Source: a bacterium (GTDB lineage: Bacteria > T1Sed10-126). From it: a DNA stretch of 64,000 bases. Numbering within the stretch: position 1 is the stretch's first letter; each line of letters starts with the position of its first letter. This document shows, piece after piece, positions 1 through 64,000 of the stretch. The DNA is taken from the NCBI GenBank assembly GCA_003554945.1, contig PWHN01000083.1, forward strand, positions 8,030 to 72,029, written 5' to 3'. The notes under the pieces were generated by a model, which saw nothing but the letters and a program-made list of their open reading frames with translations, did no database searches and was not told the origin of the DNA. The translations under genes were made by a program, and so were the position numbers.

Positions 1-272
1 TCGTAGATGTCTACGGTATCGCTGGCACCTTTTGCCTGAACTTCAGCAAAAGCATCAACTCCGGCGGCAACGTCGCCGTATACCTGCAGGTTAAGCAGGG
101 CGTCGTTGAAGCCCATCTCCTGGTCAACGTCATCCCAATCGGGATCTTCTTCGCCTTCTACATCCTGAAAGCGACCGGTGACCTGCCCTTCAAAATCTAT
201 CTGAGCCGCGGCGGGCAGAGCAAGGCCGACAGCCAGAAGTGCAACTATACTAAATGTAGCTAATTTCTTCAT
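1..272 (-). CDS. Porin-like secreted protein, N-terminal part (cut by window edge)
   Basis: The first 90 codons of a minus-strand gene that runs off the window. The ATG at 272 follows a strong ribosome binding site (AAGGAGGA). The protein opens with a classic signal peptide: two lysines, a hydrophobic stretch of about 15 residues and an AAAQ-type cleavage region near residue 23. The mature part is acidic and starts like an outer-membrane beta-barrel (QIDFEGQVTGRFQD, then alternating hydrophobic strands). I infer a porin or other surface barrel of a diderm envelope. Only the N-terminus is visible, so the family cannot be named. Its leader is structured (see 331-451). An S-layer or periplasmic protein is the alternative. 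Confidence 0.7.
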   Translation of the reverse strand, partial: MKKLATFSIVALLAVGLALPAAAQIDFEGQVTGRFQDVEGEEDPDWDDVDQEMGFNDALLNLQVYGDVAAGVDAFAEVQAKGASDTVDIY

Positions 273-330
273 AGTAACATTCCTCCTTTTTAGGTAGAAC
301 TTCAAACAGAAAAGATTTGCTTGAAGCCGC

Positions 331-451
331 GGTTTCACTGTCGTCCCTACCCCACAGTGACTTCCGTATCACTGGGCGGGCGCCCGGGTGTTTATTGGAG
401 GAATGTGCTCACCACCTTTCCACCTGGTTTTGGGCCTGCGACAGCGAAACC
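331..451 (-). ncRNA. Structured 5' leader, candidate riboswitch or RNA thermosensor
   Basis: Read on the minus strand, this 121-nt stretch is closed by a 13-bp stem (439-451 with 331-343, one G-U pair). Inside it is a hairpin (CAGTGA/TCACTG, 355-360 with 369-374) and G/C-rich segments. Positions 397-406, in the transcript ACATTCCTCC, are a perfect 10-nt complement of the ribosome binding site region GGAGGAATGT (277-286) of the porin-like gene about 110 nt downstream. This is what a translation-sequestering leader looks like. I could not match it to a riboswitch class that I know. The stem and the complementarity are seen in the sequence; the regulatory role is inferred. Confidence 0.55.
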
Positions 452-884
452 ATATCGCTCAATTAATCAATTAATTAAATCGTTCAAATCACACAAATCG
501 TCGGATTAATTCTTACTTCAGTCCATCCCCCGGTTACTACTCACTGATAACCGTTAACAATCTTCCCTCTCACCAATCTGCGTGCCATTTAAGATTTTGC
601 AGCTGAACTCACAAAATGCAACTCGCAAAAACAACTTTAGTACAACAAAAAGGCCATACCGCCGTTCTGCACTCATAACCCGGTCATTCTATATTAACAA
701 CAATATTATATAACGTCAACCACAAAGGTCAATTCGCTATCACTTCCCTGTCTCCTGGTTCGTCTCTGAGCCCGGATAATAAGCCCAAAACTGCGATATG
801 GCCTAACTAAATCATTATTTTTGACTCTGCATAAATATATATTACATTTTCACCCAAATGTCAAATATTTTTTTGATTCCTTCC
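452..884. other. AT-rich intergenic stretch without a recognisable gene
   Basis: Upstream of the structured leader and downstream of the RAYT transposase. It is AT-rich with short runs such as AATTAATCAATTAATTAA. The promoter of the porin-like gene should lie near 455-560 on the minus strand, but I found no convincing -35/-10 pair. No credible ORF is seen. Confidence 0.5.
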
Positions 885-952
885 CCTCGTACTTTGAATT
901 ATTCACTTACTCCCAACATTTTCTCCTCGTACTTTGAATTATTTACTTACTC
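885..952. repeat. Two direct copies of a 28-nt repeat at the 3' end of the RAYT gene
   Basis: The core CCTCGTACTTTGAATTATT is present at 886-904 and again at 926-944, each followed by (C/T)ACTTACTC. The second copy overlaps the stop codon of the transposase gene. An inverted copy lies on the other side of the gene (2139-2162), so the gene is bracketed by the same sequence. This fits the idea that the RAYT recognises its own repeats. Confidence 0.8.
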
Positions 953-1821
953 TTCTCGCGCCACCAGTTATGTGCTTTTGAAACTGTTGATGGGCTCCGA
1001 TTGAACCAGCGTGCTATATCAGATGTTCCATATCCTTCTTCATACATCTTGGCCATTGCTTCTCGCCGCAAATTACTTATTGGCCTCTTTTTACTCTGTC
1101 CACGTATTTCTTCCGTAGTATATTCTGTTCCATCCACTACCTCCTGAGCAATCGTCAGCATAGTTTTCCGCCCCCTTTTCTCTTGAAACGCTTGTGCCTC
1201 ACGTCCCTCCTGACGGCGCTGATAAAATTCATTCCATTCTTTTTCCAAACCAATATATGTCTCATCTCCCGGCATATCTGAACCACAGGCACGTAAACAG
1301 CTTTTAAAGGCTCCTACTCTATTTGGGCTGGAAAATCCAGGCGGATAACACCACGTATCTAAATTAATCCAATCACACTCAATTCCTAAAAACCAATACC
1401 AAGAACTCCACTTGTAGTCCTGAGCAAAATCCGCTATACCTGCCTCAACCGGATTCATATGCACATAGCCAACCACATTGTTAAGGTATCTTTTATCAAG
1501 AATCACCTTAACCACAGGCCGCCCCTGGGTTAAATGACCTCTAATATTACGACGTTTATTAAAACCGCGAGCATACTCGGAATGGGCAATTTTTAAAACT
1601 CGTCCAAGGGAAGTCCCCCCCATTTTTAACAGTAGATGTAGGTGATTGATCATCAAACAAAAGGAACCTATTTTCCCACCAAGCCTATCCATTGTTCTAT
1701 CAAGGAGCCTTAAATACGTAACCCTATCCTCAGGAGAGAAAAACAACGGCTCCTCCCGCTGACCACGTGTACAGACATGATACCAATAGCCTTCCACATA
1801 CGCTCTAACCGGATATCCCAT
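943..1821 (-). CDS. REP-associated tyrosine transposase (RAYT, IS200-like Y1 fold)
   Basis: A 292-residue protein of the TnpA_REP/RAYT family, single-strand DNA nucleases related to IS200/IS605 TnpA. The HUH-type metal-binding pair is visible as NHLHLLL (His60, His62). The probable catalytic tyrosine is Tyr119 in the block YVHMNPVEAG. The C-terminal 60 residues form a helix-turn-helix (DIARWFNRSPSTVSKAHNWW) that longer members of the family carry. The ATG at 1821 lacks a clear ribosome binding site. It has no IS-like terminal structures; instead copies of a 24-28 nt repeat flank it (885-952, 2139-2162). RAYTs are usually domesticated single-copy genes that act on dispersed palindromes, and this window is rich in those. 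Confidence 0.88.
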   Translation of the reverse strand: MGYPVRAYVEGYWYHVCTRGQREEPLFFSPEDRVTYLRLLDRTMDRLGGKIGSFCLMINHLHLLLKMGGTSLGRVLKIAHSEYARGFNKRRNIRGHLTQGRPVVKVILDKRYLNNVVGYVHMNPVEAGIADFAQDYKWSSWYWFLGIECDWINLDTWCYPPGFSSPNRVGAFKSCLRACGSDMPGDETYIGLEKEWNEFYQRRQEGREAQAFQEKRGRKTMLTIAQEVVDGTEYTTEEIRGQSKKRPISNLRREAMAKMYEEGYGTSDIARWFNRSPSTVSKAHNWWREKSK

Positions 1822-1896
1822 AATGATTTCATTTTATCTGATTTTATTAAACTTTCAAAGTATAAGAACAGCCTCGGAAAAATTATGTTCACTGAT

Positions 1897-2089
1897 TGTA
1901 ACGTCTCACGATAATCCCGTGTAATTTATCGAATTACGAACGGGAAAACAATCCTCTCAAAATCAAAAACATATTGGACAGGATAAAATTCTGATGTGCT
2001 GGATTTAAAACCACTTCAACGTCAATTAAGGGGTTTGGATTCACGGGCTTAATTCGAAAGGTTCACCGGAATAAATTCGAGACGTTACA
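1897..2089. repeat. Inverted repeat TGTAACGTCTC ... GAGACGTTACA
   Basis: An 11-nt perfect inverted repeat (1897-1907 and 2079-2089) encloses about 170 bp of non-coding DNA directly upstream of the RAYT gene. The outer flanks are also similar (TGATTGTAACG and CGTTACAACTGATCA). It could be a small non-autonomous element or part of the RAYT control region. No gene is seen inside. Confidence 0.4.
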
Positions 2090-2138
2090 ACTGATCAAGA
2101 GAAGCTGATGCAAAATCTTCATCTTTTTTTCAGGGAAT

Positions 2139-2162
2139 AAGTAAATAATTCAAAGTACGAGG
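2139..2162. repeat. Inverted copy of the RAYT-flanking repeat
   Basis: This 24-nt copy (starting AAGTAAATAATTCAAAG) is the reverse complement of the copies at 885-952. It lies 76 nt before tRNA-Phe, so the RAYT gene and its upstream region sit between oppositely oriented copies. Confidence 0.8.
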
Positions 2163-2238
2163 TAAAAGAAGGAGGTTGATTTTGGGGTGGGGGTTTGGTA
2201 AACTTTTGCCGCTTTCGTTGGATTGCTGTAGTTAAAAA

Positions 2239-2311
2239 GGACAGGTAGCTCAGTCGGTAGAGCACCGCCCTGAAAAGGCGGGTGTCCGCGGTTCGAATCC
2301 GCGCCTGTCCA
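2239..2311 (+). tRNA. tRNA-Phe (GAA)
   Basis: A 73-nt cloverleaf. The acceptor stem GGACAGG pairs with CCTGTCC, discriminator A. D arm GCTC/GAGC, anticodon stem CCGCC/GGCGG with loop CTGAAAA giving anticodon GAA, T arm GCGGTTCGAATCCGC. CCA is not encoded. It stands alone on the plus strand between the RAYT repeats and a hairpin cluster. Confidence 0.96.
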
Positions 2312-2398
2312 TTTTTCTGAGCTCCCTTTCCGTTGTGCACAAATCTTTCCGTACACTTTTATTTAGAATATTTCGCTTACCTCATCGAAATCTAGCCC

Positions 2399-2581
2399 GA
2401 ATTATTCACGACAGCACCACTGTCGTGAATAATTCGCCTGCAGGGGCGCATCGAGCACTCAAAGCGTTGAGTGCTCCAAGGCGCGGTTAACCGAGCGGAG
2501 CTGTCAATTAAAATTGACGGCTCGGTTGAGTATTACCTCGTAGAGGCGGGTTATGCACGAAAAAGTATTTTTCGTGCATAA
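2399..2581. repeat. Cluster of four consecutive near-perfect hairpins
   Basis: Four palindromes follow each other: 2399-2414/2420-2435 (16 bp, 5-nt loop), 2453-2462/2467-2476 (10 bp, loop AGCG), about 2492-2526 (imperfect, CCGAGC...GCTCGG with an inner TGTCAATT/AATTGACG arm) and 2551-2564/2568-2581 (14 bp, 3-nt loop). The first resembles the terminal hairpin of the multi-hairpin elements at 24017-24304 and 31974-32246. No ORF is credible here. Confidence 0.85.
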
Positions 2582-2585
2582 TCCG

Positions 2586-2789
2586 GGCTAGGGTGAGGGG
2601 AATAAAACGTCACAACCGTTGTTCGGCCTCTACGAGGCCTCTTCACCCCCACCTTAATCCTCGGACTTGTCCCCCCCGTGGAACTTTGGTCTTCGACTTT
2701 CCCGCTGCGCGGGAAATCGAATTTTGCTATCCTGCAAAATTCCGCCCCTCAAGGGGGAGGAGATGTTTAACCCTTCTCGGAGAGAGTTT
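2586..2789. repeat. Dispersed repeat, copy with internal palindromic insert
   Basis: Shares its left part (2586-2662) and right part (2744-2785) with the element at 25514-25679. The middle, about 2663-2743, is absent from the other copy and is built of two palindromes (TTTCCCGC/GCGGGAAA and GAATTTTGC/GCAAAATTC). The right end touches the stop codon of the next minus-strand gene. Confidence 0.8.
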
Positions 2790-3597
2790 AACTAATATCC
2801 TGGGCATCAATGTAATCGAGCAGCATTGAGTTAACAGATTCACCGGTTTTGACTCCCACCGAAGCCCAAACATCGGCTTTGTCTTCCCATTCTCGGACAT
2901 CAATAATATCCCGAACTCTCTTTCTCCACTCGCGATCGCCGGGCGCTGGAAGATCCCATTTTTTGTGTTCATGTGCGGCCGGATTAAGAACAAATTCTTT
3001 TGCCACGGTCCAGTCCCGCGGAACTTCTAATAACTTTCGGTTGGCAACAGACGGCGAGTTACCCGGCCAGAGCTCATCAACCAGCACAGCTTCCATCTCT
3101 TCCAGATAAAAGTGAAGTATCTGTCCTGCTTCCCCCACTTTTACCTGCCAGCCGTTGTTTTCGGCAACGGTTACAAGCTGTTTTTGCAAATCAATATCAC
3201 CAGTAACTGCAATCGCTTTTATATCAGTATTTATATCAGAAACCATATCCAGCTTAAAAGTTTCAACTGCTGTCAAACTATTGTTGTCATCGTAAACTCG
3301 CACGGCTCCCGGGACCGCCTCCTGGACCTGGTAAGCGGTATAAGACGAAAGTCCGGAGTGTTCAAAACCACTTCGCAGTCGGACGTAATTACCTTCACTA
3401 AATACCGGTTCATCGTCCGCCACCTTTTCAAGCTGATAAGGACGCAAATAAGTCCGACGGCCGTCGACCCTGATAACAGGATCATCACAATAATTTACGC
3501 CACATACCTTGTAAATGTCCCCCTCCCGGATATCATAATATCTATCCTTCAACGTGGTGCGAATAACCCGAACCTTGTCGCCAGGATTAAAATCCAT
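2788..3597 (-). CDS. Uncharacterised acidic protein with two SH3/KOW-like N-terminal repeats
   Basis: Not recognised. The 269 residues start with MDFNPGDKVRVI after a good ribosome binding site (TTTGGAGG). Residues 1-60 and 65-115 look like two copies of a small beta-barrel (GDKVRVIRTTL...GDIYKV and GNYVRLRSGF...TAYQV), as in SH3/KOW-like folds that bind nucleic acid or protein. Residues 125-185 are mixed alpha/beta, and the C-terminus is charged and helical (EWRKRVRDIIDVREWEDKADVW). No signal peptide or membrane segment. The gene is isolated between repeats and the hydrogenase operon. Confidence 0.6.
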   Translation of the reverse strand: MDFNPGDKVRVIRTTLKDRYYDIREGDIYKVCGVNYCDDPVIRVDGRRTYLRPYQLEKVADDEPVFSEGNYVRLRSGFEHSGLSSYTAYQVQEAVPGAVRVYDDNNSLTAVETFKLDMVSDINTDIKAIAVTGDIDLQKQLVTVAENNGWQVKVGEAGQILHFYLEEMEAVLVDELWPGNSPSVANRKLLEVPRDWTVAKEFVLNPAAHEHKKWDLPAPGDREWRKRVRDIIDVREWEDKADVWASVGVKTGESVNSMLLDYIDAQDIS

Positions 3598-3716
3598 TTT
3601 TTTACCTCCAAAAGTTTAAGGGGATAATTAGTGCCCACTGCTCAAACAGATTCAAATTAAGGCCGGATTAAAAGAACTATAGCTAAAGATTGAAACCACC
3701 ATCAGCAGGGAAGGAC

Positions 3717-3741
3717 AAAAAAAGAAGTGGCATATCACTTC
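3717..3741 (-). terminator. Rho-independent terminator of the hydrogenase operon
   Basis: On the minus strand GAAGTG-ATATGC-CACTTC (3741-3724) is followed directly by seven T. It lies about 125 nt past the stop codon of hndA, the last gene of the operon. Confidence 0.7.
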
Positions 3742-3865
3742 CTTCGGGGGACAAAAGTATAAAGTAGCAACTTTTATTATACACCCCCCATATATAAACG
3801 AAATAGTTCAGATAATCCCCCGGAGAAATTTAGTTGGTTAGTTGGCTGGTTGGCTGGTTGGTTGG

Positions 3866-4360
3866 TTAGGGGGAGTAACCGAAGTCGGCGAGGATATCGG
3901 GGACGTCGTCGGGGGCGACGTGGGAGTAGACTTTCTCTTCAATTATCACCACGGGGGCCTTGGAGCAGGCACCGACGCAGCGAGCGTCAGTAACGGAAAA
4001 CTTGCCGTCCTCAGTCGGTTCTTCCGGCTCAACACCCAACTCCTCCAGGAAACGGTCGAAAACGGCTCCGGCACCACGAACGTGGCAGGCGGTTCCCGTG
4101 CAGATAATAATCTCGTATTCGCCGGCAGGCTGAAAGTTGAAAAACTGGTAAAAGGAAGCGACCCCGGTGACGCGAGCATAAGGAACGGAGAGAAGACGTG
4201 CAACCTCGTCGAGATGTTGACGGGAAAGATATCCATATTCCTCCTGGACTATCTGTAGAGCAGGAATGAGATAGCTATCCGAGCGGTCGCGCCCCCTAAA
4301 ATCCTGCAGCTTCTCGACAATTTTTTCCTTCAACGTATATTCTTCGCTACAACAGCTCAT
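3866..4360 (-). CDS. hndA: NAD-linked [FeFe]-hydrogenase, NuoE-like [2Fe-2S] subunit
   Basis: A 164-residue thioredoxin-fold ferredoxin of the NuoE/HndA/HydC family. It carries the [2Fe-2S] motif CTGTACHVRG (C-X4-C), then CVGACSKAP (C-X3-C). In the complex it passes electrons between the flavin subunit and the hydrogenase chain in the cytoplasm. It is the last of three genes; its ATG overlaps the stop of hndD by four nucleotides (ATGA), so translation is coupled. Length is normal for the family. A terminator follows at 3717-3741. Confidence 0.93.
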   Translation of the reverse strand: MSCCSEEYTLKEKIVEKLQDFRGRDRSDSYLIPALQIVQEEYGYLSRQHLDEVARLLSVPYARVTGVASFYQFFNFQPAGEYEIIICTGTACHVRGAGAVFDRFLEELGVEPEEPTEDGKFSVTDARCVGACSKAPVVIIEEKVYSHVAPDDVPDILADFGYSP

Positions 4361-6120
4361 TTTATCCCCTGCCGTTCACTGGGTTTATAAGAAGTATGCA
4401 GAAGTTTGTGGGCCCGCTCACTGTTGGGCTCGCCGAGATAATAACTATAAAGTTCCTTGATGTCGGGATTTTCATGCGATTTGCGCAACTGTTTGCTGGA
4501 GTCAATTGTATAGAGCGCCTGAGCCCGTTTTTTCACGAGTTCGGGATCAAGAGCAAAAGTATCTTCGGGCGGATAAGGCTGACCGCCACCACCAACACAG
4601 CCGCCGGGACAGGCCATAATCTCCAGCATGTGGTATTCTTTTTCCCCGGAAAGCAGACGCTCAAATAGTTCTTTAGCGTTCTGCAGACCGTTAGCAACAC
4701 CAATATTTACGTTGTGGCCATCCAGTTCAATTGTCGCCTCACGCAAACCCTGGACACCACGGACTTCCATAAAATCAACGTTTGTCAGCGTCTCCCCGGT
4801 AAAACGTTCGTAAGCAGTGCGCAGGGCCGCTTCGGTAACACCACCGGTGGTTCCAAAAATATCGCCGCCACCACTTGCTGTACCCAGCGGCCGGTCAAAC
4901 TGACTGTCGGGCAGGTTACGGAAATCAACGCCCATGCACTTGCACATCCAGATTAGTTCGCGTGTAGTCAAAACGGCATCAGTATAGGGAGCGCCCCAGG
5001 GAGTTTCGTGTTCCGGACGGGCGGCTTCGTATTTTTTGGCAGTGCAGGGCATGGCGGCAACTGAATATATGTTTTCGGGGGCAATACCCGCCTGCTCGGC
5101 GTAATAAGACTTAGTCAACGACGAGAGCATAGACATCGGAGACTTACAGGTCGAGGCGTTAGGGATCAATTCAGGATAAAAAGTTTCAAGAAAACTAACC
5201 CAGCCCGGCGAACAGGAGGTAATCAGGGGCAATTTTTCTCCCGCCTCAAAACGGTTTAAGAACTCGTCGGCCTCCTCAATTATTGTTAGGTCGGCGCCAA
5301 GATCGGTGTCAAATACAGCGTCGAAACCCATCATTTTAAGGGCGGTAACCATTTTCCCGGCAACCGGTGTTCCGGGATCGTAGCCAAAACCCTCACCAAG
5401 TGCAGCTCGAATTGAAGGGGCGGTCTGAACAACGACGTGCAAATCGGGATCAGCGATCGCTTCAAATACTTCATCAGTAACATTGTTCTCAACTATTGAG
5501 GCGGTTGGACAGACGTTCACACACTGCCCGCAGTGGATACAGACGGACTCCATAATGTCAGCATTGTGGGCGGGCGCGGCCACGCTTTCGAAACCGCGGT
5601 TCTGCTGCCAGAGATTGGTCACCCCCTGGACCTCGTCACAGACGCGAACGCAGCGTCCACAGAGAATACACTTATCGGGTTCACGATGTATTGAAGGCGA
5701 TGAGTTATCCTCCGGATATTGTTTGCGCTCCCCTTCAAACAATCGCTCTCGAACTCCAAGACTGTAGGCGCTGTCCTGCAGCTCGCAGTTACCGTCACGA
5801 ACGCAAGTCTGGCAGTCCTTGGGATGGTTGTCGAGAATAAGCTCTACTATATCACGGCGGTGGCGGCGCAGTTCGGGCGACGATGTCTTAACTACCATAT
5901 CCTCCTCGGCGGGATAGGAACAGGAGGCAACGAGCTGTTCGCGCTTCTCAAGTTCAACAATACAGATACGGCAGGCACCAAGTATGCTTAATTCGGGATG
6001 ATAACAGAGACGCGGTATGTGAACACCAACCTGATCGGCGGCGTCCATTATTGTGGCACCGGGTTCTACTTCAGTCCGAATTCCGTCAATTACAAGACTA
6101 ATTTTGTCTTCTGAATTCAT
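4357..6120 (-). CDS. hndD: [FeFe]-hydrogenase catalytic subunit (HndD/HydA type) with altered L1 motif
   Basis: A 587-residue catalytic subunit. The N-terminus holds a [2Fe-2S] ferredoxin (Cys39, 50, 53, 67), a His-ligated [4Fe-4S] site (His99, Cys103, 106, 112) and two [4Fe-4S] clusters (Cys151/154/157/161 and 194/197/200/204). The H-cluster motifs are TSCSPGW (301-307), MPCTAKKYE (357-365) and EIMACPGGCVGGGGQP (500-515). By ungapped spacing Ser304 falls on Cys300 of Clostridium pasteurianum CpI, a ligand of the H-cluster cubane. The proton path appears intact: Cys303, Glu283, Glu286, Arg290, Ser323. The ATG overlaps the hndC stop (ATGA). With HndA and HndC it should form an NAD(P)(H)-linked, possibly electron-bifurcating, soluble hydrogenase. 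Confidence 0.94.
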   Translation of the reverse strand: MNSEDKISLVIDGIRTEVEPGATIMDAADQVGVHIPRLCYHPELSILGACRICIVELEKREQLVASCSYPAEEDMVVKTSSPELRRHRRDIVELILDNHPKDCQTCVRDGNCELQDSAYSLGVRERLFEGERKQYPEDNSSPSIHREPDKCILCGRCVRVCDEVQGVTNLWQQNRGFESVAAPAHNADIMESVCIHCGQCVNVCPTASIVENNVTDEVFEAIADPDLHVVVQTAPSIRAALGEGFGYDPGTPVAGKMVTALKMMGFDAVFDTDLGADLTIIEEADEFLNRFEAGEKLPLITSCSPGWVSFLETFYPELIPNASTCKSPMSMLSSLTKSYYAEQAGIAPENIYSVAAMPCTAKKYEAARPEHETPWGAPYTDAVLTTRELIWMCKCMGVDFRNLPDSQFDRPLGTASGGGDIFGTTGGVTEAALRTAYERFTGETLTNVDFMEVRGVQGLREATIELDGHNVNIGVANGLQNAKELFERLLSGEKEYHMLEIMACPGGCVGGGGQPYPPEDTFALDPELVKKRAQALYTIDSSKQLRKSHENPDIKELYSYYLGEPNSERAHKLLHTSYKPSERQGIK

Positions 6121-7976
6121 TTGCGTAACACCGCCTCGAAGTTACAGACCTCGTAGCATTGACCGCATTTTATACACTCGTTCTGATCTATTTCATGTGG
6201 TTCCTGTGACTCACCGCTGATACAGTCGACGGGACAGACACGAGCGCAGGCTCCACAGCCAACACAGGGGTCTGCTTCAATCAGATAAGTCACCAGGTAG
6301 CGACAGGCGCCAGCGGGACACTCCTGCTCCTCAATGTGTCGGCGATACTCTTCTTCAAAGTAATCAAGTGTGCTGACAACGGGATTGGGAGCGGCCTGGC
6401 CGAGACCGCAGAGCGAAGCTTTCTGTTCCAGTTCACTCAGGCGGCGCAACAGATCAATATCTTCTTCCTTACCGGCACCGCGGGTAATTCGTTCCAGTAT
6501 CTCCAGCAGGCGGGTATTCCCCTCCCGACAGGGCGTGCATTTACCGCAGGATTCCTCACGGGAAAATTCAATGAAGTATTTGGCCAGATCAACCATACAG
6601 GTCTCCTCGTCCATGACAATCATTCCGCCACTGCCCATGATACTGCCCTTCTCCGCCAGTGATTCAAAATCGACCTTTACGTCCAGCTCATCAGCGGGAA
6701 TACAACCGCCCGCCGGGCCGCCTGTTTGTACAGCCTTTAGTTTTTTACCCCCGGGTACACCTCCACCGATTTCATTAACCACTTCTTCCAGGCTAATGCC
6801 CATCGGCACTTCAACCAGACCAGTGTTTACCACATCGCCGGCCAGAGCAAAAACCTTTGTTCCGGGACTGTTTTCTGTGCCAATATCTGAATACCAATCG
6901 GCGCCTCGATTGATAATATCGGGCACATTGGCAAGCGTTTCGACGTTATTTATTACGGTCGGTCTATCCCAGAGGCCAGACTGAGAAGGATAAGGTGGCC
7001 GCGGGCGGGGCATACCCCGCTTCCCTTCAATCGAATGTAGCAGAGCCGTCTCCTCGCCACAGACAAAAGCTCCGGCACCGCGTCGAATGTCAATATCAAG
7101 ATCAAGACCACTGTCCAGTATGTTTTTACCGAGAAAACCCTGTTCACGCAGATTTTCTACCGCTTTTTCAAGCCTTTTTATAGCCAGTGGATATTCAATT
7201 CGAATGTAAACAAAACCCTGGCTGGCACCAACTGCATAAGCACCGATAATCATTCCTTCCAGAACACGATAAGGATCACCCTCAATTAGACTGCGATCCA
7301 TAAAAGCGCCGGGGTCGCCCTCGTCGCAGTTGGCAACTATAAATTTTTCCTCCGCCTGCTGGCTCAGTGTAAATTTCCATTTCTGGCCGGTCGGGTAGCC
7401 AGCGCCGCCGCGGCCCCGCAAATTAGAAGCCAGTATCTGGTCACAGACCTGCTCGGGCGTCATCTCCGCAAGAACTTTCTGCAAAGCTTTGAGCCCTCCA
7501 GCACGACGATAATCACCTAAACTATCCGGCCTGATATAGCCACAATTATCCAGAACAAGTCTTTTTTGACTCGAATAAAAAGAAATTTCATTTTCTCGAA
7601 GAACTCGCTGTCCACTAACATCCTCATAACAAAGGTCTTCTATGACTTCTCCCTGCGCCAGAGTTTTGTCAATAATCGTCTCGACGTCCTCAACAGTAAC
7701 ATTTGTATAAAGAATACCGACCGGATCAATTCGAACAAGTGGACCCTGTTCACAAAAACCGGGACAACCGGTAAGATCTAAACTTAATCCTTCATTTTCT
7801 ACCTTCTCATCCTCCAGGACAACCTCAGCCGGCAAATCAACCGCCGACAGTCTCTCTTCGAATTCCTCGTAAATATCCAGGGCGCCAGCGGAGACACAGG
7901 GGGTGCCGGCACATACAATTACGCGTGCTTTTTCCGTACCCGGATTGCTGGTCAACGTTTTGGCCTGTTCAGTCAA
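6117..7976 (-). CDS. hndC: NAD-linked [FeFe]-hydrogenase, NuoF-like flavin subunit
   Basis: A 619-residue NADH-binding subunit of the NuoF/HndC/HydB family. In order: an N-terminal thioredoxin-like [2Fe-2S] domain (CAGTPCVSAG, later CPGFCEQGP), the NuoF core with the glycine-rich GRGGAGYPTGQKW and the FMN/NADH segment around GAGAFVCGEETALL, the [4Fe-4S] motif ESCGKCTPCREG, and a C-terminal double [4Fe-4S] ferredoxin (CVGCGACARVCP and CIKCGQCYEVC). It is the first gene of the operon. The start is a TTG at 7976 preceded by AAAGGGGA; no in-frame ATG comes before the conserved domain. The four-cluster architecture is that of bifurcating hydrogenases, but bifurcation itself cannot be read from sequence. 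Confidence 0.93.
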   Translation of the reverse strand: MTEQAKTLTSNPGTEKARVIVCAGTPCVSAGALDIYEEFEERLSAVDLPAEVVLEDEKVENEGLSLDLTGCPGFCEQGPLVRIDPVGILYTNVTVEDVETIIDKTLAQGEVIEDLCYEDVSGQRVLRENEISFYSSQKRLVLDNCGYIRPDSLGDYRRAGGLKALQKVLAEMTPEQVCDQILASNLRGRGGAGYPTGQKWKFTLSQQAEEKFIVANCDEGDPGAFMDRSLIEGDPYRVLEGMIIGAYAVGASQGFVYIRIEYPLAIKRLEKAVENLREQGFLGKNILDSGLDLDIDIRRGAGAFVCGEETALLHSIEGKRGMPRPRPPYPSQSGLWDRPTVINNVETLANVPDIINRGADWYSDIGTENSPGTKVFALAGDVVNTGLVEVPMGISLEEVVNEIGGGVPGGKKLKAVQTGGPAGGCIPADELDVKVDFESLAEKGSIMGSGGMIVMDEETCMVDLAKYFIEFSREESCGKCTPCREGNTRLLEILERITRGAGKEEDIDLLRRLSELEQKASLCGLGQAAPNPVVSTLDYFEEEYRRHIEEQECPAGACRYLVTYLIEADPCVGCGACARVCPVDCISGESQEPHEIDQNECIKCGQCYEVCNFEAVLRK

Positions 7977-8012
7977 AGGAATCGGTCCCCTTTAGTCGTT
8001 ACATAAATTGAG

Positions 8013-8041
8013 TTTGTATTTGTTTAACGTGGTCCTGACAA
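8013..8041 (-). promoter_or_regulatory. Possible sigma-A promoter of the hydrogenase operon
   Basis: On the minus strand TTGTCA (8041-8036), 17-nt spacer, TACAAA (8018-8013), 37 nt before the hndC TTG start. The -10 is a weak match, so confidence is low. Confidence 0.35.
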
Positions 8042-8055
8042 AATATCTCGCGTTT

Positions 8056-8167
8056 CGTCATTCTGGGCGAGCAACCATAGGGAGCGCGACCCGGAATCCA
8101 TGTTGAATTTAAACGGGTATAGCTCAAACCCGTAAAAATGGATTGCGGGTCGTAGCCCGCAATGACG
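8056..8167. repeat. REP-like palindrome (CGTCATT ... AATGACG)
   Basis: The ends CGTCATT (8056-8062) and AATGACG (8161-8167) are inverted, and inner arms such as GACCCGGAATCCA and TGGATTGCGGGTC also pair. The same family (GTCATT plus a G/C hairpin plus AATCCA) recurs at 20017, 20110, 24358, 31820 and 32246. It fills most of the 337-bp gap between hydG and hndC, where no gene is seen. Confidence 0.75.
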
Positions 8168-8313
8168 AACGTTGGATCAAACCCTGAAATGTCATTCGTA
8201 TTCTGAGCCATCATCTTCCAACAATGACGCCAGAAGTGCTAAACAGATACGTGATTTCTTACAAATTGACGAAAAGTATAACACTCCAGATCAAAAAACA
8301 AAAGTAGAAGGAA

Positions 8314-9777
8314 CTAAAAATAGAGGTCTCTTTCCCCGGCTGCTATTCTATCATGATATTCCTTGAGACGCGGGTAGGAATCAGGCAACTCGCGACGTAC
8401 TTCTTCCAGTTCTTGTTTGAGCAGTTTCTCACCGCGACGACGAGTTTCCTCCGAGGCAAAATCATCCAACCACTCGCGGAAAGTCAGAATTGCGTTCAAC
8501 TTACAGTAGTTGGCCTCTTTGCCCTCGCGCAACAGCTCCATGATACACTCGCCGGTGCGCCCACAGCGGTAGCCGGCAGTACAGAAAGAGGTGATATAAC
8601 CACGCTCGGCCATGTCACTTACAAACTCGTCCAGGCTGCGTGTGTCACCAAGCAGAAACTGCTGGCGCTCCTTAGCCTGTTCTACGGTATATTCGCTATA
8701 AGTGCCAATTCCAATCCGGGTTGAAGCATCGGTCTGCGTGCAGCCAAGCTCCACCACATCATCGCGCAGTTCCGCCGGTTCGCGGGCCGTAATGATCAAG
8801 CCCGTGTAGGGGACAGCCAGACGGAGCACAGTAACTATTCGCTTCAGTTCTGCGTCGCTGACGGCATATTCGGACTGTTCGGACAGCGGAGCTCCGTAGG
8901 CCGGCTCCAGCCGGGGAAACGAAATCGTGTGAGGACCAACTCCAAACCGGGCCTCAAGCTCACGCGCGTGCAGAAGCAGGCTCATGACTTCAAACCGCCA
9001 GTCGTAAAGACCAAACAGCGCTCCAATCCCGACGTCGTCAATCCCCGCCTCAAAAGCACGATGCATAGAATAAAGCCGCCAGTTATAATTCGACTTCAAC
9101 GTTTCGTCGGGATGTGCTTTTTCGTAAGTTGGACGGTGATAGGTCTCCTGAAAGACCTGGTAGGTTCCAATCCCAACTTCCTTAAGTTGCCGCAGCTCTT
9201 CAATCTGTAACGGTGGAGCGTTAACATTTACCCGACGAATAACACCCGGAGAAGTATTAACATCATAAATCGTTTCAATCGTATCAACCATGTAGTCAAT
9301 ACCGGTGCGCGGCGCTTCGCCATAAACCACAATCAGTCGTTTGTGGCCAATTTCACCGGCCAGCTCCCGGGTCTCTTCACGCACCTCTCGCGGCGATAAA
9401 ATCTGGCGGTCAAGCTCTTCGTTATCACGACGGAAGCCACAGTAGCGGCAATTGTTAACGCAGAGATTATTCAAATAAAGAGGAGCGAAAGTAACGATCC
9501 GATTGTCGTAAACCTTCTTTTTTACCTGCGCTGCCGTCTGCTCCATGCGCCGGACCAGTTCGGGGTCACGCAGATTAATCAAAACTGCCGTCTCCTCGGG
9601 CGTCAGCGTCTCAACAGCCAGCGCTTTATCCAGTATATCCTCGACCTGTTCGGGGGGCGCTTGTTCTCCAGTTTCGAGCGCTCGGATGATACGCCCAGAA
9701 TCAATAAAATTCTCGCCGTTCTCCATGTAAGTCTCGTAACCGCGGGAGCGGATTCGATTTTTTATCCAGGTCGACAT
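8314..9777 (-). CDS. hydG: Radical SAM H-cluster maturase HydG (or close paralog) with one auxiliary-cluster cysteine replaced
   Basis: A 487-residue radical-SAM enzyme of the HydG/ThiH family. HydG cleaves tyrosine to make the CO and CN ligands of the H-cluster. The radical-SAM motif CVNNCRYC gives Cys106, 110 and 113. HydG also has a C-terminal CX2CX22C site for the auxiliary iron-sulfur cluster; here the region reads CTAGYRCGRTGEC, so the second cysteine is Gly402 while Cys399 and Cys425 are kept at the right spacing. Extra cysteines sit at 405 and 411. I chose ATG 9777, one base past the hydF stop and preceded by AAGGAG; the longer frame upstream is hydF read out of frame. It follows hydF and lies beside the hydrogenase. 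A HydG-like paralog of different function is the alternative. Confidence 0.83.
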   Translation of the reverse strand: MSTWIKNRIRSRGYETYMENGENFIDSGRIIRALETGEQAPPEQVEDILDKALAVETLTPEETAVLINLRDPELVRRMEQTAAQVKKKVYDNRIVTFAPLYLNNLCVNNCRYCGFRRDNEELDRQILSPREVREETRELAGEIGHKRLIVVYGEAPRTGIDYMVDTIETIYDVNTSPGVIRRVNVNAPPLQIEELRQLKEVGIGTYQVFQETYHRPTYEKAHPDETLKSNYNWRLYSMHRAFEAGIDDVGIGALFGLYDWRFEVMSLLLHARELEARFGVGPHTISFPRLEPAYGAPLSEQSEYAVSDAELKRIVTVLRLAVPYTGLIITAREPAELRDDVVELGCTQTDASTRIGIGTYSEYTVEQAKERQQFLLGDTRSLDEFVSDMAERGYITSFCTAGYRCGRTGECIMELLREGKEANYCKLNAILTFREWLDDFASEETRRRGEKLLKQELEEVRRELPDSYPRLKEYHDRIAAGERDLYF

Positions 9778-9778
9778 A

Positions 9779-11011
9779 TTAATAATTAACTCCTTTTTCA
9801 AAAGGTTCAAGCGCTCGCCCCAGCAGGTCGTGCAGACGGGCGATACAGAGGCCGTAGTTGGTAATAGGCGTGCCACTCTCCCGGGCACGCTGCAGCCGAT
9901 AAAGCATCCGACGGCGGTTAATCATGCAACCACCACAGTGGATAATTATATCGTATTTTTTCAGTTCACGGGGAAAATCACGGCCGGAATAAACGTCATA
10001 ATTCAGTTTAGCACCAACAAATTCATTCAACCAGGCGGGGATTTTCTCGCGACCGATGTCCCCTTCAATCGGATGATGGCTACAGGCTTCCGCAATTAAG
10101 ACATTAGCCCCGGGCTGCAGTTTCTCGAGCTGCTGCGCGCCGGCAATCAATTCTCTCAAATTACCTTTTCGGCGGGCAAACAAAATAGAGAATGTGGTAA
10201 AAGGGATATCAACAGGTGTCTGGTTGCCAACCAGCTCTACCGATTGCGAGTCACAGACCACCAGTTCAGGGCTCACTCCAATCCGTTCAAGAATTTCTTT
10301 GTAGCCGTTGTCTTTAACGGTTAAAACTGCCGCCTCGTTGTCCAGAGCATTACGAATCGTTTGTACCTGGGGCAGAATTAGCCGTCCTTTTGGCGCCTCC
10401 AGGTCAATTGGAACAACCAGCAGAATTAGTCCGCCCGGGAAGATCAAATCACCAATTAGAGTGGGTGGATCTAAAAAATCCTCGGGGCAGATTTCAATCA
10501 ACTGTCGTTTAAATTGATCAACGTAATCTGTCTCTCCGCGTTCGGCAAGGCTGGAGACGTAAATGACCTCCTGCTCACTTTTTTTCTCAAGTTTCTGTTG
10601 AAAATCAGGCTCAGGGGACTCGTGATCAATTTTATTAACTACCAGTAGATAGGGGACCTCATGCTGCTCGAACTCCTCAAGCAGCTCTTCCTCAAAGTCT
10701 CCCCAGGAATTAGGTTCAAGAACTAACACAGCCACATCAACCCCGGCCAGGGTATGACGCGCTTTGGCAATCCGTTCGCCGGCCAGAGTCGAGTCGTCGT
10801 CAAGACCACCGGTGTCAAAAAACACCAATGGGCCAAGAGGCTGCAGCTCCATCTGCTTCTCAACGACGTCAGTCGTCGTGCCCGGCTGTTTTGAGGTGAT
10901 GGAAACATCCTGACCGGCAACCATGTTGAGAAAGGTCGATTTGCCAACATTAGTACGACCGAAAATACCAACGTGCAGACGGCTGGAGCGCGGGGTTTTG
11001 TTTAAACTCAT
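9779..11011 (-). CDS. hydF: [FeFe]-hydrogenase maturation GTPase HydF
   Basis: A 410-residue scaffold protein on which the 2Fe subcluster is assembled before transfer to apo-hydrogenase. The N-terminal GTPase has GRTNVGKS (18-25), DTGG (67-70) and NKID (126-129). The C-terminal cluster site is complete: Cys310 and His312 in CSHHP, then HCGGC (358-362). Start ATG 11011 overlaps the stop of the upstream gene (ATGA) and has GGGGGAG before it; a TTG five codons earlier is possible but less likely. hydG follows directly. hydE is not in this window. Confidence 0.94.
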   Translation of the reverse strand: MSLNKTPRSSRLHVGIFGRTNVGKSTFLNMVAGQDVSITSKQPGTTTDVVEKQMELQPLGPLVFFDTGGLDDDSTLAGERIAKARHTLAGVDVAVLVLEPNSWGDFEEELLEEFEQHEVPYLLVVNKIDHESPEPDFQQKLEKKSEQEVIYVSSLAERGETDYVDQFKRQLIEICPEDFLDPPTLIGDLIFPGGLILLVVPIDLEAPKGRLILPQVQTIRNALDNEAAVLTVKDNGYKEILERIGVSPELVVCDSQSVELVGNQTPVDIPFTTFSILFARRKGNLRELIAGAQQLEKLQPGANVLIAEACSHHPIEGDIGREKIPAWLNEFVGAKLNYDVYSGRDFPRELKKYDIIIHCGGCMINRRRMLYRLQRARESGTPITNYGLCIARLHDLLGRALEPFEKGVNY

Positions 11012-11595
11012 CGAGCTCCCCCCCAAAGCTCAGAAGGGGCTGGCTCACTCTTTAGCCGTAACTGGAGCCCGGAACCGTCAAGCTCCAGGTGCTCAATTTT
11101 TGTTTGATCACCAGTTCGCTCCGCCAGCAGATCGGACAAGTCGATAAATTTAAGCAGCCAACCGAACGGCAGCAGTCCCACCTGAAAACTGTCAGTATGA
11201 AGATTAAGCTCACCCGGCTGCCAACGTAATCGGCCGGAGTAACTGAGTCGGTAATAAAGTCCCAACCGGTCACGGAACACTGCCTGCAGATCAATGTTGT
11301 CATCGGCAGAAGCAAGGTGGAGGTCCTTAAATTTAACCGCTCCCAGGTCATACGCCGGCAAAAACTGGTCAGCAAAATAAGAGACCTGGCGGGGGGACAG
11401 GGTAAGTTCCAGCTCCCCACCCTCGTGCTGAAGCGCCTTCCGCAGAGTTTCGTAATAAGCGTCCAGTTCATCGCCTTCGAGTTCTGTCGCTGGCAACTGC
11501 GGCCGGCGAAAGTTAACTGCCAGCAGCAATATAAGCAGCAATAGAGCCAGCCCGGTAAGAAGTAAAGAAATCGCAGCCCGAAATAACAATTTCAT
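11008..11595 (-). CDS. Membrane-anchored YpmS/DUF2140-like protein
   Basis: A 195-residue protein with one N-terminal membrane segment (residues 7-28, leucine-rich) and an extracytoplasmic domain. The sequence LTLSPRQVSYFADQFLP, several beta strands and a FQVGLLPFGWLLKFI segment resemble the YpmS/DUF2140 family, whose function is poorly known. This family call is from pattern memory and is tentative. Its stop overlaps the hydF start, so it is transcribed ahead of the hydrogenase maturases, though nothing in it suggests a maturation role. Confidence 0.55.
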   Translation of the reverse strand: MKLLFRAAISLLLTGLALLLLILLLAVNFRRPQLPATELEGDELDAYYETLRKALQHEGGELELTLSPRQVSYFADQFLPAYDLGAVKFKDLHLASADDNIDLQAVFRDRLGLYYRLSYSGRLRWQPGELNLHTDSFQVGLLPFGWLLKFIDLSDLLAERTGDQTKIEHLELDGSGLQLRLKSEPAPSELWGGAR

Positions 11596-11618
11596 TTTTT
11601 CACCTAAAAATATAGATT

Positions 11619-11800
11619 TAGTCTCCTACAAAAACTTTCCCCTCTTGAAGGAGGGAAAACAAATGGAGGTGAATCAATGATTCAAAACCATTCCCCTCCC
11701 CTTAGTCCCCTCCCTCCAGGGGAGGGGAGATGCTCTGGGCGAGAATCCAAAATCCTTTTTTTCTCCCTCCGGGGGAGAAGACACTTTTTGCAGTGGACTC
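11619..11800. mobile_element. MITE-like element with 21-nt imperfect inverted ends and target duplication
   Basis: A 182-bp non-coding element. The ends (11619-11639 and 11780-11800) are inverted repeats matching at 15 of 21 positions. The element is bounded by direct repeats ATAGATT (11612-11618 and 11801-11807), which look like a target-site duplication. The core contains CCCTCCCTCCAGGGGAGGGG, shared with other elements of this window (25514, 47505). Confidence 0.65.
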
Positions 11801-11814
11801 ATAGATTGGTAAAA

Positions 11815-12933
11815 CTAACGAACGCTCTGGTAATCGCGGCGCGGGGTGTTGCGGGGCGAAAAGACAATTTGCCACAACTGGTTGCGGCGGGCCCGGAATG
11901 AAGCGGCAGAAATCGCGAGATAATATTTCCACATACGATAAAATTTTTGAGTGTAGTTTTCTTTCAATTGGGGCCAGGCCGCTTCAAAGTTATCCCGCCA
12001 GGCGTTAAGCGTCTTCGCGTAGTCGGGCCCAAAGTTGTGCCAGTCCTCGAGCACAAAAAGTCCCTCGGCCGCCTCCGAAATCTGCGGCGGCGAGGGCAGC
12101 ATACCGTTGGGAAAAATATACTTGTGTATCCAGGGGTCTGTAGCTTCTGTCGAGACGTTGGTACCAATAGTGTGCAACAGAAAAAGACCATTAGCGGTCA
12201 GACAACGCTCCGCCACTTCCATGAACTCACGGTAGTTTTTAACACCGACGTGTTCAAACATGCCAACCGATACAATACGATCAAATTTTTCTTCCAGATC
12301 CCGGTAGTCCTGGAACCGAACTTCAACCGGCAAATCAGCGCAGAGTCGATTACCATACTTGACCTGTTCCTCTGAGACAGTTATTCCCACGGCTTCAACG
12401 CCGTAATTTTTGGAAGCATACTCGACCAGCCCTCCCCAGCCACAGCCGATATCCAGCAGCCTCTGGCCCGGCTCCAGCTTCAGCTTGCGACAGATTAAAT
12501 CAAGCTTGTCACGCTGGGCTTTCTCCAGATTATCGGCCTGTTTCCAGTAGCCACAGCTATAAATCATACGCTCGTCAAGCATCTCTTCGTAGAGGTCGTT
12601 GCCGATATCGTAATGTTTTTTGCCAACTTCTGTCGCCCGTTGCTGACTCTGAAGATTGAAAAGCTTAGCCTTGATAAAGTACCCCCAGCCTCGCCAGGAA
12701 AAATTTGCTTCATCAGCCAGACCGGCGCGAATTGAACGATAGATAACTTCTTCCAGCTCCTCACAATCCCACTGCCCCTCCATGTAGCTTTCACCAAGTG
12801 CCAGCCGCCCCCCGCTAATTAGACGATCAAAAACTGCTTCGTCGTTAACCTGGACGTCATGCGGACGGTCACCGTTTATCCGAACATCGATTTTATTGAG
12901 CATTTTCTCAACAACTTCGCGTGAACTGTTCAT
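11815..12933 (-). CDS. cfa: Cyclopropane-fatty-acyl-phospholipid synthase family protein
   Basis: A 372-residue SAM-dependent methyltransferase that transfers a methylene group to unsaturated acyl chains of membrane phospholipids. The SAM site is LLDIGCGWGGLVEYASK near residue 135, followed by VGITVSEEQ. Upstream is the family block KKHYDIGNDLYEEMLDERMIYSCGYW, given here as positions about 85-110. Start ATG 12933 with GGGGGTG ahead is preferred over GTG 12942. It lies downstream of the MFS gene in the same direction, with a weak stem-loop between. Membrane adaptation to salt is a plausible role (inference). Confidence 0.9.
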   Translation of the reverse strand: MNSSREVVEKMLNKIDVRINGDRPHDVQVNDEAVFDRLISGGRLALGESYMEGQWDCEELEEVIYRSIRAGLADEANFSWRGWGYFIKAKLFNLQSQQRATEVGKKHYDIGNDLYEEMLDERMIYSCGYWKQADNLEKAQRDKLDLICRKLKLEPGQRLLDIGCGWGGLVEYASKNYGVEAVGITVSEEQVKYGNRLCADLPVEVRFQDYRDLEEKFDRIVSVGMFEHVGVKNYREFMEVAERCLTANGLFLLHTIGTNVSTEATDPWIHKYIFPNGMLPSPPQISEAAEGLFVLEDWHNFGPDYAKTLNAWRDNFEAAWPQLKENYTQKFYRMWKYYLAISAASFRARRNQLWQIVFSPRNTPRRDYQSVR

Positions 12934-12977
12934 ATTCCACACCCCCGGTAATATTTCTTCTATTTACCGGTTAAAAG

Positions 12978-12994
12978 ATACCAATTCCTGGTAT
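12978..12994. terminator. Weak stem-loop between the MFS gene and cfa
   Basis: ATACCA (12978-12983) and TGGTAT (12989-12994) form a hairpin followed on the minus strand by CTTTT. It may partly terminate the activator-MFS transcript before cfa. Confidence 0.35.
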
Positions 12995-12998
12995 TTTA

Positions 12999-14201
12999 TC
13001 AAGACGGTTTTGAATGCATTGACGTGTGCGCCGGCGTGGGAAGCCCGCTGAGAGCATAGATTAGCACCAAAAAACCGAGAATATTGCAGGCTATGAGAAA
13101 TCCGTAAAAATAGGTCGGGCCAAAATAGCCGTAAATAAGTCCGGCGCTGAGGTTGCCCAGGGCAGAGCCCAGTCCCCAGACCGAAGCAACCAGAAGTGCC
13201 TGTCCGGTCGAGCGAATAACAGGATCAGAGAGCTGGTCAATCGTATAAACGGCTCCAACCGAGAGACTGACAAACATAAAAGCATGCAGTGGCTGGACAA
13301 AATAGAGCAGATGAGGCTGCGGCGCAAGGATATATATCAACCAGCGCAGAGCGGCTACCGTGGTCGAAAAGAGCAGCAAAAACCGGAAAGATATTCGTTG
13401 TTTAAAATGCACTGTCAGGTAGTATAAAGGCACCTCAAAGACGGCGGCAAGAAACCAGATATAGCCAAGTCCGCGACTACCCCCACCAATATCCGTCCAA
13501 AACCAGCCAAAAGCAACAGAGTTACCTCCAAAAGGTATACCCCAGAGTACCAGGAAGCAAAGCAGCCAGCGATAAGTAGGTGAACCAAGAGCACGACGGA
13601 GTCCTCGAAACATTTCTTGTAATGAGACAGGGTTCATCTGCACTCCCCGGAGCAGAAAAGCCTGCAGAGCAAGCAAAAACATTGCAGCGGAAAATATCGG
13701 AAATACTACTTCCAACCCAGCCACGTGAGTGGCATTAGCGGCAATTAAATTACCAGTGATAAAACCAACCGAACCCCAGAGTCGCTTGTTACCAAACTCT
13801 CCCTCACGGTCGGTAAGCGTCTCTGTATGTACCACCGCTGCGTTGACCAGCGGCTCAATTGCTGACTGAAGAGTATAAACGAGAGGCACCAGAAGAAAAT
13901 ACCAGGCGGCTGAAATCCGCTGCCACATGACCAGCGAAACTACCGTCGCACCCAGGGAAGCGAGCTGAATGAGCAACACCGGACGACCCAGCAGATCTGC
14001 CAACGTCCCCCAGAGTGGCTGCATGAGCATGACGCTCAACGGGGCCAGCAGCGCCGCCACTCCGGCCGCCGGTTCGGACATACCGCGGCTTTCTCGCAGG
14101 AAAACAAACAGATAAGGCAGCAACACCCCAATACCCAGGAAAAAGAAAAAATAGAGGCCGTAGAAAGCCAAATTATAGCGGCGGGCAGTTTTAGGATTCA
14201 T
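12999..14201 (-). CDS. Major facilitator superfamily transporter
   Basis: A 400-residue membrane protein with about twelve hydrophobic segments and the loop motif GTLADLLGRPVLL between helices 2 and 3, typical of MFS carriers. It looks closest to the LacY/nucleoside-symporter-like group (MFS_1_like). Its ATG is 21 bp from the stop of the 1441-residue activator gene, so the two probably share a transcript. The substrate is unknown; the context would fit an organic acid or amino acid fermented through 2-hydroxyacyl-CoA chemistry, but this is a guess. Confidence 0.85.
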   Translation of the reverse strand: MNPKTARRYNLAFYGLYFFFFLGIGVLLPYLFVFLRESRGMSEPAAGVAALLAPLSVMLMQPLWGTLADLLGRPVLLIQLASLGATVVSLVMWQRISAAWYFLLVPLVYTLQSAIEPLVNAAVVHTETLTDREGEFGNKRLWGSVGFITGNLIAANATHVAGLEVVFPIFSAAMFLLALQAFLLRGVQMNPVSLQEMFRGLRRALGSPTYRWLLCFLVLWGIPFGGNSVAFGWFWTDIGGGSRGLGYIWFLAAVFEVPLYYLTVHFKQRISFRFLLLFSTTVAALRWLIYILAPQPHLLYFVQPLHAFMFVSLSVGAVYTIDQLSDPVIRSTGQALLVASVWGLGSALGNLSAGLIYGYFGPTYFYGFLIACNILGFLVLIYALSGLPTPAHTSMHSKPS

Positions 14202-14222
14202 CGTGGAAACTCTCCGTCAGGC

Positions 14223-17200
14223 TCAGTCGCAGCTAAGCGAATAGTCAAGATCGTCGGCGTAAGAAAGGGGCTCAACTCCGTCACCATTCTGCCGGTAGCG
14301 GCAGAGCCGCTTCACCTGCAAACAGAAGACCTCAAGACGGGATTCAACTTCCTGCGAGAAGACGTTGCCGTCGGTCTCAATCGCCAGGAAGGGCATGAGC
14401 GACAACTCATCGTAGACTTCCTGCGCCGGGTGATCCTCCGGAACGGTCTCCAGCTTCTGTTCGGCCAGGGATTCAGAAAGTACTGATTCCGAAAGCCTGT
14501 GGGGCATACAGCCGAAAGGACCGAGCGCCACGACACCGTCGACGCGATCAACTATTTCCTCAATTGCGGCACCAATGGAGAGCACAGCCTCACCGGTCAG
14601 TTGGTCAGAAAATTTATCCCCGGTCGCCTCCACTATCTCCGAGACATCTACCGGATGGTTTTCAGTCAGCCCGGTGCCGGCTAAAATTGATTTTATATCG
14701 TTCTCAAAATACTTTTTAACAGCCAGGGTCAGCTTGTTCTTCATTCTGGTAATCCAGGACGGAGAAATAGGATCAATTCCTTCCTGAAGCAGGTAATCAA
14801 TGTAGTAGAGCCACTCGTGTGCAGGCGAGACACGAGTAACGATACCGCGGTCGGCCAGCCGCCTGACCAGGTAACGGCGAGAAAACTCGTCACTGCGCAC
14901 ATAAATTTCTCCCACCAGTCCGACCCGCGGCGCTTCAGTGGGGGATTGTTTCAGCTCTATCCGGGACAATCGCTCTGCTATCTGTTTCAATTTGCGGCGG
15001 ACAGCAAACCAGGAGCCAGAGGCTAAAGTTTCAAAAATTTCTTCCCGCATTTCTTCAAATTCTTCCATCGCCCCTTTTTTATCCACCGCCAGCGCCCGCA
15101 GGCTGCTGTATATATCGCTCAATACGTCGCCGGTAACCACGGCCTGCCATGCGCGCACGGTAAATTTCGTGCCCAGTCCGGCATAGTTGTCCTCGTCGGA
15201 AAGACTGAGCAGAGCGACGTCCTTAATCTCATTGTCTTTAATAAAGTTACGCATGAAAACATTATATTGTCCGAACCGGCAGGGGCCGCCGGAGCTGGGC
15301 ATAAAATAGACCAGTATCTTCCCCGGCTCGTGATCCGCTTCGATATGATTCACCAGGCTGCCCAGCGTCAATTGCAGTGGCAGACACTCCTTGCCGGTGC
15401 AGTTGGCCTTCCCCGATTTTAGCTCCGCTTTGCCGGGCGGATCGCAAACCCGGGCCGAGAAACCACAGTAGCGCAGCGCCGCAGCAAAAGCACGAGTTAT
15501 CGTTCGCCCCATCGAAGGAATTAAAAGCTCTACTCTATCGTCGTCCAACGGATATGACTTCCCGGAAGAATCGATTACTTCAAGCTCACCGTTCTGCTGC
15601 TCAATTCGTGCCGGTTGAAAGCTACTTCTTCCCTGTTTCACTGCTTCCTCGTCCAGTTTACGATAGCTCGCTATAACGTCGAGAAAGGCCTCCACCCTGG
15701 TGTCAATGCCGGCGTCGGCCGTATGACTGTCAAGCTCCAGAGTCAGCGTCGGCTTGCGACCACTTATCCGGCGGAAATAACTTATCAGAAAAGAGTCCGG
15801 ACCACAGCTAAAATTAGTTATGAAGGTCCCAAATAGCTGTGGATGTTCGCTAACCAGACGTGCACCACGCATAATCTGCTGGCCCAGCGCCCAGTACATC
15901 TGCTCATCTGTCTCCTTCTCTTCCAGCGGCAGCATGTCGAAGGGCATAACCAGCTCACCACGTGAGGCGAACTTATGTGGTATTCCCATGTTGGCGACCG
16001 AAGTAAGAGCATTGTAAGCACGACCAAATATCACTATCGCCCGCTCGTCCGACCGCTGCTCCAGCTTTTTTAACGTCTCCCGACCTATTTCCCGACAGGT
16101 GCGGCGAAACTCTTCCTGGCTCTGCACAGCCGCACGAAAGGCTTCTTTTATTTCAGCTTTTCCATGCCCGAGCTCCTGCCCGACCTGCATAAATTCCTCC
16201 TCGGCCGCTTCAAATCCTTCCTGCAGGTCAAGGACCGGATTGAAGACGTGGTCACCTTCCAGCTCCGACCAGATTGATTTCAAATAATACGGCTCCCCCT
16301 GCGATAATGGACAGAGGGAAGCTCTATCCTGATCATCTGCGACCGGCATTCCCTTAACCTGGGGCAGGAAAATATAATCTGTTTCGTGATTTTTTAACAG
16401 GTCGTCAATAAAACCGTGACTTATCTCCACCGGGTAGCAAAAAGCGGCGGCCGGTCTCTGTTTTCCCTCCTCCGTCGGCTCCTCGGGCAGAACAACCTCA
16501 TGCCCCAGCTCGGCAAAAAAACGGGAAAACATCGGCAGAAGCGTATTAACTGAGAGCGAACGATTAATCCCTATCTTATAACCCCCGGCTGCTTCCCGGG
16601 GTTGAGAAAAATAGTCGTCAAACACAAGCTCCTCACGCCGGCGGACAAGGTCCAGCTCACGGACGTCAAAATCCTCGTCCTCGCCGTGGTTATAGTATTT
16701 GTTACAGATTCCTCCAAAAGGATATTTTTTGCCGCTGATCTCCAACAGATTAATCTCACACTTGCGGTCGCAGTCCTCGGCCCCACCGCAGCAGACGAAA
16801 GGCTCGTGATATTGAACCTGACGTTCGGCCAACTCGGCCAGGTCAAACTCTTCTTCTTCAGTAAGCCCCAGAGAAATGTTTTCTTTCACCACTAGGGCAA
16901 CACCATAAGCTCCCATCAGGCCGGGTTCGGGCGGCACAATAATATCTTTCCCGGTAAGCGCCGCCATCGCCATTGGAACCGCCCGGTTGTAACAGACACC
17001 GCCCTGCATAAATACTTTTTTGCCGACCGGGCGGCTCTCTTTGACCCTGTTGGTGTAGTTACGGCAGACAGAATAAACAAGACCGGCACAGATATCTTCG
17101 ACACTGATTCCCTCCTGGATTGCCGTCTTTATATCACTGCTGATAAAAGCTGAACACTGGTCGCTGAAGTTGGGCGGACGCCTGCCTTCGAGAGCATAAT

Positions 17201-18548
17201 CGGCAATTTCTTCCATCTCGACGTTTAAGGTTTCAAACGCCGACTCTTCCAGGAAGGAACCTGTCCCCGCGGCACAGGCCTCATTCATCGCATAGTCGGT
17301 GGGCACACCGTTAACCAGGTAGGTATATTTGGCGTCCTGACCGCCAATTTCAAAAATAGTGTCTACTTCCTCGTCAAAATAAACCGATGCCTGGGCATGA
17401 GCTATAATTTCATTGATTACTGAATCAGTTAAGGCATGCAAACCGACAATGTTACGACCCGAACCTGTAACCCCCAACCCAATAATCTTAATTTCCACCT
17501 CTCCCAGTTGATCATCGATACGGGAATAACACTCACGCGCGGCTGTCACTGGGTCCCCCTCGGTGCGGAGATATATAGAAGCCAGCAGATTGTTGTCCGA
17601 CTCCCGTATCAGAACTGCTTTTGTCGTCGTCGAGCCGACATCAATCCCCAGCAGACAGCGGTCTCCCGGTTTTGGCTGAGAACGTTCAATCTCGTGAAAC
17701 TCCACTTTGTCCCGGTATTCGGCCAGCGGTTTCATAAAATCAAATGAGCTCCGGTTTTCCACAAACAATTCTGATTTCTCCAATTCTCCGCCATTTTCAA
17801 GCGCCCAGACAGCAGCCCCCAGTGCTTCAAAATATACTGCCTCATCAGGAACCTGAAGTTCATCCACCCGGCTGCCCAGCTCTTCAAGCATAACTTTATT
17901 GCGAGCCGTCCCGCCGACCAGCATCACCCGGCTGGCGCTGCATTTGCTCAACTGTTCGCTTATCCGCTTGACCATCATCTCGCTCAAACCGGCCACTATC
18001 CGCCCCTTGTCCTCCCCCTTGTTGAGGGCATGCGTACAGTCACTCTTACAGAATACGGAGCAGCGGCCGGAAACCTCGTAGGGATCATCCAGTTGCGCTA
18101 TTTCTTCAGTTTCCTCCGGTTCAACCCCCATACGTTTTAACTGCTGGAAATAAAACTCGCCTGTCCCCGAAGCACACTTATTGCCCGTATAAACATCAAT
18201 TATATTGCCCTCGTCGTTTAACTCATAAACCATGAAGGTCTCGCCACCGGCGGAGACTATAGCTTCTAAGTCATTGCTGCCGTTGTTTGTCTGAGAGTAG
18301 GCGATTTCAGTGGCCTTCGGCTCGGCCAGGGTGGGTAAATCAACAAGTTCTTTAAATTTCCTGCCGGTTACGGCAAATTTGTCGGCCTGGTTAAATTTTT
18401 CACTGCCAAGCACCTCTCGCAGCGTCTCGCGAACATCCCCCTCGTGCGCCTTGACTAACTTTTCCTTAACGCTCAACTTACCCTCGGTCTTCTCGAGCTT
18501 CACTGCTTTTATATTTGAAGCGCCCATACAAACTCCAACAGTTTCCAT
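14223..18548 (-). CDS. Giant acyl-CoA dehydratase activator-related protein (two ASKHA ATPases + DUF2229 + HgdB-like part)
   Basis: A 1441-residue fusion protein. Residues 1-260 form a first BadF/BcrA-type ATPase (MGASNIKAVKLEKTEG; GNKCASGTGEF; GGTARN). Residues about 298-560 form a second, better conserved one (LLGIDVGSTTTKAVLI; FEIGGQDAKY; NEACAAGTGSFLEES; GGVCYNRAV). A cysteine-rich stretch (CCGGAEDCDRKC) follows near 590-625, then the DUF2229 part (GYKIGINRSLSVNTLLP) and a C-terminal region resembling 2-hydroxyglutaryl-CoA dehydratase subunits (LGPFGCMPHRL). Such proteins are related to activators that inject an electron into 2-hydroxyacyl-CoA dehydratases or benzoyl-CoA reductases using ATP. 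The exact role of the giant form is unknown. No dehydratase is in the window. Confidence 0.9.
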   Translation of the reverse strand: METVGVCMGASNIKAVKLEKTEGKLSVKEKLVKAHEGDVRETLREVLGSEKFNQADKFAVTGRKFKELVDLPTLAEPKATEIAYSQTNNGSNDLEAIVSAGGETFMVYELNDEGNIIDVYTGNKCASGTGEFYFQQLKRMGVEPEETEEIAQLDDPYEVSGRCSVFCKSDCTHALNKGEDKGRIVAGLSEMMVKRISEQLSKCSASRVMLVGGTARNKVMLEELGSRVDELQVPDEAVYFEALGAAVWALENGGELEKSELFVENRSSFDFMKPLAEYRDKVEFHEIERSQPKPGDRCLLGIDVGSTTTKAVLIRESDNNLLASIYLRTEGDPVTAARECYSRIDDQLGEVEIKIIGLGVTGSGRNIVGLHALTDSVINEIIAHAQASVYFDEEVDTIFEIGGQDAKYTYLVNGVPTDYAMNEACAAGTGSFLEESAFETLNVEMEEIADYALEGRRPPNFSDQCSAFISSDIKTAIQEGISVEDICAGLVYSVCRNYTNRVKESRPVGKKVFMQGGVCYNRAVPMAMAALTGKDIIVPPEPGLMGAYGVALVVKENISLGLTEEEEFDLAELAERQVQYHEPFVCCGGAEDCDRKCEINLLEISGKKYPFGGICNKYYNHGEDEDFDVRELDLVRRREELVFDDYFSQPREAAGGYKIGINRSLSVNTLLPMFSRFFAELGHEVVLPEEPTEEGKQRPAAAFCYPVEISHGFIDDLLKNHETDYIFLPQVKGMPVADDQDRASLCPLSQGEPYYLKSIWSELEGDHVFNPVLDLQEGFEAAEEEFMQVGQELGHGKAEIKEAFRAAVQSQEEFRRTCREIGRETLKKLEQRSDERAIVIFGRAYNALTSVANMGIPHKFASRGELVMPFDMLPLEEKETDEQMYWALGQQIMRGARLVSEHPQLFGTFITNFSCGPDSFLISYFRRISGRKPTLTLELDSHTADAGIDTRVEAFLDVIASYRKLDEEAVKQGRSSFQPARIEQQNGELEVIDSSGKSYPLDDDRVELLIPSMGRTITRAFAAALRYCGFSARVCDPPGKAELKSGKANCTGKECLPLQLTLGSLVNHIEADHEPGKILVYFMPSSGGPCRFGQYNVFMRNFIKDNEIKDVALLSLSDEDNYAGLGTKFTVRAWQAVVTGDVLSDIYSSLRALAVDKKGAMEEFEEMREEIFETLASGSWFAVRRKLKQIAERLSRIELKQSPTEAPRVGLVGEIYVRSDEFSRRYLVRRLADRGIVTRVSPAHEWLYYIDYLLQEGIDPISPSWITRMKNKLTLAVKKYFENDIKSILAGTGLTENHPVDVSEIVEATGDKFSDQLTGEAVLSIGAAIEEIVDRVDGVVALGPFGCMPHRLSESVLSESLAEQKLETVPEDHPAQEVYDELSLMPFLAIETDGNVFSQEVESRLEVFCLQVKRLCRYRQNGDGVEPLSYADDLDYSLSCD

Positions 18549-18581
18549 TCTATCCCTACCTTTTCGTTTATCGACTGTCAG

Positions 18582-18691
18582 AACCTACTGAAGTCCCCAT
18601 CTTTTCTTCCGAACACTCAAGGCGTTGAGTCCCCGGTGAAAATACAAACCTCACCCTCTCCCTCCAGGGAAAAGGGGAGCGCCGGTAGGTT
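18582..18691. repeat. Short element with AACCTAC/GTAGGTT ends
   Basis: AACCTAC (18582-18588) and GTAGGTT (18685-18691) are inverted, and the inside carries CACTCAAGGCGTTGAGT and CCTCTCCCTCCAGGG, the core of the other small elements here. No target duplication could be seen. It fills the gap between the activator gene and the ankyrin gene. Confidence 0.4.
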
Positions 18692-18710
18692 TTGATCTAC
18701 TGTAGATTAC

Positions 18711-19802
18711 TCAGTTTTGCTCTGCTTGTTCCAGTAGTCGCACCACTTCACTGTAATCAAAATAATCGGCAAGGTGTCTTGCCATCCAACCCTCCCGGGT
18801 TCTAATTGTCGGATCAGCACCCTGGCGCAACAACTCCTCGACTGCCGCTACCTCGCCCTCATAAGCGGCAATATGCAGCGGCGTTCGTGCTTCAAATATA
18901 TAGCCGTCCAGACCGGTCCCACCGATCACATCAACATCTGCTCCAGCCTCAGCAAGCTCTCTAATAGAACTGCGCTCACCCCGCCAGGCAGCTATATGTG
19001 TCGGCGTCCAGTCATCTATCGTCCGCGCCGACGGATCTGCTCCCAGCTCAAGCAATATCCTCACCGTCCCTGGATCTTCCCGATAAACCGCCAGATGAAG
19101 CAAGGTCCCGCCTTTTAGTATTCCCGCTTCCTCTACATCGAGTATTTCTTCATCAACGGCCGCTCCTGCGTCAACCAGGCGAGACGCCACTTCTTCACGC
19201 CGTTCCTCCAGTGCAATAAACAGCGGCGTTCGCCCCGCCCGGTCCGCAGCATCTACCTTTGCTTCATGCCTTAAGAAAAGCTCAACCAAATCCATCGAGC
19301 CGGCCGCTGACGCCAGGTGTAGGGGGGTCTGCTCGTTTGCATCGACAGCGTTCACATCAGCCCCGTTTTCAAGCAAAAGATTCGCTGCGACTTCTGCTTG
19401 ATTTTTCACCGCCAGGTGGAGGGGAGTAAATCCAGCCTCGTCTTTTTTGTCCGGCTCAAGCCCACATAAAAACCCTTTACGCAACAGTGATAAATTTTCA
19501 TTGGCTGCACCGTAATGCAAAAGCGAACCGCCGTTTTCCTCGTGATTGATTATGCCGGACCGCAGATAGAGATGAATAAAATTTTCGTTTTTTTCCTCAA
19601 GAACAGCTTCAAAAGCAGCGAAAGCACCCGTCTCCGGCGGCGCGGGCACATTATGTTCTTCAAAAACTTTTCGGGCAGAAACTCTTACAGATTCGGGAGG
19701 TGTACAGAGATGAGAAACAGAACCGGGCTCAGCTTCAGGCCTCCTCGCAAAGCAGCCGGGCAACAATAAAAACCCAATAAACAGCAGTATCAGAGCTTTC
19801 AA
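18711..19802 (-). CDS. Ankyrin-repeat lipoprotein
   Basis: A 363-residue protein with a lipoprotein signal (MKALILLFIGFLLLPGC; lipobox LPGC, Cys17), then a linker and about seven ankyrin repeats from residue 85 on, for example GFTPLHLAVKNQAEVAANLL and QTPLHLASAAGSMDLVELF. Ankyrin repeats bind proteins; the lipid anchor places this one on the outside of the inner membrane or on the outer membrane. It stands alone between repeat-rich gaps. Partner and function are unknown. Confidence 0.85.
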   Translation of the reverse strand: MKALILLFIGFLLLPGCFARRPEAEPGSVSHLCTPPESVRVSARKVFEEHNVPAPPETGAFAAFEAVLEEKNENFIHLYLRSGIINHEENGGSLLHYGAANENLSLLRKGFLCGLEPDKKDEAGFTPLHLAVKNQAEVAANLLLENGADVNAVDANEQTPLHLASAAGSMDLVELFLRHEAKVDAADRAGRTPLFIALEERREEVASRLVDAGAAVDEEILDVEEAGILKGGTLLHLAVYREDPGTVRILLELGADPSARTIDDWTPTHIAAWRGERSSIRELAEAGADVDVIGGTGLDGYIFEARTPLHIAAYEGEVAAVEELLRQGADPTIRTREGWMARHLADYFDYSEVVRLLEQAEQN

Positions 19803-19904
19803 ATCATAATCGCCATCCTTATCATTTGGCTTATCTGCTTATTTTATAATACCACGAATCAATGAATTTGACCAACACATATACACCATTAACAAAACCT
19901 ACCA

Positions 19905-20143
19905 CCGTCCTTTCGGGCGTCCCCCGGACTTGAGCCGGGTATCAACCGGGCAATCAGAACTATCGATCGTCATTGCCCAACTTGATTAGGCAATCCAGTG
20001 ACTTTGATCTCAGATTGTCATTACCCGGCTTGACCGGGTAATCCAGTGGAAGTTCGGTAATCGGTAATCAGCAATCGGTAACATCGTAAGATCAAATTCA
20101 ACGCCGCTGGATTCCCGCTTGCGCGGGAATGACAACCAGAAGC
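19905..20143. repeat. Run of REP-like palindromes in the gap before clpB
   Basis: At least two clear units are present: GTCATTACCCGG...CCGGGTAAT (20017-20044) and GATTCCCGC...GCGGGAATGAC (20109-20132). Degenerate units lie at 19905-20000. They belong to the family seen at 8056. The 377-bp gap (19803-20179) holds no gene that I can support. Confidence 0.7.
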
Positions 20144-20179
20144 AGTCACATTTTCTACTGTGACTAAGCATTTACACCA

Positions 20180-22798
20180 TCAATCAACCGTGGAAAAAAT
20201 AAACCCGTCGGTGCCGTGATCCACCTTCACAACGGTTCCGTCTCTCACCTCGCCTTCAAGCACTTTCAGTGCCAGCGGATCAATGATCTCGTTCTGAATT
20301 ACACGCTGCAAAGGACGGGCACCGTAAACCGGATCGTAACCCGCCTCAGCCAGGGCGCTGCGGGCGCGATCTGTCAATTGCAGATCCAGGTCCTTCTCTT
20401 CCAGCCGGGGTAGCAGCCGGCGCAACTGTATATCGACAATCTCGCGCAGATTTTCCTCGCTGAGACTGTGGAAAATAATAGTGTCGTCAATTCGGTTAAG
20501 AAACTCAGGCCTAAACTGCTGGCGTAAGTTTTCCATCACCTTCTGCTTCATCTCTTCATACTCCGGACTATTCTCGTCCATATCCGGATTTTTCTCAAAA
20601 GCCTCCTGGATGTGGTGGCTGCCGACATTGGAAGTCATTATCAACACGGTGTTGGTAAAATTAACTGTCCGTCCCTGGCCGTCTGTCATTCGACCGTCGT
20701 CCAGTATCTGCAGCATCGCGTTAAATATATCGCGGTGGGCCTTCTCTATTTCATCAAAAAGTATCACTGAGTAAGGATTACGCCGCACCTGCTCAGTTAA
20801 ATAACCGCCCTCCTCGTATCCAACGTATCCGGGCGGGGCACCAATAAAACGGGCCACTGAGTGTTTTTCCATGAACTCTGACATATCCACACGAATCATG
20901 TTATCCTCATCGTCAAATAAAAATTCTGCCAGGCTTCGGGCCAGTTCGGTTTTACCGACACCGGTCGGTCCCATGAATATGAAAGAACCTATCGGCTGAT
21001 TCGGGTCCTGCAGTCCCGAACGCGCCCGCCGCACAGCATCCGAAACGGCCTTAACCGCCTCTTCCTGGCCTACAACCCTCTGACGCAAATTATCCTCCAT
21101 CTTTAACAATTTCTCACGCTCGGTCTCCAACAGGCGATGTACAGGTATTCCAGTCCAGCGGGAGACAATCTCCCCAATATCGTCTTCAGTAACCTCCTCT
21201 TTCAACATTCTCCTCCCCTCCTGCAGCTCATTTAACCTTTTTTCAGCCTCCTCCAACTCTTTTCTGAGTTCCGGCAAACGACCGTATTCCAGCTCGCTGG
21301 CCTCCTCAAGATTTCCAGCCCGCTGCGCCTGCTGCTGGCGCAGTTTAGTCTTTTCAATTTTTTCATCAAGCTCACGAATACGATCTAAAATTTCTTTTTC
21401 GTGCTCCCACTTGCTGCGCAGCTCATCACGCTGCTCCTCCAGGTCGGCCAGCTCTTTTCTGACCTTTTCCAATCGCTCTTCTGACTCTTTGTCCGACTCC
21501 TTGGAGAGCGCTTCCTTTTCCATCTGCAGCTGTGTAATTTCACGCTCAATCGCGTCAATTTCGTTAGGCTTGCTGTCCATCTCAATCCGCAGACCCGAGG
21601 CCGCCTCGTCAATCAGGTCGATCGCCTTATCGGGTAGGAAGCGGTCGCTGATATACCGGTCCGAAAGTTTCGCAGCGGCAACCAGCGCCGCGTCCTGTAT
21701 TCGCACACCGTGATGAACCTCGTAGCGCTCGGCCAGGCCACGAAGTATAGAAACCGTATCCTCAACACCAGGTTCCTCAATCTTGACCTGCTGAAAACGG
21801 CGCTCCAGGGCAGCGTCCTTCTCGATATGTTTCTTGTATTCGTCAAGAGTGGTCGCCCCAATCGCCCGCAACTCTCCGCGCGCCAGCGGCGGTTTAAGCA
21901 TGTTGGAAGCATCAACCGCCCCCTCGGCCGCTCCGGCCCCCACCACGGTGTGTAGCTCATCAATAAAGAGCAATATCTCCCCTTCGGACTCCGTCACCTC
22001 TTTCATAAAAGCTTTCAGCCGATCTTCAAACTCTCCCCGGTATTTGGCACCGGCGACCATGGCGCTGATATCCATCTGAATTAAACGCTTGTTGTCCAAT
22101 CCTTTTGGAACATCGCCGGCCACAATCCTGCGGGCCAGCCCTTCAACTATCGCCGTCTTACCAACCCCGGGTTCACCGATTAAAACCGGATTGTTCTTGG
22201 TCCGCCGGCTTAGTATCTGCATCAGTCGACGAATTTCCTCGTCACGACCAATTACCGGATCAAGCTCCTCCCGCCGGGCCTGCTCCGTCAAATCACGTCC
22301 ATATTTCTCGAGACTTTCGTATTTTTCCTCCGGATTCTGATCAGTCACCCGCTGACTGCCCCGGATCTCTTTCAATGTTCTCAATACCGCCTCGTGGGTT
22401 ACGCCCGCTTTGCGCAGCAGTGGCGACATATCCGAGTCATCAGACTGTAAAATGGCAAGCAGCAGGTGCTCCGTGCTTATGTATTCATCGCCCAGCTCTT
22501 GAGCTTCCTCTCGCGCTCCGTCAAAAATAAGCTTTAGCTGACGAGAGAGGTAAACTTCACTACTAACTTGCCCGGATACCTGCGGACGGCTGTCCAATTT
22601 TTTCTGAACTTCACGACGCACCTGTCCCTCCGGCACTCCCATGCGCTGGAATAACGACGGAATCACACCGTCTTCCTGCTCAAGTAACGCCAGTAGCAGA
22701 TGAGATTCCGTTATCTCAGAGTGCTTGTATTCGGTCGCTTTCTCCTGCGCTTCACGCATTGCTTCCTGAGCTTTCGTAGTGAACCTGTCAAATTGCAT
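20180..22798 (-). CDS. clpB: ATP-dependent disaggregase ClpB
   Basis: An 872-residue AAA+ chaperone that, with DnaK, pulls proteins out of aggregates. The N-terminal double Clp repeat (1-145) begins [18 protein letters not shown]. First ATPase: [15 protein letters not shown] near 205 and [13 protein letters not shown] near 280. A long coiled-coil middle domain spans about 410-530, which separates ClpB from ClpA/ClpC. Second ATPase: [15 protein letters not shown] near 610 and [10 protein letters not shown]. Full length, with no frameshift. I found no CIRCE or CtsR-type operator upstream. Confidence 0.97.
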
Positions 22799-23080
22799 TG
22801 TTGAACCTCCGTTTTGAGAATAAAATTAAACACCCTTATCACAACCGCTAATAGCAGACAATTATTCCAGATAATAATTTTCCGGCCCTCTCTCCTCACT
22901 CCCTGCACCACGCTCCCCTCGGCCGACAATTTCCCCCGACCACACGACCTTCTTAATTTTCACGCCGACTTGTATATAATTATGGTCGGAGACAATAATT
23001 TTTTCAATCACTGGACTAAGAATATACTTTGAAACTTAATTTTTGTATAAAAATCAATACTTAGAACGGGTGGTGTAGTT

Positions 23081-23302
23081 ATGAAGAACTTTACTATTGG
23101 TCAGGGCGATGACGAATTTTCATTTCAGGGCAAAAAACTGGATGAAAAAATTCTGGGCACAGGACCGGAGGATACTAAAAAAATTGCCTATTTTGAAACT
23201 CTCGACGGCCGGTTCCTCAAACATGTAATCCACGGGATTAACAAGCCTGAGAACGAGCAGGAACACGAAATCCAGGAGGTTAGCAGCTTCGAGGTCCCTT
23301 GA
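23081..23302 (+). CDS. Small uncharacterised protein (73 aa)
   Basis: Not recognised. It starts MKNFTIGQGDDEFSFQG and ends EVSSFEVP; it is charged and without membrane segment or cysteine. The ATG is preceded by GGTGGTG. It is divergent from clpB (282-bp gap) and co-oriented with the BON-like gene 240 bp further on. Codon use looks normal, which supports a real gene. Confidence 0.5.
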   Translation: MKNFTIGQGDDEFSFQGKKLDEKILGTGPEDTKKIAYFETLDGRFLKHVIHGINKPENEQEHEIQEVSSFEVP

Positions 23303-23365
23303 CCTTGGAGGAGGAATAATCTTATGCTCCAATCTGTTTGATTGTGCGGATTGACAAGCTTTTTA

Positions 23366-23467
23366 TTTGACAATCGCGTGCAAGTTTAATATTTTATACT
23401 CCACGCCAGCAAAAAATATTGAGTTTTTTGCTTGATCAGGATGATACTTTTACTGGTTCATCCTGAT
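23366..23467 (+). promoter_or_regulatory. Promoter and two-hairpin leader of the BON-like gene
   Basis: TTGACA near 23368 with a 17-nt spacer to TATTTT is a plausible sigma-A promoter. Two perfect hairpins follow: GCAAAAAA/TTTTTTGC (23409-23416 with 23424-23431) and ATCAGGATGA/TCATCCTGAT (23435-23444 with 23458-23467). They end about 75 nt before the start codon. A regulatory leader is inferred. Confidence 0.4.
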
Positions 23468-23543
23468 TGCAGGCACCTGTTATCCGCCTGACGGCCGGAC
23501 GGAAGTTAAATAATTCTGCTTATTATTTTGAGGAGGAATCTTA

Positions 23544-23882
23544 ATGATTGATTTAAGCGAAATGTCCGACGAAGAATTATACGACCACATCATAGACGAA
23601 ATTGAAACTGCTCTGGAAATTGATACTGGCAGCCTGGAAATAGACGTTGAGGACGGTTTTGTCTCGATCTGGGGCTCGGTTTCAAGCATCGAAATAAGTG
23701 AAGAGCTGGAACGGTTGCTTTTTGACGGCCTGGGCATAGAAGACGTTGACTTTGACGTCGTAATAGACGAAGGAATTCAACGTCCCCCCGAAGAAATAGA
23801 TGAGAACGTCCACTCGCGGGAAGATTTAGATCTCGGCGGCGGTGAATTCGACGACTTTTCAAACCCACGTCACCAGATTTGA
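23544..23882 (+). CDS. Small acidic BON-domain-like protein
   Basis: A 112-residue very acidic protein. Residues 8-75 (DEELYDHIIDEIETALEI ... VEDGFVSIWGSVSSIEIS) have the helix plus beta-strand pattern and the GxVxIxGxV-like block of BON domains, which usually bind lipids or sit in osmotically induced proteins. No signal peptide, so it is probably cytoplasmic. The ribosome binding site is strong (TTGAGGAGG). The C-terminal 35 residues look disordered. Assignment is by pattern only. Confidence 0.55.
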   Translation: MIDLSEMSDEELYDHIIDEIETALEIDTGSLEIDVEDGFVSIWGSVSSIEISEELERLLFDGLGIEDVDFDVVIDEGIQRPPEEIDENVHSREDLDLGGGEFDDFSNPRHQI

Positions 23883-24016
23883 TCTGCCTCCATCGCTCTC
23901 CACTCATAATTACATTTTTAACAGTTATCTTTGACATTTTCACCTGACTCACTTCATCTCATGATCTTCATACATTTTTCGTCTTCACTCGCACGTCTTC
24001 TCGGACCACGATCCGC

Positions 24017-24304
24017 AAAACACCAGCTTAAAGCTCAAAGCCAAAAGCTGAAAGCTAACCCGGCCTATGCATGAACCTTATGCATAGGCCGCCCAAAGGG
24101 CCGCCCATTCGTAAAATGGGCGGGGTTAACCCAGCCGTTTACAGAACAACTGGTAAGCTACCGTCTGTGAAGAAAATAACTGCAATAGTAATATTTTGTT
24201 TAATACCCAACAAGAAGCCTATAAACGGCTGTCCTTCGGACGGATAATTCACGATAGTTGTGCTGTCGTGAATTATCAGGGCTAATTCAAATTCATTAAG
24301 TGCT
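24017..24304 (+). repeat. Multi-hairpin dispersed element, copy 1
   Basis: A 288-bp non-coding element almost identical to the reverse complement of 31974-32246. It contains hairpins 24062-24090 (GGCCTATGCAT...), 24102-24122 (CGCCCATT/AATGGGCG), a long-range stem CAGCCGTTTA (24132-24141) with TAAACGGCTG (24222-24231), GTCCTTCGGAC, and ATAATTCACGA/TCGTGAATTAT (24244-24276). Copy 1 has a small insertion near 24093-24104 relative to copy 2. The spacing of nested stems looks like a folded RNA or single-strand DNA. It makes up the middle of the 775-bp gap between the BON-like gene and the gene at 24658. Confidence 0.85.
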
Positions 24305-24427
24305 GATAATATTGTTCATGTTCTTGATCTTGATTTTGCTCTTAACTTCCCTAACGTCATTGCGGGCTTGACCCGCAATCCATTTTGAACTTGAACTTGA
24401 TTTTCGCCCTATCGCAAGCTCGCCCCA

Positions 24428-24497
24428 TCGCTCCTCGCAACTACACTTTCCAACTTTCCCACTTTCACACTTTCCCACTTTCACACTTTCCCACTTT
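24428..24497. repeat. Octamer tandem repeat (CCCACTTT/CACACTTT)
   Basis: Tandem 8-nt units alternating as a 16-nt period. The same family occurs at 29727-29800 (reverse orientation) and on both sides of tRNA-Leu (60685-60733, 60825-60882). A REP-like hairpin lies just before it (24358-24383). Confidence 0.75.
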
Positions 24498-24572
24498 ATT
24501 CTATCCAAAACTCACCGTTTCAGCAATTCTCACGCCTCCTCAAAAAAACATTAAATTTTTTCACAAATTAAC

Positions 24573-24600
24573 TAAAGTCCCTATTTTTGGGGGTCGATAA
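24573..24600 (+). promoter_or_regulatory. Sigma-28/SigD-like promoter of the gene at 24658
   Basis: TAAA (24573-24576), 16 nt, GTCGATAA (24593-24600). The flagellar sigma factor consensus is TAAA-N14-16-GCCGATA(A/T); here one position of the -10 differs. It ends 57 nt before the start codon. A matching promoter stands before fliD (54927-54953). Confidence 0.55.
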
Positions 24601-24657
24601 TAAGTAATAGGTCAGGGATGAATGCTTCAAAATTTCGTTTCAAGGAGGAGACGAGTC

Positions 24658-25512
24658 ATGATTACCCCACCAGGACTATCTCACGTCAACTCGACTGTTC
24701 CCTTTAGTAGTAAGAACAACAGCTTACCCAACGCTCAAGGCAGGTCCAACCCACCCGGTAGAGCCAAAAGTAATACGCTGCCAAATAATTCTTCTCGATC
24801 TTTGCTCGGCAGTCGCGATATACAACAGTTAAGTATTGCTCAACGGGCCGAGATGCTGCTCAACGTCGACCACAGTTTCCACGGCGTTATAACTACTGAG
24901 GACGGCGATCGGCTTGAGTTCAGCAGCCAGCTCTCTTTCGAACTTTCCCACCGGGAGGAGTTCGAACTTCTCGCCCGCGAGAGCCAGAAATCGATTGAGC
25001 GCGCCTACGGACTGCGGGAACCGGAAAATAACGAAGAAACAGAGAAAAACGGCCTCAGTGGTGCGCAAAGACTGGACGCTATGGTGCCTGAATTTGCCAA
25101 CTCGGAAAACACCTCACAGCGGATATTCGATTTTGCCCGCTCCATGCTGCCTTTTTTCCTTGCCTCTGCCGACCGAAACGGTAACAATGAGTTGACGGAG
25201 GAAAACCTTGAGGAATTTATGGAGATGATGCGGGACGCAATTGACGAAGGCTTCCGCCAGGCTCGCGATATGATCCAGGGTCTTGCCCTGATGAACGAAG
25301 ACCTGGGAGGGTTGATTGATCTCACATACGATAAAGTCCAGGAAAAGCTGGATAACTTTGAGGCCGAAACACGGGAAGAGATTCAAAATAACGGTCAGCA
25401 ACCCGAGGCGGAACAACAGCTCGGCGGCCGGCCCGTTGGAGCTCAAATCACTTCCAGCTACCAGATGAACTTCAGCTACGAGGCAGGAACAAACATCGAA
25501 TACGCCGCCTGA
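24658..25512 (+). CDS. Uncharacterised protein, DUF5610-like, probably flagellar-regulon member
   Basis: A 284-residue protein. I chose ATG 24658, with AAGGAGGAG eight bases upstream, over an earlier ATG at 24622. Residues 1-60 are low-complexity and Ser/Asn-rich. Residues about 70-110 are beta-rich (HGVITTEDGDRLEFSSQLS), and 130-250 are helical (SQRIFDFARSMLPFF, then an EF-hand-like loop DRNGNNELTEEN, then GFRQARDMIQGLA). The helical part resembles the DUF5610 pattern as I remember it. There is no signal peptide. The sigma-28-like promoter suggests co-expression with late flagellar genes. Function unknown. Confidence 0.6.
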   Translation: MITPPGLSHVNSTVPFSSKNNSLPNAQGRSNPPGRAKSNTLPNNSSRSLLGSRDIQQLSIAQRAEMLLNVDHSFHGVITTEDGDRLEFSSQLSFELSHREEFELLARESQKSIERAYGLREPENNEETEKNGLSGAQRLDAMVPEFANSENTSQRIFDFARSMLPFFLASADRNGNNELTEENLEEFMEMMRDAIDEGFRQARDMIQGLALMNEDLGGLIDLTYDKVQEKLDNFEAETREEIQNNGQQPEAEQQLGGRPVGAQITSSYQMNFSYEAGTNIEYAA

Positions 25513-25513
25513 T

Positions 25514-25679
25514 TACAGCCTCTCCGAAAAGTCCCCTCTCCCCTGGAGGGAGAGGGCTAGGGTGAGGGGGATAAAACGTCACAACCGTTGTTCGGCCTCT
25601 ACGAGGCCTCTTCACCCCCACCTTAATCCTCCCCCCCTCAAGGGGGAGGAGATGTTTAACCCTTTTCGAAGAGGGTCTA
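25514..25679. mobile_element. MITE-like element after the DUF5610-like gene
   Basis: Inverted ends CTCTCCGAAAAG (25520-25531) and CTTTTCGAAGAG (25662-25673), with 11 of 12 positions matching. Direct repeats ATTACAGCCT stand at 25512-25521 and 25680-25689; the left one overlaps the inverted end, so the exact boundary is unclear. The inside shares 25555-25673 with the repeat at 2586-2789. The element explains short spurious reading frames here; no gene is present. Confidence 0.6.
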
Positions 25680-25731
25680 ATTACAGCCTGCGCTCATCTG
25701 CATTTAAACAGCACAATACCGCTGCGGCAAA

Positions 25732-26628
25732 TTATATTAATCTCTCCGCCTCACAGTGGTTGTGTTCGTATTGCAGGGTAACGTGATTAATCCCAAACTC
25801 TTCTTCCAGGAGCGCTTCTATTTTTTTCGTGATCTCTTCGCTCTCACTGATTAACATATCTTCAACCCTGACGTGAGCTTCAAAGAAAGCATCCCGCAGA
25901 GTCAGCGACCAGAGATGGGTGTGATGAACCTCCCGAATCTCGGGAAGCGAGTTCAGGCGCTCCTTTATTTCTTCCAGTTCTAACTCAGATGGGGCTCCCT
26001 GCATAACAACATTAGTCGCCTCACGCAGTATATCCAGGGCTTCCCAGGCAACGTAAAGAGCGATTGCAGCGGTCAAGACCGGATCGAGCCAGTGCAGCTG
26101 ATAGAAATATATCAGCAGACCGACAGTAATAACTACAAACGAGGAAAAGGCGTCGGCCAGCAGATGCATATAGACGGCCCGGATGTTCAAACTTTTCAAC
26201 CGTGACGAATGAAGCAGCAGAACTGCAAAGCTATTAGCTGCCAGCCCTACCAGGGCCACTGCAAACATGACTCCGCCTCGAATCGGCCTCGGGGCAAGGA
26301 GACGATTGTAGGCCTCATACAGGAGATAAGCTACTATTAACAGCAGAACCGTCGAATTTATTACAGCCGCAATTATCTCCGCTCTACGGTATCCAAAAGT
26401 ACGCTTAGGATCTCTGGCCCGCTCCCCTATTTTCATACTCAGGTAGCTGATACCGACCGCCGTAGCATCTGAAAAGTTATGCAGAGCATCAGAGATCAGG
26501 GCCAGGCTGCCGGAAATAATTCCGCCAACAACTTCAATCAGGGTGATCAGCAGATTCAAACCCAGCACTATTCCCAGTCGGATACTGATCGAATCGGTAA
26601 GCTGGTTGTGCTCCATTTTCTCACTCAC
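25732..26628 (-). CDS. Cation diffusion facilitator family metal exporter (CzcD/ZitB-like)
   Basis: A 298-residue inner-membrane antiporter with six transmembrane segments and a C-terminal cytoplasmic metal-sensing domain (residues about 205-298). Metal-site motifs are SDALHNFSD in helix 2 and HLLADAFSS in helix 5, the usual HxxxD/DxxxD arrangement for Zn, Co or Cd export. The long frame starts with GTG 26628; ATG 26616 four codons later is an equally possible start. Length is typical. Metal specificity cannot be told from sequence. Confidence 0.92.
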   Translation of the reverse strand: MSEKMEHNQLTDSISIRLGIVLGLNLLITLIEVVGGIISGSLALISDALHNFSDATAVGISYLSMKIGERARDPKRTFGYRRAEIIAAVINSTVLLLIVAYLLYEAYNRLLAPRPIRGGVMFAVALVGLAANSFAVLLLHSSRLKSLNIRAVYMHLLADAFSSFVVITVGLLIYFYQLHWLDPVLTAAIALYVAWEALDILREATNVVMQGAPSELELEEIKERLNSLPEIREVHHTHLWSLTLRDAFFEAHVRVEDMLISESEEITKKIEALLEEEFGINHVTLQYEHNHCEAERLI

Positions 26629-26686
26629 GAATAATCAACCCTGACTGCAATCATTTTCCCCGGTTTCATAATCGTAATTTCACAAC

Positions 26687-27280
26687 TTAGACGAACTTAA
26701 TATTTTTACTTTCGACCAGGCGTGCCTGAAAGAGCCAGTTCGCCTGATGCAAAGCGGCGTAATAGTCAAAATCTGTCAGCGCACTGATTAAATCGACCGG
26801 ATGTATAACCTCAAAACTACGCAGTGCAGCGCTGGCCGCGGTATAGTGAATACAGATATTTGCAACAGTGCCTGCAATTATTAACCCGTTTACCTCTTGC
26901 TGTTTTAATTTTTCCTCCAACTCTGTTTCAAAAAATGCATCGTAATGAGCTTTATCGATGATTCTGTCGTTCGCCTCCGGCTTCAACTCCTCAGCTATTT
27001 CCCAGCCAAAACTTCCTTCTACCACGTGTTCGCCCCAGACATCAAACTCCGGGTCATCCTCCCGGTGGGTGTCACGGGTGAACCAGACCGGCATACCGGC
27101 TGTCCGGGCCCTTTCTATCGTCTTTTTAATTTTGGTTATACTTTTCTCAGCTTTCGGATTGTAAAGAGCGCCGTCCGGGTGAACAAAATCATTCTGCATG
27201 TCCACTATCAACAGCAGATATTCGGCAGCAGATATTTCAATTTGCTCTTCAATTTCATATCCAGGCACTTCAACTTCCAC
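26687..27280 (-). CDS. Isochorismatase-family cysteine hydrolase (nicotinamidase-like)
   Basis: A 197-residue hydrolase. The catalytic triad is visible: Asp in VDMQNDFVH, Lys in DKAHYDAF and Cys in VANICIHYTA, preceded by the cis-peptide region AGTVA. It also has the metal-side pattern expected of nicotinamidases or related amide hydrolases, but substrate cannot be assigned. GTG 27280 is preferred: AGGGAG lies at the right distance, whereas GTG 27289 falls inside that ribosome binding site. The neighbour is the CDF exporter gene, 59 bp downstream. Confidence 0.85.
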   Translation of the reverse strand: MEVEVPGYEIEEQIEISAAEYLLLIVDMQNDFVHPDGALYNPKAEKSITKIKKTIERARTAGMPVWFTRDTHREDDPEFDVWGEHVVEGSFGWEIAEELKPEANDRIIDKAHYDAFFETELEEKLKQQEVNGLIIAGTVANICIHYTAASAALRSFEVIHPVDLISALTDFDYYAALHQANWLFQARLVESKNIKFV

Positions 27281-27493
27281 AAAAATCACTCCCTCAACAG
27301 AAATTTCCCTGCCAACAATATTATATCCCCAAGCTTTTCAAAACAAAAACATCTTCTTTAACTATACTTGTCCTCCCCGTTATTCTCCAGAGAGCACTCG
27401 GAACCTGCCATACTAAAAACGTCGCCAATGAAATTTTAAGGAAAGGATATTCCAGCGGGAAAGTACAAGATCTTGGGAGCAAACCACGAGCAA

Positions 27494-27565
27494 GTGGGGC
27501 CTGCAGGATTCGAACCTGCGACTTCTACCGTGTGAAGGTAGCGCTCTGCCCCTGAGCTAAGGCCC
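27494..27565 (-). tRNA. tRNA-Val (CAC)
   Basis: A 72-nt cloverleaf on the minus strand: acceptor GGGGCCT/AGGCCCC, discriminator A, D arm GCTC/GAGC, anticodon stem CTACC/GGTAG with loop TTCACAC (anticodon CAC), T arm GCAGGTTCGAATCCTGC. CCA is not encoded. A degenerate repeat (GCGAAGTTGCGAGCAGGCGA type) abuts its 5' side at 27574-27616. Confidence 0.95.
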
Positions 27566-27717
27566 CCGGTTCTGCGAAGTTGCGAGCAGGCGAAGATGCG
27601 AGCGGGCGAAGTTGCGTAAATCAAAGAAACCTATCCCTTCTTATCCCACCCGCTCGTGCATTTAATCTTACCGCAGAAACAGAATCGTTAAAAGCGGTTA
27701 AAAACCTCGCCCAAATT

Positions 27718-28707
27718 TTATCGGAGTTCTCGGGTGGCTTCGGCGAGGACTTCCATCTTGCCCAGGGCCTCGTTGACAGTCCTGGTTTTGAGACCACAGT
27801 CGGGGCTGATCCAGATTTGCTCGCGCGGCACAACGTCAAGCACCTTCTCAATCAGTTCACGAACAACTTCACGAGACTCAACTCTGTGGTTATGAACATC
27901 AACAGCACCAAAGGAAAGATCCTTGGTAAAAGGATCATCTCTAAAAAGATCAAGCAGATAAAGATCGCTGTTTGTGAACTCAAGGTCAAAATTGTCGACC
28001 GGAATCTCAAGCATATCTGGGTAGATTTTTTCAAATTCACCATAACAGATGTGGGAGATGAAATAGGCGTCCTGCCCTTCAACAACCTGGCCAACCACTT
28101 CCTTCACCAGTTCCATCTCGTCGTGGCGAACCGAGCAGGCCGGTTCGTCAATCTGAATGATTTTACAACCGGCCTCAATCAAAGCCTCAACCTCGCTTCG
28201 AATAGCAGCAGCAAAGGCGCGCGCGGTCTCGGCACGTGAGGGGTAGTGTTCGTTGAATGTCCAGTCCATCATGGTATAGGGACCGGTAAGCATACCTTTA
28301 ACCGGGCGATCGGCATAATCCTGGGCAAAACGCCACCAATCGACGGTTATGGGCTCTTCCCAGACTATTTCATCAACAACGATCGGTTTGCGATAATAAC
28401 GGTTGCCATAGGAACGGACAAGCCCGCCAATTTCAAAACCCTGTAAATTTTCAGCAAAATAGGTGGCCATGTCACCGCGATATTGTTCACCGTCGACATA
28501 AATGTCATAGTCCAGCTCGTACTGTTTGTCGAGCCAGAAACGTGTCGCTTCACGGGCTTGTTCGTCTAAGTCATCGTCGGAAAGATCACCCTCGCGGTTC
28601 TGCTTGCGAGCCTCCTTGAGCTCCGGCGGTTTTGGGAAACTACCGACGGTAGTTAAAGGGAGATCGGGGAGATCCAGACCAAGATTTTCTAGTTTTTCTT
28701 GACTCAT
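27718..28707 (-). CDS. Core-type methionine synthase (MetE C-terminal-like, zinc site intact)
   Basis: A 329-residue single-barrel enzyme like the C-terminal half of MetE. The zinc ligands are present: His219 and Cys221 in SHICYGEF, a Glu near 243 and Cys304 in SPDCGLKTR; QIDEPA (185-190) is the family signature. Short core-MetE enzymes lack the N-terminal folate-binding half and in studied cases take the methyl group from a methylated corrinoid rather than methyl-folate; that donor is inferred here. It is the second gene of a pair; its ATG overlaps the stop of the first (TAATG) after AGGAGGT. Confidence 0.85.
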   Translation of the reverse strand: MSQEKLENLGLDLPDLPLTTVGSFPKPPELKEARKQNREGDLSDDDLDEQAREATRFWLDKQYELDYDIYVDGEQYRGDMATYFAENLQGFEIGGLVRSYGNRYYRKPIVVDEIVWEEPITVDWWRFAQDYADRPVKGMLTGPYTMMDWTFNEHYPSRAETARAFAAAIRSEVEALIEAGCKIIQIDEPACSVRHDEMELVKEVVGQVVEGQDAYFISHICYGEFEKIYPDMLEIPVDNFDLEFTNSDLYLLDLFRDDPFTKDLSFGAVDVHNHRVESREVVRELIEKVLDVVPREQIWISPDCGLKTRTVNEALGKMEVLAEATRELR

Positions 28708-29696
28708 TAGTTTAAAACCTCCTGAAGTTTATCTCTTGTTTCAGCCAGTCTTTCAAGTTTCAAACGGGCGCGATCCCGGGGCAGATAGTCAAGACTACAG
28801 GTAAAGCTAACCGAATGGGGACCATCCGTCAAATTATCAGAAACCGCTTCAATTTTTTCTGCCAGCTCATCAGCAGTGGCGAGCTTGGTGTTGCGACCGT
28901 CAAGCAAGCCGAAACCAATACGTTTGTCGCTACCCCGGTCGGCAATGCAGTCAAATAGCTCCGGTCCGTAAGAAAAATCAAAAAGTAACATATCGACGGC
29001 TGTTTCCTGTAATTCGTCGTAAAGAGGGGCTGCGTCGCCAAAATAGGTGGCAAGGCGGACCTCGGTATTAGCGGCCGCTTCAACAATCTTATCGTTAAGG
29101 GGGAGCACCCAACTGGAATTAGCGGGGTTTTGCAAAAGCATCGGTTCCTCAATCTGCAGGTATTCTACCCCGGAGTCGGCAAGAACCTCAGCCTCGCGGG
29201 CCAACAGATCAGCATAATCTTCAGCAAGTTCGCGTTCACTCGCATAGTCGCTATCATCAATCTCGGAAAAATAAGCAAGCGTGTATGGACCGGTTAAAAT
29301 TACTTTTACCGGCTTGCTGGCTACCTGAGCGGCAAACTTATACTGATCAACAAGCATTGAGCCATCCCATTCAACCCGGTCGCGGACAATCCCTTCGCGG
29401 ACCAGGTAATTGGTATCAAAGTAACGGACAAGACCGCCAACCTCAACACCCGAAATCTTTCCGCAAAGGTGGGAAATATGATCATACCAGCGGATCATAC
29501 CGTCAGTTACAACGTCCAGGCCAGCATCCTCCTGTTCCTTAATGAGCTCCTCAACATAGGAGTCTTCTATCTCTTTAAGTTTCTCGGCGTCAATAGCACC
29601 ATGATCGAAGTCGTGATGGGCTTGACGCAAACGCTGGGCGTGATCAGATTCACCAACGCGTGGATACATGCTATGGTTTTCAGCAATAATTTTCAC
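28707..29696 (-). CDS. MetE-like methyltransferase homolog with incomplete zinc site
   Basis: A 329-residue paralog of the next gene (GGLVR, LTGPYT and the QIEEP signature at 181-185 align). At the zinc site the HxC is replaced by Thr217-Tyr-Phe219, while Cys300 in SFTCSLDYLPR is kept. It may be a non-catalytic partner, or bind the methyl donor, or methylate a different thiol. The start is GTG 29696, with AAGGAGG seven or eight bases before it. It is translationally coupled to the zinc-containing paralog. A stand-alone function cannot be excluded. Confidence 0.78.
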   Translation of the reverse strand: MKIIAENHSMYPRVGESDHAQRLRQAHHDFDHGAIDAEKLKEIEDSYVEELIKEQEDAGLDVVTDGMIRWYDHISHLCGKISGVEVGGLVRYFDTNYLVREGIVRDRVEWDGSMLVDQYKFAAQVASKPVKVILTGPYTLAYFSEIDDSDYASERELAEDYADLLAREAEVLADSGVEYLQIEEPMLLQNPANSSWVLPLNDKIVEAAANTEVRLATYFGDAAPLYDELQETAVDMLLFDFSYGPELFDCIADRGSDKRIGFGLLDGRNTKLATADELAEKIEAVSDNLTDGPHSVSFTCSLDYLPRDRARLKLERLAETRDKLQEVLN

Positions 29697-30077
29697 TTCT
29701 AAATACCTCCTTGGAATAATTCGTGAGTTAAAAAGTGTGAAAGTTAGAAAGTTGCAAAGTTAAAAAGTGTAAAAGTTTGAAAGTTAAACAGTAGAACAGT
29801 TTAAGATCAACTTCTTTTGGCAGTCTGATTACTGGGTGATTTCAGGAAGAGAGATAATATCTTTTTCGGCGGTGATTGTCCAGTGTTATTGGGGGCGGGG
29901 CGGTGGGGCGATAGGGCGAGCGGGAGAAAGTTCGCGGGGAGCGGGGTGTAAACATCGAACAGGCGAGCTTGCGAACTTGCGAGCAGGCGAAGAGCGAAGG
30001 TGCGAGAAGCGAAGAGCGTTTGGATAAATTTGGAATGATAGTGAAGACGCTGAACAGGCATAAGATGATTATATTTT
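29697..30077. repeat. Gap with octamer repeats and GCGA-type low-complexity repeats
   Basis: 29727-29800 carries the AAAGTTAG/AAAGTTTG octamer family, the reverse complement of that at 24428. 29930-30010 carries GCGAACTTGCGAGCAGGCGA-type units also found at 27574, 31785, 31905 and 32300. A reading frame through this stretch is repeat-derived; I see no gene. Confidence 0.65.
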
Positions 30078-30596
30078 TTATTCGGCGGTGAATTTTTGGA
30101 CGGTGAATTTTTTGTAGTCGACATCGGGTTCACCGGGGGGAAGTCCTGCTTTACGGTGCAGGGCGGCAAGCTGTTTTTCGACAGTATCAAGTCCCTCAAG
30201 ATTAGGAAGAAGTAGACCGCGGGCACTTCCTTTTTGTGCAATAACCCCATATTTTTGAGGATCAAGTTCGGAAGTATCCTTAACTGGCTCGGGACAACTC
30301 AACAACGAGATCTCATACTGAAGATCACTTAGTTCCTCACTTCTGACCGGAGGAAACCGCGGATCACGGAAAGCGGCGCTAATTGCGTTAGTAATTATTT
30401 CTTCGGCGATATTCTCCTGTGTCGGACGGAAAGTTCCCATGCAGCCACGCAGGTCGCCTTCCTTTTTTAACGTGACGAAAACTCCCTGGCGATCATTCAA
30501 GAGCCGGTCCGGCAAATTCGCGGGCGGATCTATAATATCCCCCCGTTCACAAAATGATTCAACAGCTCTTTGGGCCAACTCAATTACTTCTTCCAT
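30078..30596 (-). CDS. AMMECR1-domain protein
   Basis: A 172-residue protein made almost wholly of an AMMECR1 domain, with the signature LRGCMGTFRP near residue 50 and AAFRDPRFPPV near 80. The domain is widespread from bacteria to man, and its biochemical role is unresolved; in many bacteria it is fused or next to a MEMO-like protein and a radical SAM enzyme, neither of which is seen here. ATG 30596 is chosen; ATG 30608 is possible. Cytoplasmic. Confidence 0.85.
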   Translation of the reverse strand: MEEVIELAQRAVESFCERGDIIDPPANLPDRLLNDRQGVFVTLKKEGDLRGCMGTFRPTQENIAEEIITNAISAAFRDPRFPPVRSEELSDLQYEISLLSCPEPVKDTSELDPQKYGVIAQKGSARGLLLPNLEGLDTVEKQLAALHRKAGLPPGEPDVDYKKFTVQKFTAE

Positions 30597-30631
30597 ATTT
30601 ATTAACATCCCGGATTAAAGGTTGGTATTAT

Positions 30632-31648
30632 TCAAGCAACTCCGACGCGATCACGACCACCGTTTTTGGCCTGATATAGAGCACGATCGGCGGCTTCTAT
30701 CAGGTCTTCGGGGTCCTTCTGACCGTCAGGGACCATGGTATGGGTGCCAACACTCACTGTCAGATAGTCGTCAACTGGAGAGTTCTCGTGCTCCATACGG
30801 GCGCCACGAATAGATTCACGAATATTTTCAGCAACCTGGCGCGCTCCACTGGCGGGGGTGGTGGGAAGAATCGCGGCAAACTCCTCGCCACCGTAACGGG
30901 CCACCGTATCAGCGGCGCGGCGCGCGTTCGCCGAAATAATTTCCGCCACCTCTTTTAAGCACTCGTCACCACGGGTGTGACCGTAGTTGTCATTATAAAG
31001 TTTGAAGTGATCGATATCGATAATAAGCAGCGAGAGAGGGGCATGCTTGCGGCGACAGCGATTCCACTCCTCCTCCAGGGCCTGGTCAAAACCACGTCGA
31101 TTCATAACACCGGTAAGACTGTCAAAAATTGCCTGTTCTTCTAATCGCTGATTAGCCTTCTGCAAACGGTGCCGGGTGAGACGCAGCTCCTCCTCCAGTT
31201 GTTTGCGGTCATGAACGTCACGAACTATAGCAAGATAGTATTGGCCGGTCGACAACGGCAAATTTGTAAGACTAATTTCAGCGGGAAAAGGAATTTCATC
31301 AGCACGCTTATTTGTCCACTCAAAATGCCGGGAGTCTCCTGACTCTACCTCTTCCAGCAAGTTTTTAAGCTTGGTTTCTGAATTTTGACCGTCGGCCTGC
31401 ACAACCTGGGAAAATTCAACAAATGAACGGCCGGTAAGCTGCTCCCGCGAACAACCAAAAACAGCCTCGGTTTCCTCGTTACAATCAATTATTTCGGTCT
31501 CTTTATTGAGGATAAAAATTGGATTTGGAGCGACAAGAAAGAGGTTACGATATTTATCTATACGACGGCTGTTCAGCCAATAAAAAAGAGCAAGAATTAC
31601 AGAAGTAACTGCTAAGACTACAACAGCTATCCCTTCAGTTAAGCCCAT
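30632..31648 (-). CDS. Membrane-anchored PAS-GGDEF diguanylate cyclase
   Basis: A 338-residue enzyme that should make cyclic di-GMP from two GTP. One membrane segment (residues 5-25), a PAS domain (about 40-160: NPIFILNKETEIIDCNEE), a short coiled coil and a GGDEF domain. The active site is RYGGEEF, and an inhibitory I-site RAAD lies five residues before it, so product inhibition is likely. ATG 31648 (GGAAGG upstream) is used: the frame continues further upstream, but that part is translated repeat DNA. The input ligand of the PAS domain is unknown. Confidence 0.9.
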   Translation of the reverse strand: MGLTEGIAVVVLAVTSVILALFYWLNSRRIDKYRNLFLVAPNPIFILNKETEIIDCNEETEAVFGCSREQLTGRSFVEFSQVVQADGQNSETKLKNLLEEVESGDSRHFEWTNKRADEIPFPAEISLTNLPLSTGQYYLAIVRDVHDRKQLEEELRLTRHRLQKANQRLEEQAIFDSLTGVMNRRGFDQALEEEWNRCRRKHAPLSLLIIDIDHFKLYNDNYGHTRGDECLKEVAEIISANARRAADTVARYGGEEFAAILPTTPASGARQVAENIRESIRGARMEHENSPVDDYLTVSVGTHTMVPDGQKDPEDLIEAADRALYQAKNGGRDRVGVA

Positions 31649-31739
31649 CTTATTCAACCTTCCATTTTTTGTTTCAATTTTCCCTGTAGATACATTATAA
31701 ATTATCCTTGTGATCTTGAAAGGCTTTTTTTGAGGAGCG

Positions 31740-31945
31740 AGGCGCTGGGCGCTCAGCGCTTGGCGCGGGGCGTAAACTTCGAACCTGCGAACAGGCGAAG
31801 AGGCGCAAGACCGAAAATCAAGGTCAAAGTCACTGGATTCCGGCTCGGAGGCCGGAATGACGAGCTTTTGGTCAAAGTCAAGGGAGGGAAACGTCCAGGA
31901 GCGCAAGGGGCGAGCTTGCGAACATGCGAACAGGCGAAAGTTCGG
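31740..31945. repeat. Low-complexity GCGA/GGCGA repeats and a REP-like hairpin
   Basis: Units such as GCGAACAGGCGAAGAGGCG (31785-31805, 31915-31938) flank a REP-like palindrome around GATTCCGGC...GCCGGAATGACG (31830-31863). This is the first part of the 857-bp gap between the diguanylate cyclase gene and frdA; I see no gene in it. Confidence 0.6.
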
Positions 31946-31973
31946 GAAAATCAAGGCCCAGAGCAAGATTATG

Positions 31974-32246
31974 AGCACTTAATGAATTTGAATTAGCCCT
32001 GATAATTCACGACATCACAACTATCGTGAATTATCCGTCCGAAGGACAGCCGTTTATAGGCTTCTTGTTGGATATTAAACAAAATATTACTATTGCAGTT
32101 ATTTTCACAGACGGTAACTTACCAGTTGTTCTGTAAACGGCTGGGTTAACCCCGCCCATTTGATGAATGGGCGGCCTATGCATAAGGTTCATGCATAGGC
32201 CGGGTTAGCTTTCGGCTTTTGGCTTTGAGCTTTAAGCTGGTGTTTT
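31974..32246 (-). repeat. Multi-hairpin dispersed element, copy 2 (inverted)
   Basis: Reverse complement of 24017-24304, with differences at a few positions and without two short insertions present in copy 1. All five stems keep their pairing. It is followed by a REP-like hairpin (32246-32270) and repeats up to 32340. Confidence 0.85.
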
Positions 32247-32363
32247 CCGGCCGAGGCCGGAATGACGGTCGGCAGGTTAAGGGTGGGGAACGCCCAGGAG
32301 TGAAGAGCGAAGGTGCAAGAAGCGAAGAGCGTTGGAAAGTTCTGTTAGCTTTAAGTGAAAGTT

Positions 32364-32392
32364 TTGGAAATTAGTCTTCGATAAAATATAAT
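32364..32392 (+). promoter_or_regulatory. Sigma-A promoter of frdAB
   Basis: TTGGAA (32364-32369), 17-nt spacer, perfect TATAAT (32387-32392). Transcription would start near 32399, giving a leader of about 107 nt before the TTG start of frdA. Confidence 0.6.
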
Positions 32393-32505
32393 TTATGCGG
32401 CGATAATCATCAGATAAAAAGAGCGAACTTGCAAAGAAAATTTTTGTAAGGGTAAAATCGACTTATACAAATTAGTTAACAATCAGCGGAGGCAGTGATT
32501 CTGTT

Positions 32506-34200
32506 TTGAATGTAGAAATACTTGAATACGACGCGATAATAATTGGCGGCGGCGCCGCCGGGCTAAGGGCCGGGCTGGAGCTAACAGAAATCGGGACACC
32601 ACGAATAGCAATTATTTCCAAGCTGCCACCGGTAAGAAGTCACACAGCTGCAGCTCGCGGGGGCATCGGGGCTGTCCTGGACAGGAACGGAAAAGACTCC
32701 CCGGAGCAACACGCCCGGGATACAATAAAAGCAGGAGACGGATTGGCCGACCGGCCAGCGGTCAAATGCTTCTGCCAGGCGGTGGGCGAAGAAATCAGAA
32801 AACTGGCTGAACTCGGTCTACCCTTCAATGAAACTGAGGAGGGAAAAATTGCCGGCCGTAAATTTGCCGGCCACTACGATGCAGACGGCCTACCTGCACT
32901 ACGAGCTCGTTACGCTGGCGATCGAACCGGCCAGATGCTTTTGCACATTCTGCATGACCACTGCCGGAGCCGGGCGATTGATTTCTTCGATGAACACCTT
33001 GCCCTCCGGCTCTGCCAGAGGCGGGGTAGATTCTGTGGAGTATTTGCTCGAGATATGGCAAGCGGCCGGCCTAAGTTGTTTCGAAGCCGGGCCACACTAC
33101 TGGCCAGCGGAGGGGCCGGGATGCTTTTTGAATTTAGCACCAACTCATTGAATTGTACCGGCGACGGCCAGGCAATGGCGGTGAGGTCAGGCATTCCCCT
33201 GCAGGACCCGGAGTTTTTCCAGTATCATCCAACGGTTTTACCACGATTGGGCGTGCTGGTAACCGGGGCGGCGCGCAGCCTGGGGGGCCAACTCGTGAAC
33301 TGTCGTGGCGACCGTTTTATGGAAAAATACGCCCCAAAACAACTGGAGCTGGCCCCACGAGATAAGTTGAGCCGGGCAATTAGCCAAGAAATAGATGCTG
33401 AACGAGGCGTCGAGGGGGGCGATTGCGTTCACCTTGACCTGCGGCACGTGGAAGCAAAAAAATTATATCAAGAACTGCCAGAGGTAGTTAGTTGCTGCCG
33501 CAACTACCTGGACTTGGAGCCGGAAGAAGAGCTAATTCCGGTTCGCCCGGCCGCCCATTACTGGATGGGGGGAATACCGACAGACAACCAGGGTCGAGTA
33601 TTAGATGCTAAGCAGTTGCCTGTGCCAGGCCTTTTTGCTGCAGGCGAATGCGCCTCTGTTTCAATTCACGGGGCTAACCGCCTGGGAACAAATTCACTGG
33701 CCGAGACTCAGGTTATGGGGGCGAAAGCGGGACAACGTATTGCTATGGAGATTGAAAAAGATGTTCCGCTCCCGCCGCCGCAAGAACTACAGAAAAATAT
33801 ATTTCCCTTTGCCGCTATTCCGGAAGCGGGTCAACTGATGGAAAAACTACAGAAAATCACCAGCAACTGCCTCGGGATTTTTCGCAATAAAGAAAAGCTG
33901 GCTCACGGACAAAAAAAGCTGAACCAGTTAAACCGGGAGCTTGCAAATAGCAACTATGTGGAAGTATCACGCCGGCCCTACTCTTACACTCTGAAGACGA
34001 CGTTTGAACTCAAAAACCTGCTCTTGCTGGCACGGCTAACTGTGGCGGCGGCGCTGGCACGAACTGAAAGCCGGGGTGCGCATTATCGGGTCGATTTTCC
34101 AGAAAAGGATGAAAATTTGAGATGTCACTCACTGGTCCAGCTCAATGAAGAGGGCCTCCAGGTCAAATATAGGGCGGTGATCGAAGAAAATGAAAACTAA
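32506..34200 (+). CDS. frdA: Fumarate reductase/succinate dehydrogenase flavoprotein subunit
   Basis: A 564-residue FAD protein. N-terminal dinucleotide fold AIIIGGGAAGLRAGLEL (10-26); His46 in RSHTAAARGGI is the position for covalent FAD; HYWMGGIPTD and GANRLGTNSLAE are the substrate and FAD-binding signatures. It interconverts fumarate and succinate together with the iron-sulfur subunit encoded next. L-aspartate oxidase is related but would not be paired with an FrdB. The start is TTG 32506, 13 nt after GGAGG, since no in-frame ATG or GTG fits. In a fermentative anaerobe fumarate reduction is the likelier direction (inference). Confidence 0.88.
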   Translation: MNVEILEYDAIIIGGGAAGLRAGLELTEIGTPRIAIISKLPPVRSHTAAARGGIGAVLDRNGKDSPEQHARDTIKAGDGLADRPAVKCFCQAVGEEIRKLAELGLPFNETEEGKIAGRKFAGHYDADGLPALRARYAGDRTGQMLLHILHDHCRSRAIDFFDEHLALRLCQRRGRFCGVFARDMASGRPKLFRSRATLLASGGAGMLFEFSTNSLNCTGDGQAMAVRSGIPLQDPEFFQYHPTVLPRLGVLVTGAARSLGGQLVNCRGDRFMEKYAPKQLELAPRDKLSRAISQEIDAERGVEGGDCVHLDLRHVEAKKLYQELPEVVSCCRNYLDLEPEEELIPVRPAAHYWMGGIPTDNQGRVLDAKQLPVPGLFAAGECASVSIHGANRLGTNSLAETQVMGAKAGQRIAMEIEKDVPLPPPQELQKNIFPFAAIPEAGQLMEKLQKITSNCLGIFRNKEKLAHGQKKLNQLNRELANSNYVEVSRRPYSYTLKTTFELKNLLLLARLTVAAALARTESRGAHYRVDFPEKDENLRCHSLVQLNEEGLQVKYRAVIEENEN

Positions 34201-34888
34201 ACTTAAAATCTTGCGACAGGCCTCAGTAGAAAGTGAGCCCGAGTGGAAAACGTATAAGCTACAGGTAGAGCCCGAGGAGCGACTGTTAGATGCCCTATTA
34301 AAAATAAGGCGTAATGTTGAGCCGGAGCTGGCTTTCCGCTCCAACTGTAAGAGCGGCCAGTGTGGTGCGGATGCAATGAACATAAACGGCCAACCGAGAC
34401 TGGCCTGCCGCACTCTTTTTAAAGACCTGGCCAACCCGAAACAGGTAACCATAAGACCGCTCGACGGCTATCGGGTATTGAAAGACCTGGTCGTCGACCT
34501 GAAGGAAGTGGAACAACTGGGAGGCGAAATTATAGAAAAATCAGTGGATAAGTTGACCTCGCCGAAAAGAACAAACTCAGAAATCAGGGAAGCGGCAAGC
34601 TGTAACCTCTGTGGAGCCTGTGTTCCCGCCTGTCCAGTAACATGGAACAACAACCTGTTCCCCGGTCCGGCGGCACTACTTAAAAGCTACCGCCTGCTGG
34701 GGATTTTAAGCCACGAGGATAAAAATCGACAATTGGAAAACATCAATCGAAATTGGGGGCTCTGGGGCTGCGAAACCGATTATAACTGCCTGGAAGTATG
34801 CCCGCGCGAAATAAACGTAACCGAACTGATCAGCCGGTTGAAGCGAGAAATCAGCTCTGGCGAAGAGAGATGTTCTAAAGTCGAATAA
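34190..34888 (+). CDS. frdB: Fumarate reductase/succinate dehydrogenase iron-sulfur subunit
   Basis: A 232-residue subunit with three clusters. The [2Fe-2S] site is CKSGQCGAD...LAC (Cys53, Cys58, Asp61, Cys73); an Asp in third place is also known in E. coli SdhB. The [4Fe-4S] site is CNLCGACVPACP (Cys138-148). The [3Fe-4S] site is CETDYNCLEVCP (Cys194, 200, 204). It overlaps frdA by 11 nt. No membrane-anchor gene (SdhC/D) follows: the next gene is convergent and overlaps by 14 nt. The anchor may be encoded elsewhere, or the pair may work as a soluble enzyme. Confidence 0.9.
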   Translation: MKTKLKILRQASVESEPEWKTYKLQVEPEERLLDALLKIRRNVEPELAFRSNCKSGQCGADAMNINGQPRLACRTLFKDLANPKQVTIRPLDGYRVLKDLVVDLKEVEQLGGEIIEKSVDKLTSPKRTNSEIREAASCNLCGACVPACPVTWNNNLFPGPAALLKSYRLLGILSHEDKNRQLENINRNWGLWGCETDYNCLEVCPREINVTELISRLKREISSGEERCSKVE

Positions 34889-35399
34889 TATTTTGAGTAA
34901 TCCCTTCCAGATCAAGAAGCGAATAAAAAAGTTCGATATTTTTTGCCATCTCGCGGGAAGTTGTCTCCCCGAGTTGACGGATCAGCGGCAGCTGACGGCG
35001 CTGAGCTTCACGCAGGAGTGGGCGGTATTCTTCCTTACCCGTCTCAACCTGTAGAATAGCATGTTTCTCAAGACAGATAGAAAACCAGAGCAGCACTTCC
35101 CCCGGCGTCGGCTGACTGTCATAAAAACGGTTATGAATTGATTTCATAAGATTGACCCAGTGTTCCCGCCGACTTAATTCAAGCGTTAATTGCTTATCGG
35201 ACAATTCCTCAAGCAACTCGTGGTTATAGTTAAACAACCCCAAAAGATCAGGATTCCCTCCTGGAAGATGAAAGTTAAGTGACCGATAATTTTCAAATTG
35301 TCGGTGCCCCTCGAGCTGAAAATAGTCGGAGAGCACCTGCTTTTCATCAACGCTCAATGGTTGTTCGCGAAGCGTATCTGTGTCAAACTCCGAAATCAA
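34875..35399 (-). CDS. Uncharacterised helical protein (174 aa)
   Basis: Not recognised. Mostly alpha-helical, charged, no membrane segment, one cysteine. Segments such as LEELSDKQLTLELSRREHW and EVLLWFSICLEKHAIL could form a helical bundle around residues 75-150. The start is TTG 35399, with GGAG ten bases upstream. It follows the 509-residue anchored protein at 35417 by 17 bp, so the two are probably co-transcribed. Its 3' end overlaps frdB in the opposite direction. Confidence 0.55.
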   Translation of the reverse strand: MISEFDTDTLREQPLSVDEKQVLSDYFQLEGHRQFENYRSLNFHLPGGNPDLLGLFNYNHELLEELSDKQLTLELSRREHWVNLMKSIHNRFYDSQPTPGEVLLWFSICLEKHAILQVETGKEEYRPLLREAQRRQLPLIRQLGETTSREMAKNIELFYSLLDLEGITQNIIRL

Positions 35400-35416
35400 T
35401 CTAAAACAACTCCATT

Positions 35417-36946
35417 TTATACGGCACGGGGCCGGTGGTGAAGCTCAATTTTTTCCAGGTCAGGAGAGGTTATGTCCCCTAATGCCTCCAGCCAGCTTTC
35501 CGGAAAATTAAACGAGGGTTGAGCTGCGTCGTTAAGAATGTCAGAAGGCAGCGGGCTAAGCCAGTCCCGAGGCGGCAGACGACGACGGTTGAAAGACTCT
35601 GGGGGAGGTTCAGCTTCTTCCCGGTATTGCTCCGTCCACTGCAGATAGCCTTCGGTCATACTTTCAAGCAGCGGATTTTCGCTGTCTAACTCCTCAAAAC
35701 GTTCCCTGACTTTATCCCAGACCATCGAGTGTTCAGGTGCCCAGGCCCAACAGCACATAAGAATAGCTTCCCAGACCTCTGGATTTTCATCCAGGAACTC
35801 AGAAGACGGGGGTTCCGAATCCCACCAGCTTCCCAGCAGAGCAGCAAGATCCCGCACGGCTTCGGCTTGTTCATCATTTATCCAGTGATAATTCCAGAGA
35901 GCATACAGCTCAGCAGGCAGATGAGGCCAGGTGGCCAGAGGGGGTTTGCTTTCTTCCCAGTGCCAGAGACGCGAAAGCTGATTTTCGCCGCGGGGGAAAG
36001 GATACTCGGGACCGGCCGAAACAGCAAGTAAAAGAGCATGATAACGTGCCGCGTCAACGGAACCGAGTTTGGGTTCACGCTGCGAGGGGGCAGCACCGGG
36101 AATGCGGGAAATCAAAGTCTCCTGAGATGATTCTGTCGAAGTGGGGGTGAGCAGTCCCAACCGACCCAGTCCCTGGTAGAGAAGCGCTGCCTCCAGGCCG
36201 TCGGCGTTCCACTGGCGAGCAAGCAGATTGCCATAAGCTTCCCGGTGCTGGTCCATTTCTACGGGACCATAGCAACTAAGCGAAAAGGCTATGACCAACA
36301 GTCGCTCACCAATCAGCCGACTAATATTTGCTGATTTTTCTCGCCAGGCAGTCTCGCCTACCAACTCTGCACCGGCGGCACGAGGTTCCTGTATAAAGGG
36401 AACAAGTGACTCAAAAAATACCGCGTATTTATCCTGCTGATGAATAGCTTCCGTGCTCGCTTCCCGCAGCCATTTAACCGCGTCTTTAATTTTCTGGGAT
36501 GACTTGTCAGGAGCGGTTCTATCGTCATAATCAAGCCGGCGAGACTCGTCCGGTTCCGGCCAGGGATATCGATTAATGTCCTGGTAAAGATCCGTCCACT
36601 GGTTTATGTCAGGAGCAAAGGTATTAATCCCTTCAAACGGCAGTGTTAGGTCCTCATTACGGATCTTTTTTTCTGGCAAATTCGGCTCATTATCCTCAAA
36701 TTCATCACTTTTTTCGCTGGCGTCTGGGCGCACCTTATCCAAATCATCCACCGGCAGTGATTGTTCGGGCCGCTTGTAGGGCTCGTCAGCGCTGGTGACA
36801 GCTTCTTTCAAACCGCCCTCCAGTTTAAAATCGGTAGGGTCTAAATCGCCAGCAGACTTACCTTTCCCCCCCTGGGTTGCCACAACAACCACAACAATCA
36901 ATGCCACTACGGCCAAAATCAATACAACAAAAGCAGCTGGATTCAT
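35417..36946 (-). CDS. Membrane-anchored acidic protein of unknown function (509 aa)
   Basis: Not recognised. One N-terminal membrane segment (about residues 5-24, FVVLILAVVALIVVVVVA), then an acidic Pro-rich linker to about residue 140, then a largely helical, Trp-rich domain. Tandem-like stretches (LLARQWNADGLEAALLYQGL; LLGSWWDSEPPSSEFLDEN) may be degenerate helical repeats. ATG 36946 with GGGGAG at eight bases is preferred over GTG 36955. It lies between the DUF2851 gene and the 174-residue gene, all in one direction. Confidence 0.6.
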   Translation of the reverse strand: MNPAAFVVLILAVVALIVVVVVATQGGKGKSAGDLDPTDFKLEGGLKEAVTSADEPYKRPEQSLPVDDLDKVRPDASEKSDEFEDNEPNLPEKKIRNEDLTLPFEGINTFAPDINQWTDLYQDINRYPWPEPDESRRLDYDDRTAPDKSSQKIKDAVKWLREASTEAIHQQDKYAVFFESLVPFIQEPRAAGAELVGETAWREKSANISRLIGERLLVIAFSLSCYGPVEMDQHREAYGNLLARQWNADGLEAALLYQGLGRLGLLTPTSTESSQETLISRIPGAAPSQREPKLGSVDAARYHALLLAVSAGPEYPFPRGENQLSRLWHWEESKPPLATWPHLPAELYALWNYHWINDEQAEAVRDLAALLGSWWDSEPPSSEFLDENPEVWEAILMCCWAWAPEHSMVWDKVRERFEELDSENPLLESMTEGYLQWTEQYREEAEPPPESFNRRRLPPRDWLSPLPSDILNDAAQPSFNFPESWLEALGDITSPDLEKIELHHRPRAV

Positions 36947-37035
36947 TTTAAACACTCCCCGGCTATTATAACATCCACTCAGTATCTATACACAGGCTTT
37001 CCCGTAGGTGGTAAAACGTGGGTATCTCTGGCAGA

Positions 37036-38445
37036 TTAGTGTTCAGAAGTAAAAAGTTGCTGTTGAGCCGGTCGCGGTGAATTAAGCATACACTCGGAAC
37101 AACGGCCCTGCTGACAGTAGCGTTTATATAAGAAGACAGCGCCCTGTTGATGAGCAACCGACGGCCAGGTAACCTCCATACCACACTGGCTCTCAATCGT
37201 TCTTGTACGTCGATTTGGAAGAACGGGCGGATAATCCAGAAATATTTGTTCCCAGCACCGCCGGCGCTCCGACCAACCATTAAAAAGTGCTCGCTGATAA
37301 AAAAATGGTATCACGACATTGACGATGAGTTGATCAAGCCATTTTTTACCAAACGGAGAGGGAACAGATTCACGACGGTCATCAGAGAAAGTATAGTGGT
37401 GACGCCAGTAGTTACGGCCGGGAAATTTAAACCGGGGTAACAAACGTTGCGCCAGAAAAGCTCGCAAACTTTTAGCCTGTAGTGCAGACTCCTCCAGCGC
37501 CAGCAGGTACTGCCGCCAGGGAGCTTCAAGCCTGCGGGTTGCCCGGCCAAAAGAAATCCAGCGGCGGTAAGGATAACTCTGGGGGCGAACCCCACCGAGC
37601 CGCCAGAAGGAAGGTGTCTTAATTAGCGGCTCTTCAGTGGCAAGATTTTCTCGCCAGCAACGGCGACGGTTATAGATTGAACGATTGATTTTAGAACTCG
37701 ACAACTGTGGAAACCAGCCTGCTTTGCCAAGCAGCCAGGCTTCAAGTTCCATCGGACGATCTAATTCAGAAAGCCGGTTATAAAACAGTTTCGGGGACAG
37801 ACGGCGGGCAAGGCAACGAAACTGCCGATGGTTAAACGTGTAACCAAGAGCACCGACCAGGGGCTGCCAGAGACGACGTTCCCCCGGCAGCTTTTTCAAA
37901 GTAACAACACGTCTATACAGCCAGCACTGCCCCGCCCGGCGCAGGCAAGCTAACAACCGGCGGCGGAACAAATGCTTATAACAGGGATGTTTGACCTGCT
38001 GCAGGCGTTGCAGAAATCGGCTCGGCGAAGTAGAAAAAGACAAATCTTCCAGCTCATCCGTGAGGGAGATAGTTGGAATTAACCGCCCGTCGGCCCGACG
38101 GGCCGGACAGTCGGCCGCAGAGTGCAAGCAAACCTGAAGGATAACGTTGTTAAAGGCGGGATCATGTTGGTGATTGTGCTGATACCAGTCGGCCGGGTGT
38201 TGATGAATTTCAACTGTTCCGCTTCTCCTTATCCCATCAACAACCAGAGTTACTCCTCTTATATCCGGACCGGAAGAAGCCGCCGGGCGACCGGCTTTAG
38301 TCACCGAAATACGTTCCCCAGTATCACCGGTAAAATTTTCCTTGGCCGCCACCGTCCACTGCCAGAGTCGGGTGATCTCTTTCTCGGTAAGAGTAAGGTT
38401 TGGCTGTCGATCCAACGTGGCGAGAACTTGCGACGGAGAAGACAT
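37036..38445 (-). CDS. DUF2851 family protein
   Basis: A 469-residue protein. The N-terminal block with ISVTKAGRPAASSGPDIRG, GTVEIHQHPADWYQHNH and NNVILQVCLH (about residues 45-110) matches the DUF2851 family pattern, which has nuclease-like features (the E-I-H and D-W residues) but no proven function. The remainder is Arg- and Trp-rich, and a C-terminal CRY/CSEC region (QQGRCSECMLN) could bind metal. It starts at ATG 38445 with GGGGTGG upstream. Basic composition, unlike its acidic neighbours, would fit nucleic acid binding (inference). Confidence 0.7.
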   Translation of the reverse strand: MSSPSQVLATLDRQPNLTLTEKEITRLWQWTVAAKENFTGDTGERISVTKAGRPAASSGPDIRGVTLVVDGIRRSGTVEIHQHPADWYQHNHQHDPAFNNVILQVCLHSAADCPARRADGRLIPTISLTDELEDLSFSTSPSRFLQRLQQVKHPCYKHLFRRRLLACLRRAGQCWLYRRVVTLKKLPGERRLWQPLVGALGYTFNHRQFRCLARRLSPKLFYNRLSELDRPMELEAWLLGKAGWFPQLSSSKINRSIYNRRRCWRENLATEEPLIKTPSFWRLGGVRPQSYPYRRWISFGRATRRLEAPWRQYLLALEESALQAKSLRAFLAQRLLPRFKFPGRNYWRHHYTFSDDRRESVPSPFGKKWLDQLIVNVVIPFFYQRALFNGWSERRRCWEQIFLDYPPVLPNRRTRTIESQCGMEVTWPSVAHQQGAVFLYKRYCQQGRCSECMLNSPRPAQQQLFTSEH

Positions 38446-38538
38446 AGCCTACCACCCCTGTGTATAGACTTGCCTCCTCCAACCCTGGGTTGTGATTCTG
38501 ATTATCTATTACAAATATAAGGGATCAGCCGGGAAATA

Positions 38539-39183
38539 TCAAAATATATCTCTGTCAGGAAACTTATTGTTGTTCCCGGGTAGAACAGGGGCATGTAAGT
38601 CAAAGTCACCGGCGTGAAGAGCCGCTATTAATTCATCCACGGAAACAACTGCTTCTGGCAGCTTGATAAAATAGTCGCCAACCGGATCAGAGCTGTGAGC
38701 ATCGCTGGCTGTAATTGGTTGAAGGTCATGTCGGCGGGCATATTCCAGTGAGAGCTCAACCCTGTCTGACTGGGGCTGGTTGAAGCTGGCCACTTCGATA
38801 GCGGCAAAAGGATAGTTACGAACAAGTTCATCAAAATTCGGGTTAAACCGAAAAGGATGGGCAACGAAAGCATAGCCGTCCCGCTCGGCAACCGCAGAGC
38901 TCAGACTTTCCAGGCTGCCACATAAAAACAGGGAAGTGTCGGGCCGCGGAAGAAAGACAACAACATGATGAGGACCGACTGTTATTTCAGCGCCGGTAAA
39001 AACCAGCAGTTCTGGAAAAGCGCGACGTAACCAACTCACCTCATCCGGTGGCCAGAAACGATTATGCTCGGTGAGGACCAGACCGTCAAGATCTCGTTCT
39101 CGAGCCAGCTTAAGCAGGTCATCAGGTGAGATGACAGAACAGGCAGAAAAACGGGAGGTGTGGGTATGGCAGTCTAATTTCAA
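38539..39183 (-). CDS. PHP-domain metal-dependent phosphoesterase
   Basis: A 214-residue protein with the PHP signature DCHTHTSRFSACS at the N-terminus, LVLTEHNRFW near 35, AHPFRFNP near 115 and TASDAHSSDPVG near 160: all four metal-binding motifs are present. Related short PHP proteins hydrolyse nucleoside or histidinol phosphates. The start is TTG 39183 with a weak ribosome binding site. It follows the citrate synthase gene closely and may be read from the same transcript. Confidence 0.83.
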   Translation of the reverse strand: MKLDCHTHTSRFSACSVISPDDLLKLARERDLDGLVLTEHNRFWPPDEVSWLRRAFPELLVFTGAEITVGPHHVVVFLPRPDTSLFLCGSLESLSSAVAERDGYAFVAHPFRFNPNFDELVRNYPFAAIEVASFNQPQSDRVELSLEYARRHDLQPITASDAHSSDPVGDYFIKLPEAVVSVDELIAALHAGDFDLHAPVLPGNNNKFPDRDIF

Positions 39184-39198
39184 GAAAAAGCCACTTAC

Positions 39199-40329
39199 TT
39201 ACCCGCGCTCCTCCATGGGAACCAGCTTCTGATTTTGCGGGCCGACATACTTAGCACGCGGACGAATCAGGGTGTTCTCATCGTATTGTTCCATAACGTG
39301 CCCCAGCCAACCGACGACACGGCTGGCGGCAAATATGGTCGTGTAAAGGTCGATTGGTATCCCCAGCAGGTAGTAAACAGAAGCGGAATAGAAGTCCACG
39401 TTACAGCGGATCCCTTTCTCTTCTTCCATAAAATCCTCGATCGCCGTGCTATATTCGTACCACTTCAGCTCGTCCTTCTCTTCGCCTAGCTTTTTACACA
39501 TTTCTCTCAAGTAAGGAGAACGGGGATCAATCGTGTTATAAACGGCGTGGCCGAAACCCATTATTACTTCACCGGCGGCAAGTTTTTCTTTGACATAATC
39601 AACCGGATCAATGCCACGTTCGTCTATTTCAAGAAGCATTTTCATAACTTCTGAGTTGGCCCCACCATGAATGAGACCTTTTAAAGCCCCAATGGCAGAA
39701 GTTATTGTGGAATGGACATCGCTGAGAGTTGAGGCAGTAACTCGGGCGGCAAAAGTGGAGGCATTAAAACCATGATCGGCATGAAGCACTAGACAGGTAT
39801 CAAAAATTTCTTCCGCCTCTTCAGAAGGACGCTCACCATTTAACATGTATAGAAAATTACCGGCGTGACTCAGCTCGGGGTCTGGTTCGACAGCGTCCAG
39901 TCCGCGCCGGTAGCGGTCGAAAGCAGCTATCAGGGTGACCATCTTAGCGGCAATACGCTCGGCTTTTCGGTAGTTGGCCTCGACGTCAAGAGGCGACACC
40001 TCACTGTCGGGGTCATAGGCGGCAAGAGACGAAATCAGGGTTCTGAGAGCAGCCATGGGGTGCATGTCAGCGTCGGCTAATTTTTTAGCTATTTCTTTTA
40101 CTTCATCGTTAACCGGCCGATTTTTAGCCAGGACTCCACAGGTCTCGTCAAACTGCTTTTGAGTTGGAAAGCCGTCCTCCCAGAAGAGATGAAAAATCTC
40201 CTCGAAGCGGACCTTATAAGCGAGCTCATTTATATCATATCCCTTATAAACAAGCTCTCCTTTGTCACCGTCCAGAAAACTCATCTCCGATTCCGTTAAA
40301 ACTACATTCTTCAGACCATCCGACGTCAT
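39199..40329 (-). CDS. gltA: Citrate synthase
   Basis: A 376-residue enzyme condensing oxaloacetate and acetyl-CoA. Catalytic blocks are visible: LIHGGANSEVM (His), MGFGHAVYNTIDPRS (His) and CNVDFYSASVYYLLG (Asp). The length is that of the short bacterial type; a 2-methylcitrate synthase is the main alternative and cannot be excluded from sequence. With icd upstream it forms the oxidative entry to 2-oxoglutarate, which an anaerobe needs for glutamate synthesis. A promoter with a palindrome lies at 40377-40406. Confidence 0.9.
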   Translation of the reverse strand: MTSDGLKNVVLTESEMSFLDGDKGELVYKGYDINELAYKVRFEEIFHLFWEDGFPTQKQFDETCGVLAKNRPVNDEVKEIAKKLADADMHPMAALRTLISSLAAYDPDSEVSPLDVEANYRKAERIAAKMVTLIAAFDRYRRGLDAVEPDPELSHAGNFLYMLNGERPSEEAEEIFDTCLVLHADHGFNASTFAARVTASTLSDVHSTITSAIGALKGLIHGGANSEVMKMLLEIDERGIDPVDYVKEKLAAGEVIMGFGHAVYNTIDPRSPYLREMCKKLGEEKDELKWYEYSTAIEDFMEEEKGIRCNVDFYSASVYYLLGIPIDLYTTIFAASRVVGWLGHVMEQYDENTLIRPRAKYVGPQNQKLVPMEERG

Positions 40330-40376
40330 ACTTTTAGCCTCCCTGAGCTAACAGAATAAAAACAACTCAGACAATA

Positions 40377-40406
40377 ATAATCAATTGTCCAATTAATTGG
40401 CGTCAA
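40377..40406 (-). promoter_or_regulatory. Promoter of gltA with a palindrome in the spacer
   Basis: On the minus strand TTGACG (40406-40401), 18-nt spacer, GATTAT (40382-40377). The 12-bp palindrome CCAATTAATTGG (40389-40400) fills the spacer next to the -35 and would be a natural operator for a dimeric repressor. Confidence 0.4.
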
Positions 40407-40512
40407 AAGTGGACTTATGTTAAAAAGAAACTCTCTTAACGCTACGTTCTTCAATTTTAAGACAGACTTTTAATAATTTCAACCAAAAATAGATGTTGAA
40501 AGTAAAAATCTG

Positions 40513-41769
40513 TTAAACCTGGATATTTTCAACCACACGGCGACCAAACTGACTTGACTTAACTTTTTCAGCGTCAGATAGCTGCCGGGCCAGGTCATAA
40601 GTAACGTACTTTTCCTTGAAAGTCTCCTGCAGGGCCTCTTTAATAGCAGTAGAAGCCTCAACCCAGCCCATGTGGTCGAGCATTTCGCAGGCGGAAAGAA
40701 TGAGAGCCGTCGGATTGACTTTATCCTTACCGGCGTGTTTGGGGGCGCTGCCGTGAGTTGGTTCAAACAGGGCAAGCCCGTCACCAAAGTTAGCACCCGG
40801 GCAGATTCCCAGGCCGCCAATCATGCCGCCGGCGGCGTCGCTAATGTAATCACCGTTAAGATTGGGGAGGGCAAGAACGTCGTAACTGGCGGTTCTTGTC
40901 AGAATTTGCTGAAGCATATTGTCAGCAATTCTATCCTTAACCACGAGCGTGCCTTCAGGTGCTTGCCCGTCGTAATTATCCCAGAGTTGATCCTCGGTAA
41001 TGACTTCATCGCCATATTCCTGTTCAGCAACCTCATACCCCCAGTTGCAAAAGGCTCCTTCGGTAAATTTCATAATGTTACCTTTGTGAACCAGGGTAAC
41101 CGACTCGCGATCATGTTCAAGAGCGTAGTCGATTGCCCGGCGAACCAGCCGCTTGGTGGCAAACTCACTGATCGGTTTCAATCCCAACCCGACCGGACCT
41201 TCGTGAATACCGGCGGCACCAAGTTCAGTTTCAACAAACTTCCTCACCTTCTCGGCATCCGACGTCTCGGCCTCCCACTCGATACCGGCGTAAACATCCT
41301 CGGTATTTTCCCTGAAGATGACAAAATCGACTGCTTCAGGCGAGCAGATAGGCGATGGTAACCCATCCAGATAATAGACAGGTCGGACACAGGCGTAGAG
41401 ATCAAGCTGCTGACGAAGCGCAACGTTAAGACTGCGAAAACCGGCGCCAACCGGGGTAGTCAAAGGTCCCTTAATAGCGATACGAAACTTACGGATTGCC
41501 TCCAGTGTTTCGGCGGGAAAAACGGTTCCATAAACCTCTTCCGCCGACTCACCGGCATAAATTCGTGTCCAGACTATTTCACGCTGACCACCGTACACTT
41601 TTTCAACAGCACCATTCAGAACGTCGCGCATTACAGGTGAAATGTCCTTACCCGTTCCATCACCTTCAATATAAGGAATAATCGGATTGTCTGGGACAAC
41701 CAGCTTACCGTCACGGTAATCTATCTTTTCTCCCTGTTCCGGTATTTCTACATGATCATAATCGCTCAT
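40513..41769 (-). CDS. icd: Isocitrate dehydrogenase (NADP-dependent type)
   Basis: A 418-residue enzyme converting isocitrate to 2-oxoglutarate. Substrate-site block FRSLNVALRQQLDLYACVRP; metal-binding Asp in NLNGDYISDAAGG; cofactor block THGSAPKHAGKDKVNP. The Lys of the NADP-selecting Lys-Tyr pair is kept and the Tyr is His, which still points to NADP. Normal length. It is upstream of gltA in the same direction with a 183-bp gap that has its own promoter candidate. A large palindrome lies upstream (41834-41970). Confidence 0.93.
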   Translation of the reverse strand: MSDYDHVEIPEQGEKIDYRDGKLVVPDNPIIPYIEGDGTGKDISPVMRDVLNGAVEKVYGGQREIVWTRIYAGESAEEVYGTVFPAETLEAIRKFRIAIKGPLTTPVGAGFRSLNVALRQQLDLYACVRPVYYLDGLPSPICSPEAVDFVIFRENTEDVYAGIEWEAETSDAEKVRKFVETELGAAGIHEGPVGLGLKPISEFATKRLVRRAIDYALEHDRESVTLVHKGNIMKFTEGAFCNWGYEVAEQEYGDEVITEDQLWDNYDGQAPEGTLVVKDRIADNMLQQILTRTASYDVLALPNLNGDYISDAAGGMIGGLGICPGANFGDGLALFEPTHGSAPKHAGKDKVNPTALILSACEMLDHMGWVEASTAIKEALQETFKEKYVTYDLARQLSDAEKVKSSQFGRRVVENIQV

Positions 41770-41833
41770 AACTAATACTCCTCCTGTGGTATGAAATCAA
41801 CTTTTTAAGAATTTAAATTTTGCGGTTTCCTCG

Positions 41834-41970
41834 TTCTGAGGACCGATATATTTCTGACATCATTCTCAGTTGCCCTCCGGGCAACTTCCGAGGTATAAAG
41901 ACCTCAAAACAACCCCATCCTGGGGTTTGAGGTCATTATAAATCCGTCAGAAACACATCGGTCCTCAGAA
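41834..41970. repeat. Large cruciform-like palindrome upstream of icd
   Basis: The outer arms, 41834-41858 and 41946-41970, pair over 25 bp with two G-T type mismatches. Inside are GTTGCCC-TCC-GGGCAAC (near 41870-41886) and GACCTCAAA...TTTGAGGTC. It takes up much of the 300-bp gap between icd and the SIS isomerase gene, where there is no ORF. A mobile element or structured leader are both possible. Confidence 0.75.
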
Positions 41971-42028
41971 TTACCGTTTTCTACAAAAGAGGGCCCAATC
42001 ACTACTTGACCAAAAATAAACGCATAAC

Positions 42029-42049
42029 GCAAGATATGGATTATCTTGC
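42029..42049. terminator. Stem-loop after the SIS isomerase gene
   Basis: GCAAGATA (42029-42036) pairs with TATCTTGC (42042-42049), 5-nt loop. On the minus strand it comes about 20 nt past the stop codon, but only a poor T-tract follows, so termination is uncertain. Confidence 0.4.
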
Positions 42050-42069
42050 TTACAAAAAGTTAAACTTTA

Positions 42070-42630
42070 TTAAGAATTCAATTCACGATCAATCTGATCA
42101 CAAACCCAGTGCAGACAGGCTATGTGGGCCTCCTGCACGTGGGCGGTGCGGGTCGCGGGAACATTAATTAACTCGACGTCCAACTCCCGCATTTTTCCTC
42201 CTTCGGAGTCGGTCAGGCCAAAAACCCGACCATCTATTTCGAGGGCAGCTGTCAGTCCTCGTATTACATTAGGTGAGCTGCCGGAAGTGCTTATACCCAG
42301 AAAGACATCCCCGGGTTCACCAAGCGCTTTTATCTGACGAGAAAAAACCTCTTCAAAAGACCAGTCATTACTTACTGCAGTTAAGGTGCTGGGACTGGCG
42401 GCAAGACTTATGGCCGGCCTCTGAATTGGTTCAACATTAAACTTCGCCACCAATTCAGTGGTAAAATGGAGACTATCAGTGGCGCTACCTCCGTTACCAA
42501 AACTAATTACTTTGCCGCTCATTTCCCAGGTCTCAAGTATTGCATCACGAAGTTCAAAAAGATTGGCCGGAACATCATCCGCCAGTCGTGTTAACGTTTT
42601 GCTTGCCTCGAGAAAATAATCGGCGTGCAT
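42070..42630 (-). CDS. gmhA: SIS-domain phosphoheptose isomerase family protein
   Basis: A 186-residue SIS protein. ISFGNGGSATDSLHF and ISTSGSSPNVI are the sugar-phosphate binding loops of the GmhA/DiaA family; HVQEAHIACLHWVCDQI is the conserved C-terminal helix. GmhA makes D-glycero-D-manno-heptose 7-phosphate for lipopolysaccharide core, which would fit a diderm cell; DiaA-like or other SIS roles remain possible. It starts directly at the stop of the TPR gene, so it is the last gene of the long ftsY-rib-nusB transcript. Confidence 0.8.
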   Translation of the reverse strand: MHADYFLEASKTLTRLADDVPANLFELRDAILETWEMSGKVISFGNGGSATDSLHFTTELVAKFNVEPIQRPAISLAASPSTLTAVSNDWSFEEVFSRQIKALGEPGDVFLGISTSGSSPNVIRGLTAALEIDGRVFGLTDSEGGKMRELDVELINVPATRTAHVQEAHIACLHWVCDQIDRELNS

Positions 42631-42631
42631 T

Positions 42632-44653
42632 CTAATCCTCCAGTTCTTCCCGGGTTCGCCTCAAATCATAACGAGCCCGCAGATTCTCAGGGTCAAGATC
42701 AAGCGCCTCTTCAAAACGCATTTGAGCTTCTTCAAAAAGTCCCCTGTTATAGAATACATAACCGAGGGCTGTTTCCACTCGCGAATCTTCACCAAGTAAA
42801 TCGCGAGCCAGTTCCAGAGTTGAAGTCGCCCGGTTCCAGTCCTCTTCCAATATAAAGACCAGTCCCAGGTTGTAGTATGCCTCCGGCAATTCATACTCAT
42901 TTATTGCTGTCCGATAATATTCAATTGCATGAGTCTTTTCTTGTTCTAACAGATATACATTGCCCAGCTGTTTATTGAAGCGAGCCCGTTGTTCAGCATC
43001 TTCCGCCCGGGCAAGCAGCGACTCATAACGATATCGTGCTAAATTAACCGCCCCCCGATTGAAATCAATATATGCTATCATCTGATTGGACAAAATATGG
43101 TCTTCGTCCAGCTCAAGTGCCCTCTCAAACTGCTCGCGGGCCGCGGCTCGGTCACCATACCAAAAATAAAGTTTCCCAAGTGCAACTATATAGTCGAGAT
43201 TCTCGGGTTGAACACTTACTGCACGCCGCTGGGCGCTAATTGCCATTTCCAGATTATTGTCTCTGAAATAGGCGATCGCCAGATTATAGGCGGCTTCGTG
43301 ATTAGCGGGATCAAGAACAAGAAGATTGCGAAAAGCAGATTGAGAAGCTGCCAGACGATCATATTTTAAACCCAGCTCTCCCAGCCGCCGGTAAGTTAGC
43401 TGCTGATAACGCTCGTCAATCTCCTCGTCAGCCAGCGCGGCGTTGTAATTCTCCGCCGCTTCAGCGGGACGCTCCTGCTTTTCATGCAAACGCCCTAGTG
43501 CGAAAGAGATTGAATATCCTTCCTCCGCCACAGCAAGCGCTCTTTCATAAAATTGAATCGAGTTTTCATAATCCCCAACAGCCTGATAAAGGTAGCCCAG
43601 TTGCAGATGTATATCAGACTCCTGCAGCGGTCCCTCTATGATCTCAACATCCGCCGCCGGTTCAAGCGAGGCAAGCGCAGCCGTCGTATCCCCTTCCTCC
43701 AACTGCGCCAGCGAAAGATTATAGCGGGCTGTAGGAGTATCACGCAGGGCCAGTGCTTGTTCGAACTCCTCTCGAGCCTCGACAAAGCGATTCAAATCCA
43801 CCAGAGCTCCGCCACGCAAAAGAGCAAGCTGGTAATTCATCTCCGTCTCTTGAGTATGCTCCCGAGCCGCTGCAAAGTCATCTATTGCCGCCTCTAAATC
43901 CTGCAGGCGGAGCTGTGTTAACCCACGGTTAAAATAGAGCAGTTCCGCATAACCGCCGGCCTCCAGACCACTGCTGAAATCATCCCGCGCCTGCTGCAGG
44001 TTCTCTTCCCGCGCATTTAAGTTGCCACGAGCGAGAAAGAAAACAGCGCGCGGGTCAAGAGCAATTGCAGCGTCGAGGTCATCAAAAGCCCCGGTGACAC
44101 TGTCCAGCTCCGCACGAACCATAGCGCGACGATAATAAGTTTCAGGAAAAGTGTCGATGACGTCCAGAGAATAGCCATACAGCTCCTCCGCTTTCTCAAA
44201 TTCCTCACGGGCGGAATGAATGTCGCCCAGATAGCGGTAAGAGAGAGCTGCCGGTTCGTCCAGTCCGGAAGTTCCCAGCACCCGGCGATAGAGTCCAAAA
44301 GCTCGATCCAGCTCATCCGCTTCATGAGCGGTGCGAGCCTGATCAAATAGCTCCCTCTGACGAGTTCGAGAAATTTCAATGCGTTCTTTTAACTGTGACG
44401 GCAGTTCAACGTCGACCACCGGCTCTGGATCGGGATGACAGGCCCCGTCATACCAGTAAAAACCGGCTGCCTCGCAGGCTTCCGCAGTAACAAAATCTTC
44501 CGGCTCCGGCTCCGGCTCTTCCACCGGCACACCTACAATTTGATCCCATATTTCCTGAACCACCGGTTCAAATATTACATACCCTAAATATATCCCTGCC
44601 GCCAGAGCGGCGATCGACAAAAGCAATATAACAAAATGGAGACGCGAATTCAT
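42632..44653 (-). CDS. Membrane-anchored TPR-repeat protein (673 aa)
   Basis: One N-terminal membrane segment (residues 7-27), an acidic linker with a short Cys-containing stretch (CEAAGFYWYDGACHPD, about 59-74), then about 14 tetratricopeptide repeats to the end, for example GQLLFDQA-type helices and PEAYYNLGLVFILEEDWNRA. TPR arrays scaffold protein complexes; the anchor places this one on the periplasmic side. Strongly acidic, as expected for a salt-adapted cell. It follows nusB by 3 bp and is followed at once by the SIS isomerase gene. The partner is unknown. Confidence 0.82.
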   Translation of the reverse strand: MNSRLHFVILLLSIAALAAGIYLGYVIFEPVVQEIWDQIVGVPVEEPEPEPEDFVTAEACEAAGFYWYDGACHPDPEPVVDVELPSQLKERIEISRTRQRELFDQARTAHEADELDRAFGLYRRVLGTSGLDEPAALSYRYLGDIHSAREEFEKAEELYGYSLDVIDTFPETYYRRAMVRAELDSVTGAFDDLDAAIALDPRAVFFLARGNLNAREENLQQARDDFSSGLEAGGYAELLYFNRGLTQLRLQDLEAAIDDFAAAREHTQETEMNYQLALLRGGALVDLNRFVEAREEFEQALALRDTPTARYNLSLAQLEEGDTTAALASLEPAADVEIIEGPLQESDIHLQLGYLYQAVGDYENSIQFYERALAVAEEGYSISFALGRLHEKQERPAEAAENYNAALADEEIDERYQQLTYRRLGELGLKYDRLAASQSAFRNLLVLDPANHEAAYNLAIAYFRDNNLEMAISAQRRAVSVQPENLDYIVALGKLYFWYGDRAAAREQFERALELDEDHILSNQMIAYIDFNRGAVNLARYRYESLLARAEDAEQRARFNKQLGNVYLLEQEKTHAIEYYRTAINEYELPEAYYNLGLVFILEEDWNRATSTLELARDLLGEDSRVETALGYVFYNRGLFEEAQMRFEEALDLDPENLRARYDLRRTREELED

Positions 44654-44656
44654 CCG

Positions 44657-45019
44657 CTACGGCCTCACTTTACCGTTAAAATTGTCTAAAATACCGTTGA
44701 CAAACGATGCTGAGTCCTCGGAACCGTATTTTTTAGCCAATTCCACCGCCTCGTCGATCACTATCGGTTTCGGAGTTTCTGTCCATAACAGCTCATAAGT
44801 TGCCAGGCGCAGCAGGACTCGTTCAACCGGATAGATCCTATCAAGACGCCAGTCGTCAAGATGCGATTCTATATTTTTATCAATTTCTTCAAGATGTTTC
44901 TCGGTCCCAGCAACCAGCGCACCGGTAAATTCAGAACTATTCTCGGGCTGGTAATCACCACTAACCTCACGAGCATAAAGGACCTTAAAGGCCGCTTCCC
45001 GGGCCTTAGAACGTGACAT
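44657..45019 (-). CDS. nusB: Transcription antitermination factor NusB
   Basis: A 120-residue all-helical RNA-binding protein that, with NusE (S10), binds boxA and keeps RNA polymerase processive on rRNA operons. Typical features: SRSKAREAAFKVLYA at the start, RLDRIYPVERVLLRLATYEL in the middle and PKPIVIDEAVELAKKY near the end. The ribH-nusB order with abutting genes is common in bacteria. Shorter than some homologs but complete. Confidence 0.93.
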   Translation of the reverse strand: MSRSKAREAAFKVLYAREVSGDYQPENSSEFTGALVAGTEKHLEEIDKNIESHLDDWRLDRIYPVERVLLRLATYELLWTETPKPIVIDEAVELAKKYGSEDSASFVNGILDNFNGKVRP

Positions 45020-45490
45020 TTAGTTCTCTAACTCACGATATACACTGGCCTGTCGGACCAGGGCCTGAGCGGCGTCAGCACCTTTGTTGCCAACTTTTAC
45101 ACCAGCACGATTGACAGCCTGTTCAACCGTATCCGCAGTAATAACGCCAAAAACTACCGGCAACTCGGAATCATAACTGAGTTTACCAACCCCGCGGGTA
45201 ACTTCCGAAGCGACATAATCAAAATGTGGTGTTTCTCCCCGAATTACGGCGCCAAGACAGATAACGCCGTCAAATTTATCGCTTTCAACAACCCGCCGAG
45301 CAAGACCGGGGATTTCAAAACTACCGGGCGCTTTGTAAATTTCAACGTCCTTTTTATTAACGCCGCACTTCTCAAGCATGTCGAGGGCGCCGCGCTTTAG
45401 CTGACCGGTAATCATATCGTTAAATTCAGCCATAACTACCCCCACCTTTAACCCGCTGCCGTCGAGGTCGCCTTTGATTTCCTTAATCAC
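45020..45490 (-). CDS. ribH: 6,7-dimethyl-8-ribityllumazine synthase
   Basis: A 156-residue enzyme that condenses the ribityl pyrimidine with dihydroxybutanone phosphate. Motifs: VVMAEFND at the start, the substrate region KAPGSFEIPG, CLGAVIRGETPHFDYV and FGVITADTVEQA. GTG 45490 is the start, with AGGAAGGA upstream. It lies between ribBA and nusB with almost no spacing. It should assemble into an icosahedral or pentameric shell in the cytoplasm. Confidence 0.96.
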   Translation of the reverse strand: MIKEIKGDLDGSGLKVGVVMAEFNDMITGQLKRGALDMLEKCGVNKKDVEIYKAPGSFEIPGLARRVVESDKFDGVICLGAVIRGETPHFDYVASEVTRGVGKLSYDSELPVVFGVITADTVEQAVNRAGVKVGNKGADAAQALVRQASVYRELEN

Positions 45491-45496
45491 AAGAGA

Positions 45497-46714
45497 TCAT
45501 CCTTCCTCAAATTGATTTAATAGATGCCCTAACTTTTCCTTCTTAGTCTGTAAATAATCCTCGTTGATTTCGTTACATTCTATCTCCAGAGGCTGACGAT
45601 CCGTCACCTTTAAACCGTAACCTTCAAGGCCCACTATTTTCCGGGGATTATTGGTCAAAAGCCTGATTGTGGACAGACCCAGGTCTTTAAGAATTTGTGC
45701 ACCAATTCCATAATCACGAAGATCGGGATTGAATCCCAGTTTTTTATTGGCCTCAACCGTATCAAGTCCTCGGTCTTGAAGGTTATAAGCTTCAATTTTA
45801 TTACAGAGACCAATTCCCCGACCTTCCTGCAATAGATAGAGTAAAACGCCCCGGCCCTGCTCCTGAATCATCTCCATAGCCCGGTGAAGCTGTGGCCGAC
45901 AGTCACAGCGGCGACTGCGAAAAACATCCCCGGTCAAGCACTGGGAGTGAACACGAACCAGCACGTTCGACTCGCCTTCAACTTCGCCTTTAACCAGAGC
46001 CAGGTGTTCACGATCCTCCAAGCGATCGCGGTAAGCTACGGCTTTAAACTCCCCAAACTCGGTTGGCAGGGTGGTCTCGGCCCTGCGTTCGACGTGTTTT
46101 TCCGTGCGATGCCGGTAACGAATGAGCGCTTCTATGGAGATCATCTTGAGGTCGTGCCGGGCGGCAAAATCTTTCAGTTCTTGCCGACGGGCCATGGTTC
46201 CGTCCTCGCTCATGATTTCACATATAACTCCTGCCGGTCGCAGACCGGCCAGAACAGCAAGATCAACGGCGGCCTCGGTATGACCGGCTCTTTTTAACAC
46301 ACCGCCACGCTCAGCCTTGAGCGGGAAGACATGCCCGGGCCGTTGAAAATCATCGGGACGGCTCTCCGGATCGACCGCTTTTTGAATGGTCAGTGCCCTG
46401 TCGTGAGCACTGATACCGGTCGTAGTCCCTTCCCGGGCGTCAATTGAAACGGTGAAACCGGTATCCAGGTGGTCCGTGTTGTTGGGAACCATGGAAGGAA
46501 GCTGTAGACGCTGTAGCTCATCAGGCGCCATAGGCAGACAGACCAGACCCCGGCCCTCTTTTGTCATAAAATTTATCGCGTCGGCACTGACCTGCTCAGC
46601 GGCCATTACCAGATCTCCCTCGTTTTCACGCTCCTCGTCATCAACAACTACAACCATCTCCCCGGATTTAATCGCTTCAATGGCTGCTTCTACCTTCTCA
46701 CTGTTATTCATCAC
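45497..46714 (-). CDS. ribBA: Bifunctional DHBP synthase / GTP cyclohydrolase II
   Basis: A 405-residue fusion. The N-terminal half (1-205) is 3,4-dihydroxy-2-butanone 4-phosphate synthase ([25 protein letters not shown]-type region read here as [12 protein letters not shown]). The C-terminal half is GTP cyclohydrolase II with its zinc site [14 protein letters not shown] and [12 protein letters not shown]. It supplies both precursors of riboflavin. Both active sites look complete. It sits between ribE and ribH with 5-6 bp gaps. Confidence 0.96.
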
Positions 46715-46719
46715 TTATA

Positions 46720-47367
46720 TCACCGTTGAAAAGCCCTGCTTAACTCAGAAAGGCTTAAATTGTCCTTCTTTTTTTCGTTTTGCCAAAAATTATAGAGATA
46801 ACGCGCTATGGTATCAACTTCAAGATTCATTTGCTGGCCTGGCCGGCGCTCGGCCAAAGTAGTTTTTTGATAAGTGTGCGGAACCACTTGAACTGTTAAA
46901 GTCTCCTCACTCACGTCAGCTATAGTGAGGCTGATACCATCAAGGGCTACCGACCCTCGCGGAGCAAGAAATGGTCTTAAGTCGCCGGGATAGTCAGTAA
47001 CCAGCCGGTAGCCGGCGTCACTTTTTTCCAGGACAATTATCTTCACAACCCCGTCAACATGGCCACTTACATAGTGACCGTCGAGACGATCTCCAACTGC
47101 CAGTGAAGGCTCTATGTTTACAATGCACCCCGCTCGAGCCTGCTGTAGAGTTGTTTTGGCTGATGTAGTCTCAGCCAGTTCAACAGCTACGCTTTCAGCA
47201 CCTGTCTCAACAACTGTAAGACAGACACCGTCAACGGCAAGACTGTCGCCAACTTCAAGAGCCAATTTTGAAAAAGACTTCGATTGCAGACGCAGCTTAA
47301 TCGTCCCGGCAGTGCCTCTCTCGCGAGCCGTTATTTCAGCGGTTGCTCTTACAAGACCGGTAAACAT
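46720..47367 (-). CDS. ribE: Riboflavin synthase (alpha type)
   Basis: A 215-residue enzyme with two tandem lumazine-binding barrels: MFTGLVRATAEI with DSLAVDGVCLTV in the first half, GHYVSGHVDGV and RGSVALDGISLTI in the second. It dismutates two lumazine molecules into riboflavin. The gene follows ribD but is separated from it by a 103-bp mobile element (47505-47607), so the rib operon has been interrupted without losing order. The last residues are basic and longer than usual. Confidence 0.95.
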   Translation of the reverse strand: MFTGLVRATAEITARERGTAGTIKLRLQSKSFSKLALEVGDSLAVDGVCLTVVETGAESVAVELAETTSAKTTLQQARAGCIVNIEPSLAVGDRLDGHYVSGHVDGVVKIIVLEKSDAGYRLVTDYPGDLRPFLAPRGSVALDGISLTIADVSEETLTVQVVPHTYQKTTLAERRPGQQMNLEVDTIARYLYNFWQNEKKKDNLSLSELSRAFQR

Positions 47368-47504
47368 TAGCTAAAACCTCAGTTCTTTTTTCACTCGAGT
47401 CAGCCCCTGATTAAACGCTTCCTCTTCAGAAGAAAAGGCATTAAACAGAAGACCCCTCCAGCCCAAACAACCTCAAACCCGGGTTTGATCGTATAAAAGG
47501 ATAT

Positions 47505-47607
47505 GTAACTACTCATCTATCCCCTCTCCCCTGGAGGGAGAGGGCCCGTTTTTCACCCCCCTTTGTATTTCCCCCCGTCAAGGGGGAAAGATAAAGTGAG
47601 TAGTTAC
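47505..47607. mobile_element. MITE-like element between ribD and ribE with target duplication
   Basis: Perfect 11-bp terminal inverted repeats GTAACTACTCA (47505-47515) and TGAGTAGTTAC (47597-47607), bounded by an exact 8-bp direct repeat AAGGATAT (47497-47504 and 47608-47615). The core holds a CTCTCCC...GGGAGAG hairpin and a CCCCC...GGGGG hairpin, related to the elements at 11619 and 25514. At 103 bp it has no coding capacity. Confidence 0.8.
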
Positions 47608-47642
47608 AAGGATATAATACAAAGCGTTCTCTTGCGAGGTTT

Positions 47643-48818
47643 TTACCCCTTGAAACCAACACCGGTCAACCGCTGCCGCAGCCGCGGATGGGGAGTTAAG
47701 TTAAAACCAACCCGGCGTAGAGACTGTTCAGAAAGACGACGTATATAAATGTCTTCACCAAACCGGTGCTGTTCCAGCAATCTAAATCTGGGGGCGTTAA
47801 ATACTTTCTCGGTCTTGTGGCTCAGACGGGCACTTCGTATACCACTACCCAAAACATGACCACAGTTGAAGAGGTGAAGTTCATTTAAAAGTTGTGCCGA
47901 AATTAAATCACCCACCAGTCCTCCGCCGCCTTCAACAAGTATGCGGCCAAAACCGGCCCGGTAAAGGCGGGGGAGAACTTCGGTCCAGCGGTAGCGCCCG
48001 TCGTGCAGCTCAGACCTTACCAGGGTTACACCGCTCTCTTCTAATTTTTCCCCGAGCGCCGGCTCTATCTGCGACGGGACAACAATTGTTGTTTCAGCAG
48101 CCCGCTCAGATAACAGGGTAAGTGACGGGGATAAGGTTTGAGGACGGGTAGTGACGATAATGGCTCCCGGTTGAGATTCGCGACCCGTGACGCGATCAGT
48201 CAAGCTGGGATTATCGCGGCGCACAGTTTCAGCGCCAACCATGACAGCATCTACCCGGGAACGAAGCAAATGTGTGTAGTGCCGGCTCTCCGGACCGCTG
48301 AGCCACTGGCTGTGGTGGCTCTCCGTGGCGATATAGCCGTCAACAGAGAGAGCCAGCTTGGCTTCCAGCCAGGGAAGCCCGGCGACTTGATTGTAAAAAT
48401 AAGCACGGTTTAACCACCTGTATTGAGAGCGACAAACCGGGGTTGTAACGGTCAAACCAGCTTTCAGCAGCTTTTTCATTCCACGTCCCTGCACACGCGG
48501 ATGTGGATCTATATGTGCAAACGTTACCTCCTCGATGTCAGTCTTAAGAATGCGCTCCGTACAGGGTGCCGTTTTCCCCTGGTGGACACATGGTTCCAGG
48601 GTACAATAGAGCTCTACTCCCTGCAAAGAACCGGTATACTTATTTAACAAAGCTGCCTCCGCGTGGAGCCCGCCAAACTGGCGATGAGCGGCAAGCTCGA
48701 GCAATTCACCGTCCTTGACCAGCCCGGCGGCTACCAGCGGATTTGTTTTTACCATCCCTTCCCCTGCCAGAGCACGGGCAAACAGAAGTTCCATAATTTC
48801 CTGCCGGCGTATTTCCAC
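47643..48818 (-). CDS. ribD: Bifunctional deaminase/reductase RibD
   Basis: A 391-residue two-domain enzyme for the second and third steps of riboflavin synthesis. The deaminase zinc site is complete: HAEAALL, then CTLEPCVHQGKTAPC. The reductase domain (from about 155) has LALSVDGYIA, SRVDAVMVGAETVRRDNP and VEGGGGLVGDLI. The start is GTG 48818 with GGAGAGGA upstream, two bases after the ftsY stop, so ftsY and the rib genes are joined. No FMN riboswitch could be recognised ahead of it. The C-terminus is about 25 residues longer than usual. Confidence 0.94.
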   Translation of the reverse strand: MEIRRQEIMELLFARALAGEGMVKTNPLVAAGLVKDGELLELAAHRQFGGLHAEAALLNKYTGSLQGVELYCTLEPCVHQGKTAPCTERILKTDIEEVTFAHIDPHPRVQGRGMKKLLKAGLTVTTPVCRSQYRWLNRAYFYNQVAGLPWLEAKLALSVDGYIATESHHSQWLSGPESRHYTHLLRSRVDAVMVGAETVRRDNPSLTDRVTGRESQPGAIIVTTRPQTLSPSLTLLSERAAETTIVVPSQIEPALGEKLEESGVTLVRSELHDGRYRWTEVLPRLYRAGFGRILVEGGGGLVGDLISAQLLNELHLFNCGHVLGSGIRSARLSHKTEKVFNAPRFRLLEQHRFGEDIYIRRLSEQSLRRVGFNLTPHPRLRQRLTGVGFKG

Positions 48819-48820
48819 TT

Positions 48821-49741
48821 TTATTCCTCTCCGCCGGCAAAGTTTTCGGCCAGCAAAGCATCACAATAAATATCAGGTGAAAACGGAGCCAGATCATCGA
48901 GCGTCTCACCGGTTCCAACAAACTTTACCGGTACCTGGAATTTATCGGCAGCACTGAGCACGACACCGCCGCGGGCCGTGCTATCAAGTTTGGATAGAAT
49001 AATTCCACTTACCGGCAGCTGCTCGGCATATTTTTCTACCTGTTTCACTCCATTTTGCCCCGTTGATGCGTCAAGAACAAGCAAAGTCTCCGCCGGTTCC
49101 CCACTTTTCTGGCCGGCTGCCACCCTGTACATCTTGTTCAACTGTTCCATAAGATCACCGCGGGTATGAAGACGACCGGCAGTGTCCACGAAAAGATAGT
49201 CTACCCCCCGCCCGCAAGCAGCCTCTATAGCATCGTAAACTACGGCTGAAGGGTCGCCCCCTTTCTGGTGAGCAATAACGTCAATTTCAAGACGCTCTCC
49301 CCACTCCTGCAGCTGTTCAATGGCGGCGGCACGAAAGGTGTCCGCCGCTGCAAAGAGTATTTCCCCGTCAAGTTTGTGGGCCAGCTTGGCCATGCTTGTA
49401 GTCTTACCACTACCGTTGACTCCAACAAAAAAGTAAACGCTAGGCGGAACAGAACTTTTCTGAAGGTCGGGGTTCCCGGCCGCAGCAAAAATATTCTTGA
49501 TTTGCTCCCTCAAATATCCCGGCCCGTCAGCATCTGCTTCTTTACTGCGCAGTGGCTCAAGCAATTTTTCAACTGTTTCCAGACTGACGTCACTTTTTAA
49601 CAGGGCCGCTTCAAGATCATCTATGGCACCGGCGTCCATTCCACGACCCGGCCATAACTTTTTCACACCGGCGCGAAATTTGCCCAGCGCTCCCTTGAGT
49701 TTAGTTTTATCATCGCTTTTTGCACTGCCAAAAATTGGCAT
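48821..49741 (-). CDS. ftsY: Signal recognition particle receptor FtsY
   Basis: A 306-residue SRP GTPase that docks ribosome-SRP complexes to the membrane. P-loop FVGVNGSGKTT near residue 105, the DTFRAAAIEQLQ block, FVDTAGRLHTRGDLM (G3), ILSKLDSTARGG (G4) and FVGTGETLDDLAPF at the end. ATG 49741 with GGAAGGTG is used; a longer frame upstream starts in unrelated DNA. The acidic A domain is nearly absent, as in many Gram-positive FtsY. It is the first gene of the ftsY-rib-nusB-TPR-SIS run. Confidence 0.94.
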   Translation of the reverse strand: MPIFGSAKSDDKTKLKGALGKFRAGVKKLWPGRGMDAGAIDDLEAALLKSDVSLETVEKLLEPLRSKEADADGPGYLREQIKNIFAAAGNPDLQKSSVPPSVYFFVGVNGSGKTTSMAKLAHKLDGEILFAAADTFRAAAIEQLQEWGERLEIDVIAHQKGGDPSAVVYDAIEAACGRGVDYLFVDTAGRLHTRGDLMEQLNKMYRVAAGQKSGEPAETLLVLDASTGQNGVKQVEKYAEQLPVSGIILSKLDSTARGGVVLSAADKFQVPVKFVGTGETLDDLAPFSPDIYCDALLAENFAGGEE

Positions 49742-49989
49742 CCTATCACCTTCCGATATTATAAAAATTAGCCTTTGTTTACAGGGCTCTGTTGAAACCC
49801 CTGATTGAGACGGCCACTCATAGGTGTTGGGACTCATTCTTGATTGGCCAGCCTGGCCTGCCAAACGAACCCGGCTGATTTTTGGAACGACAAAAATTAT
49901 AATAAAAATCGGGACCAGTTGCCAGCTTTCGACAAGTATGAAAGAATATTGGTCCATTAAACAAATTTTAATCTGACAGGTGATATCAA

Positions 49990-51351
49990 ATGAAAACCCC
50001 GGGCGACAAATTTCTAATCCGTCTGCTCTCAAGCACAGAAGACGTAGAGAAATTTTACGAATTGTTGAGCGAGTGGTTTGAGGAAAATATAGAAAAGGAG
50101 CCACTAATTTTTTATCAGCCCTATCCCCTTGCTGATCTATATACTGGTGAAGCCAGTGTTGCCGAAGCGAAAGTGCTGCGTGGAGAGATAAAAAATAGTC
50201 CTGCTCGCCAGGAGATAGAGCAATTTTCTCAAAAACACAATGGCCTGGTCAACAAGAGTCATGAATTAACTCACTTAGAGTCGGATAGCTGGTTTGGGGC
50301 GCTTGAATACCCGGGAGCTGAACTTGTTTTTTTAAAAGAACGCTACAATCCTCTGAAGCTAACACTGCAACTTGCGCAGGACTTATTTCGTAAAAACCAG
50401 ATGGCACAAATTGGTGAACTAATTCAGAAATCGCAAAAATTAGAGGCCGATATGGGAGAGGTAACCCAGTTTCTGTTACAGCAACTGTCCGAGCTGCTAA
50501 AAACTGAAGAAACAGGCTTCTATGTGCCGCGCGGCCGAAACTTTAAATTGCGGAATGCGCATGGTTTTTCATACCGCGACTATCCAAAACGACAGACTAT
50601 TCCCGGAAATTTGATCGAGGAAGGAAGAATGAATGAGGAAAAATTTATCAAGACAGAGGAGCCTGAAGAAGGCGAAGTTATATATTTTCCACTGGTTTCA
50701 GGGATAGAAAACCTGGGTCTGCTGGCCGCTTTTGAGCCAGGCTTAAGCGAGAACATGATCAACGCTAAACACGACTATCTGACCACACTTGCCGAGCTTG
50801 GAGGACTTCTCGTTCAGGAAGCTTCCTTTGCCGAGCAGGGGGAACTGAAGGCACTGGAAGATAAACTAACCGGCTTAAGACAAGAAAATTACTTCAGAGA
50901 GCGAATCCGCGAGGAGGTAGAGCGTGGGCGGCGCTATGACGTCCCCTGTTCCTTACTGCTGCTAGATGTGGATAATTTTTCTGACTTGAACGAAGAACTT
51001 GGAGAACAGGTGGGAAATGCAATCCTGCGGGAAATAGGTGACCTGTTCCAGACCAGTTTCCGGACTGTTGATATAACAGCCCGATTAAAAGAAGATGTAT
51101 TTGCCCTGCTGCTAACTAACACTCCGCTTTCTGGAGCACTATGCGTGGCAGACAGACTACAAAGATTGGCGAGCAAACCTATCCTGGAACTGGGAACAAA
51201 AGAAATTGAGATTAATTTCAGCGGCGGACTGGCCGCTTATCCGGAGGATGGGGACGAGGCCGGCGAACTGCTCAAACAAGCCCGCCTGGCCCTCTATCAA
51301 GCCAAAAAAACTGGAAAAAATAAAATTTGTTCGACAAGCGATTTATCCTGA
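49990..51351 (+). CDS. GAF-like protein with degenerate GGDEF domain
   Basis: A 453-residue cytoplasmic protein. Residues 1-140 are unrecognised; about 150-290 look like a GAF sensor (LLQQLSELLKTEETGFYVP ... IYFPLVSGIENLGLLAAF); a coiled coil follows, then a GGDEF fold (330-450: CSLLLLDVDNFSDLNEELGE). The signature is KEDVF instead of GGDEF (RLKEDVFALLL), so cyclase activity is not expected; it may bind GTP or act as a receptor. ATG 49990 follows AGGTGAT. It is divergent from ftsY with a 248-bp gap that holds only a GGCCAG/CTGGCC hairpin. Confidence 0.78.
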   Translation: MKTPGDKFLIRLLSSTEDVEKFYELLSEWFEENIEKEPLIFYQPYPLADLYTGEASVAEAKVLRGEIKNSPARQEIEQFSQKHNGLVNKSHELTHLESDSWFGALEYPGAELVFLKERYNPLKLTLQLAQDLFRKNQMAQIGELIQKSQKLEADMGEVTQFLLQQLSELLKTEETGFYVPRGRNFKLRNAHGFSYRDYPKRQTIPGNLIEEGRMNEEKFIKTEEPEEGEVIYFPLVSGIENLGLLAAFEPGLSENMINAKHDYLTTLAELGGLLVQEASFAEQGELKALEDKLTGLRQENYFRERIREEVERGRRYDVPCSLLLLDVDNFSDLNEELGEQVGNAILREIGDLFQTSFRTVDITARLKEDVFALLLTNTPLSGALCVADRLQRLASKPILELGTKEIEINFSGGLAAYPEDGDEAGELLKQARLALYQAKKTGKNKICSTSDLS

Positions 51352-51364
51352 GACCCGCCTAAGC

Positions 51365-52159
51365 TCAGGAAACAATATCCTCCCCACCGTCACAACAGAT
51401 AACATTTCCGGTAACAAAACGACTTTCCGGTCGAACAAGCAGGCCAATCAGGTCTCCAACGTCTGCCGGGTCGGTCAAACGTCCCGAGGGGTTTCTCTTC
51501 TTAGCCTCGGCAATCATATTTTCATTGCCCGGGATCTTCCGTAGAGCCGGTGTGTCAGTCACACCGGCCTGAATGGCGTTGGCAGTTATTTTTTTGTCCG
51601 CAAGTTCATAAGCAAGCTGCCGGACATTAGCTCCCAGCGCCGCTTTGGCAGCCGACACGGGCCCGTAGTAGGGCCAGACCGTGCTACCACCGGCAGATGT
51701 CATTGCAAAAATTCGGCCACCCTCGCCCATTAAATCATTCTCTACCAGCTCCTGCGTCCAGTAAACCAGGCTGCTGGCCATAACATCGAGGGTCATATCC
51801 ATTTGTCGCGGCTCTACCAGGTCATCACCATTCCCGTTTACAAATTTTTTCAAAGTACCAAAAGCGAGTGAATGCATTAAGACTCTCACCGTCGCGTCTC
51901 CATCAAGACGATCCTGAAGCTCTTCTCTAACTTTATTACGGGTCCGTTCCTTTGCCGCATTGCTGTTAAAAAACTCCACCTCGGCCCCCCGCTCTTCAAG
52001 TTCCTCTATCAGTTCGTTGACACGGTCCATATCCGACTTACGATCAAAGTGAACTCCGGCAATATTCATACCCATCTCCGCCAGCACTCTCGCAGCGGCG
52101 GCACCAAAACCACTGGAACTTCCCAGGATAAGTGCCCATTCTCCATCTAATTCGTTCAT
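51365..52159 (-). CDS. Enoyl-[ACP] reductase, FabI/FabL-type SDR
   Basis: A 264-residue short-chain dehydrogenase. The N-terminal glycine motif is GSSSGFGAAAARVL; the catalytic pair is Tyr-x6-Lys in YYGPVSAAKAAL, the spacing of enoyl-ACP reductases rather than Yx3K of ordinary SDRs; SLAFG and TDTPALRKIPG are typical of FabI/FabL. It would reduce trans-2-enoyl-ACP at the end of the fatty acid cycle. FabI versus FabL cannot be settled by eye. It is convergent with the GAF gene, with only 13 bp between them. Confidence 0.82.
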   Translation of the reverse strand: MNELDGEWALILGSSSGFGAAAARVLAEMGMNIAGVHFDRKSDMDRVNELIEELEERGAEVEFFNSNAAKERTRNKVREELQDRLDGDATVRVLMHSLAFGTLKKFVNGNGDDLVEPRQMDMTLDVMASSLVYWTQELVENDLMGEGGRIFAMTSAGGSTVWPYYGPVSAAKAALGANVRQLAYELADKKITANAIQAGVTDTPALRKIPGNENMIAEAKKRNPSGRLTDPADVGDLIGLLVRPESRFVTGNVICCDGGEDIVS

Positions 52160-52358
52160 TTCTAATCCTCCTGTTTTCTAAAGTTGCTTGCTGTTAAGAC
52201 AAAAAAATATTTTCAAATTTAAACAATTTTTTCAACTCTTCTGCTATAGAAATTTTTACTATAACAGAATTTTCCTCTACTATCCAGCAAAAAGTTTTCA
52301 GAACACCAAACTTTTATAAATATCAGGATATAAACAGCCGGGAATAAAAAAATAGGGG

Positions 52359-52829
52359 TTAAATCGGCGGGGACTCCCTTAATGCAGTCAGCTCAGGTGA
52401 AGGAATCACGTCAAAACTGAAATCCTTCTGGGCAAGCAGCTCTCGCTGGTCGTCGTCTGGGGGCTGCGAAAGGAGCATACAATCTACGTCATTCTGGTCC
52501 AGGATATCAAGAACCAGGGAAAAACGCCCCCGCTGATGTTTTATCGCCGGATTGAGAATAAACTTTTCCGATACAAGCTCCCCCGAATCATCGAAAATCA
52601 TCAGCCCTAAGTAGCGGCCGTTGGCTGGGTTAGTGGCCAGTTGTTTCAGGTTAGTTTTAACGGAAAAACCCAGAATAGTAGTATTTTTGGTCTTCTTAAC
52701 CATAACGCGAGGTGAGGAGAGTTCCGGATATTCAGCCAGCTCTTCCGTCAATTCTTCCTTCAAGTTGGCTTCCGCCTCCGGGTCAAGACCACCGTCCACC
52801 ATGGCTTGAATGAAAAGCTTATCGACCAT
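52359..52829 (-). CDS. Uncharacterised protein encoded directly after fliD (156 aa)
   Basis: Not recognised with confidence. Residues 1-60 are acidic and helical; 70-150 are alpha/beta (RYLGLMIFDDSGELVSEKFI, then SLVLDILDQNDVDCMLLSQ) and faintly resemble the NifX/NifB-like fold, but without its glycine loop. It starts 11 bp after fliD in the same direction, so it is very likely in the sigma-28 transcript, at the place where fliS or fliT is usually found. It does not look like FliS. A flagellar or FliD-related role is inferred from position only. Confidence 0.55.
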   Translation of the reverse strand: MVDKLFIQAMVDGGLDPEAEANLKEELTEELAEYPELSSPRVMVKKTKNTTILGFSVKTNLKQLATNPANGRYLGLMIFDDSGELVSEKFILNPAIKHQRGRFSLVLDILDQNDVDCMLLSQPPDDDQRELLAQKDFSFDVIPSPELTALRESPPI

Positions 52830-52840
52830 TTTGACTCAGC

Positions 52841-54841
52841 TTACATCCCGTGCTGAGCAAGACTATCCTGCTGCGCATTGAGGTCGGCCATCATCGACTC
52901 CATGTGGATAAATTGACGTTCAAGCGTTTGCTGACGGCTCTCCACGTGCTGGATCTGACGTTCAATTCTATCCTGCAAATTATCGATACGTTGGTTAAAA
53001 CCGTCGTCATGTTCTGCTAAAATTCCGTCTCGGCTATCGGTCATTCCTTCCAGATAGTTGTCTAACCGGGTCATGACGCCGTCTTGCTCATCCCCCGCTG
53101 CTTCATCCGCAGTAAACAAATCCTGTACAGCGTCGGGATTGTCCTGAAACGCATCACGAAACTCAGCGGCGTTAAATTCCAGTTTTCCCCGGTCTTCATC
53201 GGAGGCGGTCATCGGATCAACCTGGGTTATACCCACGTCAGCCATCGCTTCTATGCCGCCTTCACTACCCGTTGCGTCGGCATAACGACCGGTTATCATG
53301 GTGGCCATCTGGGTGCGCAGATTGCGCGGGGTAGACTCCCCTACAAAAACCCCGGTGTCTCGCTCTTCTTCATCCGCTCCCGGTTCTTCAGGCACATCCA
53401 CCTCACTGCGCTGGTTAATAAACTCAACGACACTGTTGTATTGGTTTACAAACTCTCCAACCATTTCAACAACTTCGTCTTCATCCTGGAAGACCTCTAC
53501 CTCTACCGGGTTATCCGGGGCGTGAGCCTCAGAAGTATGTAGCTCCTGCAGATCCAACTCAAGACCATTGAACTCAATCGTGTTACCGCTGGCCGTAACA
53601 GTGTCACCATTTATGGTCGCTTCAGCGTCACTGCCCTCCTCAAACTCTCCCGCTGATTGAGGGTAGCTTTCTTCCCCTTCTTCACGTAAATGCAGCACGT
53701 TGGCAAGATTACCACTGACGTCATCAACTTCAATTTCACCGGCTCCGGGTTCATCAGCCTCAAGCGTTACCCGGTCAGTCGCTTCGTTGTAGGCGACGTT
53801 GACTCCTTCAACTTCTGTATTCATTCTACTTATTACGTCGGAAAGAGAATCCTGATCGTCCCACTCGACAGTTGTGTTGTTTATTTGTATTTCTCCCGAT
53901 TCGTCTATAGGAACGCCGGTTGCCGTTTCGGCAAGCGGTGCCCTTGAATCGAGGGATAGCAAGCTTGCGCCGTAATCAGACTGGGTGTCACTATACTCAT
54001 GAATTGTTGAATCTGAATTAAAGCCAATACGCTGAAAAAATCCATCGTTAGAATTGTCGGCTATTTCAAATGTGCGCCCCCCCTCGTGGGTACTACTGGA
54101 CTCAGCGGCGTGGAGGGTAAAGCGGTCATTATCGGAGTGATATTGCAACTGCATTGACCAGTTGTCCGGATCTTCCATCTCGGCTCGATCCTCGCCGGCG
54201 CCATCATATTCCAGCACTGCATCGTGCTCGTGACCGATTTCCGGATTGTTTACTATTTCCATCAGCTCGTCAAAAGTTTCAATACTGTCCAGATCGATGC
54301 TGACACCAACAGTACCCTCGTCGGTGTCCTGGCGCACCATTATGTCCTCTTCACCTTCCCCGGTTGTTTCAACCTCATAGCGCAGCTCATCAAGGTAATC
54401 AGTTGCCGTATTTAACGAACCATCACCGCCAACCAGGAAGTCACTACGCGTGGTTGTCCCATCGTCAGCGGAATACATTTTCTTATCTTGAAGAAAGCTC
54501 CCGCTCTGGACCGAGGCTGTCTCCGCCAGCTCTTCCACAAACACTTCGTGCGTACCGGGGGTGGCTTGATCTTCGTCGACAATTGTTGCATCGAGGACAT
54601 TTTCATCAGAAACGGAGGTATCAAGCGGGTCAAAATTATCGGGGTCGGCAAGGTCGGAAACACGAGATTGAAGGCTACCAGCTCTACCTGCCAAATCACT
54701 GTATGCGCTCTGTAGCTCTTCAGTCTCTTCAATACGTTCCTCGTAACGCTCAATCGGTTTGGCCTCAAGTTCCATCAACTGGCCGATTATCTCGTCCCAG
54801 TCCATGCCCGAGGCCATTCCAGTCATTTGCACGTTACCCAT
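52841..54841 (-). CDS. fliD: Flagellar filament cap protein FliD (HAP2)
   Basis: A 666-residue protein that caps the growing flagellar filament and folds incoming flagellin. The N-terminal block MASGMDWDEIIGQLMELEA and the heptad region to about 70, the central FLGD-like/IN-motif region (EIQINNTTVEWDDQDSLSDV) and the C-terminal coiled coil (RIDNLQDRIERQIQHVESRQ) are typical. It is longer than the usual 450-500 residues and exceptionally acidic, as expected for an exported protein in a halophile. It has no cysteine. A sigma-28-like promoter stands 86 bp upstream. Confidence 0.93.
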   Translation of the reverse strand: MGNVQMTGMASGMDWDEIIGQLMELEAKPIERYEERIEETEELQSAYSDLAGRAGSLQSRVSDLADPDNFDPLDTSVSDENVLDATIVDEDQATPGTHEVFVEELAETASVQSGSFLQDKKMYSADDGTTTRSDFLVGGDGSLNTATDYLDELRYEVETTGEGEEDIMVRQDTDEGTVGVSIDLDSIETFDELMEIVNNPEIGHEHDAVLEYDGAGEDRAEMEDPDNWSMQLQYHSDNDRFTLHAAESSSTHEGGRTFEIADNSNDGFFQRIGFNSDSTIHEYSDTQSDYGASLLSLDSRAPLAETATGVPIDESGEIQINNTTVEWDDQDSLSDVISRMNTEVEGVNVAYNEATDRVTLEADEPGAGEIEVDDVSGNLANVLHLREEGEESYPQSAGEFEEGSDAEATINGDTVTASGNTIEFNGLELDLQELHTSEAHAPDNPVEVEVFQDEDEVVEMVGEFVNQYNSVVEFINQRSEVDVPEEPGADEEERDTGVFVGESTPRNLRTQMATMITGRYADATGSEGGIEAMADVGITQVDPMTASDEDRGKLEFNAAEFRDAFQDNPDAVQDLFTADEAAGDEQDGVMTRLDNYLEGMTDSRDGILAEHDDGFNQRIDNLQDRIERQIQHVESRQQTLERQFIHMESMMADLNAQQDSLAQHGM

Positions 54842-54926
54842 ACATAAAACCTCCCTGTGAGATTATCACATTGCACCAGGTTAAATTTTCCTTCCTCCAG
54901 TGAAGGACCTGGAGTTTCATTGTAGT

Positions 54927-54953
54927 TAATCGACAGCTTTTAAAAAAACTTAA
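54927..54953 (-). promoter_or_regulatory. Sigma-28-like promoter of fliD
   Basis: On the minus strand TTAAGTTT (54953-54946), exactly 11 nt, GTCGATTA (54934-54927), against the consensus TAAAGTTT-N11-GCCGATAA (7 of 8 and 6 of 8). It gives a leader of about 80 nt. The gene behind it, a late flagellar gene, makes the call credible. Confidence 0.65.
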
Positions 54954-55016
54954 GTCCTTTTTTATAACACCTATACATAACATAAGGGGTCAGGGAGTAA
55001 ATTTCAAGTAATAATC

Positions 55017-56291
55017 TCAGGTGCGGAGGATTAACTCTTCTCGACCCGGGCCAACAGAGACATAGCTAACCCGGACGTCAAGCTGATTTTCAATAAAATT
55101 AACGTAATCGCGCGCCTCCACCGGTAACTGGCTGAAGTTGCGGCAGTCACGTATTTCTTCCGACCAGCCGTCAAAACTTTCCGTAATGGGAGTAACCTCC
55201 GCCAATTTTTCGCTGCTGGCAGGAAACTCAGTCAGACGCTCACCAGCGAAGCGATACCCGGTAACCACTTCAAGCTCGTCAAGCCCGGAGAGCACATCTA
55301 ACTTGATAAGGGCAAGGTCAGTAAATCCATTGACGGCACAGGCGTAATTCATTTGCATAAGATCAAGCCATCCACAGCGGCGAGGACGACCGGTTGTGGC
55401 TCCAAACTCTCCTCCCTTTTCGCGTAGATATTCGTCCTGGGCCTCCTCAAGTTCGGATGGAAACGGACCGGCACCGACACGGGTTGTATAAGCTTTGGTT
55501 ACGCCGACAACCCTGTTTACACGGTGGCCGGGAAATCCACTACCGGTTACGACGCCGCCAATTGTGGGATTAGATGAGGTTACGTAGGGATATGTCCCGA
55601 AATCTATATCAAGCATGGTGCCCTGGGCCCCTTCAAACAGAATCTTTTTATTCTGCTGGCGGACACGGCGTAAAAACTCTGGGCAATTTACAACCTGATC
55701 CTCTAATTTTTCATAATACCGGCAATATTCACCGGCAAGCTGCTGGACTGAGCTGCCCTGCCAGCGTCCGTAGTTAGCTTCATATTTGCCAATACTGGCG
55801 CGGCAGAAGTCAAGAACTTTCTCCCGTTCAGCAAGGTCACAAATACGCAGACCACGACGCTGAATTTTATCGACGTAGGCCGGACCTATACCTTTCTGGG
55901 TTGTGCCTATCTTTGAGGAGCCTCTACTTTTTTCTTTTTGAGCGTCGGTCTCACAATGAAAAGGAAAAAGGACATGTGCGCGCGAAGCAACACGAAGACG
56001 CTCATAAACCGGTATTCCCATACTATCCAGCTCTTCAATTTCCTCAAACAGCTCACGCAAATTAACCACGACTCCCGGGCCAACCACAGAAACTGTTTCG
56101 CGCTGTAAAATACCTGAGGGTATAAGATGCAAAACATACTTTTCATCGTCAACCACTACTGTATGACCGGCGTTGCTTCCCCCCTGAAAACGGACAACAA
56201 CATCAGCCGAGGCCGCCAGTTTGTCTACAATTTTACCTTTGCCTTCGTCGCCCCACTGGGCTCCAATTACAGCTTCAACTTCATCAATCAT
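55017..56291 (-). CDS. purA: Adenylosuccinate synthase
   Basis: A 424-residue GTP-dependent ligase joining aspartate to IMP, the first step from IMP to AMP. The N-terminal P-loop-like GAQWGDEGKGKIVD, GGSNAGHTVV, FEGAQGTMLDIDFGTYPYVT and TTGRPRRCGWLD are all present. Normal length with no gaps. It is downstream of the HisZ-like gene and overlaps it by eight nucleotides, so the two are translationally coupled. Confidence 0.97.
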   Translation of the reverse strand: MIDEVEAVIGAQWGDEGKGKIVDKLAASADVVVRFQGGSNAGHTVVVDDEKYVLHLIPSGILQRETVSVVGPGVVVNLRELFEEIEELDSMGIPVYERLRVASRAHVLFPFHCETDAQKEKSRGSSKIGTTQKGIGPAYVDKIQRRGLRICDLAEREKVLDFCRASIGKYEANYGRWQGSSVQQLAGEYCRYYEKLEDQVVNCPEFLRRVRQQNKKILFEGAQGTMLDIDFGTYPYVTSSNPTIGGVVTGSGFPGHRVNRVVGVTKAYTTRVGAGPFPSELEEAQDEYLREKGGEFGATTGRPRRCGWLDLMQMNYACAVNGFTDLALIKLDVLSGLDELEVVTGYRFAGERLTEFPASSEKLAEVTPITESFDGWSEEIRDCRNFSQLPVEARDYVNFIENQLDVRVSYVSVGPGREELILRT

Positions 56292-57273
56292 CGTCTTTTA
56301 ATATCCTTTCCACCTCAAGAGCCAGACCGGTGGCGGGCATAACAACACCGTAAGAGCTGTATAGTTCGTCATAACGGCCACCACCTACAACAGGTTTCCC
56401 GGTGCCCGGCACCAGCGCTTCGAAAACAAGACCGGTATAGTAGTCAAGGTCACGAACCACGCCAAGATCAACGCTTATCGCTTCAGACAGGCCGGCCTGC
56501 GCCAACTCATGGTAGATTTTTTCAAGATAAAGTAGCGCTTGGTCAGTTTTTTTAGATTGGTTTTGTATTTTATTCGCCTCATCAAAAACTTCTTCGCCGC
56601 CATATAACAGGGGGAGCGAAACCAGTGCCTCTTTCCTATCGTCATCAAGGTCTGAGGAGGCGATCGCCTCAGCAAGTTCAGTCTGATTTTTCCTATGAAT
56701 ACACTTGCGAATTTTTCGTTCTAATCTCGGTTCCAGGTCCAACTCAGATATTAAGCCCTGGTAGACACCAACGTGACCAAGGTCGACGATATATTTTTCC
56801 AGCCCACAGCACTCCAGCATTTCAAACATAAAAATTAACAGATCCCGATCAGCTTCAAAACCATCCCTGCCTAGGATCTCGGCGCCAAATTGCTGAAATT
56901 CACGGGCTTCCCCGCGGCGGAGATCAAAATCACGAAAACTCCGACAACAATAACAGTAACGTCCCGGGAGATTTTCTTTCTTCAGCCGGCCGGAAAGTAT
57001 TTTGGCGACCTGAGCAGTTGCATCCGGACGCAAAGCCAGACGTTCTCCCTTGCCATCAGAAAATTGATAGGTGCGAGCGGCCAGAAAATCGCTAACCCCG
57101 CGGGTGATAGAATCGTAGTAATCAATGGTAGGCAGGTCCAGCTCGGAAAAATCGGCGCGGTGAGCCAGATCAAATAGCCGGTTTATAAGTTTTCGTTTTT
57201 GTCTGCTTTTCTCGGGAAGATACGCTTTAACCCCCGCCGGCAGCAGTGTTAATTCGCGTTCAACGTTTTCCAT
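56284..57273 (-). CDS. hisZ: ATP phosphoribosyltransferase regulatory subunit (HisZ-like)
   Basis: A 329-residue class II histidyl-tRNA synthetase-like protein. LALRPDATAQVAKIL and the arginine block RYCYCCRSFRDFDLRRGEAR correspond to motif 2; GGGRYDELYSSYG to the motif 3 region. It lacks the C-terminal anticodon-binding domain of HisS, which points to HisZ, the partner of short-form HisG. hisG is not next to it here; purA is. Pairing of hisZ with purA is seen in other genomes as I recall, where the link is purine-histidine metabolism. Confidence 0.85.
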   Translation of the reverse strand: MENVERELTLLPAGVKAYLPEKSRQKRKLINRLFDLAHRADFSELDLPTIDYYDSITRGVSDFLAARTYQFSDGKGERLALRPDATAQVAKILSGRLKKENLPGRYCYCCRSFRDFDLRRGEAREFQQFGAEILGRDGFEADRDLLIFMFEMLECCGLEKYIVDLGHVGVYQGLISELDLEPRLERKIRKCIHRKNQTELAEAIASSDLDDDRKEALVSLPLLYGGEEVFDEANKIQNQSKKTDQALLYLEKIYHELAQAGLSEAISVDLGVVRDLDYYTGLVFEALVPGTGKPVVGGGRYDELYSSYGVVMPATGLALEVERILKDDD

Positions 57274-57305
57274 GCAGTTTCTCCCTTACGCCCAGCGGTT
57301 TTGAT

Positions 57306-58565
57306 TCAAGCGCTCTCTTTTTCTTCGCGTTCGCCCGGATAAACCCGAATGGGCTTCTCGTCGCCGCGGATGGCTTCGGCCGTGACAACACATTCCTCGA
57401 TTTCATCGTCATCGGGCACATCATACATTATATCGAGCATGGCTCGCTCAATTATGGAGCGTAGTGCCCGCGCTCCTGTGTCCCGTTCTATTGCTTCGCT
57501 TGCCACTTCACGCAGGGCATCCGGGGTGAACTTAAGATTAACGTCCTCAATCTCGAATAAAGACCTGTACTGGTCAACAAGTGAATTACGGGGTTCTTGC
57601 AGAATACGGACCAGATCATCTTCGTCCAGTTTATTCAAGGTCGTGGTAACCGGAATCCGACCGGCCAGTTCAGGGATAAATCCATATTCCAGCAGATCCT
57701 CGGGTTCGACCTCTTTCAAAATCTCCATCCTTTCCTTTTCGCTTAAGGAAGAGACCTCAGAACCAAATCCAACTACATTTTCGTTCATGCGTCGTTCAAT
57801 TACTTCTTCCAGCCCAACAAAAGCGCCTCCACAAATAAAAAGAATATTATTCGTATCTATCTGGATGTATTCCTGGTGGGGGTGTTTGCGGCCACTCTGG
57901 GGCGGCACATCAGCAACTGTGCCCTCAATAATTTTGAGCAGAGCTTGCTGCACACCCTCTCCGCTAACATCGCGAGTGATGGAAGGGTTGTCCGCCTTGC
58001 GAGCAATTTTGTCGATTTCGTCTATATAAATTATTCCCTTTTCTGCCTCATTAAAGTCAAAGTCAGCCGCCTGGATCAGACGCAAGAGAATGTTCTCCAC
58101 GTCCTCGCCAACATAACCGGCTTCGGTAAGTGCCGTGCTGTCGACAATCGCAAAAGGAACCTCAAGAATGTTAGCCAGCGTCCGCGCTATCAGAGTTTTT
58201 CCACAGCCGGTCGGACCAATCAGAAGAATGTTACTCTTTTCAATTTCGGTGTTGTTTGTTGACTTCAGTGGCGAAAATATGCGTTTGTAATGGTTGTAAA
58301 CTGCAACTGAGATTACTTTTTTGGCACGCTCCTGGCCGACAACATACTCGTTCAAATGTTCAAAAATTTCAGCCGGCGTCGGAAGCGAAAATTCCTCGTC
58401 GTCAGCTTCGTCGGGAAGATCTTCTGAAACTATCTCGTTACAGACCTCAATACACTCGTCACAGATATAAACACTGGGTCCGGCGACAAGCCGTTTTACC
58501 TCTTCCTGTTTTTTTCCACAGAATGAACATTGCAAATCTTTTTCTTCATCACCATAACGAAACAT
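57306..58565 (-). CDS. clpX: ATP-dependent Clp protease ATPase subunit ClpX
   Basis: A 419-residue AAA+ unfoldase. An N-terminal zinc finger (Cys13, Cys16, Cys35, Cys38), Walker [16 protein letters not shown] near 118, Walker [14 protein letters not shown], the ClpP-binding loop region and sensor 2 [10 protein letters not shown] near the end. It forms a hexamer on ClpP and recognises ssrA-tagged and other substrates. Gene order tig-clpP-clpX is the standard bacterial one; 81 bp separate it from clpP. Confidence 0.97.
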
Positions 58566-58646
58566 TACATACCGCCTCTACTTGTTAGAATTAAGATAAT
58601 TCTCCATTAAACAGTCACCACAGTTACAACCGAGGAAAAGTTAATT

Positions 58647-59261
58647 TTATTCCTCGTCCTCGCGAAGCTTCTCCTCTACTTCGGAGCGGGACTCGAGAAC
58701 CTCGTCCACAAGCCCATATTCCAGGGCCTCTTCAGCACTCATAAAGTTGTCCCGATCGATGTCCTTACGGATTGTCTCCTCATCGTTACCCGTGTGTCGG
58801 GCCAAAATGTCAATAATCTGTTCTTTTATTCGCAGTAACTCTTTTGTTCTAATCTCAACATCAGTGGCTTGCCCCTCTGCGCCTCCGAGCGGCTGGTGAA
58901 CCATAAAACGTGAGTTGGGCAGAGCATAACGATGCTCTGCGTCACCAGCTGCAACCAGCATAGCTCCCATGCTGGCAGCCTGGCCGACACATATAGTGTT
59001 AACCGTCGGCTTTACGTATTGTATGGTATCGTAAATAGCCAAACCGGAAGTTACCTCACCGCCGGGACTGTTAACGTATACGTATATATCTCGTTCAGGG
59101 TTGTCCGCTTCCAGAAAAAGAAGCTGTGCAACAACAGCATTAGCTTTTTCGGATTCTATCGGTCCACTCACAAAAACAATCCTGTCCTTGAGTAAGCGAC
59201 TGTAAATATCATAAGACCGCTCACCCTGGGGAGTCTGTTCAACTACAAATGGTATTGTCAT
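58647..59261 (-). CDS. clpP: ATP-dependent Clp protease proteolytic subunit ClpP
   Basis: A 204-residue serine protease. The catalytic Ser is in [14 protein letters not shown], the His in MVHQPLGG and the Asp in [22 protein letters not shown] 59261 is preferred: GGAGGAG (the end of tig) lies about 11-13 nt before it, while GTG 59273 would overlap that site. The tig stop codon lies just upstream, so translation may be coupled. Full length and typical. Confidence 0.97.
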
Positions 59262-59269
59262 CTCTGAAA

Positions 59270-60640
59270 TCACTCCTCCTCGTCCGGAGTCGCGTCGGAC
59301 TCTTCAGACTCTGGTTCTTCTATCTTAACTTCGGCTTTCTCTATCAAGTAATCAAGTACCTTTTCGTCTCTTTGCTGGTGGCGCAAATTACTGACCAGCT
59401 CTTCGCCACCATATTGCTCCAGAAATTCATCTCGATCCATCTGAATATTCATATCATTGAGCCAGTCGTTCAGGTATTCCTGAAATTCCTCGTCTGATAT
59501 TTCTATTTCCTCTTTTTTCGCAATTGCCTGAAAGCTAAGTGTTAGCTTAATCCGCCGTCGAGCCTCCGGTTCAAGCTGGTCCAGCATTTCATCCTTACTC
59601 ATATCCTCACGTTCAAGATAATCGTCGAGCGTTTGCCCTTGAGAACTGAGCTGATTTTCAAACTGATTGAGCATATGCTCTTTCTCGTTTTGCAGCATGC
59701 CCTCGGGAATTTCCAGACTGACATTTTCTAACAGATGGTCATATACCTGGTTGGCCAGCGTCTGACGACGATTGTCTTCGGCCATATTTTCCAATCGCTC
59801 GCGCACGTTGCTTTTTAGGTCCTCGACACTTTCTGCTCCCATTTGCTCTAAAAAGTCCTCGTCGGCAAGCTCGGGTGAATCCTGCTCCTGGATTTCTTTT
59901 ACATTAACCTCGAACCAGACGTCCTCACCGGCCAGATTGTCGTCAAGAAAATCTTCCGGAAATTTCACCCGCACACGGCAGGTCTCGCCTACGTTTGCAC
60001 CAATCACACCCTCGGATATGTCGTTCATTAGCTCGTTTGACTCCGACCCAATCTCAAGGATCGTATCCTCCTCCGCGGAACCGGGAACAGGCTGATTTGA
60101 GTCATCAAACCCCTGGAGATCAACTTTTACAAAATCTCCTTCCTTAACAGGCCGGGTAATAGGAATCGGTTTAAGTTGTGAAGCCTGGTCTTTTAACGCA
60201 TCCAGTTTTTCTTCAACATCTTCGTCAGTCACCGTCCAATCGCGGTCTTCCAGCTCAAGCCCTGTGTAGTCTGACTCTTCAAGCTCAAGCTCCGGCTGTA
60301 ACTCAACCTCTGCTTTCAGATAAAAACCTTCGTCAAAATTGAAGTCCAGTATTTGTGGATCAGCAACAGGCCGTAATTCCTCGCGACGATAAACTTCACG
60401 ACATGCGTGCGGAACCAGCCGCTGGGCCATATTATGCTGGAGCTGAGGCTTGTATTTGTTTTCAATCATACCAGGTGGAACGCTTCCCTTGCGAAACCCC
60501 GGTTCTTCCACTTTAGACTGTAGCTCATTGATCGCCGCCTGTTTCGCCTCTTCAACCGTTTCCGGTGGAACAGTTACTTCAAACTCTATTCTTGAACTAC
60601 CCGTTTCTTCTACGTTTATTTGCCAATCTTCTTCTGCCAA
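59270..60640 (-). CDS. tig: Trigger factor
   Basis: A 456-residue ribosome-bound peptidyl-prolyl isomerase and chaperone. The N-terminal ribosome-binding signature is [13 protein letters not shown] near residue 50; the FKBP-like domain spans about 150-245 ([18 protein letters not shown]), and the C-terminal arm region is helical and ends in acidic residues. The start is TTG 60640 (LAEEDWQI) with GGAGGAGATAAAG upstream; the longer frame runs into octamer repeats and tRNA-Leu. The protein is strongly acidic. Confidence 0.95.
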
Positions 60641-60684
60641 CTTTATCTCCTCCGTATATAGATGTTGCGGGTTACGAGTTGCGT

Positions 60685-60882
60685 CCACTTTCCCACTTTC
60701 ACACTTTCCCACTTTCACACTTTCCCACTTTCAATGCGAGGGGCGGGAGTCGAACCCGCACGCCGTAAAGGCACAGGATCCTAAATCCTGCGCGTCTGCC
60801 AGTTCCGCCACCCTCGCGGTTATTGAGTGTGAAAGTTAAAAAGTTTGAAAGTTAAACAGTTTGAAAGTTAAAAAGTTTGACA
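60685..60882. repeat. Octamer repeats bracketing tRNA-Leu
   Basis: 60685-60733 consists of CCCACTTTCACACTTT units (8/16-nt period). 60825-60882 consists of AAAGTTAAAAAGTTTG units, the approximate reverse complement. Together they form a loose inverted repeat around the tRNA gene. Same family as at 24428 and 29727. Confidence 0.75.
60735..60817 (-). tRNA. tRNA-Leu (TAG)
   Basis: An 83-nt class II tRNA on the minus strand: acceptor GCGAGGG/CCCTCGC with discriminator A, anticodon stem CAGGA/TCCTG with loop TTTAGGA (anticodon TAG, reads CUA/CUN), variable arm TGCCTTTACGGCG, T arm GCGGGTTCGACTCCCGC. CCA is not encoded. Confidence 0.95.
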
Positions 60883-61033
60883 AATTACAGAGTTCACCTG
60901 ATTTTACCCGTATAAGGATATAGGTTTTTCTCAAAATATCAACTTCATTCTCTCAATATTTACAAACCTTCGCGCCACAATAGGGGGGATTGCTATCTAT
61001 TCATTACCAGAGCAAAACCTCTTAGCTTTTTAA

Positions 61034-62842
61034 TCAATCGTCGTCCAGAGTCAGGATTGACAAAAAGGCCTCCTGCGGCACATCAACCTTCCCCATCTGT
61101 TTCAGTCGTTTTTTGCCCTCTTTCTGTTCCTCCAACAGCTTACGCTTTCGGGTTACATCACCGCCGTAGCATTTTGCAGTAACGTCCTTCCTCTGGGCCG
61201 GCTTGGTCTCGCGAGCCAAGACACGACTACCAATCGAGGCCTGAATGGGAACTTCGAACTGGTGGCGCGGCAAAATCTTTTTCAACTTTTTAGTTAGCCG
61301 GCGACCGACGCGATATGACTTGTCCCGATGAACAATAAATGCAAGAGGCTCAACAGGATCTTTGTTGAGCAGTATCTGAAGCTTTACAAGATCAGACTCA
61401 CGGTATTTTATAAACTCGTAATCCATGGATCCATAGCCCCGGGTCGCTGATTTTAAGGCGTCAAAGAAATCAACCACAATTTCGGCCAGCGGGATCTCGT
61501 ATTCAAGCCGAACCATGGTTTCATCAAGATACTCCATCGTCTTAAAATCAGCTCGCCGTGCCTCACAGAGTTTCATCACGTCACCTATGTGATCATCAGG
61601 TGTATAACAGTTAAGCTCGACAATCGGTTCGCGAATTTCTTCGTATTCGTTAGGATCAGGCAGTTCTCCGACATAGGATACGTCCCTGACGGAACCATCA
61701 TTCATCTTAACTTTATAACGAACATTGGGCGCAGTAACTAACAGATCAATTCCAAACTCGCGTTCCAACCGTTCACGTGTAATTTCCATGTGCAAAAGTC
61801 CAAGAAAACCACACTTAAAACCAAAACCGAGCGAGTTGGACACAGCGGGTTCAAACTCAAAAGCGGCGTCGTTAAGGGCCAGTTTTTTAAGACTGTCCCG
61901 CATTTCTTCGTAACGGTCGCCATCATGGGGATAAAAACCACAAAAAACCATCGGTTTGACCTCACGATAGCCGGGTAATTTTTCGGACTCCGGTATTGGC
62001 GCTTCCGCCCCTGTTATAGTGTCACCTATTTTAACCTGATCAAGCGTCTTAATCCCGGCAAGTAAATAACCGACCTCGCCGGCTCGCAACTCCTCTACGG
62101 CTTCCATCTCCGGATTGAAGACGCCGACCGAGGTTACTTCAAAGTCTTTGTTCTTCTGCATGAAACGTACTCTGTCGCCCGGTTTTACTCGACCTTCAAA
62201 AAGACGGGTATAGACTACCGCCCCCTCATAAGAGTCGTAATGAGAGTCAAAAATCAAACCTTTCAGCCGCTTATCCGCCTCTGCTTCCGGCGGCGGCACC
62301 TCATCAACTATCAGCTCAAGAAGTTCATCAACCCCGGTCCCTTCTTTAGCACTGACTTCAATCATATCCTCTTCTTCAAAACCGCGGTCAAGGAGTTGAA
62401 TCTTGGCCCGGTCGATACGAGCCGATTGCATGTCGATTTTATTGATGACGGGAATAATTTTCAGTCCTACTTTTTCGGCCTGATAAAGGTTTAACAGCGT
62501 CTGAGCCTGCACCCCCTGGGTGGCGTCAACCAGCAACAGGGCCCCTTCGCAGGCAGCCAGGGAACGGCTAACCTCGTAAGTAAAGTCGACATGGCCGGGC
62601 GTATCAATAAGATTAAACTGATACTCGTCACCGACGGAATCCTCGTATTGCATACGAACCGCCTGTGACTTTATTGTGATTCCCTTCTCGCGCTCAAGGT
62701 CCATACTGTCGAGCATCTGCTCCTTAAATTCACGTTTAGAAATTGCTCCCGTCCGCTCAAGAAATCGATCGGCAAGCGTAGACTTACCGTGGTCAATGTG
62801 AGCAATAATGCAAAAATTTCTTATATAAAACGGGTCAGTCAT
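61034..62842 (-). CDS. lepA: Elongation factor 4 (LepA)
   Basis: A 602-residue translational GTPase that acts on stalled or mis-translocated ribosomes. G1 AHIDHGKSTLADRFLER near 14, G3 DTPGHVDF near 83, G4 NKID near 136; the LepA-specific C-terminal domain includes ATRGYGSMDYEF and CYGGDVTRKRKLLEEQKEGK. The six-residue gap to the ROK gene upstream suggests co-transcription. Complete. Confidence 0.97.
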   Translation of the reverse strand: MTDPFYIRNFCIIAHIDHGKSTLADRFLERTGAISKREFKEQMLDSMDLEREKGITIKSQAVRMQYEDSVGDEYQFNLIDTPGHVDFTYEVSRSLAACEGALLLVDATQGVQAQTLLNLYQAEKVGLKIIPVINKIDMQSARIDRAKIQLLDRGFEEEDMIEVSAKEGTGVDELLELIVDEVPPPEAEADKRLKGLIFDSHYDSYEGAVVYTRLFEGRVKPGDRVRFMQKNKDFEVTSVGVFNPEMEAVEELRAGEVGYLLAGIKTLDQVKIGDTITGAEAPIPESEKLPGYREVKPMVFCGFYPHDGDRYEEMRDSLKKLALNDAAFEFEPAVSNSLGFGFKCGFLGLLHMEITRERLEREFGIDLLVTAPNVRYKVKMNDGSVRDVSYVGELPDPNEYEEIREPIVELNCYTPDDHIGDVMKLCEARRADFKTMEYLDETMVRLEYEIPLAEIVVDFFDALKSATRGYGSMDYEFIKYRESDLVKLQILLNKDPVEPLAFIVHRDKSYRVGRRLTKKLKKILPRHQFEVPIQASIGSRVLARETKPAQRKDVTAKCYGGDVTRKRKLLEEQKEGKKRLKQMGKVDVPQEAFLSILTLDDD

Positions 62843-62848
62843 TTGTCT

Positions 62849-63730
62849 TCACCACCTCTGTTCAACAGCCAGGGCAAGTCCACCATAAAGAGCCGGCTCT
62901 TCTCGCTCGCACCTTACCATAGGAGTGTTTTTAGCTCGCTCCGCAAAAATATGAGGGTCGCACCCCTCTTTTAACCAGTCGAGCATTAAATCGAGGTCGC
63001 GGGAGAGACCACCGGCAAAAACTACCCCTTCCGGTTCAAGCAAATTAATTACTTGAGCAACTCCGCGGCCAAGATAGGTACTCATCTCTCTGACAGCCTC
63101 CCCGGCGACCCGATCGTCGTTCATACGTTCAAATATTTCACGAGAGGCCAGTTCCTGACCAGTATTTTCTTTGTATATTTTTTTAAGGGCCGTCGCTGAA
63201 GCGTGCGCTTCCAGACAACCATAGTTTCCACAACCGCAACGGCGCCCCTCCGGCTCAACCAACAGATGTCCGACTTCTGCCGCCCCGCCAGTGGCACCAC
63301 GGTAAAGCTTATTCTCTACAATTATTCCGCCACCCACGCCGGTGCCCAGGGTAAAACAAAAAGCCGAGTCCCACTTTCGGGCGGCTCCATAAGTTGCCTC
63401 ACCGAGAGCTGCCAGGTTAGCATCATTTTCGAGCTGAAATTTTATTCCCACCTCTTCACAGCTGCGCGCTATCCCCGCACCGGCCCATTCACCAGTCAGG
63501 TTTGGAGTCTCCCGAATGTAGCGACCCTCTTCTAACGACCCTGGCACACCAATTACCCAATTCTTTTCAGATGCTCCAGGACGACGCTCCAGGACCTCGG
63601 CCAGCCAACTAACCGGATTTTCAAACTCTTCCTGGCGAAACGAAATTTGTTCAGCCAGCTCCTCACCCCTAAAAAATCCGAGTTTTATTGTTGTTCCACC
63701 AACGTCGGCCACAATCGTATCTTCGGTCAT
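62849..63730 (-). CDS. ROK-family sugar kinase (glucokinase-like)
   Basis: A 293-residue kinase of the ROK family. ATP-phosphate loop ADVGGTTIKLGFF at the N-terminus, GTGVGGGIIVENKLYRG in the middle, and the zinc site CGCGNYGCLEAHAS after GHLLVEPEGRR. Glucokinase is the usual activity, but other hexoses or N-acetylmannosamine are possible. No helix-turn-helix, so it is a kinase and not a NagC-type regulator. ATG 63730 (AGGTGA upstream) is used instead of the longer frame from 63832. Confidence 0.88.
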   Translation of the reverse strand: MTEDTIVADVGGTTIKLGFFRGEELAEQISFRQEEFENPVSWLAEVLERRPGASEKNWVIGVPGSLEEGRYIRETPNLTGEWAGAGIARSCEEVGIKFQLENDANLAALGEATYGAARKWDSAFCFTLGTGVGGGIIVENKLYRGATGGAAEVGHLLVEPEGRRCGCGNYGCLEAHASATALKKIYKENTGQELASREIFERMNDDRVAGEAVREMSTYLGRGVAQVINLLEPEGVVFAGGLSRDLDLMLDWLKEGCDPHIFAERAKNTPMVRCEREEPALYGGLALAVEQRW

Positions 63731-64000
63731 AGTAAAAAAAATCACCTGAGCCCTTAATTGAGGATTTTCTTTGTCCTCTACCGGGTGGGTTAGCTGCGAA
63801 GCCACAAGAATGTTGCTTATTAATTTTACCACTAAACCGATGGAATTTAAATCTTACTCGAGTTTATACCAGAATCTTTTAGTGATTCCTAATCCAACCA
63901 TCGTGTGATTAACATTTTGTGAATTTCTGTTTAAATAAAGCAGTCTGATATTAGTGCATACTTCACCCCGAATTTTAATTACCGAGAAGGAAGTTCATGT

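Follow-up and report, generated by a model that had tools for sequence, protein, structure and literature searches.

Porin mRNAs are classic targets of small RNAs and are usually discussed in connection with small RNAs or RNA thermometers. At the gene of the outer-membrane protein OmpA of Yersinia pseudotuberculosis, the 5′ UTR carries an RNA thermometer, the structure of which was proposed to repress translation (PMC8245352). A literature search revealed no riboswitch controlling a general porin. Here, a porin mRNA leader is described that we consider, with somewhat better than even confidence, to be a cis-acting translational switch; an orphan riboswitch is its likeliest form.

The window (the whole stretch of 64,000 nt analyzed here) begins within a porin gene encoded on the minus strand (1–272), which continues past the window start and was read complete from the contig (G000:C14:7231-8301). 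Its 356-aa product matches Porin_4 (PF13609, E = 3.9e-14) and carries a signal peptide, in agreement with the porin-like identity assigned to it in the preliminary description; a PDB search with the protein gave no sequence match. The start ATG occupies 272–270 and is preceded by an extended Shine-Dalgarno (SD) sequence, GGAGGAATGT (277–286, minus strand). Upstream, a 121-nt minus-strand element (451–331) is closed by a 13-bp stem, P1 (one G-U among the 13 bp), made by strand a (GGTTTCGCTGTCG, 439–451) on the 5′ side and strand d (CGACAGTGAAACC, 331–343) on the 3′ side. Enclosed by P1 are the conserved core AGGCCCAAAACCAGGTGGAAAGGTGGTGA (409–437), a small GCC/GGY hairpin with a near-invariant loop that represents the candidate sensor part; the invariant strand b, GGTGGTGA (409–416); the anti-SD ACATTCCTCC (397–406), a perfect 10-nt complement of 286–277; and strand c, the conserved GTCACTGTGGG (351–361). 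These features lie exactly where they had been placed before as regards the element, its stem, the anti-SD and the SD, and the perfect 10-nt match of the anti-SD (406–397) to the porin SD (286–277) was verified on the sequence. Between the element and the ribosome binding site (RBS) there is a hairpin, CTTCAAGCA/TGTTTGAAG (300–326, minus strand). The 192-nt window leader as a whole has a folding z of −3.1. A terminator platform was rejected because no T run follows the hairpin at 300–326, and leader-peptide attenuation was rejected because the in-frame upstream extension present in the window and in one homologous leader (L024, see below) is stopped in another (L023), and also since the signal peptide begins at the ATG at 272.

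A promoter-like site, TTGACC-16-TATAAT, with 11/12 matches in a consensus scan, was located at 705–732 on the minus strand, and a transcript initiated there would begin about 245 nt before the element. A similar 11/12 promoter-like site lies upstream of the L023 leader, and at L024 inspection by eye showed TTGACA and TATAAT separated by a longer spacer, while the consensus scan of the coding strand from 270 to 451 gave no good promoter match. A transcription start downstream of 331, which had been named beforehand as grounds for discarding the element, is thus not indicated as far as the sequence tells, the promoter matches being upstream. The region upstream of the porin leader encodes an IS200-like transposase (Y1_Tnp, REP-associated type) with a C-terminal helix-turn-helix (943–1821, minus strand), and two near-identical direct copies of CCTCGTACTTTGAATTATTyACTTACTC are found between this gene and the putative porin promoter (about 884–953). 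Further away (3866–6120, minus strand), genes for a NuoE-type subunit-like protein and an iron-only or NADP-reducing hydrogenase subunit-like protein were recognized by eye from the translations.

The complementarity between the anti-SD and the SD is not due to chance. In dinucleotide shuffles of the element interior, the energy of its duplex with the SD was equaled in 0/2000 cases for the window leader and in 0/2000 and 3/2000 cases for the two homologues. The window has 34 reading frames with an SD; the longest perfect complement between RBS and upstream sequence measured 4–7 nt in 33 of them and 9 nt in one, compared with 10 nt in the porin leader. In the whole genome to which the window belongs, the pattern GGAGGAATGTNNNNATG is present a single time, at the porin RBS; the RBS AAGGAGGAATG...ATG is confined to three leader-bearing genes in two genomes, and a search of both for AAGGAGGAATGN{4,8}ATG likewise returned only these three porin genes. 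The lineage thus normally uses another RBS, and the extended SD has been kept together with its anti-SD.

The lineage is uncultured and represented by two genomes; the comparison covers three leaders. Among the genomes compared, the family and phylum are otherwise represented only by the second genome (G001, the soda-lake MAG CSSed10_354m), in which two homologous leaders were found, both immediately preceding a paralogous porin. L023 is 76% identical to the window leader over 119 nt and L024 68%; the corresponding porins share 59 and 52% identity with that of the window. P1 forms in all three leaders, and the pairing of anti-SD and SD is retained with 10, 10, and 9 bp. Hence the stem and the complementarity, the loss of which from homologous leaders would according to the preliminary description have spoken against the proposal, are both kept in three leaders from two genomes. 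The closing stem and the invariant core AAAACCAGGnnGAAAGGTGGTGA are common to the three leaders, the flanking DNA being unalignable; the blocks without any change are AAAACCAGGnnGAAAGGTGGTGA, CATTCCTCC, CTGTGGG, and AAGGAGGAATGT, and the core at 409–437 is identical in the window and L023, with few changes in L024. The hairpin that precedes the RBS is retained in L024 and replaced by another one in L023. In both G001 leaders a further copy of GGAGGAAT occurs upstream of the element (L023, 1202–1210, minus strand; L024), which could compete for the anti-SD; a clear counterpart of this copy is absent from the window.

Both genomes also have porins without the element (C80; C146; two in C78). Where tested, the complement of the RBS in these element-less paralogues reaches at most 5–6 nt. 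Upstream of the L023 leader there are truD and a tRNA-Arg gene (1547–2398, minus strand), a genomic setting unlike that of the window, which indicates that the element goes with the porin and not with the neighborhood. A row of four porin genes was observed in G001 (L034, contig C78, 5405–10110), where the switch leader was seen only at the gene at 6762–7907, the leader of the first gene being cut by the contig end. Beyond these places, the core pattern was found on 11 contigs across 84,980 species, with the rest of the element only on two contigs of CSSed10_354m, and in no viral contig; a covariance model built from these leaders (R1) retrieved only the same three places in 386 genomes, and distant porins from other lineages had no such leader.

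Compensatory changes in P1 were detected at two inner pairs (C-G/U-A and G-C/A-U), and the outer part of the stem covaries too, as judged by eye. In the alignment 94.9% of the cells are paired, compared with no more than 54.5% after sliding of the partner strand; the covariation was reached by 51/500 column shuffles, a test of little power with three sequences. When the complete leader was submitted to RNAalifold, the consensus was not P1 but the OFF fold, with all 10 pairs between anti-SD and SD. In this consensus TTCnCTGYC of the 5′ strand of P1 is paired with GGTGGTGAR, and a second hairpin uses the 3′ strand of P1, with which strand c can pair in the OFF fold. As the 5′ strand pairs both in P1 and with GGTGGTGAR, the same strand serves two helices. 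The helix between anti-SD and SD hardly varies across the leaders and contributes no covariation. Computed folding yields two mutually exclusive states that would control the SD, as in the expression platform of a riboswitch: in the ON state the stem is closed and the G-rich core holds the anti-SD, which has strand b (409–416) and the G-rich segment before it as its partner and leaves the SD unbound; in the OFF state the 5′ stem strand is paired with GGTGGTGA (TTCGCTGTC of strand a with GGTGGTGAG) and the anti-SD lies on the SD. The two alternative folds postulated earlier, closed element or sequestered SD, are in this way supported by computation, and a conserved structured domain with conserved core nucleotides is found, on three sequences. 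The alternative helix of strands a and b was not stronger than in shuffled interiors (p 0.2–0.9), and its identity is therefore a model, not a result. Altogether, the sequence comparison gives good support to a conserved two-state leader, and the exact alternative helix, modeled from three sequences, is best taken as putative.

When P1 or the pairing of anti-SD and SD was forced, the two ensembles lay within about 6 kcal/mol of each other, the window leader being predicted to prefer ON by 6.1 kcal/mol and L023 to prefer OFF by 4.6, with the two states equal (0.2) in L024. With P1 forced, internal pairing takes up 71–82% of the anti-SD; most of it involves the G-rich segment immediately preceding the anti-SD, which accounts for 71% in the window leader, 78% in L023, and 50% in L024. 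The window leader is predicted to be almost wholly ON, yet GGAGG is only about 20% unpaired, owing to weak local pairing. In growing L023 and L024 transcripts P1 is predicted to dominate until the SD is made, after which OFF gains.

Based on these observations, it can be proposed that in the ON state strands a and d would close P1 while the G-rich segment just upstream holds the anti-SD, leaving the SD unbound by it. In the OFF state strand a would pair with GGUGGUGA and free the anti-SD, which would then zip onto the SD over 9–10 bp, so that the porin would remain untranslated. The near-invariant core inside P1 would most likely be the sensor that chooses the fold by binding a small molecule or ion, its near-invariance making a ligand-binding riboswitch the likeliest reading; a ligand that promotes the ON state is very slightly preferred. 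What the trigger is, in which direction it acts and that the switch works in cells, we infer from these features.

The equilibrium between the folds might itself respond to temperature or ions, with no ligand pocket involved. Such an RNA thermosensor or salt- or pH-sensitive fold seems unlikely to us, even if mRNAs of outer-membrane proteins can carry thermometers, as ompA of Y. pseudotuberculosis does (PMC8245352), and the dataset behind the related MAG is from soda lakes, habitats of variable salt and pH. In predicted heating from 20 to 75°C L024 opens, shifting from OFF towards P1, but L023 keeps the OFF fold up to 65°C and the leader of the window is ON at all temperatures tested, so that the melting of the SD pairing in all homologues that characterizes an RNA thermometer was not predicted. 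A simple thermometer, moreover, needs neither an invariant core nor a long anti-SD 110 nt away. As the heat responses of the three predicted leaders differ and the loop sequence is invariant, a thermosensor becomes less likely, and a common thermosensor function appears unlikely from the models.

A trans-acting small RNA could instead flip the leader by pairing with the invariant G-rich core (AACCAGGnnGAAAGGUGGUGA). This is decidedly unlikely in our estimation: porin mRNAs are known as targets of this kind and the core is both G-rich and invariant, but in a search of the two genomes that covered this seed at full length and unsplit, TTCACCACCTTTC with up to one mismatch was no commoner than the reversed control (11 hits, the leaders themselves included, vs 11 for the control). 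A protein, CsrA-like or an autoregulator for example, might bind the leader and stabilize one fold; GGA motifs are present in the core and in the SD, and the two-fold design fits a protein as well as a ligand, but the conserved block is longer than single GGA sites require, and this option is considered improbable. Of the same low probability is the absence of any switch, the leader being a stable 5′ UTR that sets the translation level or mRNA stability and owes its similarity to common descent. There are only three related sequences, and for the window leader a single fold is predicted to dominate; against this, the flanks and the porins (52–59% identical) have diverged far while the leader blocks are still identical, and the SD extension matching the anti-SD is retained only at leader-bearing genes. 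On balance, an orphan riboswitch-like element is the probable identity of the leader.

Should it bind a ligand, the leader would constitute an undescribed riboswitch class, and it would give access to a function in an uncultured lineage, where such handles are rare. Its compact two-state design is open to direct testing even if no ligand is involved. That it represents a lineage-specific new class controlling an outer-membrane porin via a small molecule or ion, an RNA sensor gating permeability, is put forward tentatively. Regarding known classes, the failure of the preliminary description to match one was borne out by an Rfam search at relaxed thresholds, the three leaders giving nothing relevant against 4227 Rfam 15 families at E up to 10 and the window only tRNAs at the gathering score. 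Cobalamin-like features (GGTG..., CACTGT) were considered as well and dropped, as no Rfam model matched.

The ompA thermometer (PMC8245352) is likewise a 5′ UTR RNA structure at the gene of an outer-membrane protein; in the porin leader, however, it is a distant anti-SD that would bind the SD, the other fold being a closed domain around a near-invariant core, and the predicted heat response is inconsistent among the leaders. Orphan riboswitch candidates (PMC7266159) share with it conserved nucleotides in a covariation-supported structure upstream of one kind of gene, but the porin leader is represented by three examples in two genomes of one family, far fewer than usual. Translational riboswitches with an anti-SD platform differ in that the porin leader matches no Rfam class and precedes a general porin; as in these riboswitches, an aptamer-like domain with a conserved core is closed by P1, there is no terminator, and in the alternative fold the SD is the partner of the anti-SD.
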